In this document: positions 1-64,000 of the stretch, piece after piece | Position numbering within the stretch: position 1 is the first letter of the stretch | Layout: every line of letters begins with the position of its first letter | Assembly (NCBI RefSeq): GCF_000744415.1 | Contig: NZ_JQLW01000007.1 | Span: 62,001-126,000 of the forward strand | Reading direction: 5' to 3' | DNA: 64,000 nucleotides | Origin: Ghiorsea bivora | GTDB lineage: Bacteria > Pseudomonadota > Zetaproteobacteria > Mariprofundales > Mariprofundaceae | Translations under genes and position numbers: made by a program | The notes under the pieces: model-generated | Databases searched by the model: none | What the model saw: only the letters and a program-made list of their open reading frames with translations | What the model was told of the DNA's origin: nothing

Positions 1-1390
1 TTTCGGCGATATTACTTTCAGCTTTATCGCTGTTAAGCCATCGTTCCACGCGCTCTACACCTGTTTGCCAAGCATCAGGGCTGATGGTTTTATGGTAACG
101 ATGTTCTTTAAGCCATTTCATAACACGTAAACCACATGCTCTGCCAAACACCACAATTTCGAGCAATGAATTGCCGCCCAAACGGTTTGCGCCATGTACT
201 GATGTGCATGCGGCTTCACCAATGGCAAATAAACCTGCGACCTTATTTTCTTCATCACCATTTTGGGTGACCACTTCGGTATGGCGGTTAGTGGGTATAC
301 CACCCATGGTATAGTGGGCTGTCGGTTGTACGGGAATAGGTTCTTTGGTGCAATCTACACCTGCAAATCTTAGTGCTAACTCATGTATATTGGGGAGTTT
401 TTTTAGAATACTTTCTTCACCCAAATGGTCTAATTTAAGTAAAACGAAATCTTTGTTGGGACCACAGCCTCGACCCTCACGGATTTCCAAGGCAATGGCG
501 CGGCTGACCACATCACGACTTGCTAAATCTTTGGCTGTAGGTGCATAACGCTCCATAAAGCGTTCGCCTTCGCTGTTGAGTAAATAACCGCCTTCACCGC
601 GAACTGCTTCAGAAATCAATGGCCCTACATGGGCAATGCCTGTAGGGTGGAATTGGAAAAATTCCATGTCTTCAATCGGTAAACCTGCATCAAGGCATAA
701 TGCACCGCCATCACCTGTACAGATATGGGCATTGGTGGTGGTTTTAAATATTCTTCCTGCACCACCCGTGGCTAGAATCACAGCCTTGGCTTGAAACAAA
801 TGGTATTCACCTTTGCTTATATCCCAAGCCATCACACCATGACATGCCCCATCTTCCATAATCAGATTCAAAGCAAAAAACTCCTCATAAAAATGGGTGC
901 CAACGCGGATATTTTGTTGATACATGGTATGTAAAATCGCATGACCTGTGCGGTCTGCTGCGGCACAAGTGCGCTTGGCTTGCCCTCCCTCGCCAAACTC
1001 TCGAGATTGACCGCCAAATGCACGTTGATAAATTTTACCATCATCATTACGAGAAAAGGGCACACCTTGATGCTCGAGCTCTTTCACCAGTTGCGGGGCT
1101 GCGCGGCACATATATTCAATCGCGTCTTGGTCGCCCAGATAATCTGAGCCTTTGACCGTGTCATACATATGCCAATGCCAATGGTCGGATACAATATTAC
1201 CCAAAGCTGCATTCATGCCACCTTGGGCTGCTACGGTATGCGAGCGGGTGGGCAACACCTTAGACACCACTGCCACACGGTATCCCGCTTCAGCCAGTTG
1301 CAATGCGCAACGCATACCCGCGCCACCTGCACCAATAATCACTACATCATGATGATGATGTTCAACTTTATCCGTGGATAAATATGCCAT
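1..1390 (-). CDS. sdhA: Succinate dehydrogenase flavoprotein subunit, 3' end outside window
   Basis: Catalytic FAD subunit of complex II, oxidising succinate to fumarate on the cytoplasmic face of the inner membrane. The translated reverse strand shows the FAD-binding GAGGAG loop at residues 20-25, the [10 protein letters not shown] segment with the FAD-linking His51, the substrate-site HPTG motif and the [13 protein letters not shown] segment of the family. The start is two bases after the sdhD stop. About 463 codons are visible of the roughly 590 usual, so the C-terminus, and presumably sdhB, lie beyond the left edge. A natural run of four histidines (residues 11-14) precedes the FAD fold; it has no known role. 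Confidence 0.96.
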
Positions 1391-1392
1391 AA

Positions 1393-1779
1393 TTACGCTC
1401 CACAGGGTATGCAGCCGAAGGTGTACACCAGCTCAGCCCAGATGTGATAGGTCATATACGCAGCAAAGCCAAGCAGGCTGATGAATAAAATATTCAGCAC
1501 TACGATGCGTTGACCTGTGGTATGTATATAATCTTCGATGATAACTTTGAGACCTGTCCAGATATGGGTAAGCAACGCAAATAAAAATAGGGTGCTTATG
1601 CTTTTGCTGATAGGGAGAGTTAGCCAAGTATAGAGTTGCGAGAAAGCAATGTTTCCATTGTAAGTGAGCAGTAATAAAAGCATTAATGCGGGGATAGATA
1701 AAAGCAATACTACCGCACTGATGCGCTGCCAATACCAATCATGGAAGCCAGTTTGCGCTGCACCCAAATCTTTGTTCAT
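1393..1779 (-). CDS. sdhD: Succinate dehydrogenase membrane anchor subunit D
   Basis: Second membrane anchor of complex II, 128 residues with three hydrophobic helices; with SdhC it binds haem b and the quinone. The [13 protein letters not shown] segment matches the family region holding the haem-ligand histidine (HAWIGMWQVLTDY in E. coli). An in-frame start exists 42 bases upstream, but the ATG at 1779 overlaps the sdhC stop as ATGA and gives the normal N-terminus, so it is preferred. Order C-D-A is the usual sdh operon order. Confidence 0.88.
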
Positions 1780-2156
1780 ATTTTCACCGCCAAAACAATG
1801 GCTACAAGGACTGTACTCCATACCACCAACTTGGCAGACAGTCGCATGGCTTGTCTGGAATTGGTTTTACCAATATCCAATAATAAAAAGCGAATGCCAT
1901 TAAAAAAATGATAAAATAGGGCAACACATGTTAGCCATAAAAGAAAAGTGCCAGTGCTGCTTTGCAGCCAACTTACCCCAACTATATAAGCAATGTTATT
2001 GTGTGCCATGGTAAGCAGTAGCCAAAAAGCGGCAGGAATTACCAACACAAGGAATAAACCACTTGCGCGATGTGCCAAGCTGGCAATCATCGTTAATCGC
2101 CAGCGATAAATGCTCAGGCGAGGGCTCAGAGGGGGCTGTTGTTTATTCATTTCCAT
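1776..2156 (-). CDS. sdhC: Succinate dehydrogenase cytochrome b556 subunit C
   Basis: First membrane anchor of complex II, 126 residues. The N-terminal SPRLSIYRWRLTMIASLAHRASG region is the typical quinone-site segment with the conserved Ser and Arg before helix 1, and HFFNGIRFLLLDIG carries the likely haem-ligand histidine. Three hydrophobic segments are visible. It starts the sdhCDA run; only 53 bases separate it from the transglutaminase-like gene upstream, so it may have its own promoter there or be read through from the map operon. An alternative start lies two codons in. Confidence 0.9.
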   Translation of the reverse strand: MEMNKQQPPLSPRLSIYRWRLTMIASLAHRASGLFLVLVIPAAFWLLLTMAHNNIAYIVGVSWLQSSTGTFLLWLTCVALFYHFFNGIRFLLLDIGKTNSRQAMRLSAKLVVWSTVLVAIVLAVKI

Positions 2157-2209
2157 AGAGAAGACACATTATACGCCTTGGTCGAAAAAATCACAAGAGG
2201 GTTTTACAG

Positions 2210-2794
2210 TCAAGATTGTGTTAAACCTTTTAGGTCGGGTAAATTATTGGCGAATTCTTCAAAACTTTTATTTTTGGTGAGTGATTGAACAACAATATCT
2301 AGCGGTTTTGCAAAGCGTTGAGAGAAGTCGATTTCACCAGAATAAACTGTATCAAAAGCCAATTGTTCTTGATGTGGTATAAACTGCGTATCAACATCTT
2401 TTTTGTTTCCGCGCGCATCAATACGATACCAATCAAAATCAGGTAAAAACACAGCATTAAAACCATGTAAAGAGAATGGCGGTTTTCCTACTTCAATGGT
2501 TAATCTTTGGTAACAAAGTGCTGTAGGAATATGATTTGCGCGAAGCAGGGCTGCCAGTAAGAGGCTTTTGGCAAAGCAGTAGCCTGTTTCATGCTGTAAA
2601 ATATCTGAGGCTTTACAGGTGACAGGGTTTAATTGGTCGTCCCAACTATGTTTTATATTATTACGTACAAATTCAAAGCAGGTTTTGGTTATATCTTGAT
2701 GGTTAGATAAATCTTGGGCAAGTTCTTTTGCTTTATTTAATATATTAGGTGTTTGCCAATCAATATATTCACTTGCTTCTAAATATGCTTTCAT
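2210..2794 (-). CDS. Transglutaminase-like cysteine protease-fold protein
   Basis: A 194-residue cytoplasmic protein with the transglutaminase-like core. The probable catalytic triad can be read directly: Cys73 in GYCFAKS, His110 in SLHGFNAVF and Asp126 in YRIDARG. No signal peptide or membrane segment is visible. Bacterial members of this family are mostly uncharacterised and may act as peptidases or amidases; the substrate here is unknown. It overlaps the upstream alpha/beta hydrolase gene by four bases (ATGA), so the two are probably translated together. Confidence 0.75.
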   Translation of the reverse strand: MKAYLEASEYIDWQTPNILNKAKELAQDLSNHQDITKTCFEFVRNNIKHSWDDQLNPVTCKASDILQHETGYCFAKSLLLAALLRANHIPTALCYQRLTIEVGKPPFSLHGFNAVFLPDFDWYRIDARGNKKDVDTQFIPHQEQLAFDTVYSGEIDFSQRFAKPLDIVVQSLTKNKSFEEFANNLPDLKGLTQS

Positions 2795-3423
2795 GACTCA
2801 ATACTTTTACAAAGCTCTTGCAGCTTTTCTAAATGCTGTGGGAAGAAATGTCCTGCACCTTGCACTTCATACCATTGCAAGGGGGTGCCCGATGCCTTGA
2901 GCTTTTGGGCAAAGGTTTTGGATTGTGCAAACGGCACAATTTCATCAGTTGTGCCTTGGATGATGGTGACAGGGCGTGTTTCGCCCAACATAAAGTCAAA
3001 TGACCAAAGGTTTACCGCAGGAGCAACGGCGAGCATTTTTTTAATTCTAGTGTCCTTCCTTGCGGCTTTTAGCCCTGCATAAGTGCCGAAGGAAAAACCT
3101 GCTAAATAAAGCGGGCTTTTAGGGGTCTTTTGTTCCAGCCAATCAATCATGGCGGTCACATCATTGACTTCACCCACGCCTTCATCCCATTGCCCTTCGC
3201 TTTTTTCCACGCCACGAAAGTTAAAGCGCAACACAGAATAACCCATATCCTCAAACGCTCTACCCATCCAATATACCACTTTATTGCGCATCGTGCCGCC
3301 ATAGACGGGGTGAGGATGGCAAACCACAATCGCGGGTTTACCCGTTTCACCTTGATGATATAAAGCTTCAATTTGCCCCACAGGACCTTGCAGCAAAAGT
3401 TTTTCGGGGCGGTGTTCAGTCAT
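2791..3423 (-). CDS. Alpha/beta hydrolase (COG2945-type)
   Basis: A 210-residue soluble hydrolase of the small dienelactone-hydrolase-like or KANL3/TEX30-like group. The HPHPVYGGTMRNKVV region near residue 36 is characteristic, the nucleophile is Ser111 in GFSFG, the acid is probably Asp160 in GTTDEIVP and the base His192 in GAGHFF. The natural substrate is not known for most members. It has four-base overlaps with both neighbours, placing it firmly in the map-to-sdh run of genes. Confidence 0.8.
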   Translation of the reverse strand: MTEHRPEKLLLQGPVGQIEALYHQGETGKPAIVVCHPHPVYGGTMRNKVVYWMGRAFEDMGYSVLRFNFRGVEKSEGQWDEGVGEVNDVTAMIDWLEQKTPKSPLYLAGFSFGTYAGLKAARKDTRIKKMLAVAPAVNLWSFDFMLGETRPVTIIQGTTDEIVPFAQSKTFAQKLKASGTPLQWYEVQGAGHFFPQHLEKLQELCKSIES

Positions 3424-3758
3424 AGTTCAGCGTACACCGCTTCATCAAAACCAACAATGATTTTATCACCAACCACCAACACAGGACGTTTAATCATGGA
3501 TGGATACACGCACATCAATTGAATGGCTTTATCTTGGTTGATGACTTCTTTGTCATCAGGGCTTAATTTTCGCCATGTTGTGCCACGCTGATTTAATAGG
3601 GTTTTCCAACCCACTTGGCTGCACCATGATTCAAGTGTGCCTGCATCAATGCCATCTTTTTTGTAGTTGTGAAATTCAAAGTCTAAACCTTTGGCTGCAA
3701 GTGCATCCTTGGCTTTTTTGATGGTGTTGCAATTGGGTATACCATACATTTTTATCAT
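3420..3758 (-). CDS. ArsC/Spx-family thiol reductase-like protein (YffB type)
   Basis: A 112-residue thioredoxin-fold protein. MYGIPNCNTIKKAKDAL is the family N-terminus, with one active-site cysteine, Cys10, as in YffB; the CxxC of Spx is absent. The conserved KRPVLVVGDKIIVGF segment near the C-terminus carries the arginine and the cis-proline loop. True arsenate reduction is unproven for this subgroup and there are no ars genes nearby, so it is better described as an ArsC-like, probably glutathione-linked, protein. It overlaps both tsaE and the hydrolase by four bases. Confidence 0.82.
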   Translation of the reverse strand: MIKMYGIPNCNTIKKAKDALAAKGLDFEFHNYKKDGIDAGTLESWCSQVGWKTLLNQRGTTWRKLSPDDKEVINQDKAIQLMCVYPSMIKRPVLVVGDKIIVGFDEAVYAEL

Positions 3759-4180
3759 GTTTCTATCCTCACAAACCTAGCGTTTATATCTTGTTCATCT
3801 AATGAAATATGAATGTGTTTGGTGTGTCTCGGCAGTAGCTCAGGGGCGCGTTCACTCCACTCAATCAAGGTGAGCCACGGCGGACTAAAAAACTCATCCA
3901 CACCAAGGTTTGCCACATCAAAAGCATCTTCCAAACGATACCAATCCATATGTGCGATTTTTAAGCCGTTAGCCGCATCATATTCCTGTATAATGGCAAA
4001 AGTAGGGCTGGGCAATGCTTCATCTGTCACACCCAAGGCGCGCATCATGGCTCGTGCCAAAAAGCTTTTGCCTGCCCCCAAATTGCCATGCAATGCAAAA
4101 CAATCGCCAGCTTGCACATCTGCTGCCAACTGCTTTGCCAAGGCAACCATGGCTGCTTCATTTTGAATATGTTGTGTCAA
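3755..4180 (-). CDS. tsaE: tRNA threonylcarbamoyladenosine biosynthesis ATPase TsaE
   Basis: The 141-residue ATPase that works with TsaB, TsaC and TsaD to place t6A37 on ANN-decoding tRNAs. The P-loop GNLGAGKS spans residues 32-39; the SPTF motif, the HMDWYRLE Walker-B-like segment and LIEWSERAPELLP near the end are all diagnostic. Length is normal. It overlaps pdxB upstream and the ArsC-like gene downstream by four bases each. TsaB, often a neighbour, is not in the window. Confidence 0.93.
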   Translation of the reverse strand: MTQHIQNEAAMVALAKQLAADVQAGDCFALHGNLGAGKSFLARAMMRALGVTDEALPSPTFAIIQEYDAANGLKIAHMDWYRLEDAFDVANLGVDEFFSPPWLTLIEWSERAPELLPRHTKHIHISLDEQDINARFVRIET

Positions 4181-5274
4181 AAGAAAAGTTCCTTATCTAA
4201 ATTGTGAATTGCCAATACTTTATCCCATGCGCGGCGTACAGGGTAGTTTTTGCGATAACTGGAAAACCATGCCTTAAAGTTGTCCGATTTGCCTGCTTGT
4301 TTCATGGCTTGCGTGTCCGCATCGATGGGGTACATGGCAAGTGCCAGCTCGGACTTGCTCATGTTTGCTGAAAGTGCGCCAACCGCAATATCAGGTAATG
4401 CTGCTTGCATACTCCAAGTGGGTGATATTTGAAGAAAGTCGCATAAGTCTTTGTAAATAAAATAAGTGTTGGCTGCTTTTCCGTCTAACGAATGCCCTGC
4501 GATATGTGGGGTGGCAATCAATACTTGGGCATGGTTAAGCAAGTCCAAATAGATATTAGGCTCATTCTCCCAACAGTCGAGCACTGCAAAACGTTCAACA
4601 TCTTGATTCAGCCAATCCAGCAATGCTTGATTATCAATACACGCACCGCGCCCTGCATTGATAATGCCTTTGCCCTTAAATTGGCTTAGTTTATCTGCAT
4701 CAAGCAAGTGATGGGTGGCATGTTCACCATCATGGGTGAGTGGGGTGTGCAGGGTTAAAATATCGGCTGTTTCCAACGCATCATCAAGGCTTGTATTTAA
4801 ACCTCTAGGCGGGTCATTTAACAAGGTTTCTAAGCCCAGCTTGCCACATGCTTGGTTTAATAATGAACCAATGCGACCCACGCCAATAATGCCAAGTTTA
4901 TCTTTTGAAAACGATAGTTTACCCATGTTTTCTAAAGTGAAAAATACAGTCAGCATGTATTCTACTACCGATTGGGTGGAGCTGCCTGCTGCTGAGGTAA
5001 AGGTGATGGCTTGGGATTGTAGATAAAGCTTGTCCACATGGTCATCACCAATGGTTGCTGTGCCCACAAAACGAACAGGAGAATTGTGCAATAAAGCTTC
5101 ATCAATTTGAATGCCAGAGCGCGTAAGCAATACATCCGCTGTGTTTAATTGCGAAGCATCGATTTGTTGCAATGGTAATGTGCGCAGCGAGATGTTCAAG
5201 CCTTCCAATGTTTGAAAGGCATCATTCACGCCCCAGATATTACTATCTGCGATAATGGTTAATGGCGTGGTCAT
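4177..5274 (-). CDS. pdxB: Erythronate-4-phosphate dehydrogenase
   Basis: NAD-dependent oxidation of 4-phosphoerythronate, the second step of the DXP-dependent pyridoxal phosphate pathway. At 365 residues it has the PdxB length, longer than a plain D-hydroxyacid dehydrogenase because of the C-terminal dimerisation domain. The NAD loop GVGRIG is at 131-136; the catalytic Arg lies in NAGRGACID, Glu in CWENEPN and His in TPHIAGHS. The GIQIDEALL and GTATIGDDHVD segments separate it from SerA. SerC at 9747 can supply the next transamination. It lies six bases after the TPR gene. Confidence 0.92.
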   Translation of the reverse strand: MTTPLTIIADSNIWGVNDAFQTLEGLNISLRTLPLQQIDASQLNTADVLLTRSGIQIDEALLHNSPVRFVGTATIGDDHVDKLYLQSQAITFTSAAGSSTQSVVEYMLTVFFTLENMGKLSFSKDKLGIIGVGRIGSLLNQACGKLGLETLLNDPPRGLNTSLDDALETADILTLHTPLTHDGEHATHHLLDADKLSQFKGKGIINAGRGACIDNQALLDWLNQDVERFAVLDCWENEPNIYLDLLNHAQVLIATPHIAGHSLDGKAANTYFIYKDLCDFLQISPTWSMQAALPDIAVGALSANMSKSELALAMYPIDADTQAMKQAGKSDNFKAWFSSYRKNYPVRRAWDKVLAIHNLDKELFF

Positions 5275-5280
5275 GCCTGT

Positions 5281-6576
5281 TTAGTAAAGGCGTTTACGTG
5301 CTTTTTCAGCAAGTTTATGAGTTGGGTACTGGCGTATTAATTGTAAATAATAATTTTGTGCATCTTTACGGTTGTTCATTTTCTTTTCAGTGAAGTCTGC
5401 CAAGTCATACAATGCACGCGGTGCGGCTTCGCTTTTACTGAAGTCTTTGACCACTTGTTGTAAAATTTGTGTGTATAAATTATTGTCTTTTAATTTTTTG
5501 CGCGCAATTTTTGCGGCATCTTTTAAAGCTTTTACAGCTTCTTTTTCATAATTAGGAAACATTTTCGCCAGTTTTCTTAGGCTTTGTACCGCAGAAAAGG
5601 GGTCTTTAAGTTTTCCCTCTTGTAGGTCTGCTGCTGTTTGCAGTGCCCAAAGTGACATTTCATCTTTGGGGAAAAGTTGGACAATTTTATTTAAGCTTTG
5701 CACTGCACCTGCATAATCTTTTTGATGTTTCATTTGAATCAAAGCAAGGTTTTTGTATGCGCGTTTCACCAATGTATGACGTGGATATTCACGAATAAGC
5801 TTTTTGTAATTAGTCACTGCCTCATCATATTGTTTCAATTCTTTTTGTTGCAGATCTGCCGTGGCTAACAAAGCTTCAGCGCGGTATGCGCTGTTGGGGT
5901 ATAAGGTGAGCAGTTTTTCAAAAGCAAATACACCACTTTTGGCTGATGTTGTTGCAATATTATGTGCGTATAAAATTTGTACTTCATCAACATAAGGATA
6001 GTTGGGGAAACGTGAAAGGAATTGGATTTGTAAATCAGCCAAAGCATTATCTAGATTTTTGTCATCAATTTTATAAAGCTGCTTGATAAGACTTAACAAA
6101 CGAGAGGTTTTTTCACCTTTGATTTTATGGTTGATGATAGCTGTGATTTCCTTCGTATAGTCATCCCAATCTTTTTCGATTAAAATAAGCAGGCGCTGTT
6201 TGGCACTGATAGCGGTTTCTGATTGAGGGTATTCATACAAAACTTGTAACCATGTAACGGCTGCTTTTTCTTCTTCATCTTGGTTTAATAGGATGCGACC
6301 TTTGAGAAATAAAGCATCAGCAGCAATGGGTAAGTGGTTGTATTGGTTAAGAAATAAATCAATATCTTGTAATAAGGTATCATTTAACTCAGAGCTGGAT
6401 GAAAAGAACGAACGTTTGTGTGCTGAGGCTTCAAAGTGGTTGCGGATAAGGTTTAAATGTAAAATGGATACTTCTTTTTCAGATAAAGAAGGCCTTTTTA
6501 TATTGGAACCCGCTTGTGCCCATATGGGTGATAAAGTTAAAGTTAAAACTGTGATGAACATCCATACATTTTTCAT
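5281..6576 (-). CDS. Exported tetratricopeptide-repeat protein
   Basis: A 431-residue protein with a cleavable signal peptide (hydrophobic residues 5-20, likely cut after WAQA). The rest is helical, with repeated units spaced about 35-40 residues that read like YDEAVTNYKKLIREYPRHTLVKRAYKNLA and match TPR_6 or BamD/CpoB-type repeats. It probably acts as a periplasmic scaffold; the partner is unknown. It lies between map and pdxB with six-base gaps on both sides. It lacks a lipobox, which argues against BamD itself. Confidence 0.75.
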   Translation of the reverse strand: MKNVWMFITVLTLTLSPIWAQAGSNIKRPSLSEKEVSILHLNLIRNHFEASAHKRSFFSSSSELNDTLLQDIDLFLNQYNHLPIAADALFLKGRILLNQDEEEKAAVTWLQVLYEYPQSETAISAKQRLLILIEKDWDDYTKEITAIINHKIKGEKTSRLLSLIKQLYKIDDKNLDNALADLQIQFLSRFPNYPYVDEVQILYAHNIATTSAKSGVFAFEKLLTLYPNSAYRAEALLATADLQQKELKQYDEAVTNYKKLIREYPRHTLVKRAYKNLALIQMKHQKDYAGAVQSLNKIVQLFPKDEMSLWALQTAADLQEGKLKDPFSAVQSLRKLAKMFPNYEKEAVKALKDAAKIARKKLKDNNLYTQILQQVVKDFSKSEAAPRALYDLADFTEKKMNNRKDAQNYYLQLIRQYPTHKLAEKARKRLY

Positions 6577-6582
6577 GTTATT

Positions 6583-7341
6583 TTACCCCTTGGTTGTTGG
6601 TAATGTTAAAATTTCAGCACCGTCTTTACGAACAGCAATGGTGTGTTCAAATTGTGCGGATAAACCTCGGTCACGGGTAACCACAGTCCACCCATCGTTG
6701 AGCACTTTTACGGGGTGTTTGCCTACGTTTACCATGGGTTCAATGGTAAAGACCATGCCTTCCTTAATCACCATGCCTTCACCCTGTTTGCCAAAGTGAA
6801 CCACTTGTGGATCTTCATGGAAAACACGACCAATGCCATGCCCACAATACTCCCTAACCACACTAAATCTGTTCTTTTCAACAAAGCTTTGAATAGCATA
6901 GCCTATATCACCCAATGTTGCACCTGGTTTGACCACATCAATGCCGATTTGTAAGGCTTCACGGGCAACTTCAGTCAATTTTTGGGCGCGAACTTTGGGT
7001 TTGCCTACATAAAATGTTTTGCTGGTATCGCCATGCCAACCATCAATAATGGTGGTGACATCCACATTGATAATATCGCCATCTTTCAGCTTTTTCTTAT
7101 CAGGAATGCCGTGGCAAACCACATGATTGACTGATGTACATACCGACTTGGGAAAACCGCGATAGTTGAGCGGGGCAGGGATACCACCTTGTTTTAGTGT
7201 GTAATCGTGGACAAGTTGGTTGATTTCATCGGTGGTAATACCGGGTTTGATATAGGGCTCTATCATCACCAAAGTATTGGCAGCAACTTGACATGCTGGG
7301 CGCATGGCTTCGATTTCTGCTGCAGTTTTTAATTGAACCAT
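6583..7341 (-). CDS. map: Methionine aminopeptidase type I
   Basis: Removes the initiator methionine from nascent proteins; a 252-residue dinuclear metal enzyme. The ligands are visible in family context: Asp in NVDVTTIIDGWHGDTS (two positions), His in CGHGIGRVFHEDP, Glu in FTIEPMVNVG and Glu in AQFEHTIAV. The ATG at 7341 follows a GGGGAAC ribosome-binding site. It heads the minus-strand run and is divergent from the sixA-like gene; the 55-base gap must contain both promoters. Confidence 0.96.
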   Translation of the reverse strand: MVQLKTAAEIEAMRPACQVAANTLVMIEPYIKPGITTDEINQLVHDYTLKQGGIPAPLNYRGFPKSVCTSVNHVVCHGIPDKKKLKDGDIINVDVTTIIDGWHGDTSKTFYVGKPKVRAQKLTEVAREALQIGIDVVKPGATLGDIGYAIQSFVEKNRFSVVREYCGHGIGRVFHEDPQVVHFGKQGEGMVIKEGMVFTIEPMVNVGKHPVKVLNDGWTVVTRDRGLSAQFEHTIAVRKDGAEILTLPTTKG

Positions 7342-7396
7342 GGTTGTTCCCCTGTATCGTAAGGCTTGATTGATGATGAAGTGGGGAGAAGCTTAC

Positions 7397-7882
7397 ATGC
7401 GAATCTATCTTGTTCAACACGCTTTGGCTTTGGATGAAGCGCAAGACCCCAAACGTGGTGTATCTACGCAGGGGTGTGAAGATGTTGTACGCACTGCAGG
7501 CTTTTTGAGTTTGTTTGTGCAGCCGCAACCAAAATTTGTGTTTCATAGTGGTAAGTTAAGAGCCAAACAAACGGCTGAAATGTTTGCCGAAGCTTGGCAT
7601 TTGAAGGGTGAAACCATGCAAGCCGATGACTTATCGCCCAATGCCGATGCACAAGTATGGGCAGCGAAGTTAAACGCGATGTCTGATGATGTGTTAATCG
7701 TTGGGCATTTGCCGCACCTGCCAAGGCTTGCTTCATTGTTGCTTTGTAAGTATATGGATAAACAACCTATCCGCTTTCAAAATGCGGGTGTTGTTTGCTT
7801 AGAAAAAACAGATGATGCTTGGCAATGCATTTTTCATATCAACCCGAATATGTATTATAGAGAAGGTGATAATGCCGCATAG
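7397..7882 (+). CDS. SixA-type phosphohistidine phosphatase (QHA variant)
   Basis: A 161-residue histidine-phosphatase-fold protein like SixA, which dephosphorylates histidine phosphotransfer proteins. The ATG at 7397 follows GGGGAG and fits the family N-terminus better than the upstream ATG at 7370. The nucleophile motif, normally RHG, reads VQHALA, so the arginine is Gln and the glycine Ala. Later family motifs remain: FHSGKLRAKQTAEMF and DDVLIVGHLPHLPRLASLL with the second catalytic His. LVQHG-type variants occur in related proteins, so activity may be kept. It overlaps mazG by 11 bases. Confidence 0.75.
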   Translation: MRIYLVQHALALDEAQDPKRGVSTQGCEDVVRTAGFLSLFVQPQPKFVFHSGKLRAKQTAEMFAEAWHLKGETMQADDLSPNADAQVWAAKLNAMSDDVLIVGHLPHLPRLASLLLCKYMDKQPIRFQNAGVVCLEKTDDAWQCIFHINPNMYYREGDNAA

Positions 7883-8675
7883 AGTTCGTAATTTAAACAA
7901 CCCTTTTGATAGGTTGGATAGCCTGATGAATATTCTGCGCGTGGAATGCGATTGGGATAAAAAACAAACCCTGCAATCCCTACGCAAATACACCTTGGAA
8001 GAGACGCATGAAGTGTTGGAAGCCGTGGAAAAAGCCATTGAAACCGATGAATGGGATGACTTAAAAGGTGAGCTTGGCGATGTTCTGATTCAAATTGCTT
8101 TTTATGCTGTGATTGCCAAAGAACAAGAGAAGTTTGATTTGGCGGATGTGTTTGACACTTTGATTGAGAAGATGATTTATCGCCACCCTCACGTATTTGC
8201 TGATGCCAACCCTGATGACATCAACGAGCAGTGGGAGCAGCTTAAAGATGCGAAAAACACAGAACGTAAAAGCTTGATGGATGGTGTTCCGCCGCTTCCT
8301 GCCTTGAGTTATGCCGCTAAACAACAGCAACGTGCTGCAAGAGTTGGTTTTGATTGGCCTGACTTAGATGGCGTGACTGATAAAATTAAAGAAGAAGTCG
8401 CCGAGCTTGAGCATGAAATCAATGCATCTGATGGCAGTGAAGAAGCCAAGCGCAAGATTGAAGACGAGTTTGGTGATGTGTTGTTCTCACTGGTTAACTA
8501 CGCTCGAAAATTGGGCGTTGACCCTGAGCAAGCTTTGATGCGCACGAACCGCAAGTTTGATAAACGCTTTAGGGGCATGGAAGCCATTGCCGAAAATCAA
8601 AACATAAAACTCAAAGATTTAAATATAGATGCGCTAGAAGATATTTATCAACAAGCCAAGGATGAACTAAAATGA
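7872..8675 (+). CDS. mazG: Nucleoside triphosphate pyrophosphohydrolase MazG
   Basis: Hydrolyses NTPs and dNTPs to monophosphates, a house-cleaning enzyme. The 267-residue form starts at the ATG at 7872 after AGAAGGTG. Two tandem MazG domains are visible: the first with CDWDKKQTLQSLRKYTLEE, an EExxE-type metal site and GELGDVLIQIAFYA, the second with VGFDWPDLDGVTDKIKEEVAELEHEI and DEFGDVLFSLVNYARKLG. This is the normal full-length arrangement. It overlaps the DUF3467 gene by four bases downstream. Confidence 0.93.
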   Translation: MPHRVRNLNNPFDRLDSLMNILRVECDWDKKQTLQSLRKYTLEETHEVLEAVEKAIETDEWDDLKGELGDVLIQIAFYAVIAKEQEKFDLADVFDTLIEKMIYRHPHVFADANPDDINEQWEQLKDAKNTERKSLMDGVPPLPALSYAAKQQQRAARVGFDWPDLDGVTDKIKEEVAELEHEINASDGSEEAKRKIEDEFGDVLFSLVNYARKLGVDPEQALMRTNRKFDKRFRGMEAIAENQNIKLKDLNIDALEDIYQQAKDELK

Positions 8676-8962
8676 GTGAAGAAAACAAAACCCAAGAGAT
8701 ACAAATAACCATGCCACAAGAAGTACAAAGTGGTAAATATGCCAATCAAATGTTGGTGGCACATACCCAAGAAGAATTTATCTTGGATTTCATCTTAGGC
8801 ACACCACCTGCAGGTGTAGTCAATAGCCGTGTGATTGTCTCACCAGGGCATGCCAAGCGTATTGCCAATGCATTGATGGAGAATGTAGCCAAATATGAAG
8901 CCCAGTTTGGTGAAATCAAAACCGTGGCAGTGAATATGCCAGCAGGAACGACTGCGCATTAG
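8672..8962 (+). CDS. DUF3467 family protein
   Basis: A 96-residue protein that matches the DUF3467 family by its QSGKYANQMLVAHTQEEFILDF start, the TPPAGVVNSRVIVSPGHAKR middle and the ANALMENVAKYEAQFG helix. The function of the family is unknown; members are small, soluble and widely conserved in bacteria. It is translationally coupled to mazG through an ATGA overlap, which may hint at a housekeeping role, but that is inference. Confidence 0.85.
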   Translation: MSEENKTQEIQITMPQEVQSGKYANQMLVAHTQEEFILDFILGTPPAGVVNSRVIVSPGHAKRIANALMENVAKYEAQFGEIKTVAVNMPAGTTAH

Positions 8963-8981
8963 TAAGGGCTGTATTATTTTT

Positions 8982-9120
8982 TCATCACAGAGAACACGAA
9001 GAACACAGAGGAAAAGTGTTTTAGCAATATGATTTATTTGTTTTTCTGCTTTTAAAGAACAATGGAACTTTTTATGACCAAGCTATCTTTGCTCTGTGTC
9101 CTTCGTGTTCTCTGTGATGA
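8982..9120. repeat. Near-perfect 29-bp inverted repeat, MITE-like
   Basis: The arms are 8982-9010 and 9092-9120. They start TCATCACAGAGAACACGAAG and are reverse complements at 28 of 29 positions, with 81 bases between. The central part has no open frame of note. The structure resembles a short miniature element or a dispersed intergenic repeat, inserted between the DUF3467 gene and a small periplasmic gene. No flanking target duplication is obvious. Confidence 0.7.
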
Positions 9121-9221
9121 ATGAAGTGCGCTTCTATTTACTGTAATGATAAATAATTGTGCAAGTACCATGTTTTGTAAGAGTAGCACTTGAAGCGCGA
9201 CTGAACACCAAAGGAGTTCAG

Positions 9222-9656
9222 ATGAAACATTTATTATTTATTGTGTTGTTGTTAAATCCTAGTGTGCTTTTTGCTGTTGAAGCCATTACTTTGCATCAAA
9301 CTGCATGTCAGTTTGTTGAAGCTGAAGGTGGGGATAAAGCTTATCAAGCCAATACTTATGCTGCCTGCAAAACATTGAATGCAAAAACGGGTAAACAACG
9401 GGTGCAGAAAGCCAATGTGTTAAGGCTAAAAGAAGGTGTTTATAAAATTCGCGTGTTTAATGATGATGTGCCTTATGTATTGGGTTTTTGGTTGAGAGGG
9501 GTAGGTTTGGCTAGGTTAACGCTGCCTTCGACCTCTGGTGGCGGAATCCAAACAGGTGGGTACAAAGATTATCAGATCAAACTTAAAGCGGGTGAGTATG
9601 TGTATTCTTGCCCGTTAAACCCAACACCTGATTATAAACTTGTGGTAACACCTTAA
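9222..9656 (+). CDS. Small exported protein of unknown function, possibly cupredoxin-like
   Basis: A 144-residue protein with a signal peptide (MKHLLFIVLLLNPSVLFA). The ATG at 9222 follows AAGGAG and is preferred over 9159, which would put 21 non-hydrophobic residues before the signal. The mature part looks beta-rich. Its C-terminal AGEYVYSCPLNPTPDYKLVV resembles the end of cupredoxin domains (G-x-Y-x-Y-x-C), but the rest of a type 1 copper site cannot be identified, so metal binding is a guess. Three cysteines are in the mature chain. It stands alone between the 29-bp inverted repeat and serC. Confidence 0.6.
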   Translation: MKHLLFIVLLLNPSVLFAVEAITLHQTACQFVEAEGGDKAYQANTYAACKTLNAKTGKQRVQKANVLRLKEGVYKIRVFNDDVPYVLGFWLRGVGLARLTLPSTSGGGIQTGGYKDYQIKLKAGEYVYSCPLNPTPDYKLVVTP

Positions 9657-9683
9657 GGTTTTAAGCGTATATATATTTACACA

Positions 9684-9712
9684 TTGAGAAACCCTTAAAC
9701 TCTAGCTATCTT
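9684..9712 (+). promoter_or_regulatory. Candidate sigma-70 promoter for serC
   Basis: TTGAGA at 9684-9689 and TATCTT at 9707-9712 are separated by 17 bases, 34 bases before the serC start. This is a match by eye to the -35/-10 consensus (5/6 and 4/6). Confidence 0.35.
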
Positions 9713-9746
9713 CCCGCTTTAAACTGACATAAAAGGACGCAATACC

Positions 9747-10832
9747 ATGACAAGAATGTTTAATTTCAGCGCAGGCCCTGCGATGTTACCCACTGCGGTT
9801 ATCAAACGTGCGCAACAGGAAATGTTGGACTGGCATGGCTCTGGCATGTCGGTAATGGAAATGAGCCACCGTGGTAAGGAGTATATGTCCATTGCAGGCA
9901 AAGCCGAGCAAGATTTACGCGAGATTATGCTTATTCCTGATCATTATAAGATGCTTTTTTTACAAGGTGGTGCGTCTTCGCAGTTTGCGATGATTCCGCT
10001 TAATTTATTGGGTGATAAAACCAGTGCGGACTATATTAATACAGGCATGTGGTCGAAAAAAGCGATTGCAGAGGCTAAGCGATACTGTGATGTGAATGTT
10101 GCTGCTGATACATCGGAAGGTGGGTTTACAACTGTGCCTAGCCAAGATGAACTTGTATTAAATCCTGATGCTGCTTATGTGCACTATACACCCAATGAGA
10201 CCATTGGTGGTGTTGAATTTGATTATATTCCTGAGACAGGCGACGTGCCATTGGTTGCAGATATGTCATCCACCATCCTTTCTCGTCCAATTGATGTGTC
10301 TAAGTTTGCTATGATTTATGCAGGTGCACAAAAAAATATTGGCCCGGCAGGCTTGTGCATTGTGATTATCCGCGAAGATTTGTTGGGCAAAGCTTCAGCC
10401 CAAACACCAGCTATGATGAACTACAAAATCCATGCTGATAATGGTTCGATGTATAATACGCCACCAACGTATAGTTGGTACATGGCGGGTTTGGTGTTTG
10501 AATGGATTCAAGCGCAAGGTGGTCTTAAAGCTATGGGTGAAATCAATGGACGTAAGGCAGCCAAACTTTATGCAGCCATTGATGATAGTGGTTTTTATGC
10601 CAACCCCGTTGCCAAACAACATCGCTCTTGGATGAATGTACCGTTTACATTGGCGAATGCAGATTTGGATGCGGTATTTTTAGAAGGTGCAGCCGAGCAA
10701 GGGTTAATCACCCTCAAAGGACATCGCTCTGTGGGCGGTATGCGCGCTAGTATTTATAATGCCATGCCAGAAGAGGGTGTGGATGCGCTGGTGGCATATA
10801 TGCAATCGTTTGCAAAGCATCAAGCAGTATAA
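9747..10832 (+). CDS. serC: Phosphoserine aminotransferase
   Basis: PLP-dependent transamination of 3-phosphohydroxypyruvate to phosphoserine, and of the 4-phosphohydroxythreonine precursor in vitamin B6 synthesis. The 361 residues are the full family length. NFSAGPAMLP opens the protein, FLQGGASSQFAMIPLNLL is the cofactor phosphate region, and the PLP lysine is in YAGAQKNIGPAG. The C-terminal GHRSVGGMRASIYNAMP is diagnostic. RBS AAAGGA precedes the ATG. It is followed by serA, so phosphorylated serine synthesis steps 1 and 2 sit together; pdxB is elsewhere in the window. Confidence 0.96.
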   Translation: MTRMFNFSAGPAMLPTAVIKRAQQEMLDWHGSGMSVMEMSHRGKEYMSIAGKAEQDLREIMLIPDHYKMLFLQGGASSQFAMIPLNLLGDKTSADYINTGMWSKKAIAEAKRYCDVNVAADTSEGGFTTVPSQDELVLNPDAAYVHYTPNETIGGVEFDYIPETGDVPLVADMSSTILSRPIDVSKFAMIYAGAQKNIGPAGLCIVIIREDLLGKASAQTPAMMNYKIHADNGSMYNTPPTYSWYMAGLVFEWIQAQGGLKAMGEINGRKAAKLYAAIDDSGFYANPVAKQHRSWMNVPFTLANADLDAVFLEGAAEQGLITLKGHRSVGGMRASIYNAMPEEGVDALVAYMQSFAKHQAV

Positions 10833-10975
10833 GTGCTTTGCACTTTCATCTAAGTCGTGTTTATTTCGTTTGACCTATGAGCCTAAGCTTATAGGCTTTC
10901 GCCGCAATCCGTTGCTGATTTTCTCAAACTGATGAGGTTGCATACACCACACCTATGGCTAACGGAGTATCATTG

Positions 10976-12577
10976 ATGAAACCATCTTGCCCCAAAGTTT
11001 GGATTGCCGATAAAATGAGCGAACGTGCCATTTCGGTTTTTCAATCTCATGGCATTGAAGTGGATTATAAACCTGGGCTGTCGGTGGGTGAACAAATCAA
11101 AATTGCAGGCAACTATGATGGTATTGCCGTGCGCTCTTCAACCACACTTAAAGGTGACTTACTGGCTGCGGCAAACAATGTAAAAGTTATTGGTCGGGCG
11201 GGCATTGGTGTGGATAATATTGATGTGCAAACTTGCTCACGTCGTGGTGTGGTGGTGATGAACACGCCCTTTGGTAATACGATTACGACTGCAGAATTGG
11301 CAGTAGCACATATTGTAGCTGCGGCGCGTCAAATCCCGCAAGCGACAGCCTCAACACGGGCTGGACAATGGGAAAAGTCTAAGTTTATGGGCATGGAGCT
11401 TACGGGCAAAAAAGCGGGTGTGATTGGTGCAGGAAACATTGGCGCGATTGTATGCGACCGCCTCAAAGGTTTGCACATGTCCGTTTATGTTTATGACCCT
11501 TTTATTTCTGATGATAGAGCAGCAGCGATGGGTGTGACCAAAGTAGCAACGGTGGCAGAGCTTGCATCTTTGGTTGATGTGTTAACCATTCATGTGCCGT
11601 TGATTGATGCAACACGCCATTTGATTAATGCGGATATTTTGAAAAAGATGAAAAAGGGTTCGATTTTGGTCAACTGTGCGCGTGGCGGCATTGTGGATGA
11701 GAAGGCTTTGTATAAAGTTTGTAAATCCAAGTATTTGCGTGCTGCGGCTTTGGATGTGTATGAAAATGAACCTGCCAAAGAAAATCGTTTGTTTGAATTG
11801 GATAATGTTACATTTACGCCTCATATCGGGGCATGTAGTGATGAGGCGCAGGAGAATGTAGCTGTGCAAGTGGCTGAACAAATGTCGGACTATTTGCTTA
11901 CAGGCAGTATTACTCATGCGGTGAATGTACCATCGTTGTCCGAAGAAGAAGCCAAGGCTTTGGCACCATTTATGGGGCTTGCGGCTTCATTGGGTCAGTT
12001 TATGGGGCAGGTGATGCGCCCAGGTTATGATAAAATTGTGATTCGTTTTGAAGGTAAAGTGAGTAAACTGAATCGCCCACCCATTTTGAACACGATTTTA
12101 CAAGGTTTGATGTCGCATAGTATGGATGAAGTGAATGCGGTGAATGTGCAAATGTTGGTCAAAGAGCGTGGCATTGAACTTGAAGAGGTGGCGAGCGAAA
12201 CATCCGACCACTTTTCCAGCTTAATGCGCTTGGAAGTGTATGGCGATGAGGGTTACCGTTGTGTATCAGGCACGGTGTTTGATGGCACCAATCCACGTTT
12301 GGTGAGCATTGATAAATGTGAGTTAGAGATGACACCGCAAGGCAGATTGTTGTTTATCGAAAACAAAGACAAACCTGGTGTGATTGCAGATATTGGCGCT
12401 ACATTGGCTGCGGCAAACATTAATATTGGCGACTTCCGTCTGGGTCGCCGTGAAGATATGGACGGGGCATTGGCATTGGTATCCATTGATTCTGAACCTG
12501 CACCCGAAGTGATTGAAAAATTAGAGCGTTTAGAAAACATAACCACAGTGCGTTATGTTGCCTTGGAGGCATTGTGA
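10976..12577 (+). CDS. serA: D-3-phosphoglycerate dehydrogenase, long form with ACT domain
   Basis: First committed step of serine synthesis. The 533-residue form has the D-hydroxyacid dehydrogenase core (catalytic Arg in ARGGIVDE, Glu in YENEP, His in TPHIGACS; NAD loop GAGNIG), an intervening domain, and a C-terminal ACT domain beginning FIENKDKPGVIADIG that usually binds serine for feedback inhibition. The ATG at 10976, eight bases after ACGGAGT, is chosen over 10955. Its stop overlaps the GTG start of hisZ. A 143-base gap from serC contains only a weak 6-bp hairpin. Confidence 0.95.
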   Translation: MKPSCPKVWIADKMSERAISVFQSHGIEVDYKPGLSVGEQIKIAGNYDGIAVRSSTTLKGDLLAAANNVKVIGRAGIGVDNIDVQTCSRRGVVVMNTPFGNTITTAELAVAHIVAAARQIPQATASTRAGQWEKSKFMGMELTGKKAGVIGAGNIGAIVCDRLKGLHMSVYVYDPFISDDRAAAMGVTKVATVAELASLVDVLTIHVPLIDATRHLINADILKKMKKGSILVNCARGGIVDEKALYKVCKSKYLRAAALDVYENEPAKENRLFELDNVTFTPHIGACSDEAQENVAVQVAEQMSDYLLTGSITHAVNVPSLSEEEAKALAPFMGLAASLGQFMGQVMRPGYDKIVIRFEGKVSKLNRPPILNTILQGLMSHSMDEVNAVNVQMLVKERGIELEEVASETSDHFSSLMRLEVYGDEGYRCVSGTVFDGTNPRLVSIDKCELEMTPQGRLLFIENKDKPGVIADIGATLAAANINIGDFRLGRREDMDGALALVSIDSEPAPEVIEKLERLENITTVRYVALEAL

Positions 12578-13545
12578 GTGTATTAAAACCTATCCTTGGT
12601 CTTGAGGATGCATTTGGTGGGCGTGCGATGGCACTTCGTCGGCTGCAATTTCGTTTGTTTGAAATTTATACAGCAGCAGGTTTTTCTGAGGTGATTCCAC
12701 CCTTGGTTGAACGCCCAGAAGCCTTAAGTTCAGGTGCAGGTCGTTTCCTTGCCGACCAAACCGTAGTCTTTTCTGACCCTGCGGACGCTGGTTTATTGGC
12801 GATTCGCCCTGATATGACACCGCAGATTGCACGCATTGTAGCAACCCGCTTAAGCCACGAACCTGTGCTTAAACTTCATTATACAGGGCCTGTGATGTTG
12901 GCACGCCCCGATGTGCGCACGGGTTCACGCCAGCAGTGGCAAACAGGTGTAGAATGTTTGGGTCTTGCAGGTGTAGAAGGCGATGTGGAAGTGATGCATT
13001 TGGCAGCATTATCCATGGCAGCCGCTGGTTTTGATGGTGCGATTTTGCAAGTAGGGCACATGGGATTGATTCAAGCCTTGGTTGAAGAAAGTGATACATC
13101 CTTGGAAACTTGGGTTGAATTGCTTGCGCGTCATTCTCCTGAAGATATGGCGAATTATTTAGAGACAGAGCCATTGGCTGATGTGGTGAAAGATGCTTTG
13201 ATGGCTTTGGCAGCAGGGCAGGGCGATGCCGATTGGTTACGCGCACAAAAGGCGCAAATGAATGAAACATTTACGGTTGCAGCTGATGAGTTATTAAACT
13301 TGGTGGATACAGTGAATGATAAACTCTCAGGTGAAGTAAGTGTGGTGATTGATGCCGCAGTAACACCGCGTTTCTTATACCATAGTGGCATGGTGTTTAC
13401 AGGGTTTGCCAATAATTCATCCCATGCTTTGTTGCATGGTGGTAGGTATGACCAAATGATGGCAGCCCACGGCAGAGATATGCCAGCCACTGGTTTTAGC
13501 TTTGACCTTTGGGCTTGGCTGGACAACACATCATACACTGATTGA
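12574..13545 (+). CDS. hisZ: ATP phosphoribosyltransferase regulatory subunit
   Basis: HisRS-like paralogue that activates the short form of HisG in histidine synthesis. The 323 residues have the class II synthetase fold with RPDMTPQIARIVATR (motif 2 region) and a GGRYDQM segment, but the protein lacks an anticodon-binding domain, which separates it from HisS. The start is GTG, one base before the serA stop, with TTGGAGG upstream, so the two are translationally coupled. Presence of hisZ implies a short-form hisG elsewhere. purA follows, a common neighbour. Confidence 0.92.
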   Translation: MSVLKPILGLEDAFGGRAMALRRLQFRLFEIYTAAGFSEVIPPLVERPEALSSGAGRFLADQTVVFSDPADAGLLAIRPDMTPQIARIVATRLSHEPVLKLHYTGPVMLARPDVRTGSRQQWQTGVECLGLAGVEGDVEVMHLAALSMAAAGFDGAILQVGHMGLIQALVEESDTSLETWVELLARHSPEDMANYLETEPLADVVKDALMALAAGQGDADWLRAQKAQMNETFTVAADELLNLVDTVNDKLSGEVSVVIDAAVTPRFLYHSGMVFTGFANNSSHALLHGGRYDQMMAAHGRDMPATGFSFDLWAWLDNTSYTD

Positions 13546-13603
13546 TAGTATCATATATTTAGTACACGTTTTAGTAATAGTTTGAAAGAATAGATAGGGA
13601 TAA

Positions 13604-14902
<1,299 letters not shown>

Positions 14903-14913
14903 TATAACAATTG

Positions 14914-14939
14914 ACCATTCCTGCTAGTGTAGGAATGGT
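14914..14939. terminator. Hairpin after purA, between convergent genes
   Basis: ACCATTCCT at 14914-14922 and AGGAATGGT at 14931-14939 form a perfect 9-bp stem with an 8-base loop. No strong T-tract follows on either strand. It lies between the convergent purA and repair-protein genes, so a bidirectional terminator role is likely. Confidence 0.5.
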
Positions 14940-14977
14940 GTTAATAAAAGAATTTGTGTGTTGTATAGCGTATTTAA

Positions 14978-17656
14978 CTATTCATTTATTCTGCATAAAC
15001 CATCAAACTCACAATAGGTGCAAGCCTGCGCATTTTTTGGGCTTACTTGGGCTTCACCAGCCATAAACTCATCGGCTAGATTGTTTAAAGTGTCTTTCCA
15101 GTGTTCGGTTAAGGCTTGCCAGTCTTCAGGTTGGTCGTTACGTGGTTTGTAGGCTTTAAGTTTGGGTAATATGTCAGCGTCTTGACTAAAACCCTCAAAT
15201 TTCACTTCGCCATTACGCACTTGCGCAAAAGTTAAAACATCGACTTGGCTGTTGCTTGCTTGAGATGCCATATAATAAATGGGTAATTGGGGTTCATCGG
15301 GGCGATCACCCAAAGCTTTGTTTGCTGAAACCAAGCCTGTTTTATAGTCGATAATGATATGATGACCACTGGCGGTTTTGTCACTTCTATCGATTTTGGT
15401 ATGTAATACCAAGGGTGAAGATGTACCCAATGTTACAGTCTGTTCAAATTCAAAACCTGTGACTGTGAATGGTTCGCGTGTGCTTTCAAAGTGTAACCAC
15501 TGCTGCATAAGCTGCTGTAAACGCTTGGTTTCCAAGGTTTTTATATCTTGTGGTACAAGCCTTTTGATGGCTGACCAAGCATGGGCTGCAGCAGCTTGGA
15601 TGTGTTGGTCTAAAGAATCTTGGTTGATATATTGAAGTAAGGTGGTTGAGTTTTTGGCATGTTTCCAAAAGTATTCTAGGGCAGCATGTAATAAAGTGCC
15701 TTGCTCTGCAGCGGTTAAACCCAGCGTGGGTGTTTCTAAGCCGCGCAAACGCAATCGATAGCGGGCAAAAGCTTGAAAAGGACATGCCGATTGCGCTTTA
15801 ATGATGCCCGTTCCACCTTTTATGTTTTCATCTGTTGTTATCGCTAACATTGTATCAGCAATGTTGGATGTAGATGCCTGATGCTGTTGCAGGTCTAATG
15901 CATAACGACTGGAATCATGGTTTGAACCCGCTTGCTCTGTAATATGTTTAACAAATGGCGAGGCTTGTACCTCTTGCCCACCTTTGAGGCTTGCATAACT
16001 TACCGATAATGTGGGTGCAATATGCTGAATATGTTGCCACACGCTTTGCGCATACAACCATTCGCGTTCGCTATTGGCATGGGGTGTTTGGTATTGCGTT
16101 TGTATATCAAAAGGAATGAGTGGGTGAGGCTTGGCAGCAGGTGGCCATGTTGCATCATCCATACCAAGCACAAATGCATGGTCAAAGGACAAATTGGCGG
16201 CTTCAAGTAACCCCATGATTTGAATGTTTGCAAGCCCTGGTGCGGGGCGAAAAACATGTTCAAATGCATGTTCTTGTATATGTGATAATGCTTCAGACCA
16301 AGTGATGAAACCACAAAAGTCATCCAAGGCGGGTAAGGAGCTTATCAATGTTTTCCAGTTCTCATGCTGTGCTATTTCATAGGGCAGCGTAAAGCTTTGG
16401 CTATTCCAGAAGATACTATCCAAGAATGGCTCGCTTAGGCTAAGCCATTGGGATAATAGTTGTTTGTGAGGCGCGTTTTTTAATGTTTGTTGCTGTTGTA
16501 AGATGCATTCAAGGGTGTGGATCAAATGACTGAGGTCAACATCACTTTCTTGGCACAAGTTAAGTAGTTGCTCAGTGTTTAGGTTATATTGGTTTTGCTG
16601 CCGTAAGAAGGCATCAAAAGCTGTACGTTGGTTGGCTTCTTCATTATAACCTTGAACATATGGGTTAAGTAAGAACTGACTTATACCTTGAAAGTCTAGG
16701 CTGTATTGTTGGGTTAAGCGCAGGAAATGCAATGCCGTTTGAATAAGCGGCTGATTGGCAAGTGGTGAACCCAAAGATATATTGAAGTATGCGCCTTGTT
16801 CATCGGCATTGCTTTCTAAACTTAAGCTAGGCGCAAGTTCTTCAGAAAATATTTGGCGAATGGTGGGGGCAATGCGCTCTAAATTGGGTATAAGTACGGC
16901 AATGGTATGTTTAGGGTGTTGCACGTTGTATTTCCTGATTTGTTGACAAACTTGTCTGATTTCAACCTCTTCATCTTGATATTTAAACAATGAAATGACT
17001 GCTTTGGGTTGGTCATTGGTGACGGTATTAATGCTGCAACCTTGTTGTTGTAAATGTTCAAGGTAGCGGACTTGGGCTGGGCTAAAGCTATCAAAACCAT
17101 CCAATACAATATGGGTTTGTGAGCCTGTCACCTGAGTTTGTTGCAGTGCCTCGAGGATTTGGAAAGCAAGGTAGTGCTCAGTTTTTTCTTGAATGTTTTG
17201 CTGCCAGCGCCATAAAGCAAGGTGCTCTTCCCCTGCATATTGTAAACAGCTGGGGTCAATGTGGAAGTCTGCCAATATTTGTCTGGCATCCATAGCCTGT
17301 TTGCTTAATGCCTTGGGGTTGAGTACATGCACTTGTGGGTCTTGGGTTATGCATGTTTGCCATAATAACGTTTCTTGCTGTTTGTTGAGCCATAAACCAA
17401 TATTGGCATCAGTCCATTGTTGGCGCAGCCAAGTTGACCATGGTAAAACTTGTGGTGTTTCCCATGCTGTTTTGCCAAGCTTTAGCTGTTGTTTTTCAAA
17501 AGCCTGTAGACGAAACCTTGCCAATCGCTGGTTGGATGTGATAAGAATACTTTGATTGTTTAATGTTGCGTAAAGCTTGGAAGCAGGAATTTGTGAAAAT
17601 GCATTGTATGTCACAGATATAGGCTTGCAATTTGTCATGTTTTGGTCTTCAATCAT
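14978..17656 (-). CDS. PD-(D/E)XK (RecB-family) nuclease, probable DNA repair protein
   Basis: An 892-residue AddB-like protein of the group annotated as probable DNA repair protein (TIGR03623 type). The N-terminal three quarters resemble an inactivated UvrD-like helicase fold, with SILITSNQRLARFRL in place of a true P-loop. The C-terminal nuclease shows RIDRSD and IIIDYKTG (about 770-774), the metal-binding D and K. Cysteines in SACPFQAFARYRL and at 879, 882 and 888 (CTYCEFDGLC) match the iron-sulfur staple of AddB nucleases. An AddA partner is not seen in the window. An alternative start lies six codons in. Confidence 0.82.
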   Translation of the reverse strand: MIEDQNMTNCKPISVTYNAFSQIPASKLYATLNNQSILITSNQRLARFRLQAFEKQQLKLGKTAWETPQVLPWSTWLRQQWTDANIGLWLNKQQETLLWQTCITQDPQVHVLNPKALSKQAMDARQILADFHIDPSCLQYAGEEHLALWRWQQNIQEKTEHYLAFQILEALQQTQVTGSQTHIVLDGFDSFSPAQVRYLEHLQQQGCSINTVTNDQPKAVISLFKYQDEEVEIRQVCQQIRKYNVQHPKHTIAVLIPNLERIAPTIRQIFSEELAPSLSLESNADEQGAYFNISLGSPLANQPLIQTALHFLRLTQQYSLDFQGISQFLLNPYVQGYNEEANQRTAFDAFLRQQNQYNLNTEQLLNLCQESDVDLSHLIHTLECILQQQQTLKNAPHKQLLSQWLSLSEPFLDSIFWNSQSFTLPYEIAQHENWKTLISSLPALDDFCGFITWSEALSHIQEHAFEHVFRPAPGLANIQIMGLLEAANLSFDHAFVLGMDDATWPPAAKPHPLIPFDIQTQYQTPHANSEREWLYAQSVWQHIQHIAPTLSVSYASLKGGQEVQASPFVKHITEQAGSNHDSSRYALDLQQHQASTSNIADTMLAITTDENIKGGTGIIKAQSACPFQAFARYRLRLRGLETPTLGLTAAEQGTLLHAALEYFWKHAKNSTTLLQYINQDSLDQHIQAAAAHAWSAIKRLVPQDIKTLETKRLQQLMQQWLHFESTREPFTVTGFEFEQTVTLGTSSPLVLHTKIDRSDKTASGHHIIIDYKTGLVSANKALGDRPDEPQLPIYYMASQASNSQVDVLTFAQVRNGEVKFEGFSQDADILPKLKAYKPRNDQPEDWQALTEHWKDTLNNLADEFMAGEAQVSPKNAQACTYCEFDGLCRINE

Positions 17657-17715
17657 GGTTGCTTAAAGGTGAGAACGGGTTGAGACAGGTATTTCCCCAA
17701 AGATAAGGAGAGAAA

Positions 17716-17865
17716 ATGAGCGAAGTTAAAGTCAGTTGCCCACGTTGTAAGGAAAAGTTTGAAGCTGAAGAAGCTGAGGTTTATGAGTGCCCCAAATGTG
17801 GTACGAGCATTGTGCAAGAAAAAGATAATTCTGACCAAGAAAAAACCCAAATATTTAAAGCCTAA
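17716..17865 (+). CDS. 49-residue zinc-ribbon protein
   Basis: A short gene with a strong AAGGAGAG ribosome-binding site at 17705-17712. The product opens with two CxxC knuckles, VSCPRCKEKF and YECPKCGTSI, separated by an acidic stretch, and then has a charged tail. The pattern is that of a zinc-finger/MJ0042-like ribbon. It stands alone on the plus strand between minus-strand genes; its stop is two bases from the stop of the DUF6111-like gene, and the divergent repair-protein start is 59 bases upstream. Function is unknown; a nucleic acid- or protein-binding role is a guess. Confidence 0.75.
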   Translation: MSEVKVSCPRCKEKFEAEEAEVYECPKCGTSIVQEKDNSDQEKTQIFKA

Positions 17866-17867
17866 CT

Positions 17868-18203
17868 TCATTTGGTCTTTTCTTTGAAGACTTGTGCTGG
17901 CACAAAGTTTCCCTCAGCGTCAATGTGAGCTGGTATATAGGTTTGTTCTGGCGCTGGGGTGTCATCAATTTGCCAAACTAAAAAGGCTGTGCAAAGAATG
18001 CTAATCAGTAGCCAAAGGAAAATAAAAGGTTTACTGATGCGTTTTTTATGAATAGGCGTAACATCAATAATCTCAGGTTCGTGTTGTTTTTTTGAAAGCT
18101 TTTTCAGCCATTTTGCACGCATATAAAACCATGTAAGGCGTAATAAAAGCATCAATAAAGCAGGGCCAAAAAAACCGAGTAATGTTAGGAATAAATAACG
18201 CAT
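17868..18203 (-). CDS. Small membrane protein, DUF6111-like
   Basis: A 111-residue protein with two transmembrane segments (about 4-26 and 58-78) joined by a basic cytoplasmic loop. The tail TYIPAHIDAEGNFVPAQVF resembles the end of the DUF6111 family (TYVPAHLEDGRIVPG), which has no known function. The family match is from pattern memory and is moderate. Its start overlaps the stop of the DUF1841 gene by one base, so the two are probably co-transcribed. Confidence 0.6.
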   Translation of the reverse strand: MRYLFLTLLGFFGPALLMLLLRLTWFYMRAKWLKKLSKKQHEPEIIDVTPIHKKRISKPFIFLWLLISILCTAFLVWQIDDTPAPEQTYIPAHIDAEGNFVPAQVFKEKTK

Positions 18204-18655
18204 TAGCTTTGCATCAACACGCGAAGTTGCCCTGCATAAGTTTCAGGGTCTGGTTCTTGTCCTGTACGTTGCGATTGATAAACCGTTTCCGCCAACACTT
18301 CTAAAATAACATGTAATGTTTCATGACGTTCTTTTTTTAAATTCAGCATATAATGCTCCATGAGTTTTGCTGCTTCTGGCGGATGTTTGGTTGCCAGTTG
18401 TTCTTCAATTGCCAGATGAAGGGATAAATGAAGGTAAGGATTCATGCCATCATCGACTTGAAAATCTCTTTCTAGGAAAGTGTCCATATCATTGAAAAAA
18501 TGATGGTATTCTGGATGCATTGCAATCACCCTAGCAATACGAACTTCCAATGCATTAAGCGGTAAGTCTGCCTGTGCCTTTTGCCAAGCATCCCAAAATA
18601 TTTGACGATGTGCTCTCAACTGTTCCCTGCTGGGTTGATTGTTTGCCTCTGTCAT
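18203..18655 (-). CDS. DUF1841 family protein
   Basis: A 150-residue soluble protein. FWDAWQKAQADLPLNALEVRIARVIAMHPEY and the HHFFNDMDTFLERDFQVDDGMNPYLHLSLHLAIEEQL core are typical of DUF1841, a family of unknown function found in beta-, gamma- and related proteobacteria. Several conserved histidines (HPEYHHFF, HLSLHLAI) could bind metal, which is inference. The ATG at 18655 follows AAAGGAAAG. It overlaps the DUF6111-like gene by one base. Confidence 0.85.
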   Translation of the reverse strand: MTEANNQPSREQLRAHRQIFWDAWQKAQADLPLNALEVRIARVIAMHPEYHHFFNDMDTFLERDFQVDDGMNPYLHLSLHLAIEEQLATKHPPEAAKLMEHYMLNLKKERHETLHVILEVLAETVYQSQRTGQEPDPETYAGQLRVLMQS

Positions 18656-18775
18656 ATCATTACTTTCCTTTTATATGTTATTGTTTTAGCTGTGTGTTGA
18701 AGCGTAAACTGCAAAAACATGTTTGTCATCTCATGTTTCGTGAAAATTTATTGTGCAAGAAGCTTTTGAACGTCT

Positions 18776-20389
18776 ATGCTATGGCATATGGCAATGTTAG
18801 TTGTTCAAGAAAATGGAAATGAGTGCGAAATTCCTTTACAGGGATCCGTAACGATTGGTAGGCACCCAAGCAATACAATTCGCCTTACTTGCAATGTCGT
18901 GTCCAAATATCACGCAATCATTCGCGAAGTGGATGGAACCTTCATTTATGAAGACTTAGGTAGCTCTAACGGTTCCTACTTTCATGAGTTGCGTATCCAT
19001 GAACACGAATTTAAAAATGGTGATGAAATACGTGTTGGTACAGTGCTTGTCACATTTAAAGAATCTGAATTTGATGATGTGAGTAGCTTGGTTAAGTTTG
19101 AACAGTTTGATCCACAACAAACGCAATATGCAGAGCGTGTTGATATTGCTGAAGTGGGGCGTTTTTTGCCTGAGAATGAAGTCCATGATGCCTCAATATT
19201 ACGCGTGGACTATGAAAAGCTGCGTATGGGGCAGGAATTACTGCAAAGCATTGGGATAGAACGAGATATTCGTAAGTTATTGAATACAATCACAGAACAA
19301 TTGGTAAGTATGTTTATGGCAGACCGTTGTGTGGTTTTGTTGCTTAACCCTCAAGGTGAGTTTGAGCCAAGAGCTGTTAAAACACTGGGTAACAATAGGG
19401 GGAAGGTATCGGTCTCACAAACTGTGCTTAATGAGGTGAAGTCAACCAAGTCTGCTGTATTGTTATCAGATGACTCGCATGCTGGTGAGTTGGCACAGTC
19501 TTCATCCTTGGTTTTAATGGGGATTCAATCGGTGATGTGTTCGCCGATTATTCATAATGACAAAGTGATTGGAGCGGTACAGCTTGATTTGCGCAAAGGT
19601 CAAGGTGCATTTGTTAAAAAAGACTTGCAGCTTTTGGGCGGTATTGTGGCATATGTTGCGATGGCAGTGGCCAATGCTGGTTTGTCACAAAAAATTGAAA
19701 GAGAGGCCAAAACGCAAGCTCAGTTTGAACGTTTGTTATCACCAAGTATTGTGAAACAGCTGGTTTCAGGGCGACTGAAAATTGGTAAAGCGGGAGAGCT
19801 TCGTCAGGTGACGATTATGTTTGCGGATATTCGTGGTTTTACGCCTATGAGTCAAAAGGTTTCACCTGCTATTGTGGTGAATATGTTAAACCAATATTTT
19901 GAACGTGTGGTGAATATTGTCTTTAAATATGGCGGTACCATCGATAAGTTTATTGGTGATGAGGTCATGATTTTATTTGGTGCCCCCATACCTATGAAAA
20001 GACAAGAAGACTCTGCGGTTGCTTGCGCCTTGGAAATTCAGACCATGTTGCGTTCATGGAACAAAGAACGTGCCTTGAAAAGACAGGCGGAAATCCCTGT
20101 TGGCATTGGTATCAATAGTGGGGAAGTGGTTGTCGGTTCGATTGGTTCAAGTCTAACTATGCAATATACATGCATTGGTAATGCAGTAAATATAGCTTCA
20201 CGATTAACGGGTATGGCTAGGGCGGGTGAAGTTGTGGCCAGTAAAGCTACCATGGTGGGTGTGCAGTGTAAGGTGGAATGTGACAAATTGGCTCCAGCCA
20301 GTATCAAAGGTATTGATGGACAAGTACAAGCGTATATGGTCAAAGCAATGCATGGTAGGAGCCAAACAGATACTTTGGATGAAGAATAA
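18776..20389 (+). CDS. FHA-GAF-class III adenylate/guanylate cyclase
   Basis: A 537-residue soluble signalling enzyme. An FHA domain (about 24-95; TIGRHPSNTIRL, VVSKYHAII, DLGSSNGSYF) should bind phosphothreonine; a GAF domain (about 155-300) may bind a small ligand; a class III cyclase domain (about 325-510) has metal aspartates in FADIRGFT and GDEVMILFG and the transition-state Asn/Arg in GNAVNIASRLTG. Substrate ATP versus GTP is not certain; the CYTC-like YTCIGNAVN context favours ATP. The start is uncertain: ATGs at 18776, 18788 and 18794, none with a strong RBS. It overlaps the SdhE-like gene by 11 bases. Confidence 0.85.
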   Translation: MLWHMAMLVVQENGNECEIPLQGSVTIGRHPSNTIRLTCNVVSKYHAIIREVDGTFIYEDLGSSNGSYFHELRIHEHEFKNGDEIRVGTVLVTFKESEFDDVSSLVKFEQFDPQQTQYAERVDIAEVGRFLPENEVHDASILRVDYEKLRMGQELLQSIGIERDIRKLLNTITEQLVSMFMADRCVVLLLNPQGEFEPRAVKTLGNNRGKVSVSQTVLNEVKSTKSAVLLSDDSHAGELAQSSSLVLMGIQSVMCSPIIHNDKVIGAVQLDLRKGQGAFVKKDLQLLGGIVAYVAMAVANAGLSQKIEREAKTQAQFERLLSPSIVKQLVSGRLKIGKAGELRQVTIMFADIRGFTPMSQKVSPAIVVNMLNQYFERVVNIVFKYGGTIDKFIGDEVMILFGAPIPMKRQEDSAVACALEIQTMLRSWNKERALKRQAEIPVGIGINSGEVVVGSIGSSLTMQYTCIGNAVNIASRLTGMARAGEVVASKATMVGVQCKVECDKLAPASIKGIDGQVQAYMVKAMHGRSQTDTLDEE

Positions 20390-20633
20390 ACAAGAACTAA
20401 GTAAAGAAGAAAAAGAACGGCTTATGCGCCAATTGCAATATCGCTTGCGAAGGCAGGGCATGTTAGAATTGGATGCTTGGTTAGCACCGTTGTTTCTTGC
20501 TATACATACAGAAAACGCTGAAGTGCTTGTGGCGATAAAAGAAATATTAATGTATGAGGTTCCCGACTTGTTAGCCATGCAAACAGGGGCTTTAGCTATA
20601 CCAGAGGTCTTAAAACCATGGTTAAAGTCTTAA
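20379..20633 (+). CDS. SdhE-like succinate dehydrogenase assembly factor
   Basis: An 84-residue acidic helical protein that fits SdhE/SDHAF2, which helps attach FAD to SdhA: RLRRQGMLELDAWLAPLF matches the first helices, and PDLLAMQTGALAIPEVLKPWL the later ones. The key RGxxE motif reads QGMLE, so its arginine is Gln; flavinylation ability is therefore uncertain. The ATG at 20379 is in the end of the cyclase gene, without a good RBS, suggesting coupling; a second start lies at 20424. It overlaps the cytochrome gene by 16 bases. The sdhCDA genes are at the left edge of the window. Confidence 0.6.
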   Translation: MKNKQELSKEEKERLMRQLQYRLRRQGMLELDAWLAPLFLAIHTENAEVLVAIKEILMYEVPDLLAMQTGALAIPEVLKPWLKS

Positions 20634-21352
20634 CTGTTTTATGTGTTGTTGCTAGTATTTTGCTTGCCTGTGTTGAGCAAAAAGAGTCGTTTCAAGCGCA
20701 AACTGATAAGCCTTTACCCTTGTTGCATATCCAGCCTGAAGTATATCAGCTTGGTGATATTAAAGAGGGGGAGACTGCTGTTGTGACATTTCTTGTTCGC
20801 AATAATCATTCAGAGCCTGTTGAGCTGGTGGATATACAGACATCATGTGGTTGTACAGCAGCAGAACCTGATAGTTTTGTGATTATGCCCAATGATTTTA
20901 CACAGTTGCGGGTAACCGTGGACACGACTGCAAAACAGTCGAATATTAAAAAGTCAATTACAGTGAAAGACTCGTTGGGAAATGAAGCAACAGCTTTGTT
21001 AGCGTTTAACGTGGTTGAAAACCCACACTTAAGTTTAAACCGGAAAATTAAAGGTATTTTTGATGGGAAGTGTGCATCGTGTCATTTCGAACCTTTGGTG
21101 AAACAACAATCCGCTGCAAAACTATATGCTGTTGGCTGTGCGATGTGTCATGGTGTTGATGCTGAGGGTGAATATGCACCAAAACTAAGAGGTTATGCTT
21201 CGTTGTCAGCTTTAAAAACTATCATTAGTGATGGTGTGGGTAGACCGCAAATGCCAGGATTTGCACAAAAAAATGGTGGCCCCTTAACGCCAGAGCAAAT
21301 CACAGAACTTAGCAAATGGTTAGTGTCTTTGCCTGAGTCCGTACAAAAATAA
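20618..21352 (+). CDS. DUF1573-cytochrome c fusion lipoprotein
   Basis: A 244-residue lipoprotein (signal peptide with lipobox ending at Cys18). Residues about 36-133 are a DUF1573 immunoglobulin-like domain with its CGCT motif (77-80). Residues about 145-240 hold two haem c motifs, CASCH (152-156) and CAMCH (174-178), with Met212 in QMPGF a likely axial ligand for the second haem. The layout suggests a periplasmic electron carrier anchored to a membrane; the redox partner is unknown. It follows the SdhE-like gene with an overlap and precedes hflK by 81 bases. Confidence 0.78.
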   Translation: MVKVLTVLCVVASILLACVEQKESFQAQTDKPLPLLHIQPEVYQLGDIKEGETAVVTFLVRNNHSEPVELVDIQTSCGCTAAEPDSFVIMPNDFTQLRVTVDTTAKQSNIKKSITVKDSLGNEATALLAFNVVENPHLSLNRKIKGIFDGKCASCHFEPLVKQQSAAKLYAVGCAMCHGVDAEGEYAPKLRGYASLSALKTIISDGVGRPQMPGFAQKNGGPLTPEQITELSKWLVSLPESVQK

Positions 21353-21433
21353 AAATAGGTTGATGCAATCGCAGCTGAGCAAGCTACACTGCGCAACGTA
21401 TTGCTGCGCTTTATAGTGTGAAGGAGAATAAGT

Positions 21434-22540
21434 ATGCCTTGGAATCAAAATCAAGACAATAACCCATGGGGAAATAAACCCAAGGGTTCATCAGGTGGGG
21501 GAAACAAAGAAACACCTCCTGATTTAGACAAGGTTTTAAAAGACTTGAATGACCGCTTTGGTGGTTTTTTTGGCGGCGGTAAAGGTGGAGATAATGGTGG
21601 CTCTCCTGAGGTAAGCAAAGGTATGCTTATAACACTGATTGGTGTGGCTTTTGTAGCATGGCTTGCATCTGGTTTTTATAAAGTTGAAGCCGATGAGGAA
21701 GCTGTGGTGCTTCGCTTTGGGCAACATGTGGATACACGTAGCCCAGGTTTGAACTGGCACCTTCCTTATCCGATTGAAACCATTGAAAAGATTCCAACAT
21801 TATCTGTTCAACGATTAACCATTGGTTTCCGTGCATTTGCAGATGGTCGCACACGAAAAATGAATCAAGAATCATTGATGTTGACCAAAGATGAAAATAT
21901 CGTGGATATTTCTTTCGTGGTGCAATACAAAATTTCAGATATTCAAAAGTATTTGTTTGAAATTGATGCAACCCAAGCCATTCAAACGGTTAGGGATGCT
22001 GCGGAAAGCTCTATTCGTGCAGTCATTGGCAGCACTTTGATTGATGATGTGATGACCGATAAAAAAGCGGAGGTTGAAGCAGAAACGCGTATTGGTATCC
22101 AAAAAATACTGGATGCATATAATGCAGGTATTCGTGTCACCACGGTCACCTTAAAAGACGTGCAACCGCCTGAGCGCGTGAGCAAAGAGTTTAAAGATGT
22201 GGCGAGTGCGCGAGAAGATAAAGAACGCGCGAAAAACGAAGCTCAGGCGTATGCCAATGGTGTAATTCCCAATGCGCGTGGTGAAGCTAAGAAGAAAATT
22301 CTTGAAGCTGAAGCCTATGCCAAAGAAGCGGAAGACCGTGCAATTGGTGAAGCTGACCGCTTTAACAGTTTGCTTCAAGCATACAAAAAAGCACCAGAAG
22401 TTACTCGCAAGCGTTTATATTTAGAAACCATGGAAGAAGTACTGGCAGGTGCTGATAAAGTGATTATTGATTCTAAAATAGCAGGGCAAGTATTGCCATA
22501 CCTTCCTCTGAATAGTGCTGGCAAAGTGGAGGTAAAATAA
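21434..22540 (+). CDS. hflK: FtsH protease modulator HflK
   Basis: SPFH-family partner of HflC; together they form a periplasmic cage around the FtsH protease. The 368 residues have the Gly/Asn-rich N-terminal tail (PWGNKPKGSSGGG), one transmembrane helix (about 63-80), the SPFH core opening EADEEAVVLRFGQHV and a long charged helix rich in EAEAYAKEAEDRA. RBS GAAGGAG precedes the ATG. The stop overlaps the hflC start (TAATG), so translation is coupled. The usual upstream hflX and hfq are not here. Confidence 0.95.
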   Translation: MPWNQNQDNNPWGNKPKGSSGGGNKETPPDLDKVLKDLNDRFGGFFGGGKGGDNGGSPEVSKGMLITLIGVAFVAWLASGFYKVEADEEAVVLRFGQHVDTRSPGLNWHLPYPIETIEKIPTLSVQRLTIGFRAFADGRTRKMNQESLMLTKDENIVDISFVVQYKISDIQKYLFEIDATQAIQTVRDAAESSIRAVIGSTLIDDVMTDKKAEVEAETRIGIQKILDAYNAGIRVTTVTLKDVQPPERVSKEFKDVASAREDKERAKNEAQAYANGVIPNARGEAKKKILEAEAYAKEAEDRAIGEADRFNSLLQAYKKAPEVTRKRLYLETMEEVLAGADKVIIDSKIAGQVLPYLPLNSAGKVEVK

Positions 22541-23415
22541 TGAGTCCTAAACAATTGTTAACAGGTGTAGTTATTGCAGCAATTTTTATTTTTGTTAGTC
22601 GCAGTGCATTTATTGTGGATCAACGCGACCAAGTGTTGGTGATGCAATTTGGTAATATCGTAAGTGATGGTGCAATTACTAACCCTGGCTTGCACTGGAA
22701 ACTACCTTGGCAAAACACGGTCGTTTTTGATAAGCGTTTGCTTGCCAGCGATGATCTTCCCAATGAAGTGATTACCAAAGATAAAAAGAAAATTATCGTG
22801 GATAGCTTTACACGCTGGAAAATCATAGACCCACTTAAAGTGTATCAGGTGGCGAAAACACGTAACCGTGTGGAATCTCGCATGCAAGATGTGGTGGGTG
22901 CAAAAGTGCGTGAAGTGCTTGGTCAACATACTTTGCATGAAATTGTAACTGGTGGTGAAGGTGGCGATAAACGCGCTGCATTGATGGTGTCGATTCGCGA
23001 TTTGGCAGATGCAGAAGTTGCAAATCTTGGTGTGAAAGTGATTGATGTGCGTATTAAACGTGCTGATTTACCTGCTGAAAACTCGGACTCTGTATTCCGT
23101 CGTATGAAAGCTGAACGTCAGCGTATTGCCAAACAATACCGTTCTGAAGGTGAAGAAGCTGCTAAAGAGATTCGCGCAACTGCAGATAAAGAAAGTAAGT
23201 TCTTATTGGCTGATGCATATAAACAATCTGAAATCATTAAGGGTAATGCGGATGCGAAAGCAACTAAGATTTATGCCTCAACTTATGAAAAAGATCCTAA
23301 GTTTTATGCTTTTACGCGTTCTTTAGAAGCTTACAGGAAGTCTATGGCTACACAAAGCCGTGTGGTGCTATCACCCAACTCTGAATTCTTTAGATTTTTC
23401 GAAACATCGAAATAA
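22540..23415 (+). CDS. hflC: FtsH protease modulator HflC
   Basis: A 291-residue SPFH protein with an N-terminal membrane anchor (residues about 5-23), FIVDQRDQVLVMQFGNIV at the start of the SPFH domain, and the HflC-specific VKVIDVRIKRADLPAENSDSVFRRMKAERQRIAKQYRSEGEE helix. It acts with HflK on FtsH. It is followed after nine bases by the DUF2065 gene, the same order as in several proteobacteria. Confidence 0.95.
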   Translation: MSPKQLLTGVVIAAIFIFVSRSAFIVDQRDQVLVMQFGNIVSDGAITNPGLHWKLPWQNTVVFDKRLLASDDLPNEVITKDKKKIIVDSFTRWKIIDPLKVYQVAKTRNRVESRMQDVVGAKVREVLGQHTLHEIVTGGEGGDKRAALMVSIRDLADAEVANLGVKVIDVRIKRADLPAENSDSVFRRMKAERQRIAKQYRSEGEEAAKEIRATADKESKFLLADAYKQSEIIKGNADAKATKIYASTYEKDPKFYAFTRSLEAYRKSMATQSRVVLSPNSEFFRFFETSK

Positions 23416-23424
23416 GAAAACCGC

Positions 23425-23610
23425 ATGAACGATTTATGGGCAGCTTTAGGGTTGGTCTTGGTTTTGGAAGGGGTGCTTTATGCACTCTTTCCTCAAACTA
23501 TGATTAATATGCTGAAGAATATTCCACAAATGCCCGTTTCTTCTCTTCGGTTTATGGGTTTTTGCGCATTGGCAGTGGGTTGGATGATTGTGTGGTGGGT
23601 TAGACACTAA
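23425..23610 (+). CDS. DUF2065 (YjeT-type) small membrane protein
   Basis: A 61-residue inner-membrane protein with two helices. The LGLVLVLEGVLYALFPQTM opening and the LRFMGFCALAVGWMIVWWVR ending match the DUF2065/YjeT family. The gene commonly follows hflC, as it does here. Its function is unknown; a role near the HflKC-FtsH complex is suggested only by position. Confidence 0.85.
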   Translation: MNDLWAALGLVLVLEGVLYALFPQTMINMLKNIPQMPVSSLRFMGFCALAVGWMIVWWVRH

Positions 23611-23626
23611 AAAAATCATTTCAGGG

Positions 23627-23655
23627 CTTGAAAAAGCTTTTCCGTAACACTATCT
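23627..23655 (+). promoter_or_regulatory. Candidate heat-shock (sigma-32) promoter for htpG
   Basis: CTTGAAA at 23627-23633 is a perfect sigma-32 -35 element. After 14 bases, CACTATCT at 23648-23655 approaches the -10 consensus CCCCATnT. The site is about 50 bases before htpG, a known heat-shock gene in other proteobacteria. Confidence 0.5.
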
Positions 23656-23705
23656 AGACATTACATATTCTGATTTATATTAATATCAAACGCATAGAGG
23701 TAAAC

Positions 23706-25574
23706 ATGTCGAAAGAAACCATGAATTTCCAAACAGAAGTGAAACAACTTTTGGATTTGATGATTCACTCCCTTTATTCCAATAAAGAAATATTTTTGCG
23801 TGAGCTGATTTCTAATGCATCGGATGCGGCGGATAAACTTCGTTTTGAAGCAACCACTGATGATGCCTTGTTTGAAGGTGATTCGGACTTACATGTATTT
23901 GTTGAATTTGATAAAGATGCTAAAACCATCACCATTCGTGATAATGGTATTGGCATGAACCATGAAGAAGTGATTGAAAATATAGGTACGATTGCACGTT
24001 CAGGCACCAAAGAGTTTTTTGGTCAGTTGTCAGGTGATCAAGAAAAAGATGCTCATTTGATTGGTCAATTTGGTGTTGGTTTTTACTCATCATTTTTGGT
24101 TGCCGATAAAGTGACATTAACCACGCGTAGAGCGGGTTTAACGGCTGAACACGGGGTACGTTGGGAATCAGCGGGTGATGGTGAGTTTACCATTGAAACC
24201 GTTAATAAAGAACAACGTGGTACTGAAATTGTACTTCATTTGCGTGATGAAGCAGAAGAGTTTTTAAATGATTGGAAACTTCGTTCGGTTATCAATAAAT
24301 ATGCCGACCATGTTCCATTCCCCATTCGTATGTTTAAACCAGCAGAAGAGGGCAAAGAGCCTGAAATTGAGACAGTGAATCAAGCTTCTGCACTTTGGGC
24401 ACAATCCAAATCAGAGCTTTCTGATGAAGATTATAACAATTTTTACAAACATGTTGCCCATGATTTTGAAGACCCCTTGGCGCATATCCATCAACGTCTT
24501 GAAGGGCAATATGAATATACCTTGTTGTTTTATATTCCAAAACGTGCGCCGTTTGATTTATGGCAAGCTGAAGCTAAACATGGTGTGAAACTTTATGTTA
24601 AACGTGTGTTTATCATGGAAGCTACTGAAGATTTGATGCCGCGTTATTTGCGTTTTATACGTGGTGTGATGGATTCTTCAGACTTACCACTAAATGTTTC
24701 CCGCGAAATCTTGCAGCATAGCCCAGCCATGACTGCAATGAAAAAAGGTGCTACCAAACGCGTGTTAAGCTGGCTTAAAGACTTGGCAAGCAAAGAAGAA
24801 GATAAATACGCTGAGTTTTATGCAGAATTTGGTAACTGCTTGAAAGAAGGCGTGATTGAAGATGAGAAAAACAAAGAAACAATCGCATCATTGTTGCGTT
24901 TTTCGAGCACAGAAAATGATGAGCAAACCGTTACCCTTGCCCAATATATTAAGCGTATGAAAGAAGGGCAGGAAGATATTTATTATATTACAGCAGAAAA
25001 CCTAACTGCTGCTAAAAACAGCCCACACTTGGAAATTTTCCGTAAAAAAGGCATTGAAGTTTTATTGTTGGCAGACCGTATTGATGAATGGCTTGTGGGT
25101 CACTTAGACAAATTTGATGGTAAAGAATTGAAGTCTATTGCTAAAGGTGAGCTAGACTTGTCGGGCATTGGTGACAACGCTGAAGAAGACAAAAAAGAAC
25201 ATGACGAGGCAAAAAAATCGGCTGAACCAGCTGTGAAAAAGCTTAAAGAAGCTTTGGGTGATAAAGTGAAAGACGTGCGTACTACCGACCGTTTGACGGC
25301 TTCACCAGCTTGTTTGGTAGCCGATGATTTTGATATTTCAGGTAATATGGAGCGTATTTTGAAGCAGGCTGGGCAAGATGTACCAGCCGTAAAACCTATT
25401 CTTGAAATCAACCCTGAACATGATTTGGTCAAACGTTTGGCAAAAATGCGCTCTAAAGACAAAATTGCCGATTATTCGGACATTTTGTTTGATCAAGCCG
25501 TACTTGCTGAAGGTGCATTGCCTGAAGATCCAGCAGGGTTTGTACGTAAAATCAATGCATTGCTTGTTTCATAG
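23706..25574 (+). CDS. htpG: Molecular chaperone HtpG (Hsp90)
   Basis: ATP-dependent Hsp90 chaperone of the cytoplasm, 622 residues. The GHKL ATPase motifs are clear: [13 protein letters not shown] (N box), DNGIGM (G1), [11 protein letters not shown] (lid) and GQFGVGFYS (G2). The middle-domain catalytic Arg lies in [10 protein letters not shown]. The charged stretch near 500 ([12 protein letters not shown]) and the C-terminal dimerisation domain are present. A likely sigma-32 promoter precedes the gene. tgt follows after nine bases. Confidence 0.97.
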
Positions 25575-25581
25575 TTGATAT

Positions 25582-25679
25582 AGGTGTCTGCACTTTCATT
25601 TAAAATCATCGCCAAAGATGAGCAAGGTTTTGCTCGTCGAGGTGAGGTGACCCTGCCACATGGCAAAGTGCAGACACCT
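25582..25679 (+). repeat. Perfect 15-bp inverted repeat over the tgt start
   Basis: AGGTGTCTGCACTTT at 25582-25596 and AAAGTGCAGACACCT at 25665-25679 are exact reverse complements 68 bases apart. The first arm includes the GTG start codon of tgt; the second encodes the conserved GKVQTP segment. In mRNA the pairing could hide the start codon. Confidence 0.7.
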
Positions 25680-26705
25680 GTTTTTATGCCTGTAGGTACA
25701 CAAGCCACAGTCAAAAGCTTAACACCTGCTGATTTAACTGATGATATCGGTGCTGAAGTCATCTTGGGTAATACTTACCACCTGATGTTGCGCCCTGGTG
25801 CAGATATCGTGGAAAAGATGGGTGGGCTGCATAAGTTTATGGCGTGGGATAGACCTATTCTTACCGATTCTGGTGGGTTTCAAGTGTGGTCTTTGGGGGA
25901 TTTGCGTAAAATCGAACCTAAAGGTGTACGTTTTCAATCGCATATTGATGGTTCGCGTTGGTTTTTAGGCCCTAAAGAAAGCATGGAAATCCAACGTAAA
26001 CTGGGCAGCGATATTGTGATGGCGTTCGATGAATGCACGCCATATCCAGCCACTTATGATGAAGCTCGCGAATCCATGGAAATGTCTATGCGTTGGGCAA
26101 AAGATTGCCGCGAGCATTTGCCAGTGAACGATACCCAGGCCTTATTTGGTATTGTCCAAGGTGGCATGTACCCTGATTTACGCAAAGAAAGTCTTGCAGC
26201 CATTGCTGAAATCGATTTTGAAGGCATTGCTATTGGTGGTTTATCCGTGGGTGAACCCAAAGAAGAGATGATGGCCATGATGGATGCATTAGCCCCATAT
26301 TTGCCTGAAGATAAGCCGCATTATGTGATGGGTGTAGGTACGCCTGATGACCTTATTGAAGGCATTGATAGGGGCATTGATATGTTTGATTGTGTGATGC
26401 CCAGTCGAAATGCACGCAATGGCACATTGTTTACCGACCATGGTAAAATCAACATCAAAAACCTCAAACACCAAACCGATGAAACACCGATTATGGACAC
26501 TTGCACATGTTATACATGCAAAAACTTTTCTAGAGCGTATCTTCGCCACCTCTTTATGGCGAAAGAGCTTTTAAGTTCGAGGTTGAATACCTTGCATAAT
26601 CTTCATTACTATTGTGATCTTATGCAAAGAGCACGTATGGCATTGGAAGAAAAACGTTGGCCAGAGTTTCGTGATGGGTTCTTAAAAACCTTTCGCAATC
26701 AGTAA
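25584..26705 (+). CDS. tgt: tRNA-guanine transglycosylase
   Basis: Exchanges G34 of GUN-anticodon tRNAs for preQ1 in queuosine synthesis. The 373 residues carry the base-recognition [12 protein letters not shown] with the catalytic Asp, IVQGGMY, the nucleophile Asp in [13 protein letters not shown], and the zinc site CTCYTC...H in [18 protein letters not shown]. The GTG start gives the family N-terminus ([21 protein letters not shown] follows), and no better ATG exists. It precedes yajC-secD-secF, the classic order; queA is not upstream. Confidence 0.96.
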
Positions 26706-26741
26706 GTTAGAACAATATATTAAGGTAAGAAAGGAATGAAA

Positions 26742-27149
26742 ATGAAGACATCAACATTACAAAATATGATTTCAAAAGCAGTATTGGCATTTGCTGTTAC
26801 GCTTTTACCAGCAAATTTAGCGCATGCTGAAGCCGCAGGCGGCGGCGGTGGTTTTGCCTCATTGATTCCATTGATTCTTATTATGGTCATTTTCTGGGTA
26901 CTTTTGATTCGCCCGCAGCAAAAACGTATGAAAGAACATGCTGAGCTGATTAAAGGTCTTAAAAAAGGTGATAAAGTGGTTACGGGTGGTGGTATTTATG
27001 GTCGCATTACCAATGTAAAAGATGGTGTGGCTATGGTTGAGATAACTGAGGGTGTGATTATTAAAACCAAGCAAGATACGATTGCTGGTTTGCAAGAAAG
27101 CCCTAAAACACAAGATAAAAAAGATAAGAAAGATAAAAAAGGGAAGTAA
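26742..27149 (+). CDS. yajC: Sec translocon accessory protein YajC
   Basis: A 135-residue single-span protein that binds SecDF and supports export. A signal-like N-terminus is followed by GGGGGFASLIPLILIMVIFWVLLIRPQQKRMKEH, the family hallmark transmembrane segment, then KKGDKVVTGGGIYGRI and a lysine-rich DKKDKKDKKGK tail. The ATG at 26742 has AAAGGA at good spacing, so it is preferred over the ATG six bases upstream. Encoded directly before secD. Confidence 0.94.
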   Translation: MKTSTLQNMISKAVLAFAVTLLPANLAHAEAAGGGGGFASLIPLILIMVIFWVLLIRPQQKRMKEHAELIKGLKKGDKVVTGGGIYGRITNVKDGVAMVEITEGVIIKTKQDTIAGLQESPKTQDKKDKKDKKGK

Positions 27150-27178
27150 TATTTCTATAAAAGGTTAAGGACAAGCTC

Positions 27179-28735
27179 ATGCAAAAATATGCACCTTGGA
27201 AATTTTGGTTGATTATTACAGTGCTGGTTGGTGCTGTGATGGGGACAGCCCCGAATGTGACAACAGTACCCAGTTGGTGGCCTGCATCTCTGAGCCAACC
27301 ATTAAACCTTGGGCTTGACCTGAAAGGTGGTATTCACCTTGTGGTTGATGTTGATATTGAGAAGGTGATTTCACAACAAGTCTCCGATAATATCAATATG
27401 ATTCGACGCTCATTGCGTGAAGAAAAAATCCGCTATAGAAAATTGGATAGCAATGCGACACAAGTTAGCGTTGTGATTAAAAAAGCTGATGATGTAGCGA
27501 AAGCCAAAAAGCTGTTGCGTAAGTTATTGGTGGGTTATGACATGGAACAAACCGATGATCATACCCTTGTATTTACAATTTCTGCAAGTGAAGCCAAAGA
27601 AATTAAATCATATGCCATTGAACAAACGATTGAAGTGATTCGTCGTCGTGTGGATGCTTTGGGTACTACGGAACCAGTGATTATGCGCCAAGGTGATAGA
27701 CGTGTTTTGGTGCAAATTCCAGGTTATGAAGATTCAGCGCATGCGAAGCTTATTATTGGGCAAACAGCGCAGCTTGATTTTAAATTGGTGGATGAAAAGG
27801 GAGACTTGGATGCAGCGGTAGCTGGCCGCGTTCCTCCAGGTGACATGATTGCATACTTTGCAGATGGTCGCCCCATTTTATTGAAAAAACGGACAGAACT
27901 GTCAGGCAAAGACGTGACTATGGCGCGGATTACCATTGATTCACAAAGCAATCAGCCTGCAGTTTCCTTGAAGTTTAACAATCAGGGTGCACGCAAGTTT
28001 GACCGTTTAACCAAGGAAAATGTTAAGAAACGTTTTGCGATTTTGCTTGAAGGTGTGGTGCAATCAGCGCCTGTGATTCAAGAGCGTATTTCAGGTGGTA
28101 CGGCACAAATTACGGGCTCATTTACGACTGAAGAAGCGCGTAACCTTGCTATTGTATTGCGTGCAGGTGCACTACCTGCGCCTATCAAGGTTGTGGAGGA
28201 GCGTTCGATTGGCCCTAGCTTAGGGAAAGACTCCATTGACCAAGGTTTAAACTCGATTCTTTATGGTTTTGTTGCCGTTTTGCTTTTCATGTTGGTTTAT
28301 TATCGTTTATTTGGTCTTTTTGCCAATATTGCCTTGGCATTTAATATTGTATTGATTGCTGCAGCCATGAGCATGATTGGTGCAACCTTAACCTTACCCG
28401 GTATTGCAGGTATCGTATTAACCATTGGTATGGCGGTGGATGCCAATGTGCTGATATTTGAGCGTATACGCGAAGAAATCACCAATGGTAAAACGCCACT
28501 TGCCGCCATTGATGGTGGTTACGATAAAGCATTTTCAACCATTATGGATGCCAATATTACAACGCTTATTGCCGCTGTTGTATTGTTCCAGTTTGGCTCG
28601 GGACCAATCAAAGGTTTTGCTGTGACACTTAGCGTTGGTATTTTGGCTTCAATGTTTACAGCGATTGTGGTGACACGTGCGATTACATATTTGATGTACC
28701 GCAAGCAAAAAAATATTAAAACATTAAGTATCTAA
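27179..28735 (+). CDS. secD: Protein translocase subunit SecD
   Basis: Inner-membrane RND-type subunit that uses the proton gradient to complete preprotein export. The 518 residues have the N-terminal helix, NLGLDLKGGIHLVVDVD, the large periplasmic P1 domain, VVEERSIGPSLGKDSI before the helix bundle, and the GMAVDANVLIFERIREE motif with the proton-path Asp in TM4. It is slightly shorter than the E. coli protein. secF follows nine bases later. Confidence 0.96.
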   Translation: MQKYAPWKFWLIITVLVGAVMGTAPNVTTVPSWWPASLSQPLNLGLDLKGGIHLVVDVDIEKVISQQVSDNINMIRRSLREEKIRYRKLDSNATQVSVVIKKADDVAKAKKLLRKLLVGYDMEQTDDHTLVFTISASEAKEIKSYAIEQTIEVIRRRVDALGTTEPVIMRQGDRRVLVQIPGYEDSAHAKLIIGQTAQLDFKLVDEKGDLDAAVAGRVPPGDMIAYFADGRPILLKKRTELSGKDVTMARITIDSQSNQPAVSLKFNNQGARKFDRLTKENVKKRFAILLEGVVQSAPVIQERISGGTAQITGSFTTEEARNLAIVLRAGALPAPIKVVEERSIGPSLGKDSIDQGLNSILYGFVAVLLFMLVYYRLFGLFANIALAFNIVLIAAAMSMIGATLTLPGIAGIVLTIGMAVDANVLIFERIREEITNGKTPLAAIDGGYDKAFSTIMDANITTLIAAVVLFQFGSGPIKGFAVTLSVGILASMFTAIVVTRAITYLMYRKQKNIKTLSI

Positions 28736-28744
28736 GGGGTTATT

Positions 28745-29689
28745 ATGCAACTTATACGTCCTGACATTAACATTGACTTCTTAGCCAGCCGTAAAAAAGC
28801 ACTCACGTTCTCTGTGTTCATGATTGTGGTTTCTTTGGCATTGATTGCCTTTAAAGGTTTGAACTTGGGCATCGACTTCACAGGTGGCACATTGGTTGAA
28901 GTACGGTTTCATCAACAAGTAAAAACAGCTGATATTCGTCAGGCTCTAGTGCCTGCTGGTTATGGGAAAGCTGTGATTCAAGAGTTTGGTTCACCTGAAG
29001 AAATCTTGATTCGAGTGCAAAACCAAGAGGGTGTTGAAGCTTCAGCCATTAGCACTGCAATTTTAGATGCATTAACAGACAAGTTTGGTGCAGACCAAGT
29101 TGAAATGCGTAGGGTTGAGTTTGTTGGTCCACAAGTGGGTGAAGAGCTGAAAACAGCAGGTATGATGGCTGTGTTTTATACATTAATTGGTATTTTAATT
29201 TATGTTATGGTGAGATTTAAGTTGCGTTTTGCTTTGGGTGCAGATGCGGCAATTTTGCATGATATTATTATTGTGGTTGGTGTGTTCTCTGCCTTACAAT
29301 TGGAGTTTTCTTTATCCGTGGTTGCAGCACTGCTGACCGTGCTTGGTTATTCGCTGAATGATACGATTGTGGTGTTTGACCGTATCCGTGAAAACTTTGA
29401 AGCCAATAAAAAGAAAAAGAATCCTTTGGATGAGGTTGAGGTGTGCAACCAATCTATTAACCAAACACTGGCTCGTACTTTGATGACTTCAGCAACCACG
29501 TTGCTTGTGGTCTTTTCATTGTATTTCTTTGGTGGTGAAGTGATTCACAACTTTGCATTTGCTTTATTGGTTGGTATTGGCGTGGGTACATACTCATCCA
29601 TCTTTATTGCATCACCCATTATGCTGGCATTAGAAGGCAAGTTTGAAATGTCCGAAGAAGAGCTAAAAGAATTGGAAAACCGCCCTTAA
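28745..29689 (+). CDS. secF: Protein translocase subunit SecF
   Basis: The 314-residue partner of SecD. GLNLGIDFTGGTLVEVRF opens the periplasmic part; RRVEFVGPQVGEEL and the TM4 GYSLNDTIVVFDRIREN motif with its conserved Asp are typical. Six membrane helices are visible. It closes the yajC-secD-secF unit, and the Mth938-domain gene follows after three bases, a common arrangement in proteobacteria. Confidence 0.96.
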   Translation: MQLIRPDINIDFLASRKKALTFSVFMIVVSLALIAFKGLNLGIDFTGGTLVEVRFHQQVKTADIRQALVPAGYGKAVIQEFGSPEEILIRVQNQEGVEASAISTAILDALTDKFGADQVEMRRVEFVGPQVGEELKTAGMMAVFYTLIGILIYVMVRFKLRFALGADAAILHDIIIVVGVFSALQLEFSLSVVAALLTVLGYSLNDTIVVFDRIRENFEANKKKKNPLDEVEVCNQSINQTLARTLMTSATTLLVVFSLYFFGGEVIHNFAFALLVGIGVGTYSSIFIASPIMLALEGKFEMSEEELKELENRP

Positions 29690-29692
29690 TTT

Positions 29693-30097
29693 ATGTTAGG
29701 TACAGCCATGCAAGGGGATATTACCCCAGATCTCGAAAGTGGACAGCGTATATTTCATGCTTATGGGGACACCTTTTTTCAACTGGGTCCTGATAAAATT
29801 GAGGCTAGTTTTTATTTTCATCAAGGTGAAGTGCATACACCTTGGTTAAAACAAGATATTTCAACATTAACCATTGCTGACTTGAAATGGCTTGAAACAC
29901 ATACACCGGAGGTTTTGGTGATTGGTACGGGCAGACGCACTGCATTTCCCAGTCATGATGTGATGGATTATTTGGCTGATTTGCATGTGGGTTTTGAATG
30001 TATGGATTCATTATCGGCAGCGCGTACGTTTAATATTTTGGTTGGGGAAGGGCGTGATATTGCAGCAGCCATGCTTTTGCCCAATGTTCGAGGTTAA
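29693..30097 (+). CDS. Mth938-like domain protein (DUF498)
   Basis: A 134-residue soluble protein. VLVIGTGRRTAFPSHDVMDYL and VGFECMDSLSAARTFNILVGEGRDIAAAMLLP are the signature parts of the Mth938/Xcc1710 (DUF498) family, related to the NDUFAF3 assembly factor in mitochondria; the bacterial function is not established. Starts at 29693 or 29708 are possible. It follows secF closely, as in many proteobacteria. Confidence 0.88.
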   Translation: MLGTAMQGDITPDLESGQRIFHAYGDTFFQLGPDKIEASFYFHQGEVHTPWLKQDISTLTIADLKWLETHTPEVLVIGTGRRTAFPSHDVMDYLADLHVGFECMDSLSAARTFNILVGEGRDIAAAMLLPNVRG

Positions 30098-30103
30098 TCC
30101 TGC

Positions 30104-30481
30104 ATGATGCCACGTTATGAACTGATGATTGAAACCCATTTCTCAGCAGCCCACCAGTTGCGTGGTTATGCTGGGGATTGTGCGCGTTTGCACGGGCATA
30201 ACTGGCATGTGCGCTTGTATGTGGGTTGTAGTGAGCTTGATGAGCTTGGTATGGGCATAGACTACAAAATCATGAAAACCGAGCTTAAAGCAGCTTTGGA
30301 TCCCTGGGATCATTATAACTTAAATGATGTAGCACCATTTGATGTGATTAACCCAACCAGTGAGAATGTGGCAGCTGAATTGTATAAAGAAATGGTCAAA
30401 CGCTTGGAAAATGATCGCCTTAAAATTTCGCGTGTTGAAATTTCAGAAACATGCACCGCTAAAGTGACGTATTGGCCATGA
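30104..30481 (+). CDS. queD: 6-carboxy-5,6,7,8-tetrahydropterin synthase
   Basis: Converts dihydroneopterin triphosphate to 6-carboxytetrahydropterin for preQ0 and queuosine synthesis. In 125 residues it shows the zinc histidines in HFSAAHQLRG and HGHNW, the CxxxHGH motif (CARLHGH) with the catalytic Cys, and the Glu in SETCTAKV. Position six bases after the Mth938 gene; together with tgt it covers the first and one of the last steps of the queuosine pathway. No preQ1 riboswitch was seen upstream. Confidence 0.93.
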   Translation: MMPRYELMIETHFSAAHQLRGYAGDCARLHGHNWHVRLYVGCSELDELGMGIDYKIMKTELKAALDPWDHYNLNDVAPFDVINPTSENVAAELYKEMVKRLENDRLKISRVEISETCTAKVTYWP

Positions 30482-30663
30482 TAAGAATCTTGCTTATAGC
30501 TGCGTTATTGGTGCTATTTTCAGCTTGTAGCGATAGTGTGGAACCTATCAAAGTTGAAAAAGGCGAACACACGCAAAAACCATATGAACAAAATGCAGTA
30601 GATGCAGTGGGTGTCGCAGAAGGTGACAAACAAGTTTCACCCAATGGACGACCTGCTTATTAA
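30478..30663 (+). CDS. Small lipoprotein of unknown function
   Basis: A 61-residue product with a lipoprotein signal (MIRILLIAALLVLFSAC) and a short, polar, probably unfolded mature chain. The ATG at 30478 overlaps the queD stop as ATGA, so it is preferred over a TTG six bases upstream. No domain is recognised; proteins of this kind often sit at the outer or inner membrane, but nothing more can be said. Confidence 0.65.
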   Translation: MIRILLIAALLVLFSACSDSVEPIKVEKGEHTQKPYEQNAVDAVGVAEGDKQVSPNGRPAY

Positions 30664-30694
30664 TCATCACATCACATCACATGGTTACTTTAGA

Positions 30695-30726
30695 GTGATA
30701 AATTTGTGATATTTATGCCTTACACT
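30695..30726 (+). promoter_or_regulatory. Two 11-bp-spaced GTGATA repeats before a -10 (msrAB)
   Basis: GTGATA occurs at 30695-30700 and 30706-30711, exactly 11 bases apart. TACACT at 30721-30726, nine bases further, is a fair -10; no good -35 is present. The layout is like that of promoters activated by OmpR/PhoB-type regulators. The same repeat is upstream of the spondin gene at 33037. Confidence 0.5.
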
Positions 30727-30757
30727 GGTCACATCTTAAAAAAGAAGGTGAACTGTG

Positions 30758-31837
30758 ATGAATAAAGTCCGAAACTATACAATTGTTTTGATAAGTATTG
30801 CGCTTCTATTGCTCACCCTACCTACATTCATAACTGCCAAAGATGATATGGCAAAAGGTAGTATGATGGGAACAATGTCCAATACAGAAAAAGCGATTTT
30901 TGCTGGTGGTTGCTTTTGGTGTATGGAAAAACCATTTGAGCAGCTTGATGGTGTAAAATCTGTGGTTTCTGGTTACAGCACGGGCAATATCAAAAATCCA
31001 ACCTACCAAAATTATATGTCAGGTGGGCATTTGGAAGTGGTTGAAATTACTTATAACCCTGCACAAACAAGTTATGAAAAACTTTTGGATGTGTTTTGGC
31101 ATCAAATTGATCCTACCGATGCTGGTGGTCAGTTTGTGGATAGGGGATATGCATACACAACGGGCATTTTTTATTTGAATGAAAAACAACACAGCCTTGC
31201 TGAAGCTTCTAAAGCCAAGATAGAAGCAAGTGGGGTGTTTTCTAAACCGATTGTGACACCCATTAAACCAGCACAAACCTTTTATATGGCAGAAACATAT
31301 CATCAAGACTATTATAAAAAGAATCCCTTACGTTATTGGTATTACCGTAAAGGTTCAGGTCGTGACCAATATTTGGATAAAATTTGGGGAAAAGACCGAG
31401 GAGAGCATAAAAAAATGGCTGACTTAAAAGATAAACTTACACCGTTACAGTATGAAGTAACCCAAGAAGAGGGCACAGAACCACCATTTAACAATGCCTA
31501 TTGGGATAATAAAGAAGCGGGCATTTATGTGGATATTGTATCGGGTGAGCCGTTGTTTAGCTCCAAAGACAAATTCAAATCAGGCACTGGCTGGCCTAGC
31601 TTTGACCGCCCATTGGTGAAAGAGAATATCATTGAGAAGGTTGATCGCCGCTTATTTAGCACCCGCACCGAAGTGCGCAGCAAACAGGGTAATTCGCACC
31701 TTGGGCATGTGTTCAACGATGGTCCAAGCGAAACCACAGGCCTGCGCTACTGCATCAATTCCGCAGCCTTGCGCTTTGTTCCTGTGAGTGAACTTGAAAA
31801 AGAAGGTTATGGTCAGTTCTTAACTTCGTTTAAATAA
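30758..31837 (+). CDS. msrAB: Exported bifunctional methionine sulfoxide reductase MsrA-MsrB
   Basis: Repairs both S- and R-methionine sulfoxide in envelope proteins. The 359 residues have a signal or anchor (about 7-27), an MsrA domain with GGCFWCME (Cys52) and an MsrB domain with [11 protein letters not shown] (Cys332). The MsrB zinc cysteines are replaced ([13 protein letters not shown]), as in many fused forms. The ATG at 30758 has GAAGGTG at seven bases, so it is preferred over GTG at 30755. The thioredoxin-like delivery domain of Neisseria MsrAB is missing; another periplasmic reductant must serve. Confidence 0.93.
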
Positions 31838-31896
31838 CGTCGTAGTTTACAAGTGCTGAGTGTGATTACTTTTTAGACAGTAGATACGAATATTGT

Positions 31897-32736
31897 TTAT
31901 ACTCCATACGTTAAGACAGTCGTTACGCTAGCACCAAAAACGACAAAGGACATAGTCACCATAAACACAATCATGCTGCGTGATACGTTGTCCACATGCT
32001 TCTCATTTTTATGCTCGTCTCTTGTTTCAGTATGACTTGAATGGCTAGGTGTTGAATGTTCTTGCATATTTACATCATCACTATGATTTAGTCGCACCGT
32101 CATCATACCGTGCTTCATATGATTGGAAACTAACCACCAGTTTATCGGATAAGCTGCAATAAATCCTATCAATAATGCCATCGACATGATGAACCAGAAC
32201 TCCATTGATATTAGGCTACTACTTTCAGGTACCATACGCATGCCAAATGATGTAACGAGTACCATAGCTGCCATGAGATAATTCATTGAAACCAGTTCAG
32301 GTATAAATGTATTTTTTAGAGCCTTATAAAACGAACCACCTGACGACTCTTTCATAAACAAAGCCTGAAATATTGTCCATCCGAAGCCAAATCCCAGAAG
32401 GTATTCAAGACCAATTTCTGCTGGTTTAGATAAATGAATTATACTGCCAAGTATAGCGCCAGCTAATATTCCTAAGCCATCGCCAGCTACGCAGTGCATA
32501 GTTGAACCTAATACTTGGCGCCAAAGTGTTGCCGTGTATTTTTCGTGTAATCCAGGTAGTGGTTCGCGACATCCTAGTATGTATAAAAACGCTCCGATTG
32601 GCCCAGTATAGGCTGTGAGTAATATAAACCCCCATTTTAATACTGGCGACTCTGGAGTTTTAATGCTATCGATTGCAACAAATAGTACTGAAGCAGCCGT
32701 AAGAATAAACCATAGTAGCATTACACCTGATAACAT
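31897..32736 (-). CDS. DUF4396 polytopic membrane protein with His-rich loop
   Basis: A 279-residue membrane protein with about seven helices. GAFLYILGCREPLPGLHE and GSTMHCVAGDGLGILAGA, followed by SMNYLMAAMVLVTSFGMRM and AAYPINWWLVSNHMKHGMM, match DUF4396, a family of unknown function. A loop near residues 215-248 is rich in His, Asp and Glu (HSDD, HSTPSHSSH, DEHKNEKH) and could bind metal. It is divergent from the spondin pair and convergent with msrAB. Confidence 0.8.
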   Translation of the reverse strand: MLSGVMLLWFILTAASVLFVAIDSIKTPESPVLKWGFILLTAYTGPIGAFLYILGCREPLPGLHEKYTATLWRQVLGSTMHCVAGDGLGILAGAILGSIIHLSKPAEIGLEYLLGFGFGWTIFQALFMKESSGGSFYKALKNTFIPELVSMNYLMAAMVLVTSFGMRMVPESSSLISMEFWFIMSMALLIGFIAAYPINWWLVSNHMKHGMMTVRLNHSDDVNMQEHSTPSHSSHTETRDEHKNEKHVDNVSRSMIVFMVTMSFVVFGASVTTVLTYGV

Positions 32737-32855
32737 CTTGATTCACCTTAATTTTATTGTTAATGATCATAAATATGGGTGAGTAAAGTTATGATGTCAA
32801 TGTACCGCATATAACGCTGCAGATTAACCCTTCTGTGTTTGCATAAAATGAATAT

Positions 32856-32891
32856 AAAAAAGTGAAGTTTATTCATGTACTTAACTTTTTT
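32856..32891. terminator. Bidirectional terminator-like hairpin
   Basis: AAAAAAGTGAAGT (32856-32868) pairs with ACTTAACTTTTTT (32879-32891) with one mismatch over 13 positions and a 10-base loop. A T-tract ends the stem on either strand. Its place between divergent genes is odd for a terminator. Confidence 0.4.
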
Positions 32892-33036
32892 CACTATTGC
32901 TTCTTTTTCCATGTAATGCTCGGCAATAGGTATTACCTGTTGTGAAAGCTCCCTTTAAACATGGTGATATAGTTGTTACGATAATTACTTAGTCATATCG
33001 ATCCTAACTATGCAAACTATTAGACTTAGTTATCAC

Positions 33037-33075
33037 GTGATACAAATGTGATAAGTTGGTGATAACCGTGTGACT
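33037..33075 (+). promoter_or_regulatory. Four helically phased GTGATA-type repeats before the spondin gene
   Basis: GTGATA begins at 33037, 33048 and 33059 and GTGACT at 33070, all exactly 11 bases apart, on one face of the helix. The weak -10-like TTAATA at 33086-33091 begins 11 bases after the last repeat unit, similar to the msrAB site. The first repeat is half of a perfect palindrome. Binding by an OmpR-family regulator, perhaps that at 34680, is inference. Confidence 0.6.
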
Positions 33076-33135
33076 TCTCCATGCGTTAATAGCTGCGTTC
33101 CCAAAGAGGGGCAATAAAAATAAGGAGAAGGAATC

Positions 33136-33840
33136 ATGAAAAAACATATTACACTTGCAGGCATGGCACTTGGTTTGTTGATTAGCCAAAGTGCTTTTGC
33201 ACAAAACTTTACTGTTGCCGTGACCAATTTGACGAATGGTATCTATTTCACACCGTTGCTTGTCACCGCAGCACCATCAACCACACACCTTTATACACCG
33301 GGTATGGCTGCATCAGCCAATCTTCAAGCGATGGCTGAAGGTGGCGATACAGCGGGGTTAACAACAGACCTTATGGCAGTTGGCGCTGATATTGCAGCAG
33401 CCAATGCTACGCCAATGGCACCGGGTGCAACTGCAACGGCAACATTCACCAACACAGCCGCAGCCAACACACACTTATCGGTGGTGGGTATGCTTTTACC
33501 TACCAATGATGGCTTTGTTGGCTTGGATAGTATCATGGTGCCCACAGCCGCAGGCACATACACGTTCTTTGCCAATGCTTATGATGCTGGTACTGAAGCC
33601 AATAATGAACTTATTGTTGCGGGTAGTGGTGCGCCGAACACTTTGGGTATTCCTGCTGACCCGGGTGCTGCTAATGGCACGGGTGGTACAGGCGTTGCCG
33701 CAGTGGATGCCAATACAACCGTACATATTCACCGTGGCATCATTGGTGATACAAATCCAACGGCTGGCATCAGTGATTTGGATACAACAGTTCACCGCTG
33801 GTTAAACCCTGTGGCACAAATTGTTGTCACTGTGCAGTAA
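33136..33840 (+). CDS. Exported spondin-domain protein
   Basis: A 234-residue exported protein (signal peptide to about SAFA, residue 22) that fits the bacterial spondin_N family: FTVAVTNLTNGIYFTPLLVTA, the ASANLQAMAEGGDTAGL segment, VGMLLPTNDGFVGLDS and the HIHRGI turn near the C-terminus. The composition is Ala/Thr-rich with no cysteine in the mature part. Bacterial functions are unknown. RBS AAGGAGAAGG is strong, so high expression is likely. The second spondin gene follows after five bases. Confidence 0.82.
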   Translation: MKKHITLAGMALGLLISQSAFAQNFTVAVTNLTNGIYFTPLLVTAAPSTTHLYTPGMAASANLQAMAEGGDTAGLTTDLMAVGADIAAANATPMAPGATATATFTNTAAANTHLSVVGMLLPTNDGFVGLDSIMVPTAAGTYTFFANAYDAGTEANNELIVAGSGAPNTLGIPADPGAANGTGGTGVAAVDANTTVHIHRGIIGDTNPTAGISDLDTTVHRWLNPVAQIVVTVQ

Positions 33841-33845
33841 GGGAG

Positions 33846-34568
33846 ATGATGATGAATACTTATAAAAGTATCAATATTTTAGCCATCACCTTAGGTCTTG
33901 CGCTTTATGGTTGTAGCAGCTCTAGCACAACAACGCCAAGCAGTGGTGGTACAACTACACCAACCCCTGCATCGTATGAAATCACTTTAACCAATCTCAC
34001 GGGGGCACAAGCGATTGCACCCGTTGCCGTTGTTCTGCATACCTCAGGTTACAATATGGGTATGTTGGGAACTTCAGCAAGCCTAGCATTGGAAAAATTG
34101 GCTGAAGGTGGTGACAATGTCATGTTGCTAAGTGAAGCCAATGCCCACGCTTCTGTATTAACATCAGTGGGTGGGGCAGGTGCGATTATGCCTGCTGCAT
34201 CGGAAACATTGATGGCAAATGTGACTGATTCGGCAGGTTTGCAATTAAGCGTGGCAGGTATGCTGGTGAACACCAATGATGGTTTTGCAGCCCTACAAGG
34301 TTTGGATATTTCAACCTTGGCTGTGGGTGAATCAACATCTGCATTTTTAGCCGTGTTTGATGCAGGCACAGAAGCCAACACTGAAACAGCAGCAACCATG
34401 CCAGGCACAGGCGGGACGGGTTTTGATGCAGTGCGTGATGACACGGGCTTTATCAGCATTCATCGCGGTGTTGTGACTGTGGATGATGGTTTAGCCACAT
34501 CAGGCTTGATGGACAAACATCGGTTTGATAATCCAGCACTAAAAGTTGTTATCCGTAGAGTAAGTTAA
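33846..34568 (+). CDS. Spondin-domain lipoprotein
   Basis: A 240-residue paralogue of the preceding protein, but membrane-anchored: lipobox LALYGC at about residue 23, a Ser/Thr/Gly/Pro linker (SSSSTTTPSSGGTTTP), then the spondin_N pattern (YEITLTNLTGAQAIAPVAVV, LEKLAEGGDN, VAGMLVNTNDGFAALQGLD, ISIHRGVVT). One member soluble and one tethered suggests division of labour in the periplasm. Three ATGs (33846, 33849, 33852) are possible; GGGAG supports the later ones. A strong hairpin follows. Confidence 0.82.
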   Translation: MMMNTYKSINILAITLGLALYGCSSSSTTTPSSGGTTTPTPASYEITLTNLTGAQAIAPVAVVLHTSGYNMGMLGTSASLALEKLAEGGDNVMLLSEANAHASVLTSVGGAGAIMPAASETLMANVTDSAGLQLSVAGMLVNTNDGFAALQGLDISTLAVGESTSAFLAVFDAGTEANTETAATMPGTGGTGFDAVRDDTGFISIHRGVVTVDDGLATSGLMDKHRFDNPALKVVIRRVS

Positions 34569-34580
34569 AAGCAATGATAT

Positions 34581-34612
34581 GAAGCGGCATCAATTTTTAT
34601 TGGTGCCGCTTC
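34581..34612 (+). terminator. Hairpin after the spondin pair
   Basis: GAAGCGGCA-t-CAAT pairs with ATTG-g-TGCCGCTTC around a four-T loop, 13 pairs with one mismatch, starting 12 bases after the stop. No T-tract follows, so termination may be partial or the hairpin may protect the 3' end. Confidence 0.6.
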
Positions 34613-34679
34613 GTGGTTTGTAAGATCATAAAACCAAAACAAGACTACTTTATAAACATTAGGCATAGTTTGGAGTGAT

Positions 34680-35390
34680 ATGAACAAACAGATTCTCATC
34701 GTGGAAGACAACGCAGACCTTGCAAGCTTAATTGCCTTGCATGTGCAAGATATGGGTTGTACATCAGATATTGCAGGCGATGGCGGCAAAGCCTTGCGTC
34801 TTTATGAACAAAATGATTACGACCTTGTGCTTTTGGACATCATGTTGCCTGTGATGGATGGTATTGAGGTGTGCAAAAAGATGCGTGAGGGCGGTAAATA
34901 CATTCCCATTATGATGCTTACATCCAAAACATCTGAAATTGACCGCGTGGTGGGTTTAGAAGTCGGCGCTGATGATTATATCAGCAAACCATTCAGTATT
35001 CCTGAGCTGCTGGCGCGCATTAAAGCGCAGTTTCGTAGCGTGGATGCCTTGATTAAATCTCAAGAGAATGTGAAGCAAAATAACACCATGCAAGTGGGGG
35101 ATATGTCCATCGATTTGGCTAAACGGCAAGTCTTCATTGCAGACAAAGAAATTCAATTAACCGCCAAAGAGTTTGATTTATTGGTGTATTTTGCCAAACA
35201 CCCCGGGCAAGTGTTTACCCGTAGCCAACTGCTTGACCATGTGTGGGGTTATCAGTTTGAAGGCTATGACCATACCGTCAACACCCATATCAATCGCCTT
35301 CGTATGAAAGTGGAGCAAGATGCAGCCAATCCTGAATATATTCTTACGGTTTGGGGCGTGGGCTATAAATTTGGCGACAGTAAACGGTGA
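34680..35390 (+). CDS. OmpR-family response regulator
   Basis: A 236-residue regulator with a receiver domain (acidic pocket near Asp10, phosphorylation Asp53 in LVLLDIMLPVMDG, Thr/Ser in MMLTSKTSE) and an OmpR/PhoB winged-helix domain (about 140-232; LTAKEFDLLVYFAKHPGQVFTRSQLLDHVWGY). The kinase gene starts eight bases after its stop. Regulators of this type bind direct repeats with 10-11-base spacing, as found upstream of msrAB and the first spondin gene; that link is not proven. Confidence 0.92.
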   Translation: MNKQILIVEDNADLASLIALHVQDMGCTSDIAGDGGKALRLYEQNDYDLVLLDIMLPVMDGIEVCKKMREGGKYIPIMMLTSKTSEIDRVVGLEVGADDYISKPFSIPELLARIKAQFRSVDALIKSQENVKQNNTMQVGDMSIDLAKRQVFIADKEIQLTAKEFDLLVYFAKHPGQVFTRSQLLDHVWGYQFEGYDHTVNTHINRLRMKVEQDAANPEYILTVWGVGYKFGDSKR

Positions 35391-35397
35391 ATTGACC

Positions 35398-36876
35398 ATG
35401 ATACATACACTTTATGCACGCCTTGCGCTTACGCTGACACTGGCTTTGGGGCTGGTTGGTCTGATTTATGGTGTATTTATGTTTACCACCGTGCAGAAAA
35501 ATACCCAATATGCCGAACAATTGTTAAATCGTAACCTTGCAAAAACATTGGTGAATGAACGCAATCTTGTGCATGAAAACACATTGGATAAACAAGCACT
35601 CAAGGATATGTTTATGGCATATATGACGGTGAATCCAAGCATTGAAATTTATTTATTGGATTTGCAGGGTAAGGTTTTGTCCTATTCCGCAGACCCCGGG
35701 CAAGTAAAACGCGACCATGTTTCACTTCAACCTATTCGTGCATTTTTACAAAAGAATGCAAGTTTCCCCTTGCTCGGTGACGACCCTCGTTCATTGGATA
35801 GGCAAAAAGTTTTTTCAGTGACACCCATCCCCATGACGGATAATCCCAGTGGTTATTTATATGTGATTTTGAGAGGTGAGCAATATGATGCTGTAGAACA
35901 GTTGGCTAGGGATAAAGAATTATTATATTTGGGTGCTTGGGTGGTGAGCATTGCCTTGTTTGTCAGCCTTGTAGTTGGTTTATTGGTGTTTTATCCGATT
36001 ACACGTCGTTTACGTAAGCTTTCCCAACAGGTGGATGCATTTCGTCAATCTGAATTTAGAACATTGCCTGATTTTCAAGCATCAGAAGGCAAGGATGAAT
36101 TAAGTCAACTTGAGCGTAATGTGGCAGAAATGGCAAAACAAACCGTGCAACAGTTTGAACAGATATCCAAACAGGATGTCAAACGCCGTGACTTATTCGC
36201 CAGTCTTTCTCATGACTTACGCACACCACTTGCAGCATTACATGGCTATTTGGAAACCCTTGAAATGAAAGCAGACAGTTTGGATGAACAACAACGCCAT
36301 GCATATACTGAGCGGGCGATTAAGTTTAGTGATAGGCTGAAGCATTTAATTGATGAGCTGTTTGAAATGGCAAAATTGGACACCTTAGATTCAGCACCAC
36401 AAATTGAACCCTTTGCTTTGCCTGAATTGGTGCAAGATATGTTGCAGCAATATGAAGCTGGCGCACAACATAGGGGTGTATCTTTGGTGATGAAAGGCGA
36501 TACACATATGCCCTTGGTGCAAGCGGATATTGCCTTGATTCAAAGGGTGTTTGAGAATTTATTGGGTAATGCTTTGCGTTATGTTAAAAAGGGTGATGTG
36601 ATTACTGTATCATTGGAAAAGCATGATATGTATGTGAAGGTTGAGCTTGCTGATACAGGATGTGGCATACAGGAAGATATTTTACCGCATATTTTTGACC
36701 CTTTGTACCAAGGCAACAATACCCATCGTGGTGATGAGCATTCTGGGCTTGGCTTGGCGATTGTGAAGCGTATTTTGGAGCTTCATCAAAGCCATATCCA
36801 AGTGCAAAGTACATTAAACCATGGTACACGTTTCACATTTAGACTTTTTTATACAGGAGAGCACAACCATGCTTAA
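35398..36876 (+). CDS. Membrane sensor histidine kinase
   Basis: A 492-residue kinase. TM1 (about 8-31) and TM2 (about 178-200) flank a periplasmic sensor of about 145 residues with a PAS/Cache-like look; then HAMP (200-255), HisKA with His272 in SLSHDLRTPLAALHGY, and HATPase with N (RVFENLLGNALRY), G1 (DTGCGIQED) and G2 (HSGLGLAIVKRI) boxes. The ATG at 35398 gives a normal TM1; earlier in-frame starts lie inside the regulator gene. The ligand is unknown. It overlaps the FecR-like gene by eight bases. Confidence 0.9.
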   Translation: MIHTLYARLALTLTLALGLVGLIYGVFMFTTVQKNTQYAEQLLNRNLAKTLVNERNLVHENTLDKQALKDMFMAYMTVNPSIEIYLLDLQGKVLSYSADPGQVKRDHVSLQPIRAFLQKNASFPLLGDDPRSLDRQKVFSVTPIPMTDNPSGYLYVILRGEQYDAVEQLARDKELLYLGAWVVSIALFVSLVVGLLVFYPITRRLRKLSQQVDAFRQSEFRTLPDFQASEGKDELSQLERNVAEMAKQTVQQFEQISKQDVKRRDLFASLSHDLRTPLAALHGYLETLEMKADSLDEQQRHAYTERAIKFSDRLKHLIDELFEMAKLDTLDSAPQIEPFALPELVQDMLQQYEAGAQHRGVSLVMKGDTHMPLVQADIALIQRVFENLLGNALRYVKKGDVITVSLEKHDMYVKVELADTGCGIQEDILPHIFDPLYQGNNTHRGDEHSGLGLAIVKRILELHQSHIQVQSTLNHGTRFTFRLFYTGEHNHA

Positions 36877-37495
36877 AACGATACTTTTCACATTATGTTT
36901 GTCGTATGCATCAACAGCCCTTGCTGCTGATGGTAAGATTTACCTTCTTAAAGGCCCTGTGCTGATTAATGGTCATTTAGCATCCAAAGATACACCGATT
37001 CACTTTAGTGATGAGGTGCTTACGGGTGATAAAGCGCGGATTATCATGAAACTCGATGGCAGTGTGTATCGTATGGGTGGGCGTTCGCGTTTGGCATTGC
37101 CTGAACAAACGGAAAACTTTACTTTAAATGTATTTTTCGGCTCTGTTTTGGCTGTGTTTAAACGGAACACAGCCAAAACCATCCATACAAAAACTGCAGT
37201 GTTGGGTGTGCGCGGTACGGGTGTATTTTTAAATGTGGATCACGACCAAACATATTTGTGCACATGTTATGGTGATATAGATTTTTCAGATGTGAACGAT
37301 ATAGATAATGTGGCGCATATTCATGCTGAATACCATCAAGTGGTTGCCTTGAATCATCACACCCACAGCTTTTCCACACCCGCCATGGTTGGACATGTAA
37401 GCCAAGACCTATTTGAGCTTGAAGCACTCGCCGAACGCACGCCACCATCCACCTTTACCGTTGACGCTCATGCCAACAATAAAGTGGAATTTTAA
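36869..37495 (+). CDS. Exported FecR-domain protein
   Basis: A 208-residue protein with a signal peptide (to about LAA, residue 19) and a FecR domain: GPVLINGHLASKDTPIHFSDEVLTGDKARIIMKLDGSVYRM, FGSVLAVF and KTAVLGVRGTGVFLNV. The kinase-like anti-sigma helices of FecR are absent, so it is more like a stand-alone sensory or structural domain. ACAGGAGAG precedes the ATG at 36869, inside the end of the kinase gene, so it is coupled to the two-component system and may tune its signal. CLCTCYGDIDF carries two cysteines that may be redox-active. Confidence 0.75.
   Translation: MLKTILFTLCLSYASTALAADGKIYLLKGPVLINGHLASKDTPIHFSDEVLTGDKARIIMKLDGSVYRMGGRSRLALPEQTENFTLNVFFGSVLAVFKRNTAKTIHTKTAVLGVRGTGVFLNVDHDQTYLCTCYGDIDFSDVNDIDNVAHIHAEYHQVVALNHHTHSFSTPAMVGHVSQDLFELEALAERTPPSTFTVDAHANNKVEF
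37145..37179 (+). repeat. Perfect 14-bp hairpin inside the FecR-domain gene
   Basis: GTTTTGGCTGTGTT (37145-37158) and AACACAGCCAAAAC (37166-37179) are exact reverse complements around a seven-base loop. The segment encodes VLAVFKRNTAKT. It lacks a trailing T-tract. Confidence 0.7.
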
Positions 37496-37498
37496 TGC

Positions 37499-37665
37499 TA
37501 AGGAAGCCCTGAATAAGTCTGGATGAAATACATTGTATTTCAGGGTATTCAACATCAAGGCGTGAGTTGCATGGAATAGCACGGCTATTGCTTAAACTGC
37601 ACAACGCAGAGTTTGGATGCACTGGACACAATATATGCGTTCATGACTTGTTCAGAGATTCCCTA
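37499..37665. mobile_element. MITE-like 167-bp element
   Basis: Terminal inverted repeats at 37499-37519 (starts TAAGGAAGCCCTGAATAAGT) and 37645-37665 match at 17 of 21 positions without gaps. Both ends read TA outward, as for elements with a TA target. There is an internal 7-bp hairpin (GAAATAC-ATT-GTATTTC) and no coding frame. It begins three bases after the FecR-domain stop and ends six bases from the stop of the convergent DUF4399 gene. The ends resemble those of IS-derived miniature elements, but no parent IS is in the window. Confidence 0.6.
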
Positions 37666-37670
37666 ACCCC

Positions 37671-38105
37671 TTATTTTACCGTAATATGAATCGTGCGACT
37701 CATCACTTGACCATATGATTGGTGATGACCATCGGCAAACTGAAGTGTTAAGGTATGTTTGCCGGGTTTGAGTTTGATGGTGGTTTCCGTTTGCCCTTTG
37801 CCAAAATGGATATGTTTATCATCAGCAGGCACCACTTCATTTTCAGGAATATAAGCGCCATCAATGATTAAGTGATGATGTCCTGTGCCTTCAATGATTT
37901 CCCCCGCTTTGTGTACTCTCATGCCCTTGATGCCCATTTTCACAAGCAAAGGACTAGAGACGGTATCACCATCTTTGGGGCTGATAAATTGTGGACCTAA
38001 TGTGTATGACTGACTACATACGCCTTCATGCTGACATGCGGCTTGCGCCATGCTGCTGATGAAGAGTGTGCTTGTTAGTGCGAGAAGTGTGAACCAATAT
38101 TTCAT
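37671..38105 (-). CDS. Exported DUF4399 protein
   Basis: A 144-residue exported protein (signal to about AQAA, residue 22). FISPKDGDTVSSPLLVKMGIKGM, EGTGHHHLIIDG and KLKPGKHTLTLQFADGHHQSYG are the marks of DUF4399, a beta-sandwich family of unknown function that often carries conserved histidines. The ATG at 38105 follows AAAGGAGATT and is chosen over 38165. Four histidines in HHH and HH clusters could bind a metal; this is inference. It is convergent with the FecR-domain gene across the MITE-like element. Confidence 0.82.
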   Translation of the reverse strand: MKYWFTLLALTSTLFISSMAQAACQHEGVCSQSYTLGPQFISPKDGDTVSSPLLVKMGIKGMRVHKAGEIIEGTGHHHLIIDGAYIPENEVVPADDKHIHFGKGQTETTIKLKPGKHTLTLQFADGHHQSYGQVMSRTIHITVK

Positions 38106-38274
38106 ATGAATCTCCTTTTTTGTTGCTGCTGGTAAAGTATGCTGAAACCATGAAAAGATAAACACAAACTTCGTATGCTTATTCTTTTGTTGATGTACCT
38201 AGTAAAGGGTGAGTTTGGGTGTTAAGTTTCGCAGATATAGATACAGTTTAAATGATGAAACAAGGGGCAACACC

Positions 38275-39306
38275 ATGGCAGATAACAAAGGAAAAGCGTT
38301 AGAAACAGCACTTGCGCAAATCGAAAAGCAGTTTGGACAAGGCACCATTATGCGCATGGGTGATAAAGCGCATGTAGACGTGGAAGTGATTGGTTCTGGT
38401 TCATTGGCTTTGGATGCTGCCCTCGGCATAGGTGGTTATCCACGTGGTCGTATTGTTGAGATTTATGGTCCTGAAAGTTCAGGTAAAACAACTTTGGCGC
38501 TTCATGCCGTGGCAGAAGCACAAAAAGCAGGTGGTAAAGCCGCATTTATTGATGCAGAACATGCCCTAGACCCTGATTATGCACGTAAATTGGGTGTGGA
38601 TGTGGACAACCTTTATTTATCGCAACCTGATTGCGGTGAGCAAGCTTTGGAAATTGTGGATATGTTAACCCGCTCAGGTGCTTTGGATATTTTGGTTATC
38701 GATTCGGTTGCAGCTTTAACACCGCGTGCTGAGCTTGATGGTGACATGGGTGATTCACACATGGGTTTGCAAGCACGTTTGATGTCACAAGCTTTGCGTA
38801 AACTTACATCAGCTATTTCTCGTACCAATACTACCGTCATTTTCATCAACCAATTGCGCATGAAGATTGGTGTGATGTTTGGCAACCCTGAAACCACAAC
38901 AGGTGGTAATGCACTGAAATTTTATGCATCGGTTCGCCTTGATGTACGTCGTACGGGCTCCATCAAAAAAGGTGAAGATGTGTTGGGTAATGATACCAAA
39001 GTAAAAGTAGTCAAAAACAAAATGGCACCACCATTCAAACTGGCAAAATTCAGCATTATGTATGGTGAAGGCGTGTCACATGTCGGTGAAGTGGTTGATA
39101 TGGGTGTGGAATATGGGCATGTGAAGAAAAGTGGTGCTTGGTATGCCGTTGGCACTGAGCGTATTGGGCAAGGTCGTGATAATGCGATTCAATATCTTAA
39201 AGACCACCCTGATTTATTGAATGATATTGAAAGCAAAGTGCGTGAAGAGTTGGGTTTACCAGAAATGAAATTTAGCTTAGAAAAGCCGAGTGTCACAAAA
39301 GAATAA
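38275..39306 (+). CDS. recA: Recombinase RecA
   Basis: Strand exchange and SOS co-protease, 343 residues. Walker A is [10 protein letters not shown], Walker [13 protein letters not shown], and loop L2 [25 protein letters not shown]. The ATG at 38275 follows CAAGGGG and gives the normal N-terminus; an upstream in-frame start is less likely. No clear LexA box of the E. coli type was found in the 109 bases upstream. Its end overlaps recX by 17 bases. Confidence 0.98.
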
Positions 39307-39778
39307 TGCCATTAAGAAAGAACAGCTTGAAGCTTATAAATCAGCTGTTCGTTTCTTAGGAATTCGTGAACATAATGAACACGAGTTGCGCGAGAAGTTA
39401 AGTAAAAAAAACTATGATGATATTATTATTGATGATGTTATCGAGCTATTAAAACAATATGATTATTTGAGTGAAATGCGCTATGCGGAAACCTTTTTGC
39501 GCTCTAGGCTTAAAAAAGGTGAAACACCATGGCTTGCAGCGCAAAAAGCACGGCAGAAGGGTGCTGAAGCGGTAGCTCTTAAAACTGCTTTAATCGATGC
39601 AGAACAAGGGTTTGACGCTTGGGCTGCATGCAAAGAAGTATTGGATAAACGTGACCCAACAGGGTTATACAAACACGATAAACGTGTTTGGCAGCGACAA
39701 ATGCGATACTTGCAAAACAAGGGGTATGATATTCATACCATTTTGCAGGTGATGAACAATGAGGATGAGACAACATGA
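39290..39778 (+). CDS. recX: Regulatory protein RecX
   Basis: A 162-residue inhibitor of RecA filaments. Three-helix repeats are visible: [63 protein letters not shown] is the canonical core. The start is GTG inside the end of recA, so translation is coupled and lower than that of recA. It overlaps alaS by four bases (ATGA), as is common in recA-recX-alaS strings. Confidence 0.92.
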
Positions 39779-42387
39779 AAACATCGGAAATTCGTAAGAA
39801 GTTTCTTGGCTATTTTGCAAGCAAAGGGCATGAGGTTGTTGAATCAAGTTCGCTGGTGCCACATGGCGACCCGACTTTGATGTTTACCAATGCGGGCATG
39901 GTTCCGTTTAAGCATGTTTTCTTGGGTGATGAGACTCGCTCTTATGTTCGCGCCACATCCAGCCAAAAGTGCGTGCGCGCTGGTGGTAAACACAACGATT
40001 TGGAAAATGTTGGGCATACCGCTCGTCATCACACCTTTTTTGAAATGCTGGGTAATTTCTCCTTTGGTGATTATTTCAAAGAGGATGCCATCAACTTTGC
40101 ATGGGAATTTTTAACTGAAGAATTAAAACTCGATAAAAGCCGTTTGTTTGTCACCGTCTTTGAAGATGATGATGAAGCCTATGATTTATGGACAAAAGGC
40201 GTGGGTATCCCTGAAGATAAAATCGCTAGAATTGGTGCCAAGGATAACTTCTGGAGCATGGGTGATACGGGACCTTGTGGACCTTGCTCGGAAATTTTTT
40301 ATGACCACGGTGAGCATGTGTGGGGTGGGCCTCCGGGTACACCCGAAGAAGATGGCGACCGATTTGTGGAAATCTGGAACCTTGTGTTTATGCAGTATGA
40401 TAGGGATGCAGAAGGCACTTTAAACCCGCTGCCCAAACCTTCTGTGGATACAGGCATGGGCTTGGAGCGTGTCGCAGCGGTATTGCAAGGTACGCACGAC
40501 AATTACAGCATTGATTTGTTTCAAAACCTGATTGCTGCAGCGAGTAAAGTCACAGGCATCAAACTTGGCGATAGCGATGAACAAGATGTTTCACTTCGTG
40601 TGCTTGCAGACCATTTGCGCTCGGTATCTTTCCTGCTTGCTGATGGCGTGTTGCCATCCAATGAAGGGCGCGGGTTTGTGCTTCGTCGTATTTTGCGCCG
40701 CGCTTGCCGTCATGGGCGTTTATTGGGCATGAAACAGGCCTTTATGTATAAGCTTGTGCAGGCCTTGGTCGATGAAATGGGCGACCATTTTACAGAGCTA
40801 AAAGAAGCGCAGGGCAATATCGAGCAAGTCATTCGCATTGAAGAAGAACGCTTTATCAAAACCTTGGATAAAGGTTTGAAGTTGGTGGAACAAGCCGTAA
40901 GTGATGCAGGTGAGGGCGGCACAATTCCCGGTAAAACACTGTTTACCTTGTATGACACTTTTGGTTTCCCCACCGATTTAACCGCCGATATTCTTAAAGG
41001 TCAGAATATTCATTTGGACATGGATGGTTTTGAAGTCTGCATGAATGAACAACGCGAGCGGGCAAGGGCTGCTTGGGGCGGCTCTGGCGAAGCGGCATTA
41101 CCCAAGGCTGTGTTTGAGATTCGTGAGCAACACGGTGCCACCGATTTCTTGGGTTACACCACGATTCAAGCCGAAGGTGCGATTTCTGGCTTGATTGCAG
41201 GTGACAAAGCTGCGGATGTTGCCAAAGAAGGTGATGAAGTCTGGCTGATTGCCAATCAAACTCCATTTTATGCCGAATCAGGCGGTCAAACAGGTGATAC
41301 AGGCGTGATTCGCAACAAAGATGCCGAGTTTGTGGTCACCGACACCAAAAAAGTGCTATCTGACCTGTTTGTGCATATCGGTAAAGTGAGCAAAGGTTCG
41401 TTCAGCGTGGGCGATACTGCCGTGTTTGAAGTGCAGGGTGCGCGCCGCGATGCCATTGCCCGCAATCATACAGCAACCCACTTGATGCACGCAGTGTTAC
41501 GAGATGTATTGGGTGAGCATGTGAAACAAGCTGGTTCATTGGTTACGGATGAACGCTTACGTTTTGATTTCAGCCATCATCAACCTGTATCCGAAGATGA
41601 GCGCAAAATCATTGAAGCGCGGGTGAATGCAGCGATTTGGGCGAATGATGCCGTAGAAACCAAGCTGATGACCCAAGATGAAGCCGTGGCATCAGGTGCC
41701 ATGGCACTGTTTGGCGAGAAATATGGTGATGAAGTGCGTGTGGTCTCTGCTGGGTTTTCAACTGAGCTTTGCGGTGGCACACATGTGAAACGCACAGGTG
41801 ATATTGGTGTGTTCCGTATTGTGTCCGAAGCAGGTATTGCCGCAGGTGTGCGCCGTATTGAAGCGGTGACAGGTGAGGCAGCCTATCAATCCTTTGTGGC
41901 GGATGCCGATGCGCTGAATAGGGCGGCGAACTTGGTCAAAGTGCGCCCCAATGAAGTGGTGGATGCCATCAAAACCTTGCAAATCAAGCTTAAAGATGCC
42001 GAAAAAGAGCTGCAATCGGTGAAAGCCAAGGCTTCCACTGGTCAGTTGGATGATTTGATTGCCACAGCCCAAGATGTAAATGGTATCAAGCTGCTTACTG
42101 CCGAAGTCAAAGATGTGGCAGACATGCGCGACTTTATGGATAAAGCCAAAGGTAAGCTCAAGTCTGGCGTGATTGTATTTGGGCAAATCAAAGGCGAAAA
42201 AGTGCAATTGGTCGCAGGTGTGACCAAGGATTTAACGGATAAATACAACGCTGGGCAAATCGTGCGTGAAGTCGCTCAAATATGCGGCGGTAAAGGCGGC
42301 GGTAAACCCGACCTCGCGATGGCTGGCGGTACTGAACCTTCTAAACTCAAAGAAGCCTTGTCGGAAGCTTGTAACTTGCTGAAATAA
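39775..42387 (+). CDS. alaS: Alanine-tRNA ligase
   Basis: Class II synthetase of 870 residues with all domains: aminoacylation (FTNAGMVPFKHVFLG, VRAGGKHNDLENVG), tRNA recognition, editing (HTATHLMHAVLRDVLG zinc histidines; CGGTHVKRTGDIG) and the C-Ala oligomerisation domain ending in GGKGGGKPDLAMAGG. Length is normal. It begins within the recX stop. Downstream the DNA changes to the AT-richer restriction-modification cassette. Confidence 0.98.
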   Translation: MKTSEIRKKFLGYFASKGHEVVESSSLVPHGDPTLMFTNAGMVPFKHVFLGDETRSYVRATSSQKCVRAGGKHNDLENVGHTARHHTFFEMLGNFSFGDYFKEDAINFAWEFLTEELKLDKSRLFVTVFEDDDEAYDLWTKGVGIPEDKIARIGAKDNFWSMGDTGPCGPCSEIFYDHGEHVWGGPPGTPEEDGDRFVEIWNLVFMQYDRDAEGTLNPLPKPSVDTGMGLERVAAVLQGTHDNYSIDLFQNLIAAASKVTGIKLGDSDEQDVSLRVLADHLRSVSFLLADGVLPSNEGRGFVLRRILRRACRHGRLLGMKQAFMYKLVQALVDEMGDHFTELKEAQGNIEQVIRIEEERFIKTLDKGLKLVEQAVSDAGEGGTIPGKTLFTLYDTFGFPTDLTADILKGQNIHLDMDGFEVCMNEQRERARAAWGGSGEAALPKAVFEIREQHGATDFLGYTTIQAEGAISGLIAGDKAADVAKEGDEVWLIANQTPFYAESGGQTGDTGVIRNKDAEFVVTDTKKVLSDLFVHIGKVSKGSFSVGDTAVFEVQGARRDAIARNHTATHLMHAVLRDVLGEHVKQAGSLVTDERLRFDFSHHQPVSEDERKIIEARVNAAIWANDAVETKLMTQDEAVASGAMALFGEKYGDEVRVVSAGFSTELCGGTHVKRTGDIGVFRIVSEAGIAAGVRRIEAVTGEAAYQSFVADADALNRAANLVKVRPNEVVDAIKTLQIKLKDAEKELQSVKAKASTGQLDDLIATAQDVNGIKLLTAEVKDVADMRDFMDKAKGKLKSGVIVFGQIKGEKVQLVAGVTKDLTDKYNAGQIVREVAQICGGKGGGKPDLAMAGGTEPSKLKEALSEACNLLK

Positions 42388-42425
42388 CTGCATTTTTTCT
42401 TGTGCCTTGAGGAGAGTGCAAGTGT

Positions 42426-42578
42426 TTGGTTTTATGGTTTGTCGCTGGATTAGGTGCCTTATCCGAGGGGTTACTGATAAGGCCAATGATGTGCAAAGCT
42501 GATGTTGAATTGAACAATGTGTCACTGGAGCTTAAGGTTCCGTCTAAAGTTGATTTAAAGAGAGAGTTGAATAGTTGA
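42426..42578 (+). CDS. Possible 50-residue membrane miniprotein upstream of the methyltransferase
   Basis: An open frame from TTG at 42426, nine bases after GAGGAGAG, to a TGA that overlaps the TTG start of the methyltransferase. The product would have one hydrophobic segment (LVLWFVAGLGALSEGLL) and a charged tail (KVPSKVDLKRELNS). The overlap suggests coupled translation. No family is recognised; it could also be a chance frame. Confidence 0.3.
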   Translation: MVLWFVAGLGALSEGLLIRPMMCKADVELNNVSLELKVPSKVDLKRELNS

Positions 42579-43828
42579 AAAAAGAAGCGCGTTCTGGAAC
42601 ATTTTCAGGTAACATGAAGTTGCCTATACACCGATGGTTTCGGTATTCAGCAGGTTTTTCAGCTGAATGGGTAGAGAGCGAAATAAGAAGGTTTGAAGAG
42701 GATACTAACCAAAAAGCAAAAGTTTTTGACCCTTTTGTAGGCTCTGGAACAACAGCCTTAGCCGCATGTGCTACAGGAAATGAATCCTTTGGGTTCGATG
42801 GACACCCTTTTGTTGCTAGAATTGCTCAAACAAAGAATCTCTGGTATTTGAATGAGTTGGAGTTTAAAGAAGCGTGTCAACTTGTCATAGAAAAAGCTCG
42901 TAAAAGTAAGATAAAAACTAAACGGTATGATGAGTCAAAGCTTCTTGGGAAGTGTTATGATTTTGAGACTCTAAGTTTATTAGATAACTTGAGGCTTGCA
43001 TACGAAAAGTTAGCAACTAAAAACCCCATTTGGGAATTAGTACACCTAAACATAACTTCGATATTGAGAGCATGTAGTAACGTTGGTACTGCACAGTGGC
43101 AATATATTTTACCTAATAAAACCAAATCAAAAGTGCTAAATGTGTATGAGGCATTTTTGGCTAAAGCAGAGCTGATGGCATTAGATATGAAATATGCTAA
43201 AGATAATAAATGGGTAAATTCAGCACATATATGTGAGCAGGATGTTAGAGATAAAATAAGTATCCCTCTATGCAATCTTTTAATTACATCTCCACCTTAC
43301 CCAAATAATTATGATTACGCTGATGCTACTAGATTAGAAATGACATTCTGGGGTGAAATTGAAGGGTGGGGTGATTTAAAATCGGCTGTGAGACCAACAA
43401 TTATGCGTTCATGCTCGCAGCATTCTGCAGGCGATAAAGTTGTTCTTGATGATATTTTACGCGAACCTTTATTGGAACCAATTATTGATGAGTTAGCTCC
43501 CGTAGCAAGAGAATTAGAAAAAGTTCGTTTAACCAAGGGCGGTAGGAAAACTTATCACACTATGGTAGCAGCTTACTTCTTTGACCTTGCCAAAATATGG
43601 AAAAACTCTAGAGCAGTTATGGAAGATGGGGCTCGAGTATGTTTTGTGATTGGAGACTCTGCTCCATATGGTGTTTATGTTCCTGCAGAAAGGTGGCTTG
43701 GTGAATTAGCTTTAGCTAGTGGCTTCAAAAGTTTTAAATTTGAGAAGCTACGAGACAGAAATATTAAATGGAAAAATAGAACCCATACAGTTCCTTTGCA
43801 TGAAGGAAGACTTTGGGTGGAGGGTTAA
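42575..43828 (+). CDS. DNA methyltransferase of a type II-like restriction-modification system
   Basis: A 417-residue S-adenosylmethionine-dependent amino-methyltransferase, N4-cytosine or N6-adenine. The AdoMet motif FDPFVGSGTT (51-60) comes before the catalytic TSPPY (238-242), the reverse of the usual N4-cytosine (beta) order. The start is TTG at 42575; the conserved-looking RSGTF...MKLPIHRWFRYSAGFSAEW region argues against the later ATG at 42614. Base composition is AT-richer than neighbours, suggesting horizontal gain. The recognition site cannot be read from the sequence. The nuclease gene follows two bases later. Confidence 0.85.
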   Translation: MKKEARSGTFSGNMKLPIHRWFRYSAGFSAEWVESEIRRFEEDTNQKAKVFDPFVGSGTTALAACATGNESFGFDGHPFVARIAQTKNLWYLNELEFKEACQLVIEKARKSKIKTKRYDESKLLGKCYDFETLSLLDNLRLAYEKLATKNPIWELVHLNITSILRACSNVGTAQWQYILPNKTKSKVLNVYEAFLAKAELMALDMKYAKDNKWVNSAHICEQDVRDKISIPLCNLLITSPPYPNNYDYADATRLEMTFWGEIEGWGDLKSAVRPTIMRSCSQHSAGDKVVLDDILREPLLEPIIDELAPVARELEKVRLTKGGRKTYHTMVAAYFFDLAKIWKNSRAVMEDGARVCFVIGDSAPYGVYVPAERWLGELALASGFKSFKFEKLRDRNIKWKNRTHTVPLHEGRLWVEG

Positions 43829-43830
43829 CA

Positions 43831-44703
43831 ATGGCAAAAGCTCCTGTACATAAATTGGGACAAATGATTGGTGAATTCATAGAAAAGCATTTTGAACCTC
43901 AACTTAGTCAGATATGTACTCAACGACAATTATATTTAGATGTGGTTGGAAAAGAACGTACAGCACGAAGAGGGAAAAAGGTATCATGGCACGATAATTA
44001 TGGAAATAAACATGATTTAGACTTTGTTATAGAAAGGGGTGGCTCCGATGCTGTACTTGGAGTTCCAGTAGCTATTATCGAAATTGCTTGGCGTCGTTAC
44101 ACCAAACATTCCAAAAATAAAGCCCAAGAAATACAAGGTGCAGTTCTTCCTATTGCTGAAAAATACAAGTATCACAAGCCTTTTTTAGGTGCGGTGATTG
44201 CAGGTGATTATACGAAGCCATCAATTACACAATTGAATTCATGTGGGTTTGCAACAATTTATTTTAAATATGAGGATATAGTCTCAGCATTCGCCACTGT
44301 AAATGTGGATATTAAGTATGGGGAAAAGACTCCAGATGATGTAGCACAGAAAATAGTTGTAGCATTAGAAAAGTTGTCTTTCAGTCAATATGAACAAGTC
44401 TTCCAGAAAATAGTTGAGTTAAGTGATAAGGAAGTTTCTTCTTTCAAAGAAAAGCTAATTGCTGCACTTGATAGACAAGTCCAACAAATAATTATTGCAC
44501 CACTATATGGTGCTAATAATACTTTCCCTACGATTGATGATGCTATTAACTACTTAGATAACTTTGACGCCGAATTGAGCTCTATAGGGGCAGAGCTAAT
44601 GAAAATTTTTGTTCAAGTCAGGTACTCTAATGGAGATAATATTTCTGGGGAATTCTCATCAAATGAATTTGCTTCTGATTTTTTAATGAGTATTGTGAAA
44701 TAA
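43831..44703 (+). CDS. Probable restriction endonuclease partner
   Basis: A 290-residue protein with a PD-(D/E)XK-like core: DLDFVIERGG (Asp64) followed 20 residues later by AIIEIAWRRYTKHSKNKAQEI (Glu84). The E-I-A-W-R-R-Y segment resembles catalytic regions of type II nucleases. The rest is helical and shows no known domain. The ATG at 43831 follows GGAGGG; position directly after the methyltransferase is the main argument for a nuclease role. No controller protein gene or transposase is nearby. Confidence 0.65.
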   Translation: MAKAPVHKLGQMIGEFIEKHFEPQLSQICTQRQLYLDVVGKERTARRGKKVSWHDNYGNKHDLDFVIERGGSDAVLGVPVAIIEIAWRRYTKHSKNKAQEIQGAVLPIAEKYKYHKPFLGAVIAGDYTKPSITQLNSCGFATIYFKYEDIVSAFATVNVDIKYGEKTPDDVAQKIVVALEKLSFSQYEQVFQKIVELSDKEVSSFKEKLIAALDRQVQQIIIAPLYGANNTFPTIDDAINYLDNFDAELSSIGAELMKIFVQVRYSNGDNISGEFSSNEFASDFLMSIVK

Positions 44704-44896
44704 CTCTTGCTTTTAGGGCTGACCAAGCTAAGTAATTAAGCAGAAAGGGGATAAGGCTTTTGCTACCCACGATCAGGTTGATACCTCCGAACAAGGGCAA
44801 GGTCTGTATAAAAGGTCAAAGGAAATGGATTATGTTGAATAAATTATACACTATGATTCAACATTGAAGTATCGCGTTGATAAAGGATTATCCTAA

Positions 44897-45832
44897 ATGA
44901 GCCAAGGTTTTGAAATTCAAGTATTTAGCCGCTATGAAAATAAGATAGTGATTGAAAAAGTCTATGGCGATGGGGCGGTTAAGTTTGCTTATGGTAATCC
45001 CATTGGGCGGCTTTTAGCACCTTTGATTGCCAGTAAAATGTTTAGTCGGTTTTATGGAAAATCACAAGATAGTGTGAAGTCTGGGCAAAAGGTCGCACCA
45101 TTTATCCAAAACTTTGAAATCCCGATTGAGCAATATCAAAAAGGCTCGCTTCAAGATAATCCGATTGAAACATCGTATCGCTCATTCAATGAGTTTTTTA
45201 TTCGCAAGTTCAAAGAAGGGCAACGAACCTTCACCACCAACCCACAAGAGATGGGTGCATTTGCTGAGGCACGATACTTTGCTCATGCAAACATGACGGA
45301 TGATTTAACTGTGCCTGTCAAAGGTTCGATGTTGCGCGCGATTGACCTCATTGGCGATGCAGAACTCGCCCAAGACTTTATCGGTGGCCCGCTGATGATT
45401 GCGCGGCTTTGCCCTGTGGATTATCACCGCTATCATTATCCTGATGATGGCAAAACGCTGAAATCATTCACTGTTCCCGGTGATTTACATTCGGTGAATC
45501 CATTGGCACTTAAATACAGGCAAGATATTTTTATCAAAAATGAACGCCGTGTCTCGATTTTAGATACAGAACACTTTGGTAAGCTTGCCTATATCGAAGT
45601 GGGTGCGACTTGCGTGGGTAAAATCGTGCAAACCTTTGATGAATCCAAACCGTTTAAGAAAGGCGATGAAAAAGGTTATTTTCTGTTTGGTGGAAGCACG
45701 GTGGTCTTGTGTGGCGAGAAGGGGAAATGGTCGCCTTCGCAGGATATTTTAGACAACACCAAACAAGGCATTGAAACCTATATCCAGCTTGGTGATGTGG
45801 TGGCAGAAGCGATAGCTCAGGGGAAAGCATGA
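44897..45832 (+). CDS. psd: Phosphatidylserine decarboxylase
   Basis: Makes phosphatidylethanolamine from phosphatidylserine; the proenzyme self-cleaves to form a pyruvoyl group. The 311 residues belong to the longer (type II) group: [13 protein letters not shown], the catalytic His in [11 protein letters not shown] (His177) and the cleavage site GGST (265-268, Ser267). At the place of the usual SPADGR or SPADAR aspartate the sequence reads AFAEAR, so Asp is replaced by Glu124. The lipid partner gene pssA is at 58108. It overlaps the aminopeptidase gene by four bases. Confidence 0.88.
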
Positions 45833-47112
45833 AACACAAAGCATTTACGACTGGCTTATTGGATTTTATCCAGCAATCACCCACACCCTTTCATGCGGTG
45901 CAAAATATGGTGAACACCCTCGAAAATGCGGGTTTTCAGCGTTTGGATGAGCAAGCAGCTTGGTTTGTCCAAGAAAAGCAGGTGCAAGGGCGTTATTTTG
46001 TCACCCGCAATGATTCATCCATTGTTGCTTTTGACATCAAGCAGCCATTGCTGGAGCAGGGGATTCGCATGGTGGGGGCGCATACAGACAGCCCGTGTTT
46101 AAAGGTGAAACCCAATCCTGAAATCATCAAACAAGGCTATTTGCAGCTTGGTGTTGAAACTTATGGCGGGGTGTTGCTCAACCCTTGGTTTGACCGCGAT
46201 TTATCATTGGCGGGCAGGGTGAGTTATGTGGATGAAGCGGGCAACATGGCTCATGAATTGGTGAATTGGAACAAAGCCATTGCGGTGATTCCAAGCCTTG
46301 CCATTCATTTGGATAGGGAAGCCAACGATAAGCGCAGCATCAATAAACAACAGCATTTACCGCCTGTGTTGATGCGGGTATCGGATAACAAAACAAGCTT
46401 GAATGACCTATTGCTTGAACAATTAAACAAAGAATCCAGCAAAGCAGTATCAATATTGGACTATGAATTAAGCTTTTATGATGTTCAACCGCCAGCCATT
46501 GTGGGCTTGAATGATGATTTTATCGCCAGTGCGCGTTTGGATAACCTATTAAGCTGTTATACGGGGCTGATGGCTTTGATACATGACGATAACAGCCAGA
46601 ACACGCTTCTTGTATGCAATGACCATGAAGAAGTGGGCAGTGTGTCGGCGGCGGGAGCGCAAGGCAATTTCTTGGAGTCGGTGTTGCAACGCTTAACTGG
46701 GGATAACGAGGCTTTTGCACGTTTGATGGCAGCCAGTGTAATGATTTCTGTGGATAATGCTCATGCTGTTCACCCCAATTTTGCCGATAAACATGATGCC
46801 AACCATGGCCCAATCATCAATGATGGCCCTGTGATTAAAATCAATGCCAATCAACGTTATGCCAGCAACAGCGAGACTTCTGCCATGTTTAAACAATGGT
46901 GCGAACAAGCGGATGTGCCTGTGCAATCCTTTGTGGTGCGCTCGGATATGGGTTGCGGCAGCACCATTGGTCCAATCACTGCCAACAACTTGGGCGTGCG
47001 CACTGTGGATGTAGGTGTGCCAACCTTTGCCATGCACTCGATTCGTGAACTTGGGGGCACAAAAGATGCGGCTTATTTGTATCAAGTGTTGCGGCAATAC
47101 TTTGCAGCCTAA
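45829..47112 (+). CDS. apeB: M18 family aminopeptidase
   Basis: A 427-residue zinc aminopeptidase of the M18 family (like yeast Ape1 and aspartyl aminopeptidase). Metal-site segments are visible: [39 protein letters not shown] and [14 protein letters not shown], with a final His in [11 protein letters not shown]. Length is normal. The start overlaps psd as ATGA, and the acetyltransferase follows after three bases, so the three probably form one transcript. Confidence 0.9.
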
Positions 47113-47115
47113 AGC

Positions 47116-47631
47116 ATGAGTGTGTCTGAATTTGAGAACATGGTCGCAGGGCTAAACTATGATTGTTTAGATTCGGATTTAAGAACATTAAGAGCATCTG
47201 CGCGATTGGCTTGCGCGAAATACAATGCACATCCCAGCGCTGGAAATATGAAGCATATTACACGGTTATTTAAAGCTGTGGGCAGTGCTGTGCTGGAGCC
47301 TGGGTTTCAGTGTGATTACGGGGTGAATATTGAAGTCGGGCGCAACTTTTACGCCAATTTTAATTGTATTTTGCTTGATGCAGCACCCATTATCATTGGT
47401 GATGATGTGTTGTTGGGTCCGAATGTGCATATTTATACATCTGACCACCCCAAAGATGCCGAGCAACGAAAAAAGGGCATTTGTTTCGCCAAAGCTGTAC
47501 ATATTGGTGACAATGTTTGGATAGGTGGCGGGGCGAAAATACTTTCAGGTGTAAACATTGGCGAAGGTGTTATTGTGGGTGCCAATGCTGTGGTGAGCAA
47601 GGATATTTCAGCGTTTACAACCTACTATTAA
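47116..47631 (+). CDS. Maa-type sugar O-acetyltransferase, short C-terminus
   Basis: A 171-residue left-handed beta-helix acetyltransferase like maltose or galactoside acetyltransferase. The N-terminal FENMVAGLNYDCLDSDLRTLR cap is typical, hexapeptide repeats run from about 75, and the active-site His is in YTSDHPKDAEQR. The protein stops at VVSKDISAFTTYY, where relatives continue about 15-20 residues with GNPAKV. The acceptor sugar is unknown. Its stop overlaps that of the convergent yaeQ by four bases. Confidence 0.85.
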   Translation: MSVSEFENMVAGLNYDCLDSDLRTLRASARLACAKYNAHPSAGNMKHITRLFKAVGSAVLEPGFQCDYGVNIEVGRNFYANFNCILLDAAPIIIGDDVLLGPNVHIYTSDHPKDAEQRKKGICFAKAVHIGDNVWIGGGAKILSGVNIGEGVIVGANAVVSKDISAFTTYY

Positions 47632-48167
47632 ATATGAAGTTTTTCAGGCTCAATCACCAATGAATGTTCACCATCGCTGAGCAGCGTCTCCCCATCTTGG
47701 ATGGTATATTGCAACTGCATATTCCGTTTTGTCATTTCACCCATAGTTGCCACAACCTCATCGGTGAGCACAAACACCTTCAAATTATCAAAGCGGGTGA
47801 GCTTATCCTTGGTTTGCTCCCACCATGTTAAAGCACTGCGGTAGTTGTAGTTGTAGATGATAACTTGTTTGGCGCGACCACATGCTTTGCGAATGCGCTT
47901 TTCATCAGGTTGCCCCAAATCAATCCATACTTCAATCTCATCACTTAGGCTTTTTTGCCATAAATCAGGCTCATCTTCTGCACATAAACCTTTGGTGAAT
48001 GCCATATATTCATGGGCATTCAAGGCAAAGGCTAAAAGCCGCGTCATCATGCGTGATTCATGTTCAGAAGGGTGTTTGGCTAGGGTTAAGCTGTGCTCTT
48101 CAAAATAATAGGTGTCCATATTGGACACCTGAATATCAGCTTTATAAATCGTTGATTTGATTGCCAC
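47628..48167 (-). CDS. yaeQ: YaeQ family protein
   Basis: A 179-residue protein with the YaeQ pattern: AIKSTIYKADIQVSNMDTYYFEEHSLTLAKHPSEHESRMMTRLLAFALNAHE at the start and KACGRAKQVIIYNYN in the middle. YaeQ has a PD-(D/E)XK nuclease-like fold; its role in the cell is unsettled (linked to suppression of RfaH loss). It follows ilvD with a six-base gap and is convergent with the acetyltransferase. Confidence 0.92.
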   Translation of the reverse strand: MAIKSTIYKADIQVSNMDTYYFEEHSLTLAKHPSEHESRMMTRLLAFALNAHEYMAFTKGLCAEDEPDLWQKSLSDEIEVWIDLGQPDEKRIRKACGRAKQVIIYNYNYRSALTWWEQTKDKLTRFDNLKVFVLTDEVVATMGEMTKRNMQLQYTIQDGETLLSDGEHSLVIEPEKLHI

Positions 48168-48173
48168 CTATGA

Positions 48174-50021
48174 TTATTTTAACTGCTCTAAGTTGCGCAC
48201 AGCACCTTTATCGGCTGATGTGGTTAAAGCCGCATAAGCTTTAAGTGCCTTGGATACTTGGCGTTTGCGACCCACAGGTTTCCATGCGTCAGCACCTTTG
48301 GCATCCATGGTTTTGCGGCGTTGCTTCAACTCATCATCAGAAATAGCCAAATTAATCGAGCGATTTGGAATATCAATTTCAATGGTATCACCATCTTCAA
48401 TCAAACCAATGGCACCACCTTCGGCAGCTTCTGGGCTGACATGACCAATGGATAAACCTGATGTGCCACCTGAAAAGCGACCATCAGTTAAAAGCGCACA
48501 AACCTTGCCCATACCTTTGGATTTAAGGTAAGAGGTAGGATAGAGCATTTCCTGCATACCAGGACCACCTTTGGGGCCTTCGTAGGTGATAATCACGATG
48601 TCTCCTGCTTTGATTTTATCATTTAAAATGGCTGATACTGCATCATCTTGGGACACAAAAACGCGGGCTGTGCCATTAAACTTCCAAATGGATTCATCCA
48701 CACCTGCGGTTTTTACAATGCAACCACGCTCGGCAATATTACCAAACAACACGGCAAGCCCGCCTTCTTTGGAGTAGGCATGTTCCATGCTCCGAATACA
48801 ACCATTTTCGCGGTCGGTGTCTAAATGTTTCCAGCGTTCCGATTGGGAGAATGCGACTTGGGTTGGAATACCACCGGGTGCTGCGCGATACATTTCACGG
48901 GCAGAAGTGTTGGCTTCATTCACAATATCGTTGGCATCCAAACCTTCACCCAAGGTTTTGCTGTGAACAGTGGGGATGTCACGATGAATCAAACCGCCCC
49001 TATCCAATTCAGCAAGAATAGAAATCACACCGCCAGCCCTGTGTACATCTTCCATATGATAATGTTGTACCGCAGGCGCAACTTTACATAAGTTAGGTAC
49101 TTTGCGACTCATGCGGTCAATATCTTTCATGGTGAAATCAACTTCGCCTTCTTGGGCAATTGCCAATAAATGAAGCACTGTGTTGGTGCTACCGCCCATG
49201 GCAATATCCAATGCCATAGCATTTTCAAAGGCTTCAAACGTAGCAATAGAGCGGGGGAGAACTGAAGCATCATCTTGTTCGTAATAACGTTTAGTGATGT
49301 CCACAATGGTTCGCCCAGCTTGCAAGAATAACGCTTGGCGGTCGCTGTGTGTTGCCAGCAACGAACCATTGCCTGGCAATGCCAAACCCAAAGCTTCTGC
49401 AAGGCAGTTCATGGAGTTGGCGGTAAACATACCTGAGCATGAGCCGCATGTTGGGCATGCAGAGCGCTCAACAGCAGCCACATCTTCATCGGATTCTGTA
49501 TCATCGGCTGCCATAACCATGGCATCGACCAAATCGAGATGTTTTTCACGGTTATTGATGGTCACTTTACCTGCTTCCATAGGGCCACCCGATACAAATA
49601 CCACGGGAATGTTTAAGCGCAATGCCGCCATCAACATACCGGGTGTGATTTTATCGCAGTTGGAGATGCACACCATGGCATCAGCGCAATGGGCATTGAC
49701 CATATATTCCACAGAATCGGCAATGATTTCACGGCTAGGAAGCGAATACAGCATACCGCCATGACCCATGGCAATACCATCATCCACAGCAATGGTATTA
49801 AATTCTTTGGCAACGCCACCTGCAGCTTCAATTTCGTGGGCAACCATTTGCCCCAAGTCTTTCAAATGCACATGTCCAGGCACGAACTGGGTGAATGAAT
49901 TGACCACAGCAATGATGGGCTTTTCAAAATCACCATCTTTCATACCTGTGGCACGCCAAAGTGCGCGCGCACCTGCCATATTTCTGCCTGCTGTGGTTGT
50001 TCTCGAACGGTAAACTGGCAT
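48174..50021 (-). CDS. ilvD: Dihydroxy-acid dehydratase
   Basis: Third step of valine and isoleucine synthesis, using an iron-sulfur cluster. The 615 residues hold the cluster cysteines in [12 protein letters not shown] and [18 protein letters not shown], the substrate loop [23 protein letters not shown] and the late [23 protein letters not shown]. Length is normal. It starts one base after the symporter stop. No attenuator was seen. Confidence 0.97.
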
Positions 50022-50022
50022 T

Positions 50023-51342
50023 TTAATACACCTCTTTTTCTTTTGTTACTGCATGTGGAACATCAATATCCGTGATGATTCCCGCTTTTGGGTCGTTAAA
50101 CACATACATATCCAAGCCTTTTTCGCTTCTTGCGATAATCGTGCTCACGGCTGCATCACCTGTGACATTCACAGCCGTGCGAATCATATCCAGCAATCTA
50201 TCCACACCGATGATGAGCGCAATACCTTCCACGGGCAAACCCACTTGATTGAATACCATGGCAAGCATAATCAAACCTACACCAGGTACACCTGCTGTGC
50301 CAATGGATGCCAATACAGACATGCCAATCACGGTGAGATAACCCGTTAACCCTAAATCAACACCATACACATTAGCGATGAACACTGTGGCGACACCTTG
50401 CATGATGGCAGTGCCGTCCATGTTGATGGTTGCGCCAAAGGGTACGGTAAACGATGCAATGGATTCATCCACACCCAAACGTTTTTCAACGGTTTGCAGG
50501 GTGACAGGGATGGTGGCATTGGAGCTTGATGTACTAAAAGCGAAAACTTGAGCTGTGCTCATTTTTTTCATAAAGGTGATGGGGTTGACCTTGCCAAATA
50601 GTTTTAATAGTAGCATTAAAGTGCCTGAAACATGCAGAAGCAGGGCAAGCACCAATACACCAAAATAACCCAGCATAGGGATAATCAAATCAATGCCTTG
50701 TTGGGCAAATGTTTTTGCCATCAGTGCAAACACACCAAGCGGTGCCAAATACATCACCACATTCACCACTTGCATCATCACTTCATTCATGCGCTCGGAT
50801 AAGTCCATCAGCGGCTTAGCAGCTTTGCCCACCATAAGCATGCATGAAGCGAAAAGAATCGTGAAAAAGATGATTTGTAACATATTTCCTTCGGCATAAG
50901 CCGCCACTGGGTTAGATGGAATTAAATCAATCAAGACTTGGGTAAAAGGTGGGGCTTCGGGAGCCGTAAACGATGAACTTGCTGCACCTGCTAACTCAAA
51001 CCCTTCTCCTGGGGCAAAGAAGCTTGCCAAGGCAATGGCGAGCGTAATCGCTAAAGCGGTGGTGAGCATATAATAAGCGAAGGCTTTGCCGCCTACGCGA
51101 CCGAGTTTACCAATGTCACCAATACCAACTACGCCGCAAATCAATGAGAAGGTGACCAGTGGCACGACCAACATTTTGAGCATACTGATAAACATCGCAC
51201 CCAAAACATGGAATACACCCATCACCAAATAATCTTGAACCCAAGTAATATCGTGAGCAAAGATATTGATAAGGCTGCCAAGAACAAGCCCCAGCAACAT
51301 GCCACGCAATATCTTTTTGGTCATACTTGTTTTATTACCCAT
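50023..51342 (-). CDS. Dicarboxylate/amino acid:cation symporter (DAACS family)
   Basis: A 439-residue transporter of the GltP/DctA family with about eight helices and two re-entrant loops. The serine-rich [16 protein letters not shown] (HP1) and the [17 protein letters not shown] segment in TM7 are diagnostic, as is [13 protein letters not shown] (HP2). The substrate may be glutamate, aspartate or C4-dicarboxylate; it cannot be settled by eye. The ATG at 51342 follows AGGTGG and is preferred to a GTG three codons upstream. Divergent from ypjD. Confidence 0.9.
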
Positions 51343-51449
51343 GATTACCACCTACAAAAATGAACACAAACGATGATAAGATAAAGTGTAAGATGCAAGG
51401 TGTATCACAAGGCATTGATATGACACCTGATTTTGGTTAGAAGTCGCTT

Positions 51450-52262
51450 ATGATTTCTAATGTAATGTTTATTTCTGCGGGTATTTTATCTTTGCTGGCA
51501 ACTTGGTTGATTCTGGTGTGTATGCGTGCTGGCGGCAGTGGCGTGATGACGCAACGGAATATAAGCCTACTTGTAGGAGCCTCAATTGTTTGCACGCTTA
51601 TTGCTATTTTAGAGCTTGGTTTTATTGCACAGACAGGGTTAGTACTAACGTTAACAACGGTGACTGGTTTTACCATTTTGCTGGTGCAAAACTTATATTT
51701 ACTTGGTATGTGGAAACATGAAGTCCGCGGTTTAGGGCTATTATTACTTCCGCTTACAGCCATCTCATTATTTTTACTCGCTGTTACACATGAATCTGCA
51801 TCAGAACAATGGGTGGAAGCTTATTCATTCCTAGAAACAGGGCATCTTTTGTTGTCTGTGGTCGCTTATGCCATGTTGACCATGGCTGCCTTATATGCAG
51901 TGATGCAACTGCTCTTAGACAGAGCTTTAACCCAGAAAAAGATTGGTTTTTTTGTGCAAGCTATGCCTTCATTGATGGATATTAACAACTATTTGTTTGC
52001 CCATGTTCGTTGGGCTATTTGGTTACTAGGACTTAGTATTTTAACGGGTTTAGCATGGCAATGGGTTGAACTTCACCATTTCGCACTGGTCAATCATAAA
52101 GTTTTATTGGCTATTTTTGCTTGGTTAACCTTGATGACTTTATATCATCTGCGTAAAAAAGGCGCTTGGCATCATAATCGGGGCAGTAAAATGGTGCTGT
52201 TTGCTTATGTTACCCTTATTTTAGCATACTTTGGTGTTAAAATCATTAAAGATATGCTTTGA
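51450..52262 (+). CDS. ypjD: CcsA-like membrane protein YpjD
   Basis: A 270-residue inner-membrane protein with eight helices, of the cytochrome c assembly/HemX-like family (CcsA, CcmC). Likely haem-contact histidines are in LLETGHLLLSVVAYA and in VNHKVLLAIFAW, but the WGxxWxWD motif of true CcmC is not present. E. coli ypjD also stands beside yfjD, as here (the yfjD-like gene starts 13 bases later). The function is not settled. Confidence 0.85.
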   Translation: MISNVMFISAGILSLLATWLILVCMRAGGSGVMTQRNISLLVGASIVCTLIAILELGFIAQTGLVLTLTTVTGFTILLVQNLYLLGMWKHEVRGLGLLLLPLTAISLFLLAVTHESASEQWVEAYSFLETGHLLLSVVAYAMLTMAALYAVMQLLLDRALTQKKIGFFVQAMPSLMDINNYLFAHVRWAIWLLGLSILTGLAWQWVELHHFALVNHKVLLAIFAWLTLMTLYHLRKKGAWHHNRGSKMVLFAYVTLILAYFGVKIIKDML

Positions 52263-52275
52263 ACATTAACGCATT

Positions 52276-53568
52276 ATGACATTTTCTGAACATGCTTTAC
52301 CCTATATTTTAGGGGTACTTTTTTTATTACTTTTGCTTTCCGCATTTTTTTCAGGCTCTGAAACAGCACTAACGCGGGCAAGACGTGTTCGACTGCGTAT
52401 TATGCGAAAAAAAGGTAGCAAAGGTGCAAAATATGCTGAGCACTTACTGGAAAAGCCAGAACGTATGCTTGCGTCTATCCTGCTTGGAAACAACTTTGTT
52501 AATATTGCAGCCTCTAGTCTTGCGACAGCTGTTTTCCTAACCTATTTTGGTGAGGCTGGTATTTTGTATGCTACCATCGCCATGACCATTATTGTGCTTG
52601 TTTTTGCCGAAGTATTACCCAAAACCATTGCTGTTGCTCATGCTGAAACCATTGCTTGTAAGGTGGCAATGTTACTCACATGGTTCCAACGTTTGTTTTC
52701 ACCTGTGGTATCCTTATTAATGTTAGGTATCAAGTTCTTACAACGCGCCCTTAAAGTGAAAGAACACCAAGAATTGGCATTTAATCATCAAGAGCTTGCT
52801 GCCATGATTGATATGAGTGCAGAAAGTGGTGTGCTGGATAAAGCCCGTGAACAAATGTTGATGAGTGCGCTGCAACTGCATGATATTCCGATTAAGTCTT
52901 TGATGACCCCGCGTAAAGATGTGATTATGTTGGATGCTGAAAAAACAGTAGAAGCTTGTGTGGAAGATGCGATTCGTCATCCGCATTCACGTTACCCTGT
53001 GTATCATGGTGATCAAGATAATTTGTTGGGTGTGGTTCACCTGCGTGATTTACTTAAAATACGCCAGTCTCAAACACCCTTATCCCGCGCTTTGATTTGG
53101 ACCAATCCACCTTATGCCCCAACAAACCGTAATGCTTTGGCTCAACTATTTGAATTTCAAAGCAAACATTTGCACATGGCAATCGTGGTGGATGAGTTTG
53201 GTGATATTGAAGGCGTGATTACCTTAGAAGATATTGTTGAAGAAATTGTTGGCGAAATTGTGGATGAATCCGATGTGGCACCGCCTACTGATGTTTGGGT
53301 GCAACCTGATGGCTCTTGGGTGGTGGGTAGCACGGCAAATATCCATGATTTGAACCAATTGATAGGCAGTGAGTTACCTGAAAATGGAGCCACTACGATT
53401 GGTGGTTTAATTGTAGAGGAATTGGGCGGCGTACCTGATGGTAAGCTTTGCCTGCAAATGGCTAGCGTGCGTATTGAAGTACTTAAAATCAAAAGGAAAC
53501 GTATTCAACGCCTGCGTTTAACACGTTATGCCGAAGAATCATCTGGCGTGTTTATCACTGGCGGTTAA
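52276..53568 (+). CDS. HlyC/CorC-family transporter (CNNM-CBS, YfjD type)
   Basis: A 430-residue protein with a CNNM (DUF21) membrane domain (about 1-190; FSGSETALTRARRVRLR, VFAEVLPKTIAV), two CBS domains (about 205-330; LMTPRKDVIMLDAE, VVDEFGDIEGVITLEDIVEEIVGEI) and a C-terminal CorC_HlyC domain. Members influence magnesium or cobalt homeostasis, mostly as exporters or regulators. It pairs with ypjD as in E. coli, and the PhzF gene follows after two bases. Confidence 0.9.
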   Translation: MTFSEHALPYILGVLFLLLLLSAFFSGSETALTRARRVRLRIMRKKGSKGAKYAEHLLEKPERMLASILLGNNFVNIAASSLATAVFLTYFGEAGILYATIAMTIIVLVFAEVLPKTIAVAHAETIACKVAMLLTWFQRLFSPVVSLLMLGIKFLQRALKVKEHQELAFNHQELAAMIDMSAESGVLDKAREQMLMSALQLHDIPIKSLMTPRKDVIMLDAEKTVEACVEDAIRHPHSRYPVYHGDQDNLLGVVHLRDLLKIRQSQTPLSRALIWTNPPYAPTNRNALAQLFEFQSKHLHMAIVVDEFGDIEGVITLEDIVEEIVGEIVDESDVAPPTDVWVQPDGSWVVGSTANIHDLNQLIGSELPENGATTIGGLIVEELGGVPDGKLCLQMASVRIEVLKIKRKRIQRLRLTRYAEESSGVFITGG

Positions 53569-53570
53569 AC

Positions 53571-54362
53571 ATGTTAAAAATATACCAAATTGATGCCTTT
53601 GCATCTGACCTTTTTACAGGAAACCCCGCTGCTGTTTGCCCTTTGGATACTTGGCTTGATGAAAAATTGATGCAACACATTGCAGCAGAAAACAACCTTT
53701 CAGAAACTGCGTTTTTTGTTGAAAATAATGGTTGTTATGATATTCGATGGTTTACACCTACGGTAGAAGTCGCCTTATGTGGTCATGCTACCCTGGCGGC
53801 AGCTTATGTTTTATTTAGAGAGCTCGGTTTTACTGGTGATAGTATTTTATTTCAATCCAAATCAAGTGCGTTAAAAGTTCGTCAAGATGGGGATAGGTTT
53901 ATTCTTGATTTCCCCAAACAAATGCCCGAACCGTGTGTTACGCCTGCAGCAATTCAACACGTTTTTGGCGATCATATGCAAAGCTGTTTCAAACATGAAG
54001 ATTATATTGTGGTTTTGAGTGATGAAGCAGCCGTTATCCATGCCGCCCCAAATATGCAGATATTACAACAGCTTGATTTAAGAGGTGTTTGCATTACAGC
54101 AAGGTCAAAACAATATGATTTTGTATCCCGCTTTTTTGCACCCAACTGTGGTATTGATGAAGATCCAGTGACAGGTTCATCATTTACCCAGCTTGCCCCA
54201 TACTGGGCAAAGGCATTGGCTAAAAACAAACTTACGGCTAAACAAGTTTCACAGCGGGGTGGGGAAGTATGGTGTGAGCTTGTTGATGATAGGGTTTATA
54301 TTGCAGGTGAGGCTGTGAAATATGCGGAAGGTTTTATTGCGGTTGAACCGTTGATTGGGTAA
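53571..54362 (+). CDS. PhzF-family isomerase
   Basis: A 263-residue member of the PhzF/diaminopimelate epimerase fold. YQIDAFASDLFTGNPAAVCPL opens the protein, the catalytic Glu is in AENNLSETAF, and CGHATLAAAYVLF is the second family mark; EDPVTGSSFTQLAPYWA is in the C-terminal half. No phenazine genes are nearby, so it is probably a small-molecule isomerase of unknown substrate. It follows the CorC-like gene closely and ends before a hairpin. Confidence 0.9.
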   Translation: MLKIYQIDAFASDLFTGNPAAVCPLDTWLDEKLMQHIAAENNLSETAFFVENNGCYDIRWFTPTVEVALCGHATLAAAYVLFRELGFTGDSILFQSKSSALKVRQDGDRFILDFPKQMPEPCVTPAAIQHVFGDHMQSCFKHEDYIVVLSDEAAVIHAAPNMQILQQLDLRGVCITARSKQYDFVSRFFAPNCGIDEDPVTGSSFTQLAPYWAKALAKNKLTAKQVSQRGGEVWCELVDDRVYIAGEAVKYAEGFIAVEPLIG

Positions 54363-54377
54363 GTATTGGGCTTATGG

Positions 54378-54395
54378 CATGAGTTACAACTCATG
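54378..54395. terminator. 8-bp hairpin between convergent genes
   Basis: CATGAGTT and AACTCATG form a perfect palindrome-like stem. It covers the last codons of the acidic TPR-like gene and follows the PhzF stop by 15 bases. There is no T-tract. Confidence 0.3.
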
Positions 54396-55055
54396 ATGAC
54401 TCCATACATCGTTGTTTTTATTCTCTTCATCTACCTTGTCTTGGTCAACCAACTTCAACTCAGGTGAGGATTCTTCTTCAGCTAATATATTATGTTCATC
54501 TTCACCAAAAAGGTTGGCTGCTTTCTGTTTGTTTCTATCTTCAGAAATACTTTTTTCTGTAATTTCAACGTGTTCAGGTTCTGGCTCTTTGGTTGGTGTA
54601 GCCAATACTGTTCGTATCACAACTTCCTTGGGTTTGGGTTCTTCCACCTTTTCAGGTTTAACTTCGTCATCGGTTGCAAGTGGAATCATTTCTTGAGAAT
54701 CTAGGCTGAAAAAATCACCCGTATTAAGCACTTCATCTTGTAAAGGGTCATTTTCTTGATTCTGCTTTTGGTTGAACTGTTTTAAGACGCTCACTTTTAA
54801 CTGTAAAGACTTGAGTTGTTCATCTTCACCCGTTTCTTCACATTCATGAATACGTTGTTCACATTGGTCAATGGATTGGCTTAATTGCCCCGTTTTTTCT
54901 ATGCAAATAGCATATTGCATATGGACATTGATTTGGTTTGCCATTTCTGGCTGCTCAAGAATTTGCGCAAACATTTGTCCTGCTTGGGCAAAATCTTGCC
55001 TTGCAGCGGCAGCTTTAGCCTTGCGCATTAATAGAGGTGTATCACAATGATTCAC
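54384..55055 (-). CDS. Acidic protein with TPR-like N-terminus
   Basis: A 223-residue protein of unknown function. The first 90 residues are helical and TPR-like (AKAAAARQDFAQAGQMFAQILEQPEMANQINVHMQYAICIEKTGQLSQSIDQCEQ). The rest is charged, rich in Glu, Pro and Lys and probably unfolded (EEPKPKEVV, KEPEPEHVEI). No signal peptide or membrane segment is visible. It resembles linker parts of FimV-like proteins only in composition. It has no close co-directional neighbour. Confidence 0.6.
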   Translation of the reverse strand: MNHCDTPLLMRKAKAAAARQDFAQAGQMFAQILEQPEMANQINVHMQYAICIEKTGQLSQSIDQCEQRIHECEETGEDEQLKSLQLKVSVLKQFNQKQNQENDPLQDEVLNTGDFFSLDSQEMIPLATDDEVKPEKVEEPKPKEVVIRTVLATPTKEPEPEHVEITEKSISEDRNKQKAANLFGEDEHNILAEEESSPELKLVDQDKVDEENKNNDVWSHHEL

Positions 55056-55105
55056 AGTGAAACAGGCTGCCCAAATAGGAAATATTTAATCAACATGTTC
55101 TTATT

Positions 55106-55237
55106 TTGGACGATGCTCAAGCGCAACGCAAGCTAATGCAGGAATTTAAAGGGTCAGATTGTGTCAGCCCAAGTCATAGCGAAGGGTATTCGCCCATTGA
55201 AGGTTCAATGAGTTATGAAACGGTGATATTTACTTAA
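55106..55237 (+). pseudogene. Possible gene remnant, 43 codons
   Basis: An open frame that could start at TTG 55106 ends with a composition like real protein: DDAQAQRKLMQEFKGSD then CVSPSHSEGYSPIEGSMSY. There is no ribosome-binding site and no recognised family. The frame is closed by TAG about 30 bases upstream. It may be the 3' end of a decayed gene. Confidence 0.2.
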
Positions 55238-55701
55238 CGCAAACAACAGCGTTTGAATTTTATTCCAGACCCACATGGGCAGCTATTATTGCGCGAAATA
55301 TCGGCTGTAGTGCTTTCCCCATCAACATAATACCAAAGCCCATCTTCTTTAATGAAGTCGCTCACTTCATTGAGGATACGTCCTTTATTACCGCTAACAA
55401 AGCTGGCAATAAAATGAACAGTGCCTTGGTTATCATTGTTGCTTCCAGCTTGGCTATCCATAATCTTTAAATCAATCCATTTTAAGCCCAAACCACCCAA
55501 TATTTCTAGTTCAGGGCGGGTTGTTTCATGCCATGTTTTCCAAATATACTCGGGTAGATTCAACACAAAGGCTGAATAACGACTACGCATCAAACTTTCG
55601 GCAGTCGGAGCATCCACTGTGCCATCATGGTATGGTGCACAACAATCTTTTAATGATTTCCCTGACTTGCAAGGGCATATTACGTTATTTTCAGCGCTCA
55701 A
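55234..55701 (-). CDS. ychJ: YchJ-family SEC-C motif protein
   Basis: A 155-residue UPF0225 protein. It has SEC-C zinc motifs at both ends: CPCKSGKSLKDCCAPYHDG at the start and CPCGSGIKFKRCC at the end, around an NTF2-like domain containing LMRSRYSAFVLNLPEYIWKTWHETTRP. The SEC-C motif binds zinc and, in SecA, SecB and ribosomes; the role of YchJ is unknown. The gene is isolated, with 237 bases of non-coding DNA upstream. Confidence 0.92.
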   Translation of the reverse strand: MSAENNVICPCKSGKSLKDCCAPYHDGTVDAPTAESLMRSRYSAFVLNLPEYIWKTWHETTRPELEILGGLGLKWIDLKIMDSQAGSNNDNQGTVHFIASFVSGNKGRILNEVSDFIKEDGLWYYVDGESTTADISRNNSCPCGSGIKFKRCCLR

Positions 55702-55938
55702 AATGAATCTCCACAGCTTTGATTTGGTAGGAAAGATGGCAAGTAGGTAGACATTGTCAAACCCTTGTGAGGATAAGCCGTTAAAAGTGTGTCGATAGTA
55801 GGGCTATGTGAAAAGAGGGTGCAGTTTTCCAGCCTTCAAATCATCATGTTGGACACAGATACGTTGTAAGTATGAGTATCACACAGCCCGTTTTGTATTC
55901 ATTTTGTATCACTGCAAAGTTTAGATTTATTGCTGTGG

Positions 55939-56907
55939 TTATGATTTTCCTTTGAATAACTCTTGAATTCCACCGATAGCGCCCAATGTAGCGGTTGCAT
56001 CCATGGGCATAAAGATAGTTTTATCACCTTCGGTTTGTGCGCCGATATGGTTCATGGTTTCCAAGTAGCGTACGGCGAGTAAATACTGGCTAAACTCGTC
56101 ACCTAATGTTTCTTTTAGTTTGTTCAATGCTTCTTTTTCACCATCGGCTTCTAAAATTCGCGCTGTACGATTGCCTTCAGCAACCAATACTGCAGAAGCT
56201 TTTTCACCTTCAGCTTTAAGAATAGCAGATTTACGCATACCTTCGGCTTCTAAAATCGAAGCCCGTTTATCTCGTTCTGCACGCATTTGTTTTTCCATGG
56301 CTGCTTGAATTTCGCCAGGGACTTCCAAATCTTGGATTTCAACACGTTTTACCTTTGCGCCCCAATCATCGGCAGCTTCATCTAAGATAAGTTGCAAGCG
56401 TGAATTGATTTGTTCACGGGAAGATAAGGTTTTGTCCAATTCCATTTCACCAACCAAACTACGTAAAGTGGTTTGGGTGAGTTTTTCAATGGCATTGGGT
56501 AGGTTAGAAATACGATAAACTGCATCATGCGGCTTGGTGATTTCAATGTAGAGTAAGGCATTGATATGTACACTAACGTTATCTTTGGTGAATACAGTTT
56601 GCGAAGGCATATCGAGCACAGTCTCGCGAATATCAATACGCGCTGTGGCAGCAAGGTGACCATCCGAACTCTCTCCCAAAAGCCTACTTAAAGCATTATC
56701 AGAAGGTGCTTTTTTCCAAATAAATTCACGGGGTCTATCAACGAAGGGAATAATAAAGTTAATGCCTGGTTCAAGTGTGTGTACATAGTTACCAAAACGC
56801 TCAATCACCATCCGTTCTGAGCTACGAATCACCACAATGCCTTTAAAAATAAAGGCAATAACCACTGCGGCCAAGAATAGGGTAAGCATTAATCCAGTAT
56901 CTAACAT
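55939..56907 (-). CDS. qmcA: SPFH/Band 7 protein QmcA (stomatin-like)
   Basis: A 322-residue membrane-anchored SPFH protein. The N-terminal helix (about 6-26), SSERMVIERFGNYVHTLEPGINFIIPFVDRPREF, and EIQDLEVPGEIQAAMEKQMRAERDKRASILEAEGMRKSAI are typical of the stomatin and QmcA group. It is adjacent to an NfeD gene, the normal pair. HflK and HflC are also in this window. RBS AAGGAG precedes the ATG at 56907. Confidence 0.92.
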   Translation of the reverse strand: MLDTGLMLTLFLAAVVIAFIFKGIVVIRSSERMVIERFGNYVHTLEPGINFIIPFVDRPREFIWKKAPSDNALSRLLGESSDGHLAATARIDIRETVLDMPSQTVFTKDNVSVHINALLYIEITKPHDAVYRISNLPNAIEKLTQTTLRSLVGEMELDKTLSSREQINSRLQLILDEAADDWGAKVKRVEIQDLEVPGEIQAAMEKQMRAERDKRASILEAEGMRKSAILKAEGEKASAVLVAEGNRTARILEADGEKEALNKLKETLGDEFSQYLLAVRYLETMNHIGAQTEGDKTIFMPMDATATLGAIGGIQELFKGKS

Positions 56908-56908
56908 A

Positions 56909-57352
56909 TCAACTCCTTATGGTGTTTTTCTCATTCAATGCTTTGACGGTAAGCGTACTACCATCGACAGCTGTAATTTCAGCAAAACTACCTTTTTTAA
57001 GCTTATCATCTGACTTGGCTTGCCACAATACACCTTTATATTTCACCCTGCCTAGCGGGTTGATGGTAGCCACCACTTGCACCTGTTGCCCAAGCATATG
57101 GGTTGTGCCATCCGTATTGGCGATTTCTTTCTTTTTACGAAAAGTGAGTAGTAATAAGTAGGTAGCTGCTGAAGCGATGGCAAAAATAAATAATTGCGCT
57201 GTTACGTCGGGCGCTATCAACCATGTTGCTGCTGATGTTAACACAGCACCACCAGCCAGTGCCAATAAAAAATAAGTGCCGCTCATCAATTCAATGATAA
57301 GGATTAAAAAGGCGATGATTAACCAAATATGCCAATGTTCAATCATTTCCAT
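56909..57352 (-). CDS. NfeD-like membrane protein (YbbK type)
   Basis: A 147-residue protein with three N-terminal membrane helices and an OB-fold C-terminal domain (MLGQQVQVVATINPLGRVKYKGVLWQAKSDDKLKKGSFAEITAVDGSTLTVKAL). This is the short NfeD form without a protease domain; it acts with the adjacent SPFH protein, probably in membrane organisation. GGGAG precedes the ATG at 57352. The gap to the qmcA-like start is one base. Confidence 0.9.
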   Translation of the reverse strand: MEMIEHWHIWLIIAFLILIIELMSGTYFLLALAGGAVLTSAATWLIAPDVTAQLFIFAIASAATYLLLLTFRKKKEIANTDGTTHMLGQQVQVVATINPLGRVKYKGVLWQAKSDDKLKKGSFAEITAVDGSTLTVKALNEKNTIRS

Positions 57353-57553
57353 ATTTTACTCCCTGCAGACAGCGATGTATTGCATTGTGGGCGTTTTCTA
57401 TTGCGATAGCAAGTTTAAAAAATCGAGGTTGTTATGCTACAATCAAATCATTTTTGGCAAACGAGCGAAAGTGGCTTAGGTATATTTTTGGATGCATGAA
57501 GCTGCCCAATGCAGCATTCAATTTGAACATGGACTCATGCGGAGTTCAATAGC

Positions 57554-58027
57554 CTAGGTCGCCGTGGTTATTGCCTTTAATATTTTTGTAGTTGAGGATG
57601 CAACCAATACTGGGGCGAGAGGCTGAGCAATAACTTTCGCTTTTATTTTTGTTGATGAGTTTTTTGGATTGTATTGAATCTGAACAATTTGTTTGCCCTG
57701 AGACTTAAGGTAATTTTCCACGCCTTGGTTGTGTGGTTTTTTTCCCCAATCTTCACCAACCACAAAAATATCAGCCTTAACTTGTTTACATACAGTAATA
57801 TAGTCCAGTTCATGGTAAGGAAGAGCAATATCTACACAGCTTAGCGCCAATAACATTTCTATGCGTTGTTCAAGGGGGATAATTGGGGTATTGGGCTTGT
57901 ATAATTTAACAACTTCATCAGAAGCAACGCCTACAGCAACGGTGTTGCCTAAGCTGGCGCAGTGTTCGAGTAGGGCAAGATGACCAACATGTAATAAATC
58001 AAACGTACCTACTGTATAAACAACCAT
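57554..58027 (-). CDS. Nucleotidyltransferase-like protein (cytidylyltransferase family)
   Basis: A 157-residue protein with the adenylyl/cytidylyltransferase signature at residues 6-16 (VGTFDLLHVGH). It resembles glycerol-3-phosphate cytidylyltransferase (TagD) and RfaE C-terminal domains; CKQVKADIFVVGEDW and the GKQIVQIQYNP segment fit. The final ISSTxI-like SSTKI motif is present in NSSTKIKAK. The substrate is unknown. It stands alone, divergent from pssA with 80 bases between. Confidence 0.8.
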   Translation of the reverse strand: MVVYTVGTFDLLHVGHLALLEHCASLGNTVAVGVASDEVVKLYKPNTPIIPLEQRIEMLLALSCVDIALPYHELDYITVCKQVKADIFVVGEDWGKKPHNQGVENYLKSQGKQIVQIQYNPKNSSTKIKAKVIAQPLAPVLVASSTTKILKAITTAT

Positions 58028-58107
58028 TCTTTTTTATAATCCTATTGATAGTAATAACTTCACGGCTAGTATAACACACTTCAAACTTCAAATAAAGAAG
58101 AACCAAT

Positions 58108-58764
58108 ATGTTTCAAAGGACAAGAATGACACCTCAACCCCAACAACCTACCATACTCTCTTATGCAAAGGATATTCCCAACCTATGCTCCCTTGCAGGT
58201 TTGGCTTGTACCATACTTGCCATTTATTTTTGCATTCAAGGTGTGTATGCCGCGGCTATGATTGGTATGATTTGGGCGGTTGCTTTTGATTGGGCAGACG
58301 GGCTTGTTGCGCGACGAATGAAGGGGCGCACAGGTGATGATAGTAAGTTCGGTGGGCAGCTTGATGTGTTGATTGATATTGTAAGTTATGGTGTTACGCC
58401 TGCGATGCTTCTTTTGAGCTATGGCGAATTTTCCCCTTTATTTTTGATAGGTGCATTCCTCATGGTTGCAACCAGTGCGTTACGCTTGAGCTACTTTAGT
58501 ACATTTGGGCTTGCTGGTGGCACAAAGTACACAGGTTTAGCACTTGATAATAACAGCATATTGCTTGTGTTTATTGTTTTGTTTTCAAGCTTCTTTGATA
58601 AAGATACGTTTGCGATTATTCTTTATGTCTGCTGTATGATTATTATCGCGTTGAATGTATCACAAATTAAAACACCAAAACTTTCTGGAAACCCAAGGAA
58701 TGTTGTGATTCTAGTCATCTATACGCTGGGTATATCGGCCATATATGCTTGGAAACTTTTATAA
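58108..58764 (+). CDS. pssA: CDP-diacylglycerol-serine O-phosphatidyltransferase
   Basis: A 218-residue polytopic membrane enzyme of the CDP-alcohol phosphatidyltransferase family; it would give phosphatidylserine for the Psd encoded at 44897. The NLCSLAGLACTILAIYF helix opens it; the catalytic motif reads DWADGLVAR...SKFGGQLDVLID, with 12 residues rather than the usual 8 between the AR pair and the G. The remaining helices are hydrophobic. Assignment to serine as substrate is from GQLDVLIDIVSYGVTPAML, which is PssA-like; another head group cannot be excluded. Confidence 0.83.
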   Translation: MFQRTRMTPQPQQPTILSYAKDIPNLCSLAGLACTILAIYFCIQGVYAAAMIGMIWAVAFDWADGLVARRMKGRTGDDSKFGGQLDVLIDIVSYGVTPAMLLLSYGEFSPLFLIGAFLMVATSALRLSYFSTFGLAGGTKYTGLALDNNSILLVFIVLFSSFFDKDTFAIILYVCCMIIIALNVSQIKTPKLSGNPRNVVILVIYTLGISAIYAWKLL

Positions 58765-58833
58765 GCTTGATGCAGAGCATGGCTTAAACACCTTAAAGTG
58801 ATGTATAAAACATAATAGAAAACAGGGAATATT

Positions 58834-60078
58834 GTGAAAATTACACCGAATGTCGTCGCACAAAACAGTACCGTAAAATATAAGCTTTCTTTAAAAAACA
58901 CAGATAATATTGCATCGGTAGAGGTTCTCTCTCGCTGTGATTATTACCATAAAGACAGTCTCGATTTTACGATTAAAAACAGCAAAATTATCTTTACATA
59001 CACCATGCCACATCTCGGCGAATTTATTATCAAAGTGAATTTCACCTATAAAGAGTCAAAAACAGTTTGTTTGTACTGTCTTGATGACGAAATGATGCAG
59101 TTGAGACCCTTAAAAGGTGATTTGCATATGCATTCCATCTATTCCGATGGTAAAACAACACCTTTTGCCATGGCGATGGCTTCTTTAGGCGCAGGCATGG
59201 ATTTCATGAGTGTTACCGATCATGATAATTATAGCGGTTCACTTCAGGCAATAGAAAAAGTGAAAGACAATGATATTGACCTTTTGGTATTGGCTGGTGA
59301 AGAAGTCAGCGTTGGTGGAAAAAAAGATATGTCTATTGCATTGGGGAATGGGCATATTTTGTCGATTCATGCCAATAAATCCATTGAAGATCAGCGAAAA
59401 GACACTGAAAAATATGAGGCTGAACTCCAAACTATAACCCAAGCATTAAAGAATGAGGATATTGATAAAAATATTGACCCTGCGCATTACGCAAAAAACA
59501 TTTGGGTGATTAACAAGATTAAAGAAGCAGAAGGTGTTTCCATATTAGCCCACCCAAACTGGGTGTATCGCGATGGAAAATACCATCTTCATCAAGCTTT
59601 TTACAAAGAGATGTTAAAAAGCTCCCAGCTTGATGGTGTTGAAGTATTTGGTGAAGAAAAAGTCAAAGAACATAACAATATGACCCATTTAACTGCCCTG
59701 CAAACAACCAATAAACATAAATATTTGGCGCCCTTTGCCAACTCGGATGCACATGATAGTGACCATGAAGTCGGCGAACGCTTCACGATTGTTTTCGTCA
59801 AAGAAAAGTCAGCTTCGAGTATTATCACGGCGATCAAAGAAGGGCTGACTTGTGCGATTTTTAAAAGAGAAAATAGTGAGCATCAATTCATCGGTAAAGA
59901 TGCGCTGGCACAATATGTCTATTTTTTAATTAAGGAATACTATCCTAAACATACAAACCTTAAAAGTAGGCTGGCTAAACTTTATTTTGACCAATTAATT
60001 AATGATGAAAAATTTGATCGTAAAATACAAATTGTTAAGCAACGTTTAGAAAGTCACACCAATAATTTCTGGCACTGA
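58834..60078 (+). CDS. PHP-domain phosphoesterase with N-terminal beta domain
   Basis: A 414-residue protein. Residues about 1-85 look like an immunoglobulin-type beta sandwich (KYKLSLKNTD, FIIKVNFTY). The PHP domain (about 93-330) has its metal motifs: GDLHMHSIYSDGKTT, SVTDHDNYSG, AGEEVSV, ILAHPNW and SDAHDS, so it should be an active phosphoesterase. It starts with GTG at 58834 with GGGAA upstream. About 80 residues after the domain are helical. The substrate is unknown; it is not a polymerase domain. It is followed by lepA. Confidence 0.78.
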   Translation: MKITPNVVAQNSTVKYKLSLKNTDNIASVEVLSRCDYYHKDSLDFTIKNSKIIFTYTMPHLGEFIIKVNFTYKESKTVCLYCLDDEMMQLRPLKGDLHMHSIYSDGKTTPFAMAMASLGAGMDFMSVTDHDNYSGSLQAIEKVKDNDIDLLVLAGEEVSVGGKKDMSIALGNGHILSIHANKSIEDQRKDTEKYEAELQTITQALKNEDIDKNIDPAHYAKNIWVINKIKEAEGVSILAHPNWVYRDGKYHLHQAFYKEMLKSSQLDGVEVFGEEKVKEHNNMTHLTALQTTNKHKYLAPFANSDAHDSDHEVGERFTIVFVKEKSASSIITAIKEGLTCAIFKRENSEHQFIGKDALAQYVYFLIKEYYPKHTNLKSRLAKLYFDQLINDEKFDRKIQIVKQRLESHTNNFWH

Positions 60079-60148
60079 TACTTCATCTTTTTTACTTTAA
60101 AACACAAGACCTAGCAAGAAGGCTTTGAGGTGGTTAGGCTGCGCTGCA

Positions 60149-61966
60149 ATGTCATATTCAGATTATAAACAAGAACATACCCGTAACTTTTCAATTATTG
60201 CCCATATTGACCATGGTAAGTCTACACTTGCTGATAGGTTGATTGAAGAAACAGGTGCCTTATCACACCGTGAAATGAAGAAACAAGTCTTAGATTCTAT
60301 GGAGTTGGAGCAAGAGCGCGGAATTACCATTAAAGCACAAACAGCCACTCTTGAATACAAGGCCAACGATGGTGAGCAATACAAACTCAACTTGATTGAT
60401 ACCCCAGGTCATGTGGATTTCACTTATGAAGTATCACGCTCATTGCAAGCTTGTGAAGGCGCGTTATTGATTGTGGATGCGACGCAAGGTGTAGAAGCAC
60501 AAACCTTAGCCAATGTATATCTTGCCATGGAAAATGACCTCGAAATTATTCCTGTGATTAACAAAATCGACTTACCGTCTGCCGATGTGGAAGAAGCCAA
60601 ACGCCAGATTGAGGATGTGATTGGCATTGATGCATCCGAAGCCATTGCCGTATCTGCAAAAACAGGCGAAGGTATTATGGATGTGCTTGAAGCGGTGGTG
60701 AAACGTATTCCAGCACCTGAAAATAATGATGATAAACCTGTACGCGCGTTGATTGTAGACTCTTGGTTTGACTCCTATGTAGGTGCGGTGGCATTGATTC
60801 GTGTGTTTGATGGCATGATGAAGAAAGGTGACCAGATCTTGCTCATGTCCAATGATAAAAAATATGGCATCAATGATTTGGGCGTGTTTACACCAGCACC
60901 TGTACCCACAGGGCAACTTACATCAGGTGATGTGGGTTTTATGATTTGTGGCATCAAAACTTTGGCTGATTTGCGGGTGGGTGATACAGTCACTTTAGAA
61001 AAAAACCAAGCTACTGAGCAACTTCCTGGTTTTAGAGAGCCCAAAGCCATGGTGTTTTCAGGTTTATACCCTGTGGACTCCAATGATTATGCCGAATTGC
61101 GTGACTCCCTTGAAAAATTGAACATGAACGATCCATCCTTTACCTATGAAATGGAAAGTTCATCGGCATTGGGTTTAGGTTTTCGTTGTGGTTTCTTGGG
61201 TTTATTGCACATGGAAATCATTCAAGAGCGCTTGGAGCGTGAGTACGACCTTGATTTGATTACCACAGCCCCATCTGTGGTCTATAAAGTAACCATGACC
61301 GATGGTGAAACCAAAGAGATATCCAACCCCAGTGGTTTTCCTGATGCTTCAGAAATTAAAGAGGTACAAGAACCTACGGTACTTGCCAATATTTTTATGC
61401 CTGAAGAGTTTGTCGGTGTGATGATGAAACTTTGTCAAGAAAGGCGTGGTATTCAACAAGATATGAAGTTTATTGGTCAGGGTAGGGTGATGTTAACTTA
61501 TAACTTGCCTTTGGCTGAAATGGTGATTGATTTTTATGATAAATTAAAGTCTATTTCACGTGGTTATGCCTCAATGGATTATGAGTTGGCAGATTTTAGA
61601 ACCGAATCAGTCGTAAAACTGGATGTATTGGTTCATGCTGAACCTGTGGATGCGTTATCTTTGATTGTACACCGCTCGGTGGCTGAGATTCGTGGACGTG
61701 CGTTGGTGAAAAAGTTGCGCGAATTGATTCCACGGCATCAATTTGATGTGCCTGTGCAAGCAGCAATTGGTGGCAAGATTTTAGCACGGGAAACCGTGAA
61801 AGGTGTGCGCAAGAATGTGACTGCAAAATGTTATGGTGGTGATATATCACGTAAGCGTAAGCTGTTGGAAAAACAGAAGAAAGGCAAGAAGCGTATGAAG
61901 TCTATTGGTAGTGTTGAAGTGCCGCAAGAAGCATTTTTAGCAGTGCTAAAACTTGGAGACGAATGA
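60149..61966 (+). CDS. lepA: Elongation factor 4 (LepA)
   Basis: Ribosome-associated GTPase that back-translocates or remodels stalled ribosomes, 605 residues. The P-loop [17 protein letters not shown] (switch I), DTPGHVDF (switch II) and NKIDLPSAD are followed by domains II, III and V and the LepA-specific C-terminal region with [19 protein letters not shown]. The ATG at 60149 gives the normal [23 protein letters not shown] start; an in-frame TTG at 60125 is less likely. lepB follows at the ATGA-type overlap. Confidence 0.97.
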
Positions 61967-62670
61967 TGACAAGTATGGAATCGTTGAAGAAAGCAGCAGA
62001 AGCAACACCAGAAAAATCCAGTTGGCGGGAGTGGATTGAAAGTTTGGTGGTGATTGTGTTGATTGCTGTGGTTATCCGTAGCTTTATCGTAGCACCTTTT
62101 GTGATTCCTTCATCGAGCATGGTGCCAACCTTTGAAGTAGGTGATTATTTATTTGTCTCTAAGTTCAATTATGGCTTGCGCGTTCCTTTTACGGATATTC
62201 AATGGTTGAAAAGTGAAGCTGAACGTGGCGATGTGGTTGTATTTGACTACCCTGAGGATAGAAGTAAAGATTATATCAAACGCATCGTAGGCGTACCAGG
62301 TGATGTGATTGAATACCTCAATAATGAACTTTATGTAAATGGTAAAAAAATGCCTTTGAAAGTGTTGGGTGAGTATTCTTATTTTATGGGCAATCACGCT
62401 GTTGATGTATCAGGCTTGTTTGAAGAAGATTTAACAGGTGTAAAACATCATGTATTGCGTAAAGATTATTCTATTCGTGATGGCAAATGGAAAGTACCTG
62501 CTGGAAAATATTTTGTATTGGGTGATAATCGCAATAATTCAAGGGATTCAAGGTTCTGGGGTTTTGTGCCTCAAGAATACTTGGTAGGTAAAGCCGTGGT
62601 CATTTGGTGGTCTTGGAATGATGCTACAGGTTCAATTCGCTGGGATAGACTAGGCACACTGGTACATTAA
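61963..62670 (+). CDS. lepB: Signal peptidase I
   Basis: Cleaves signal peptides at the outer face of the inner membrane, 235 residues with one membrane segment (about 28-50). The catalytic Ser is in [15 protein letters not shown] and the Lys in [29 protein letters not shown] is box E. The start overlaps the lepA stop, so it is coupled. It precedes DUF4845 and rnc, the usual string. Confidence 0.96.
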
Positions 62671-62685
62671 TAGGGGAGTCGGGTT

Positions 62686-63102
62686 ATGTTTAAATTATTA
62701 TTTTGGTTGGCTTTGATTGGTGGTGGTGTTTTTGTTGGTGGACAAGTCATCCCTGTTTATTATAACAACTTGAAAGTACAAAATATTTTTGAAGGCACTG
62801 CTGAAAATCTTTCTACACAAACAGAAGATGAAGTTAAACGACGTATTGATGAGTTATTTAAAATTCAGACGGTTGATTTACAAGCCTTACCACCAGATTT
62901 TTTTGATAATTTAAGCATCACTAAAGAAGATGGGAAACTAAAAATTGGTACTGAATATCATATTACACTATGGCTTTTGGGTCCGCCAGAAAGTGTTGAC
63001 CCAGATAAAGAATATAAAGAAAGTGAAGTTAAACCTATGGATAAGTTACGCCTTAGAGCACGTATGGATTTTGATTTTGCTCCTTATGCCGAAACACCTT
63101 GA
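62686..63102 (+). CDS. DUF4845 membrane-anchored protein
   Basis: A 138-residue protein with an N-terminal membrane segment (about 1-23; LFWLALIGGGVFVGGQVIPVYYNN) and a soluble domain. It fits DUF4845, a family almost always encoded between lepB and rnc in beta- and gammaproteobacteria. Its function is unknown. RBS AGGGGAG precedes the ATG. Its TGA overlaps the TTG start of rnc. Confidence 0.88.
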   Translation: MFKLLFWLALIGGGVFVGGQVIPVYYNNLKVQNIFEGTAENLSTQTEDEVKRRIDELFKIQTVDLQALPPDFFDNLSITKEDGKLKIGTEYHITLWLLGPPESVDPDKEYKESEVKPMDKLRLRARMDFDFAPYAETP

Positions 63103-63797
63103 AACAGCAAAACCTAGAACAAATCATCGGTTATCGTTTTAATGATGCATCCATAATCAGCAAAGCTTTAACCCATGCATCCAAAGCACCCGAACACCTA
63201 GAACGCCAAGAGTTTTTAGGCGATGCAGTGCTTGGGCTTATTATTTCAGAATATTTATATCATCAGTACCCGCAACTTAATGAAGGTGCATTATCCAAAA
63301 TGAAAGCCAATTTGGTTTGTAAAGATGCTTTATTGAATGTCGCCAAGCTTTGGCAAGTAGCTTCTTTTTTAAATGTGGGTGATGGTGAACGTGATAAAAA
63401 AGGACATTTGAAATCACCATCTATTGCTGCCAATGCTGTTGAATCTATTATTGGTGCTGTGTTTTTGGATGCTGGTTGGCAGCAAGCCAAGCAGGTGGTT
63501 GTAAAAGCTTGGGCAAACTTAATCAATCAAGTTGAACCTTCAAACCTAAGAGATGCAAAAAGTAAGTTACAAGAGCTGACTCAGGCAAATAAGCTGGGCT
63601 TACCAAATTATAAGATTACAGACCTAGGTATCCAGAGCTCCCCGCGTTTTAAAGCCGAGTGCATGATACAAGGAAAGTGCTTGGGTATAGGTTTAGGTGA
63701 GCGAAAAAAACAAGCTGAATTGGAAGCTGCAAGCCAAGCTTTAAGCAGCAGTGTTATGCATCTTGTTTCGGAAAGAAAAACACTAAAGTTGGAATAA
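63099..63797 (+). CDS. rnc: Ribonuclease III
   Basis: Double-stranded RNA endonuclease for rRNA and mRNA processing, 232 residues. The RNase III signature is RQEFLGDAVLGL near residue 37 (family ERLEFLGDAVL; the second E is Q), the catalytic ANAVESIIGAVFLDAGW follows near 115, and a double-stranded RNA-binding domain (about 158-225; DAKSKLQELTQ, GLGERKKQAELEAASQAL) ends the protein. The start is TTG, overlapping the upstream stop. It is convergent with the RodZ-like gene, ends overlapping by 15 bases. Confidence 0.94.
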   Translation: MKQQNLEQIIGYRFNDASIISKALTHASKAPEHLERQEFLGDAVLGLIISEYLYHQYPQLNEGALSKMKANLVCKDALLNVAKLWQVASFLNVGDGERDKKGHLKSPSIAANAVESIIGAVFLDAGWQQAKQVVVKAWANLINQVEPSNLRDAKSKLQELTQANKLGLPNYKITDLGIQSSPRFKAECMIQGKCLGIGLGERKKQAELEAASQALSSSVMHLVSERKTLKLE

Positions 63798-64000
63798 CTT
63801 CAATACCTTACCTTCTTTTCCTAATGTGCCAACATCATATAAAACTTCACCATCACGCAATACTTTAAGGGCAGTGGGTTTGCCTGAAGTTAAGAGTAAT
63901 TCTGTGTTGCTATCCAAGCTAAAACTTTGACCAACGCGTAATAAAGCTTCACGTTTCAGTTTAGGTTCTTTACCTTGTTCTTGTTCATAAATTTGCAGCC
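63783..64000 (-). CDS. C-terminus of a RodZ-like protein (partial)
   Basis: The last 72 codons of a minus-strand gene that continues beyond the right edge. The visible part ends ...GKVLKLFQL and reads LLRVGQSFSLDSNTELLLTSGKPTALKVLRDGEVL, a beta-rich pattern close to the DUF4115 domain of RodZ, the MreB-linked cell-shape protein. The helix-turn-helix and membrane segment that would settle it are outside the window. The TAG stop lies within the 3' end of rnc. Confidence 0.5.
   Translation of the reverse strand, partial: LQIYEQEQGKEPKLKREALLRVGQSFSLDSNTELLLTSGKPTALKVLRDGEVLYDVGTLGKEGKVLKLFQL

Follow-up and report, generated by a model that had tools for sequence, protein, structure and literature searches.

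A phased GTGATA operator connects a pair of bacterial spondin-domain proteins with a two-component system and methionine sulfoxide reductase in a candidate envelope-oxidation regulon

The locus analyzed here raises the question of what a pair of spondin-domain proteins does in a bacterial envelope, and of which neighboring genes belong to the same system. In the 64-kb window (the whole stretch of Ghiorsea bivora DNA under analysis), a sequence-only reading had proposed a module of eight genes, and profile searches recovered all eight (table 1); assignment of the export signals and of the Spo2 lipoprotein box was by eye, as was that of the signal peptide and the ensuing methionine-rich stretch of MsrAB, whose start is either GTG 30755 or ATG 30758. 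After comparison with relatives, this set is replaced by a tighter module in which the spondin pair, the two-component system, and msrAB are retained, from which the DUF4396 and DUF4399 genes drop out, and to which the FecR gene is a genus-level add-on. On this basis, we consider it rather probable that the locus encodes a two-component regulon directed against the oxidation of envelope methionines, the older and main output of which would be the spondins; support for the regulon itself is good, and we infer both the oxidation signal and the function of the spondins.

Table 1. Genes and noncoding features of the spondin locus, in window positions.
Feature	Position	Strand	Evidence or sites
Operator before msrAB	30684..30711	+	GTTACT 30684; GTGATA 30695, 30706
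MsrAB, fused methionine sulfoxide reductase	30755..31837	+	Pfam PMSR 1.3e-57, SelR 2.6e-48
DUF4396 protein, His-rich tail	31897-32736	minus	Pfam 3.3e-34
Operator before spo1	33037..33075	+	GTGATA 33037, 33048, 33059; GTGACT 33070
Spo1, exported soluble spondin-domain protein	33136..33840	+	Spond_N 33.2 bits (cut-off 24)
Spo2, spondin-domain lipoprotein	33846..34568	+	Spond_N 23.6 bits; NCBIfam NF038123 154 bits
Inverted repeat, spo2/regulator gap (possible partial terminator)	34581..34612	+	pair I20, 93% complementary
OmpR/PhoB-type response regulator	34680..35390	+	Response_reg, Trans_reg_C domains
Sensor histidine kinase	35398..36876	+	profile search; alignment of relatives
Exported FecR-domain protein	36869..37495	+	FecR 26.7 bits (cut-off 24)
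DUF4399 protein	37671-38105	minus	

The assignment of the pair to the spondins is backed by both profiles and structure models. Spo1 and Spo2 score far above the cut-off of 40 bits of NF038123 (172 bits for Spo1), and the Spond_N score of Spo2, just below the cut-off when taken alone, reaches 24 with frame neighbors. The modeled structures (pLDDT 75.7 for Spo1 and 83.4 for Spo2) match the F-spondin domain of mindin, 3d34, with Foldseek E values of 1.8e-11 and 2.6e-11, respectively, and TM-scores range from 0.55 to 0.63, when the best nonspondin match has an E of 0.03 or worse. Both proteins are thus predicted to have the F-spondin fold, as C2-like domains, and their acidic loop residues ND and DAGT align with residues of 3d34 and 3q13 that we take to be Ca2+ ligands. 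With a methionine content of 2.8% and 3.6% against 2.1%, the mature spondins are mildly enriched, too mildly for the idea of spondins as methionine sinks, which was dropped. Viral contigs were also considered as carriers, and none of 25 pattern matches was a Spo1 relative in a single-protein query that reaches close relatives only.

The claim that the spondin pair and the two-component system form a unit is borne out well beyond Zetaproteobacteria, the class of the window. In a sample of the phylum (counted without G339, a match with stops), 23 of 26 loci carry a spondin pair and 22 of 26 have the regulator nearby. The spondins lie 5' of the regulator and kinase genes, on one strand, in 18/26 of these loci and in 48/77 named loci, the latter being the 80 best matches among at least 563 relatives, a set rich in Pseudoalteromonas, less L110-L112, which repeat class loci. 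The counts retain loci close to a contig end (such as L114, L117, L119, L129, and L186), in which genes may be cut off, and the cassette, operator, and co-occurrence counts all treat related genomes as independent. Within the class, Pfam finds spondins in 5 of 78 genomes, a figure that counts G058, with spondins of a different type, and leaves out G028, where the contig breaks off within spo2.

This order is also what would be expected if the spondins were periplasmic partners of the kinase, gating its activity in a system that senses a nonoxidant cue such as ions, surface contact, or polymers, in the manner of DbfQ–DbfRS, in which a small periplasmic protein controls a neighboring kinase (PMC12714742, in the part of that paper considered here). 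Nevertheless, 11 class loci (L038-L042, L044, and L046-L050) hold kinase and msrAB together, with no spondin gene separating or flanking the two in the DNA examined, and most class kinases group among the spondin-linked kinases. Since the kinase therefore appears to outlive the spondins, we regard a gating role as unlikely.

Beyond the cassette itself, no neighbor is general: among 103 loci outside the class, which include the named loci above, each other neighbor cluster occurs in at most 8. Msr, amine oxidase, and M48 peptidase (5 loci) were identified as such, and most other neighbors were judged by eye. A homolog of an H2O2-making L-amino acid oxidase stands upstream of the cassette in 8 Pseudoalteromonas loci, and Msr genes adjoin the cassette in 6 of the 103. 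The lineages with Msr beside the cassette are Zetaproteobacteria, a Hahellaceae MAG, and Gammaproteobacteria MAGs, apparently separate branches. This spread speaks against a reading in which the spondins are adhesins or matrix proteins under surface or ion cues, msrAB having been recruited to the regulator by chance in Zetaproteobacteria. Animal spondins are indeed matrix proteins, the acidic loop residues are aligned, and many hosts are marine bacteria by their record titles; even so, we hold this reading to be quite improbable.

The sequence-only reading had further taken phased repeats before two genes as a mark of joint control. These repeats are real, and their placement proved selective at the scale of the genome, the class, and the phylum. 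In both operators the half-sites lie 11 bp apart, four of them before spo1 and three before msrAB, followed by −10-like hexamers, GTTAAT at 33085-33090 and TACACT at 30721-30726 (4/6 each). The 2.15-Mb genome has the exact pair GTGATA-N5-GTGATA at 4 places: one precedes msrAB, two that overlap precede spo1, and one is in the frame L056:5008-5571. Outside coding sequence the pair is thus confined to the two operators, when the pair read backwards has 0 places in the same genome. The fourth match was rejected as a third target because it lies inside a reading frame, by eye that of a peptidyl-prolyl isomerase. A looser 26-base pattern with up to 3 mismatches finds 22 genomic places and the backward pattern 8; near-exact sites alone are therefore meaningful.

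Among class loci, the operator precedes msrAB in 12 of 13 cases (window included), the methionine-rich gene described below in 10/14, and spo1 in 5/5, with 8/17 for the regulator, 1/21 for the kinase, and 0/95 for unrelated genes; near copies L040 and L041 are both counted, and the msrAB scored as lacking it is a second, partial MsrAB-like gene of L047, whose true msrAB is cut by the contig end. Half-site pairs at these loci number 37 at a spacing of 11 and 2-7 at spacings of 7-10 and 12-16. Outside the class, spo1 is preceded by the operator at 81 of 102 loci, against 6 of 925 other genes (the named loci above are included; L180, with two upstream bases only, was left out of the 103), when the opposite strand gives 2/102 and any of four other spacings at most 1/102. 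The operator is thus common to loci across the phylum, a point that the sequence-only reading had overlooked.

In 16 other genomes, selected for having spondins, the 26-mer is matched with 0-1 mismatch at 14 places, 12 of them at the spondin locus, and 4 of the 16 have no such place; allowing up to 2 mismatches gives 48 places, when the backward pattern gives 28. The two off-locus near-exact matches were discarded as targets, one (L204) lying inside a reading frame and the other (L209) among short unannotated frames with no recognizable envelope gene. Over 80 sites, the fourth half-site and a weak −10-like hexamer keep one offset, at which a 5-of-6 match to TATAAT is found at only 4; a fixed −10 distance within Zetaproteobacteria was not clear on comparison. 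The presumed binder of the operator is the OmpR-type regulator of the cassette, which combines a receiver with a winged-helix domain, and the direct repeats 11 bp apart are as in PhoB-like OmpR regulators.

Membership of msrAB is supported by the operator that it has in common with spo1 in the class and by its co-occurrence with the kinase: fused MsrAB is found in 19 of 21 kinase genomes and in 5 of the 57 others of the class (Fisher p 1.1e-11). Of 22 class loci compared, that of the window among them, 13 have msrAB at the kinase locus; several other genomes carry it on a different contig. In addition, relatives bring into the regulon a methionine-rich repeat peptide that had escaped the earlier reading, present at 14 class loci and, by genome search, in 11/21 kinase genomes against 2/57 others (p 2.6e-6; G072 and G050 included), these two matches lying inside longer frames. 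None was found in the window, nor in its genome by a search that missed 3 of 14 known peptides. Scanning 4 of the relatives' 14 peptides with TIGR02953 (penta_MxKDx) gave one match, at 25.9 bits, below the cut-off of 41. As Msr neighbors are found at so few loci outside the class and, in the 16 genomes searched, near-exact operators lie almost nowhere but at the spondin locus, Msr repair is not a general partner of spondins.

By contrast with these members, DUF4396 scores above cut-off in only 1 of the 78 genomes of the class, that of the window itself; a further 5 show weak matches below the cut-off, and the gene is absent from the three related spondin loci. DUF4399 lies between the kinase and recA in this genus, was not seen at the class loci of other genera, and has the operator at 0/10 class loci. 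The FecR gene, whose start overlaps the end of the kinase gene, does follow the kinase in 7 loci, window included, but all are of the same genus and none of the 7 has an operator of its own.

The NCBIfam models that match the kinase over its length include heavy-metal sensor kinases (TIGR01386, 2.3e-43; 148.9 bits, below the cut-off of 292.55), and Met/His-rich peptides can bind copper. One could thus imagine a copper response in which the kinase senses Cu(I), the methionine-rich peptide binds it, MsrAB repairs the methionines of metal carriers, and the spondins add metal sites; in support, msrPQ of Escherichia coli is induced by copper through CusSR (PMC9302797, as far as its passages on this point go). 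However, none of the listed recurring neighbors was recognized by eye as a pump, oxidase, or chaperone for copper, when an oxidase that produces H2O2 is a recurring neighbor in one genus, and a copper response seems to us decidedly unlikely. Of the oxidants and metals that the sequence-only reading had put forward as periplasmic cues, oxidants fit best.

Under the methionine-oxidation regulon that we favor, the kinase would sense a periplasmic signal, most likely oxidation, possibly via Met residue 76 of its N-terminal sensor part, which is invariant in 87/87 aligned relatives and may instead have a structural role. It would phosphorylate the OmpR-type regulator, which would bind the three to four half-sites just upstream of the −10 box and activate transcription. 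The outputs in the window's genome would be the spondin pair and exported MsrAB, the latter returning oxidized methionine to methionine, with feedback through the regulator and kinase genes downstream of the spondins and, in relatives, an extra, presumably sacrificial methionine-rich peptide. The spondins, one soluble and one lipid-anchored, would probably serve to shield the surfaces of the envelope, or to hold them together, under oxidative conditions. More tentatively, and with rather less than even confidence, bacterial spondin pairs at large could be a dedicated and widespread oxidant-response output, that is, matrix-like proteins of the outer membrane and periplasm with their own two-component system and GTGATA operator that protect the envelope or surface, MsrAB and a methionine sink having been recruited in some lineages.

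The cassette itself was recorded earlier in Pseudoalteromonas luteoviolacea, where it adjoins an oxidase that makes H2O2: the putative Pl-laao operon has the same make-up of two Spondin_N proteins, an OmpR-family regulator, and a kinase (PMC6316408). This is the one paper naming a bacterial spondin pair among the matches listed in open-licence PMC literature; the passages of it considered here name the genes as neighbors of the L-amino acid oxidase, without the operator, the wider spread, the Msr link, or a spondin function. No study of the function of a bacterial spondin-domain protein was found among the open-licence PMC papers and matches listed. Bacterial spondins hereby gain a regulator, an operator, a conserved operon, and partner genes of known chemistry, and their function thus becomes directly testable in culturable marine bacteria. 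They share fold and aligned acidic loop residues with the F-spondin domains of F-spondin and mindin (PDB 3q13 and 3d34) and differ from them in being exported, operonic, and paired.

On the side of regulation, PhoB is an OmpR-type regulator whose pho box consists of 11-bp direct repeats just upstream of the −10 box, and the arrangement here is alike, with other half-site sequences and other targets. FecIR surface signaling is unlike the locus, where a FecR domain occurs alone, next to a kinase and DUF4399, without an adjacent sigma factor or receptor. In the sections considered of the papers cited, the closest functional parallel is HprSR of E. coli, an envelope two-component system that controls the periplasmic methionine sulfoxide reductase MsrPQ under oxidants (PMC9302797, PMC10151825). 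The window likewise sets such a system beside a reductase that its signal peptide, judged by eye, places in the periplasm, but HprSR–MsrPQ relies on the molybdenum enzyme MsrP with MsrQ, whereas the locus has a thiol-type exported MsrAB, a spondin pair as main target, and 11-bp direct repeats. Co-control of a methionine-rich peptide and a methionine sulfoxide reductase, as in the window's relatives, is described, in the portions considered here, for SigF/NrsF–YedYZ–MrpX of perchlorate reducers and BcrS/AbcS–bcrXQP of Brucella (PMC4623255, PMC10151825), there under sigma/anti-sigma control, when control at the window locus, where no such peptide was found, would be by a two-component system. 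The regulon would thereby join two defences so far described separately, two-component control of methionine repair and methionine-rich peptides.

The eight genes that the sequence-only reading had assigned to an envelope-stress module are all present in the arrangement it described, and the phased repeats it had noted before two of them prove to be GTGATA half-sites with an 11-bp spacing. The window is part of a contig of 270,777 bases. In its whole 2.15-Mb genome, the exact half-site pair occurs four times, namely once upstream of msrAB, twice (overlapping) upstream of spo1 and once within a reading frame, and the backward-read pair does not occur. Here, the motif was taken from the window and then scored in other loci, an operator being called when at least 13 of the 16 positions of the 26-mer GTGATA-N5-GTGATA-N5-GTGA matched. 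So defined, it precedes spo1 in 81/102 loci versus 6/925 other genes of the same loci, with controls at spo1 giving 2/102 on the opposite strand and 0–1/102 at other spacings; it is found in 70 of the 79 loci with the regulator downstream of spo1 versus 11 of the 23 without. Within Zetaproteobacteria, whose loci are related to each other and where some intergenic regions are common to divergent genes, the operator was counted before msrAB (12/13), the gene of a methionine-rich peptide (10/14), spo1 (5/5), the regulator (8/17), the kinase (1/21), and unrelated genes (0/95). The firm part of our reading is a single two-component system acting through a single operator, with the spondins and msrAB as targets.

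Features of the window and of related class loci
Feature	Sequence	Positions	Remark
Eight genes	window	30664-38105	MsrAB, DUF4396, Spo1, Spo2, OmpR-type regulator, kinase, FecR-domain protein, DUF4399
Operator	window	30684-30711	before msrAB
DUF4396 protein	window	31897-32736	His-rich tail; upstream of spo1, divergent
Operator	window	33037-33075	before spo1
Inverted repeat	window	34581-34612	between spo2 and regulator gene
Met-rich peptide	L040	9571-9891	MMHDK-type repeats
Met-rich peptide	L041 (G026:C318)	3954-4328	MMHDK-type repeats, number differing from L040
Thioredoxin/AhpC-TSA-like protein	L045	6244-6756	apparent signal peptide; between msrAB and spondin remnant
Spondin remnant	L045	7296-7679	single open frame, 127 residues: Spo1 start + Spo2 end

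Across 16 whole spondin genomes, a search allowing no more than a single mismatch gives 14 places, 12 of them at the spondin locus and the other two in a reading frame and amid short unknown frames; four genomes have no place at this stringency, and a two-mismatch search is mostly noise (48 places versus 28 for the backward pattern). Since near-exact places cluster in this way, the spondin operon seems to be nearly the sole target of the regulator outside the class. When the sites are aligned, a further, fourth half-site is seen, and one offset stands out at which 40/80 sites match at least four of the six letters of TATAAT (next best offset, 22/80), five letters being matched in just 4/80. 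PhoB-type activators share such a site layout upstream of the −10, and the fourth half-site with its −10-like hexamer would correspond to it. The inverted repeat behind spo2 may lower expression of the regulator and kinase relative to the spondins.

The cassette Spo1-Spo2-regulator-kinase extends well beyond the class. The spondin family was found in 30 of the 397 phylum genomes scanned, three of them from the class, and 26 of the other 27 loci were compared: 23 carry the Spo1-Spo2 pair, 22 the regulator and 21 the kinase within a few genes of the spondins, and 18 the complete order on a single strand (presence was scored by BLAST comparison with the window's proteins at a limit of E 1e-3, which may have let in a few distant kinases). 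Among 77 named loci (the top 80 out of at least 563 relatives, minus three class repeats), in several of which the contig stops inside the cassette, the counts are 60 for the pair, 63 for the regulator, 60 for the kinase, and 48 for the complete one-strand order. Among these top 80, the closest named relatives of the window's Spo1 are Ghiorsea and Mariprofundaceae MAGs (74–91% identity), which makes the window's host probably a zetaproteobacterium near Ghiorsea. The hosts of the named loci are, by title, mostly marine Gammaproteobacteria; further MAGs bear the labels Nitrospirota, Desulfosarcina, and Arcobacter. It is possible that the spondins are partners of the kinase itself. By profile search they match spondin-2 (1e-8) and spondin-1 (0.0015), and the predicted structures of both proteins resemble the F-spondin domains 3d34 and 3q13 with TM-scores near 0.5–0.6, the Spo1 model being weak over residues ~150 to 220; nothing else matched well in the structure search. 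Lipid-anchored and soluble spondin domains together suggest a possible coat or cross-link. A further genus of the same family has, where a contig ends, a Spond_N protein of another kind with a far better match (2.8e-29; L013, G058:C169).

Within the class, the kinase is present in 21/78 genomes (E 1e-40) and the spondin pair in 4/78 by Pfam, a fifth genome (G028) having a cut-off spo2. In a 52-row kinase tree, built by a quick method and midpoint-rooted for drawing only, 14 of the 16 class kinases fall into a single group with support, positioned amid spondin-linked kinases from Gammaproteobacteria, and the other two are placed nearby. On this basis, the kinase was probably linked to spondins first and to Msr and the Met-rich peptide later, many class members having probably lost the spondins. 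The locus of G027 (L048) runs MsrAB-regulator-kinase with the spondins and DUF4396 absent in between, so that an otherwise similar locus can lack the pair, and at L045 it seems to have collapsed by in-frame deletion between duplicates. The thioredoxin-like protein of L045 is a possible electron donor for MsrAB.

Fused MsrAB, separated from single-domain matches by the portion of the query matched, occurs in 19/21 kinase genomes versus 5/57 others (p 1.1e-11; G014, whose gene is cut by a contig end, counted as fused). It lies at the kinase locus proper in 13 of the 22 class loci compared, and on a separate contig in several of the other genomes. Fourteen class loci encode a small protein of MMKDD- or MMHDK-like repeats with an apparent export signal; one such peptide, used as a query, matched 13 of the 78 genomes (11 at the kinase locus, two within longer frames), that is, 11/21 kinase genomes versus 2/57 others (p 2.6e-6). 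The window's genome gave no match in this single-query search, which missed three of the 14 known peptides and hence does not prove absence. In 2/3 related spondin loci, the peptide occupies the DUF4396 place upstream of spo1; the window's DUF4396 protein is the sole one above the family cut-off among the 78 genomes. The repeat array expands and shrinks, as its length differs between the near-identical L040 and L041. The latter, a second kinase locus of G026, closely resembles that of G011, from another genus; G026 is filed in the window's genus with a recorded contamination of 6%, and its contig C318 is therefore probably foreign.

From the company that the system keeps, namely a MetO reductase and a methionine-rich peptide, joined in one genus by a source of H2O2, we infer that the regulon responds to envelope oxidation. 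Regarding the H2O2 source, eight Pseudoalteromonas loci have a flavin amine oxidase (~653 residues) upstream of the cassette; PMC6316408 already reports this arrangement in P. luteoviolacea, whose 653-residue oxidase makes the H2O2 that carries its antimicrobial effect. However, Msr neighbors are rare outside the class, adjoining the cassette in 6/103 loci; by their start sequences, those of L129, L130, L140, L154, and L183 look exported (with Pfam matches for the L130 and L154 proteins), and that of L094 is without an obvious signal peptide. In the sensor part of the kinase, methionine is found at residue 76 in 87/87 aligned kinases; this residue is a candidate oxidation sensor, its conservation being possibly structural instead, and copper sensing by the kinase is another possibility. 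If envelope oxidation is what the regulon answers, it would work like HprSR-MsrPQ (PMC9302797, PMC10151825) and like the MrpX-type systems described from perchlorate reducers and from Brucella (PMC10151825, PMC4623255). It nevertheless differs from both in its MsrAB, its control, and its spondins, and for these reasons we file it under neither.

What the first reader, a model, noticed from the sequence alone, without database searches (positions are those of the whole stretch)
33037..33075. Four direct repeats at exact 11-bp spacing before the first spondin gene
GTGATA at 33037, 33048 and 33059 and GTGACT at 33070 lie on one face of the DNA, with a -10-like TTAATA starting 11 bases after the last unit and no clear -35. 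That is the layout of activator sites for OmpR/PhoB-family proteins. The first unit is also half of the palindrome TATCACGTGATA.
Basis: partly seen in the sequence, partly recalled or inferred. Interest (0 to 1): 0.65.

Follow-up and report, generated by a model that had tools for sequence, protein, structure and literature searches.

The report
Promoter switch of bacterial methionine-repair regulon
The four evenly spaced repeats are almost certainly the docking array for the neighbouring OmpR/PhoB-type regulator; the same array sits before spondin-domain, methionine-sulfoxide-repair and methionine-rich 'sponge' protein genes across many bacteria, which suggests a job (oxidant defence outside the cytoplasm) for spondin proteins whose function in bacteria is unknown.

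Summary
The repeats are real and exactly where described: GTGATA at 33037, 33048 and 33059 and GTGACT at 33070, period 11. They are far beyond chance and conserved. In 68 of 80 spondin loci from other genomes (mostly Gammaproteobacteria, some Nitrospirota) the sequence before the first spondin gene holds such an array (p<0.01 against windows of the same locus). Aligned, these promoters show four units (0/11/22/33) and a -10 hexamer at +48. The OmpR-family reading is supported. Among 78 genomes of the class, all 8 with a 3-unit array (at most 1 mismatch) carry an orthologue of the regulator at 34680. Across 65 orthologues its recognition helix (HTVNxHINRLR) is almost invariant.

The second-best site in this genome, 30684-30711, precedes msrAB (MsrA-MsrB fusion, signal peptide) with its -10 in the same +48 phase. 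In relatives, arrays also precede the regulator-kinase genes and a secreted methionine-rich MXKDX/MrpX-like peptide, often exactly head-to-head (TATCAC|GTGATA). The window's palindrome is the relic of that divergent promoter. Best reading: a two-component regulon for repair of oxidised periplasmic methionine, parallel to HprSR-MsrPQ, OrhKR and SigF-MrpX, with spondin proteins as new members. Binding, activation and signal are inferred.

The parts
33037..33075 (+). Four-unit tandem array GTGATA-N5-GTGATA-N5-GTGATA-N5-GTGACT, period 11: predicted binding site for two response-regulator dimers
   Evidence: (profile 35.7 bits; the site is in the training set)
   Evidence: phase conserved in the spondin-locus logo and in Zetaproteobacterial spon1, mrp and msrAB promoters
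33031..33036 (-). Unit 1 of a decayed divergent array (TATCAC; left half of the palindrome); further units degenerate (GTCTAA, TGCATA)
   Evidence: intact head-to-head arrays feeding a Met-rich peptide gene in G005, G007, G008, G012, G018; left side scored
33136..33840 (+). spon1, secreted spondin-domain protein (Spond_N 7e-8; NF038123 1.6e-50)
33846..34568 (+). spon2, second spondin-domain protein, lipoprotein-like N-terminus (NF038123 4.7e-45)
34680..35390 (+). OmpR/PhoB-family response regulator, predicted binder of the array; D53 and K103 and the recognition helix HTVNTHINRLR conserved
35398..36876 (+). Cognate membrane histidine kinase (HisKA + HATPase_c); Met76 is the only Met of the extracytoplasmic domain invariant in ten aligned orthologues
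30684..30711 (+). Array of msrAB: GTTACT 30684 (unit 2), GTGATA 30695 (unit 3), GTGATA 30706 (unit 4)
   Evidence: (E 6e-4, second-best site in the genome)
30721..30726 (+). -10 hexamer TACACT of msrAB, at the same +48 phase
30755..31837 (+). msrAB, MsrA-MsrB fusion with signal-peptide-like N-terminus (GTG 30755 or ATG 30758)
36866..37495 (+). FecR-domain protein at the end of the operon in several relatives (probable passenger)

Best explanation
33037-33075 is an activator array for the OmpR/PhoB-family response regulator encoded at 34680. Two phosphorylated dimers, each covering two 11-bp units head-to-tail on one face of the DNA, stand where a -35 would be and recruit sigma70 polymerase to the -10 at 33085-33090, switching on spon1-spon2 and the downstream regulator-kinase genes (positive autoregulation). 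The same regulator acts on the array before msrAB (30684-30711) and, in relatives, on a divergent gene for a secreted methionine-rich MXKDX/MrpX-like peptide. The regulon therefore answers oxidation of periplasmic or envelope methionine by oxidants such as HOCl or peroxide: MsrAB repairs MetSO, the Met-rich peptide is a sacrificial sink, and the spondin proteins take an unknown protective or target role. Shown by sequence: the arrays, their register and -10 phase, their conservation, their co-occurrence with the regulator, and the identity of the linked genes. Inferred: binding by this regulator, activation rather than repression, the signal, and the role of the spondin proteins.
For: Array before spon1 in 68/80 distant loci at p<0.01. 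Unit 4, not used in choosing sites, and the -10 at +48 both emerge in the logo. The +48 phase scores highest in Zetaproteobacterial spon1, mrp and msrAB promoters (mean 1.7 bits; next best -0.7) and is seen by eye in the divergent msr promoter of Gammaproteobacterial loci L112 and L113 (TATAGT). In this genome only the spon1 (1.1e-8) and msrAB (6e-4) sites score below E 0.1. All 8 class genomes with a 3-unit array of at most 1 mismatch have the regulator, against 19/78 overall (hypergeometric 3e-6). In genomes not used for the profile, arrays precede msrAB, RR-HK and the Met-rich gene (G079, G084) or msrAB (G086). Two genomes with strong arrays but no regulator carry wrecks of this locus. Recognition helix HTVNxHINRLR almost invariant while the mean identity is 52%.
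Against: No binding, footprint, transcript or phenotype was examined. Regulator-kinase promoters in genomes lacking spondins (G005, G018, G008) do not show the -10 at +48, so architecture there may differ. The Met-rich gene was not found in the window's genome, though the protein search used is insensitive to such sequences. Two profile hits below 1e-3 (G009:C70, G007:C89) have no explained target. The window sites are in the profile's training set. The signal rests on gene content and published parallels only.
Confidence: 0.83

Rival explanations
1. The array is bound by the cognate regulator but serves mainly as a repressor or autoregulatory operator, with transcription depending on a sigma factor that reads only the -10.
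For: Units 3-4 occupy the -35 region; regulator promoters in some genomes lack the +48 -10.
Against: A constant array-to-(-10) phase over several promoter types and phyla, and lack of any -35, are typical of activators that touch sigma; a repressor would not need a fixed phase.
Confidence: 0.1
2. The array belongs to a CRP/FNR-type or another global regulator, since GTGA is also a CRP half-site.
For: TGTGA occurs in the units; TATCACGTGATA is palindromic.
Against: The units are direct, not inverted, and the CRP spacing TGTGA-N6-TCACA is absent by inspection; only two good sites exist in the genome, unlike a global regulator; presence follows the 34680 orthologue; the palindrome is the junction of two head-to-head arrays.
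Confidence: 0.03
3. The site is a true regulator array, but the regulon answers something other than methionine oxidation (for example metal or envelope stress), and msrAB is one of several unrelated targets.
For: In E. coli the msrPQ operon is also induced by copper through CusSR (PMC9302797); spondin domains have no known bacterial function; in P. luteoviolacea the operon lies beside an L-amino-acid oxidase operon (PMC6316408).
Against: The two other recurrent targets, msrAB and an MXKDX/MrpX-like peptide, both point to methionine oxidation; L-amino-acid oxidase itself makes H2O2 (general knowledge).
Confidence: 0.25
4. The repeats are a chance low-complexity run.
For: GTGATA is twice as frequent in the window as in shuffles (40 against 18.6 on one strand).
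Against: Expected number 3e-6, no such triple in 60 shuffles, and conservation across phyla.
Confidence: 0.005

Closest known systems
PHO box / PhoB (E. coli), prototype of OmpR/PhoB-family tandem recognition (PMC4415409)
   Same: Direct 11-nt repeat units, head-to-tail effector domains, contact with sigma70 in place of a -35; 34680 matches the PhoB model (TIGR02154, 213.8 bits)
   Different: Unit is GTGATA rather than CTGTCAT; four units per promoter; 34680 is below the PhoB equivalog cut-off (296.2) and the regulon is not phosphate-related
HprSR (YedVW)-hiuH-msrPQ of E. coli (PMC9302797)
   Same: OmpR-family two-component system controlling periplasmic methionine sulfoxide reductase, induced by HOCl
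   Different: MsrP/MsrQ molybdoenzyme rather than MsrAB; box is a palindrome CATTACAAAATTGTAATG; no spondin or Met-rich peptide; 34680 scores 158.5 against a cut-off of 353 for HprR
OrhK/OrhR of uropathogenic E. coli (PMC8550376)
   Same: Two-component system directly activating a MsrPQ-like system and a periplasmic protein under H2O2
   Different: Other reductase family; no tandem-array motif found in the passages read
ModRS-MsrAB of Fusobacterium nucleatum (PMC9239216)
   Same: A fused MsrAB genetically linked to and controlled by a two-component system under H2O2
   Different: Trx and CcdA partners instead of spondin and Met-rich peptide; no binding motif found in the passages read
ECF sigma SigF-YedYZ-MrpX of Azospira, BcrS-BcrXQP of Brucella (PMC8315932; Melnyk 2015 cited there)
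   Same: Met-rich MXKDX/MrpX peptide as oxidant sink, co-regulated with methionine sulfoxide reductase
   Different: Controlled by an ECF sigma/anti-sigma pair, not by a response regulator; no spondin
Spondin-spondin-RR-HK gene row beside L-amino-acid oxidase in Pseudoalteromonas luteoviolacea (PMC6316408)
   Same: Same four genes in the same order; the arrays lie before its spon1 too
   Different: Reported only as gene order; no regulatory motif or function given in the passages read

Membership tests
OmpR/PhoB-family response-regulator site | Direct repeats with about 11-bp period | tested here: met
OmpR/PhoB-family response-regulator site | Cognate regulator with receiver and winged-helix effector domains nearby | tested here: met
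   Pfam PF00072 2.4e-28 and PF00486 1e-30
OmpR/PhoB-family response-regulator site | Site at fixed distance from a -10, replacing the -35 | tested here: met
   -10 at +48; not seen at the RR-HK promoters of genomes without spondins
OmpR/PhoB-family response-regulator site | Specific, phosphorylation-enhanced binding | not testable with these tools
   needs EMSA/footprint
PhoB/Pho regulon | Regulator is PhoB by equivalog score | tested here: not met
   213.8 bits against cut-off 296.2
HprR/CusR regulon | Regulator passes HprR model; box CATTACAAAATTGTAATG | tested here: not met
   HprR model 158.5 against 353; motif differs
MrpX/MXKDX peptide (partner gene in relatives) | Signal peptide and Met-rich MXKDX-like repeats | tested here: inconclusive
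   Signal peptide-like start and roughly 17-30% Met; TIGR02953 hit below cut-off for one (25.9 against 41) and none for four others tested
Bifunctional MsrA/MsrB | PMSR and SelR domains in one protein | tested here: met
   PF01625 1.3e-57, PF01641 2.6e-48
Bacterial spondin-domain protein | NF038123 / Spond_N above cut-off | tested here: met
   NF038123 172 and 154 bits against 40; Pfam Spond_N 33.2 and 23.6 against 24

The most novel reading that the evidence does not exclude
A previously undescribed and widespread two-component regulon, defined by a 4x11-bp GTGATA array plus phased -10, unites spondin-domain proteins with methionine sulfoxide reductase and a Met-rich sink peptide, making bacterial spondin proteins part of extracytoplasmic oxidant defence.
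Probability: 0.6. Interest if true: 0.68.

Novelty: new variant of a known kind. Interest (0 to 1): 0.56.

Why it matters
The array ties them to methionine sulfoxide repair and a sacrificial methionine-rich peptide, a testable role. It also gives a motif precise enough to find regulon members by sequence, shows another kind of regulator (besides ECF sigma factors and HprR-like systems) wired to the Met-rich-peptide/Msr pair, and records its decay: a palindrome left where a divergent promoter was, and promoters left behind where the whole operon was lost.

Tried and rejected
Search for the Met-rich peptide in the own genome found nothing, but a control run also missed known copies in G012, G017 and G025, so absence is not shown that way. 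The C8 exact match is inside a PPIase coding sequence, probably chance. The 12026 and 41294 near-matches are weak and lack further units. CRP rejected by inspection of repeat orientation. HprR/CusR box rejected. Melnyk 2015 is not held. No paper found joins spondin, Zetaproteobacteria or the GTGATA repeat with this regulator. HK alignment with G007 failed because its reading contains a stop; that row was dropped. No structure was predicted: it would not decide binding.

Full report
Observation. The four units, their 11-bp period, the palindrome and the -10-like TTAATA are all present at the stated coordinates. The array is the only triple of identical 6-mers at spacing 10-12 in the window; 60 shuffles gave none and the expected number of exact 3xGTGATA arrays is about 3e-6. 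In the 2.15 Mb genome there are four exact GTGATA-N5-GTGATA pairs: two are this array, one is at window 30695 just before msrAB, and one lies inside a PPIase coding sequence.

Setting. [quoted passage not shown] upstream lies an MsrA-MsrB fusion with a signal-peptide-like start. The closest named relatives are Ghiorsea MAGs, so the window is from a Ghiorsea-like Zetaproteobacterium (the own record is not shown there).

Conservation near home. Orthologues of the regulator (54-89% identity) occur in 19 of 78 class genomes including the window's. Their loci carry the same kind of array in front of spon1 (G004, G007, G012, G017), of the regulator-kinase pair where spondins are absent (G005, G018, G008), of msrAB (G005, G014, G017, G018, G019, G025) and of a gene, often divergent, for a small secreted methionine-rich protein. 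That protein looks like MXKDX/MrpX peptides, though it mostly fails the curated model. In G005, G007, G008, G012 and G018 the two arrays abut exactly, TATCAC|GTGATA or its GTTATA variant.

Conservation far away. Eighty spondin loci from named genomes were fetched, mostly Gammaproteobacteria with some Nitrospirota. In most, spon1 is followed by spon2, the regulator and the kinase. In 350 bases before spon1, the best 3-unit array beats random windows of the same locus at p<0.05 in 71 and p<0.01 in 68 of 80. A logo of 52 non-redundant promoters, aligned on units 1-3, shows a fourth unit and a -10 (TATA[AC]T) at +48 to +53 that were not used to choose the sites. Scored with that -10, offset +48 is the best of 26 offsets for 23 Zetaproteobacterial arrays. 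The window's msrAB site fits the phase exactly: GTTACT 30684, GTGATA 30695, GTGATA 30706, then TACACT 30721. In L112 and L113 a divergent msr gene has its own array with TATAGT at +48.

Specificity. A 44-nt sequence profile (R1, built from these sites, so not independent for them) finds only spon1 (1.1e-8) and msrAB (6e-4) below E 0.1 in the own genome. In genomes outside the training set it finds arrays before msrAB, regulator and Met-rich gene (G079, G084) and msrAB (G086). All eight genomes with a 3-unit array of at most one mismatch have the regulator, 19/78 overall, p about 3e-6, ignoring relatedness of the genomes. The two strong arrays in genomes without the regulator are wrecks of this locus: G013 keeps the spon1 promoter and start between dinB and recA, G002 keeps the promoter and some 15 codons joined to a truncated kinase. 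Two further hits (G009:C70, G007:C89) are unexplained.

The binder. The regulator is OmpR/PhoB-like but below every equivalog cut-off among the 25 best NCBIfam models shown. Across 65 orthologues the mean identity to the window protein is 52%, while HTVNxHINRLR of the recognition helix is 0.86-1.00 conserved apart from one position, as expected if the DNA target has stayed the same.

Mechanism. Four direct 11-bp units imply two head-to-tail dimers; the fixed phase to a -10 and the missing -35 imply recruitment of sigma70, as at PHO boxes (PMC4415409). The genes are those of methionine-oxidation defence: MsrAB repairs, the Met-rich peptide is a sink as in MrpX/BcrX (PMC8315932). HprSR, OrhKR and ModRS show that two-component systems can run such regulons. 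The spondins are the unexplained members. The kinase has one invariant extracytoplasmic Met (Met76) among ten orthologues, a candidate sensor residue, untested.

Limits. No experiment was done; binding, activation, signal and spondin role are inferred. The p-values for loci are not corrected for relatedness; many loci are from Pseudoalteromonas. Literature search covers only open-licence papers.

Noticed in passing
L195 (G013:C37) about 1501-1542 -; L196/L218 (G002:C60) about 2464-2502 -: Wrecks of the operon: promoter array and spon1 start kept, rest deleted (G013) or joined to a truncated kinase (G002).
   Followed up: partly
L127, L164 and other Pseudoalteromonas loci: L-amino-acid oxidase and decarboxylase genes (P. 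luteoviolacea, PMC6316408) lie just upstream, but the spondin genes have their own array between them.
   Followed up: partly
L199/L220 (G009:C70) 184-219 +: Profile hit E 2.4e-4 before a DUF3047-like secreted protein gene (name from memory) in a genome without the regulator in its 56%-complete assembly.
   Followed up: no
window 35398-36876: Met76 of the histidine kinase is the only extracytoplasmic Met invariant in ten orthologues; possible redox sensor.
   Followed up: no
window 31897-32736: DUF4396 membrane protein stands where relatives have the divergent Met-rich gene; its start is 300 bp from the array and no array points at it convincingly.
   Followed up: partly
window 37671-38165: DUF4399 protein conserved between the operon and recA in several relatives.
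   Followed up: no
L053 (G007) 3217-4686 -: Kinase alignment range holds an in-frame stop; may be a shorter kinase or an error.
   Followed up: no
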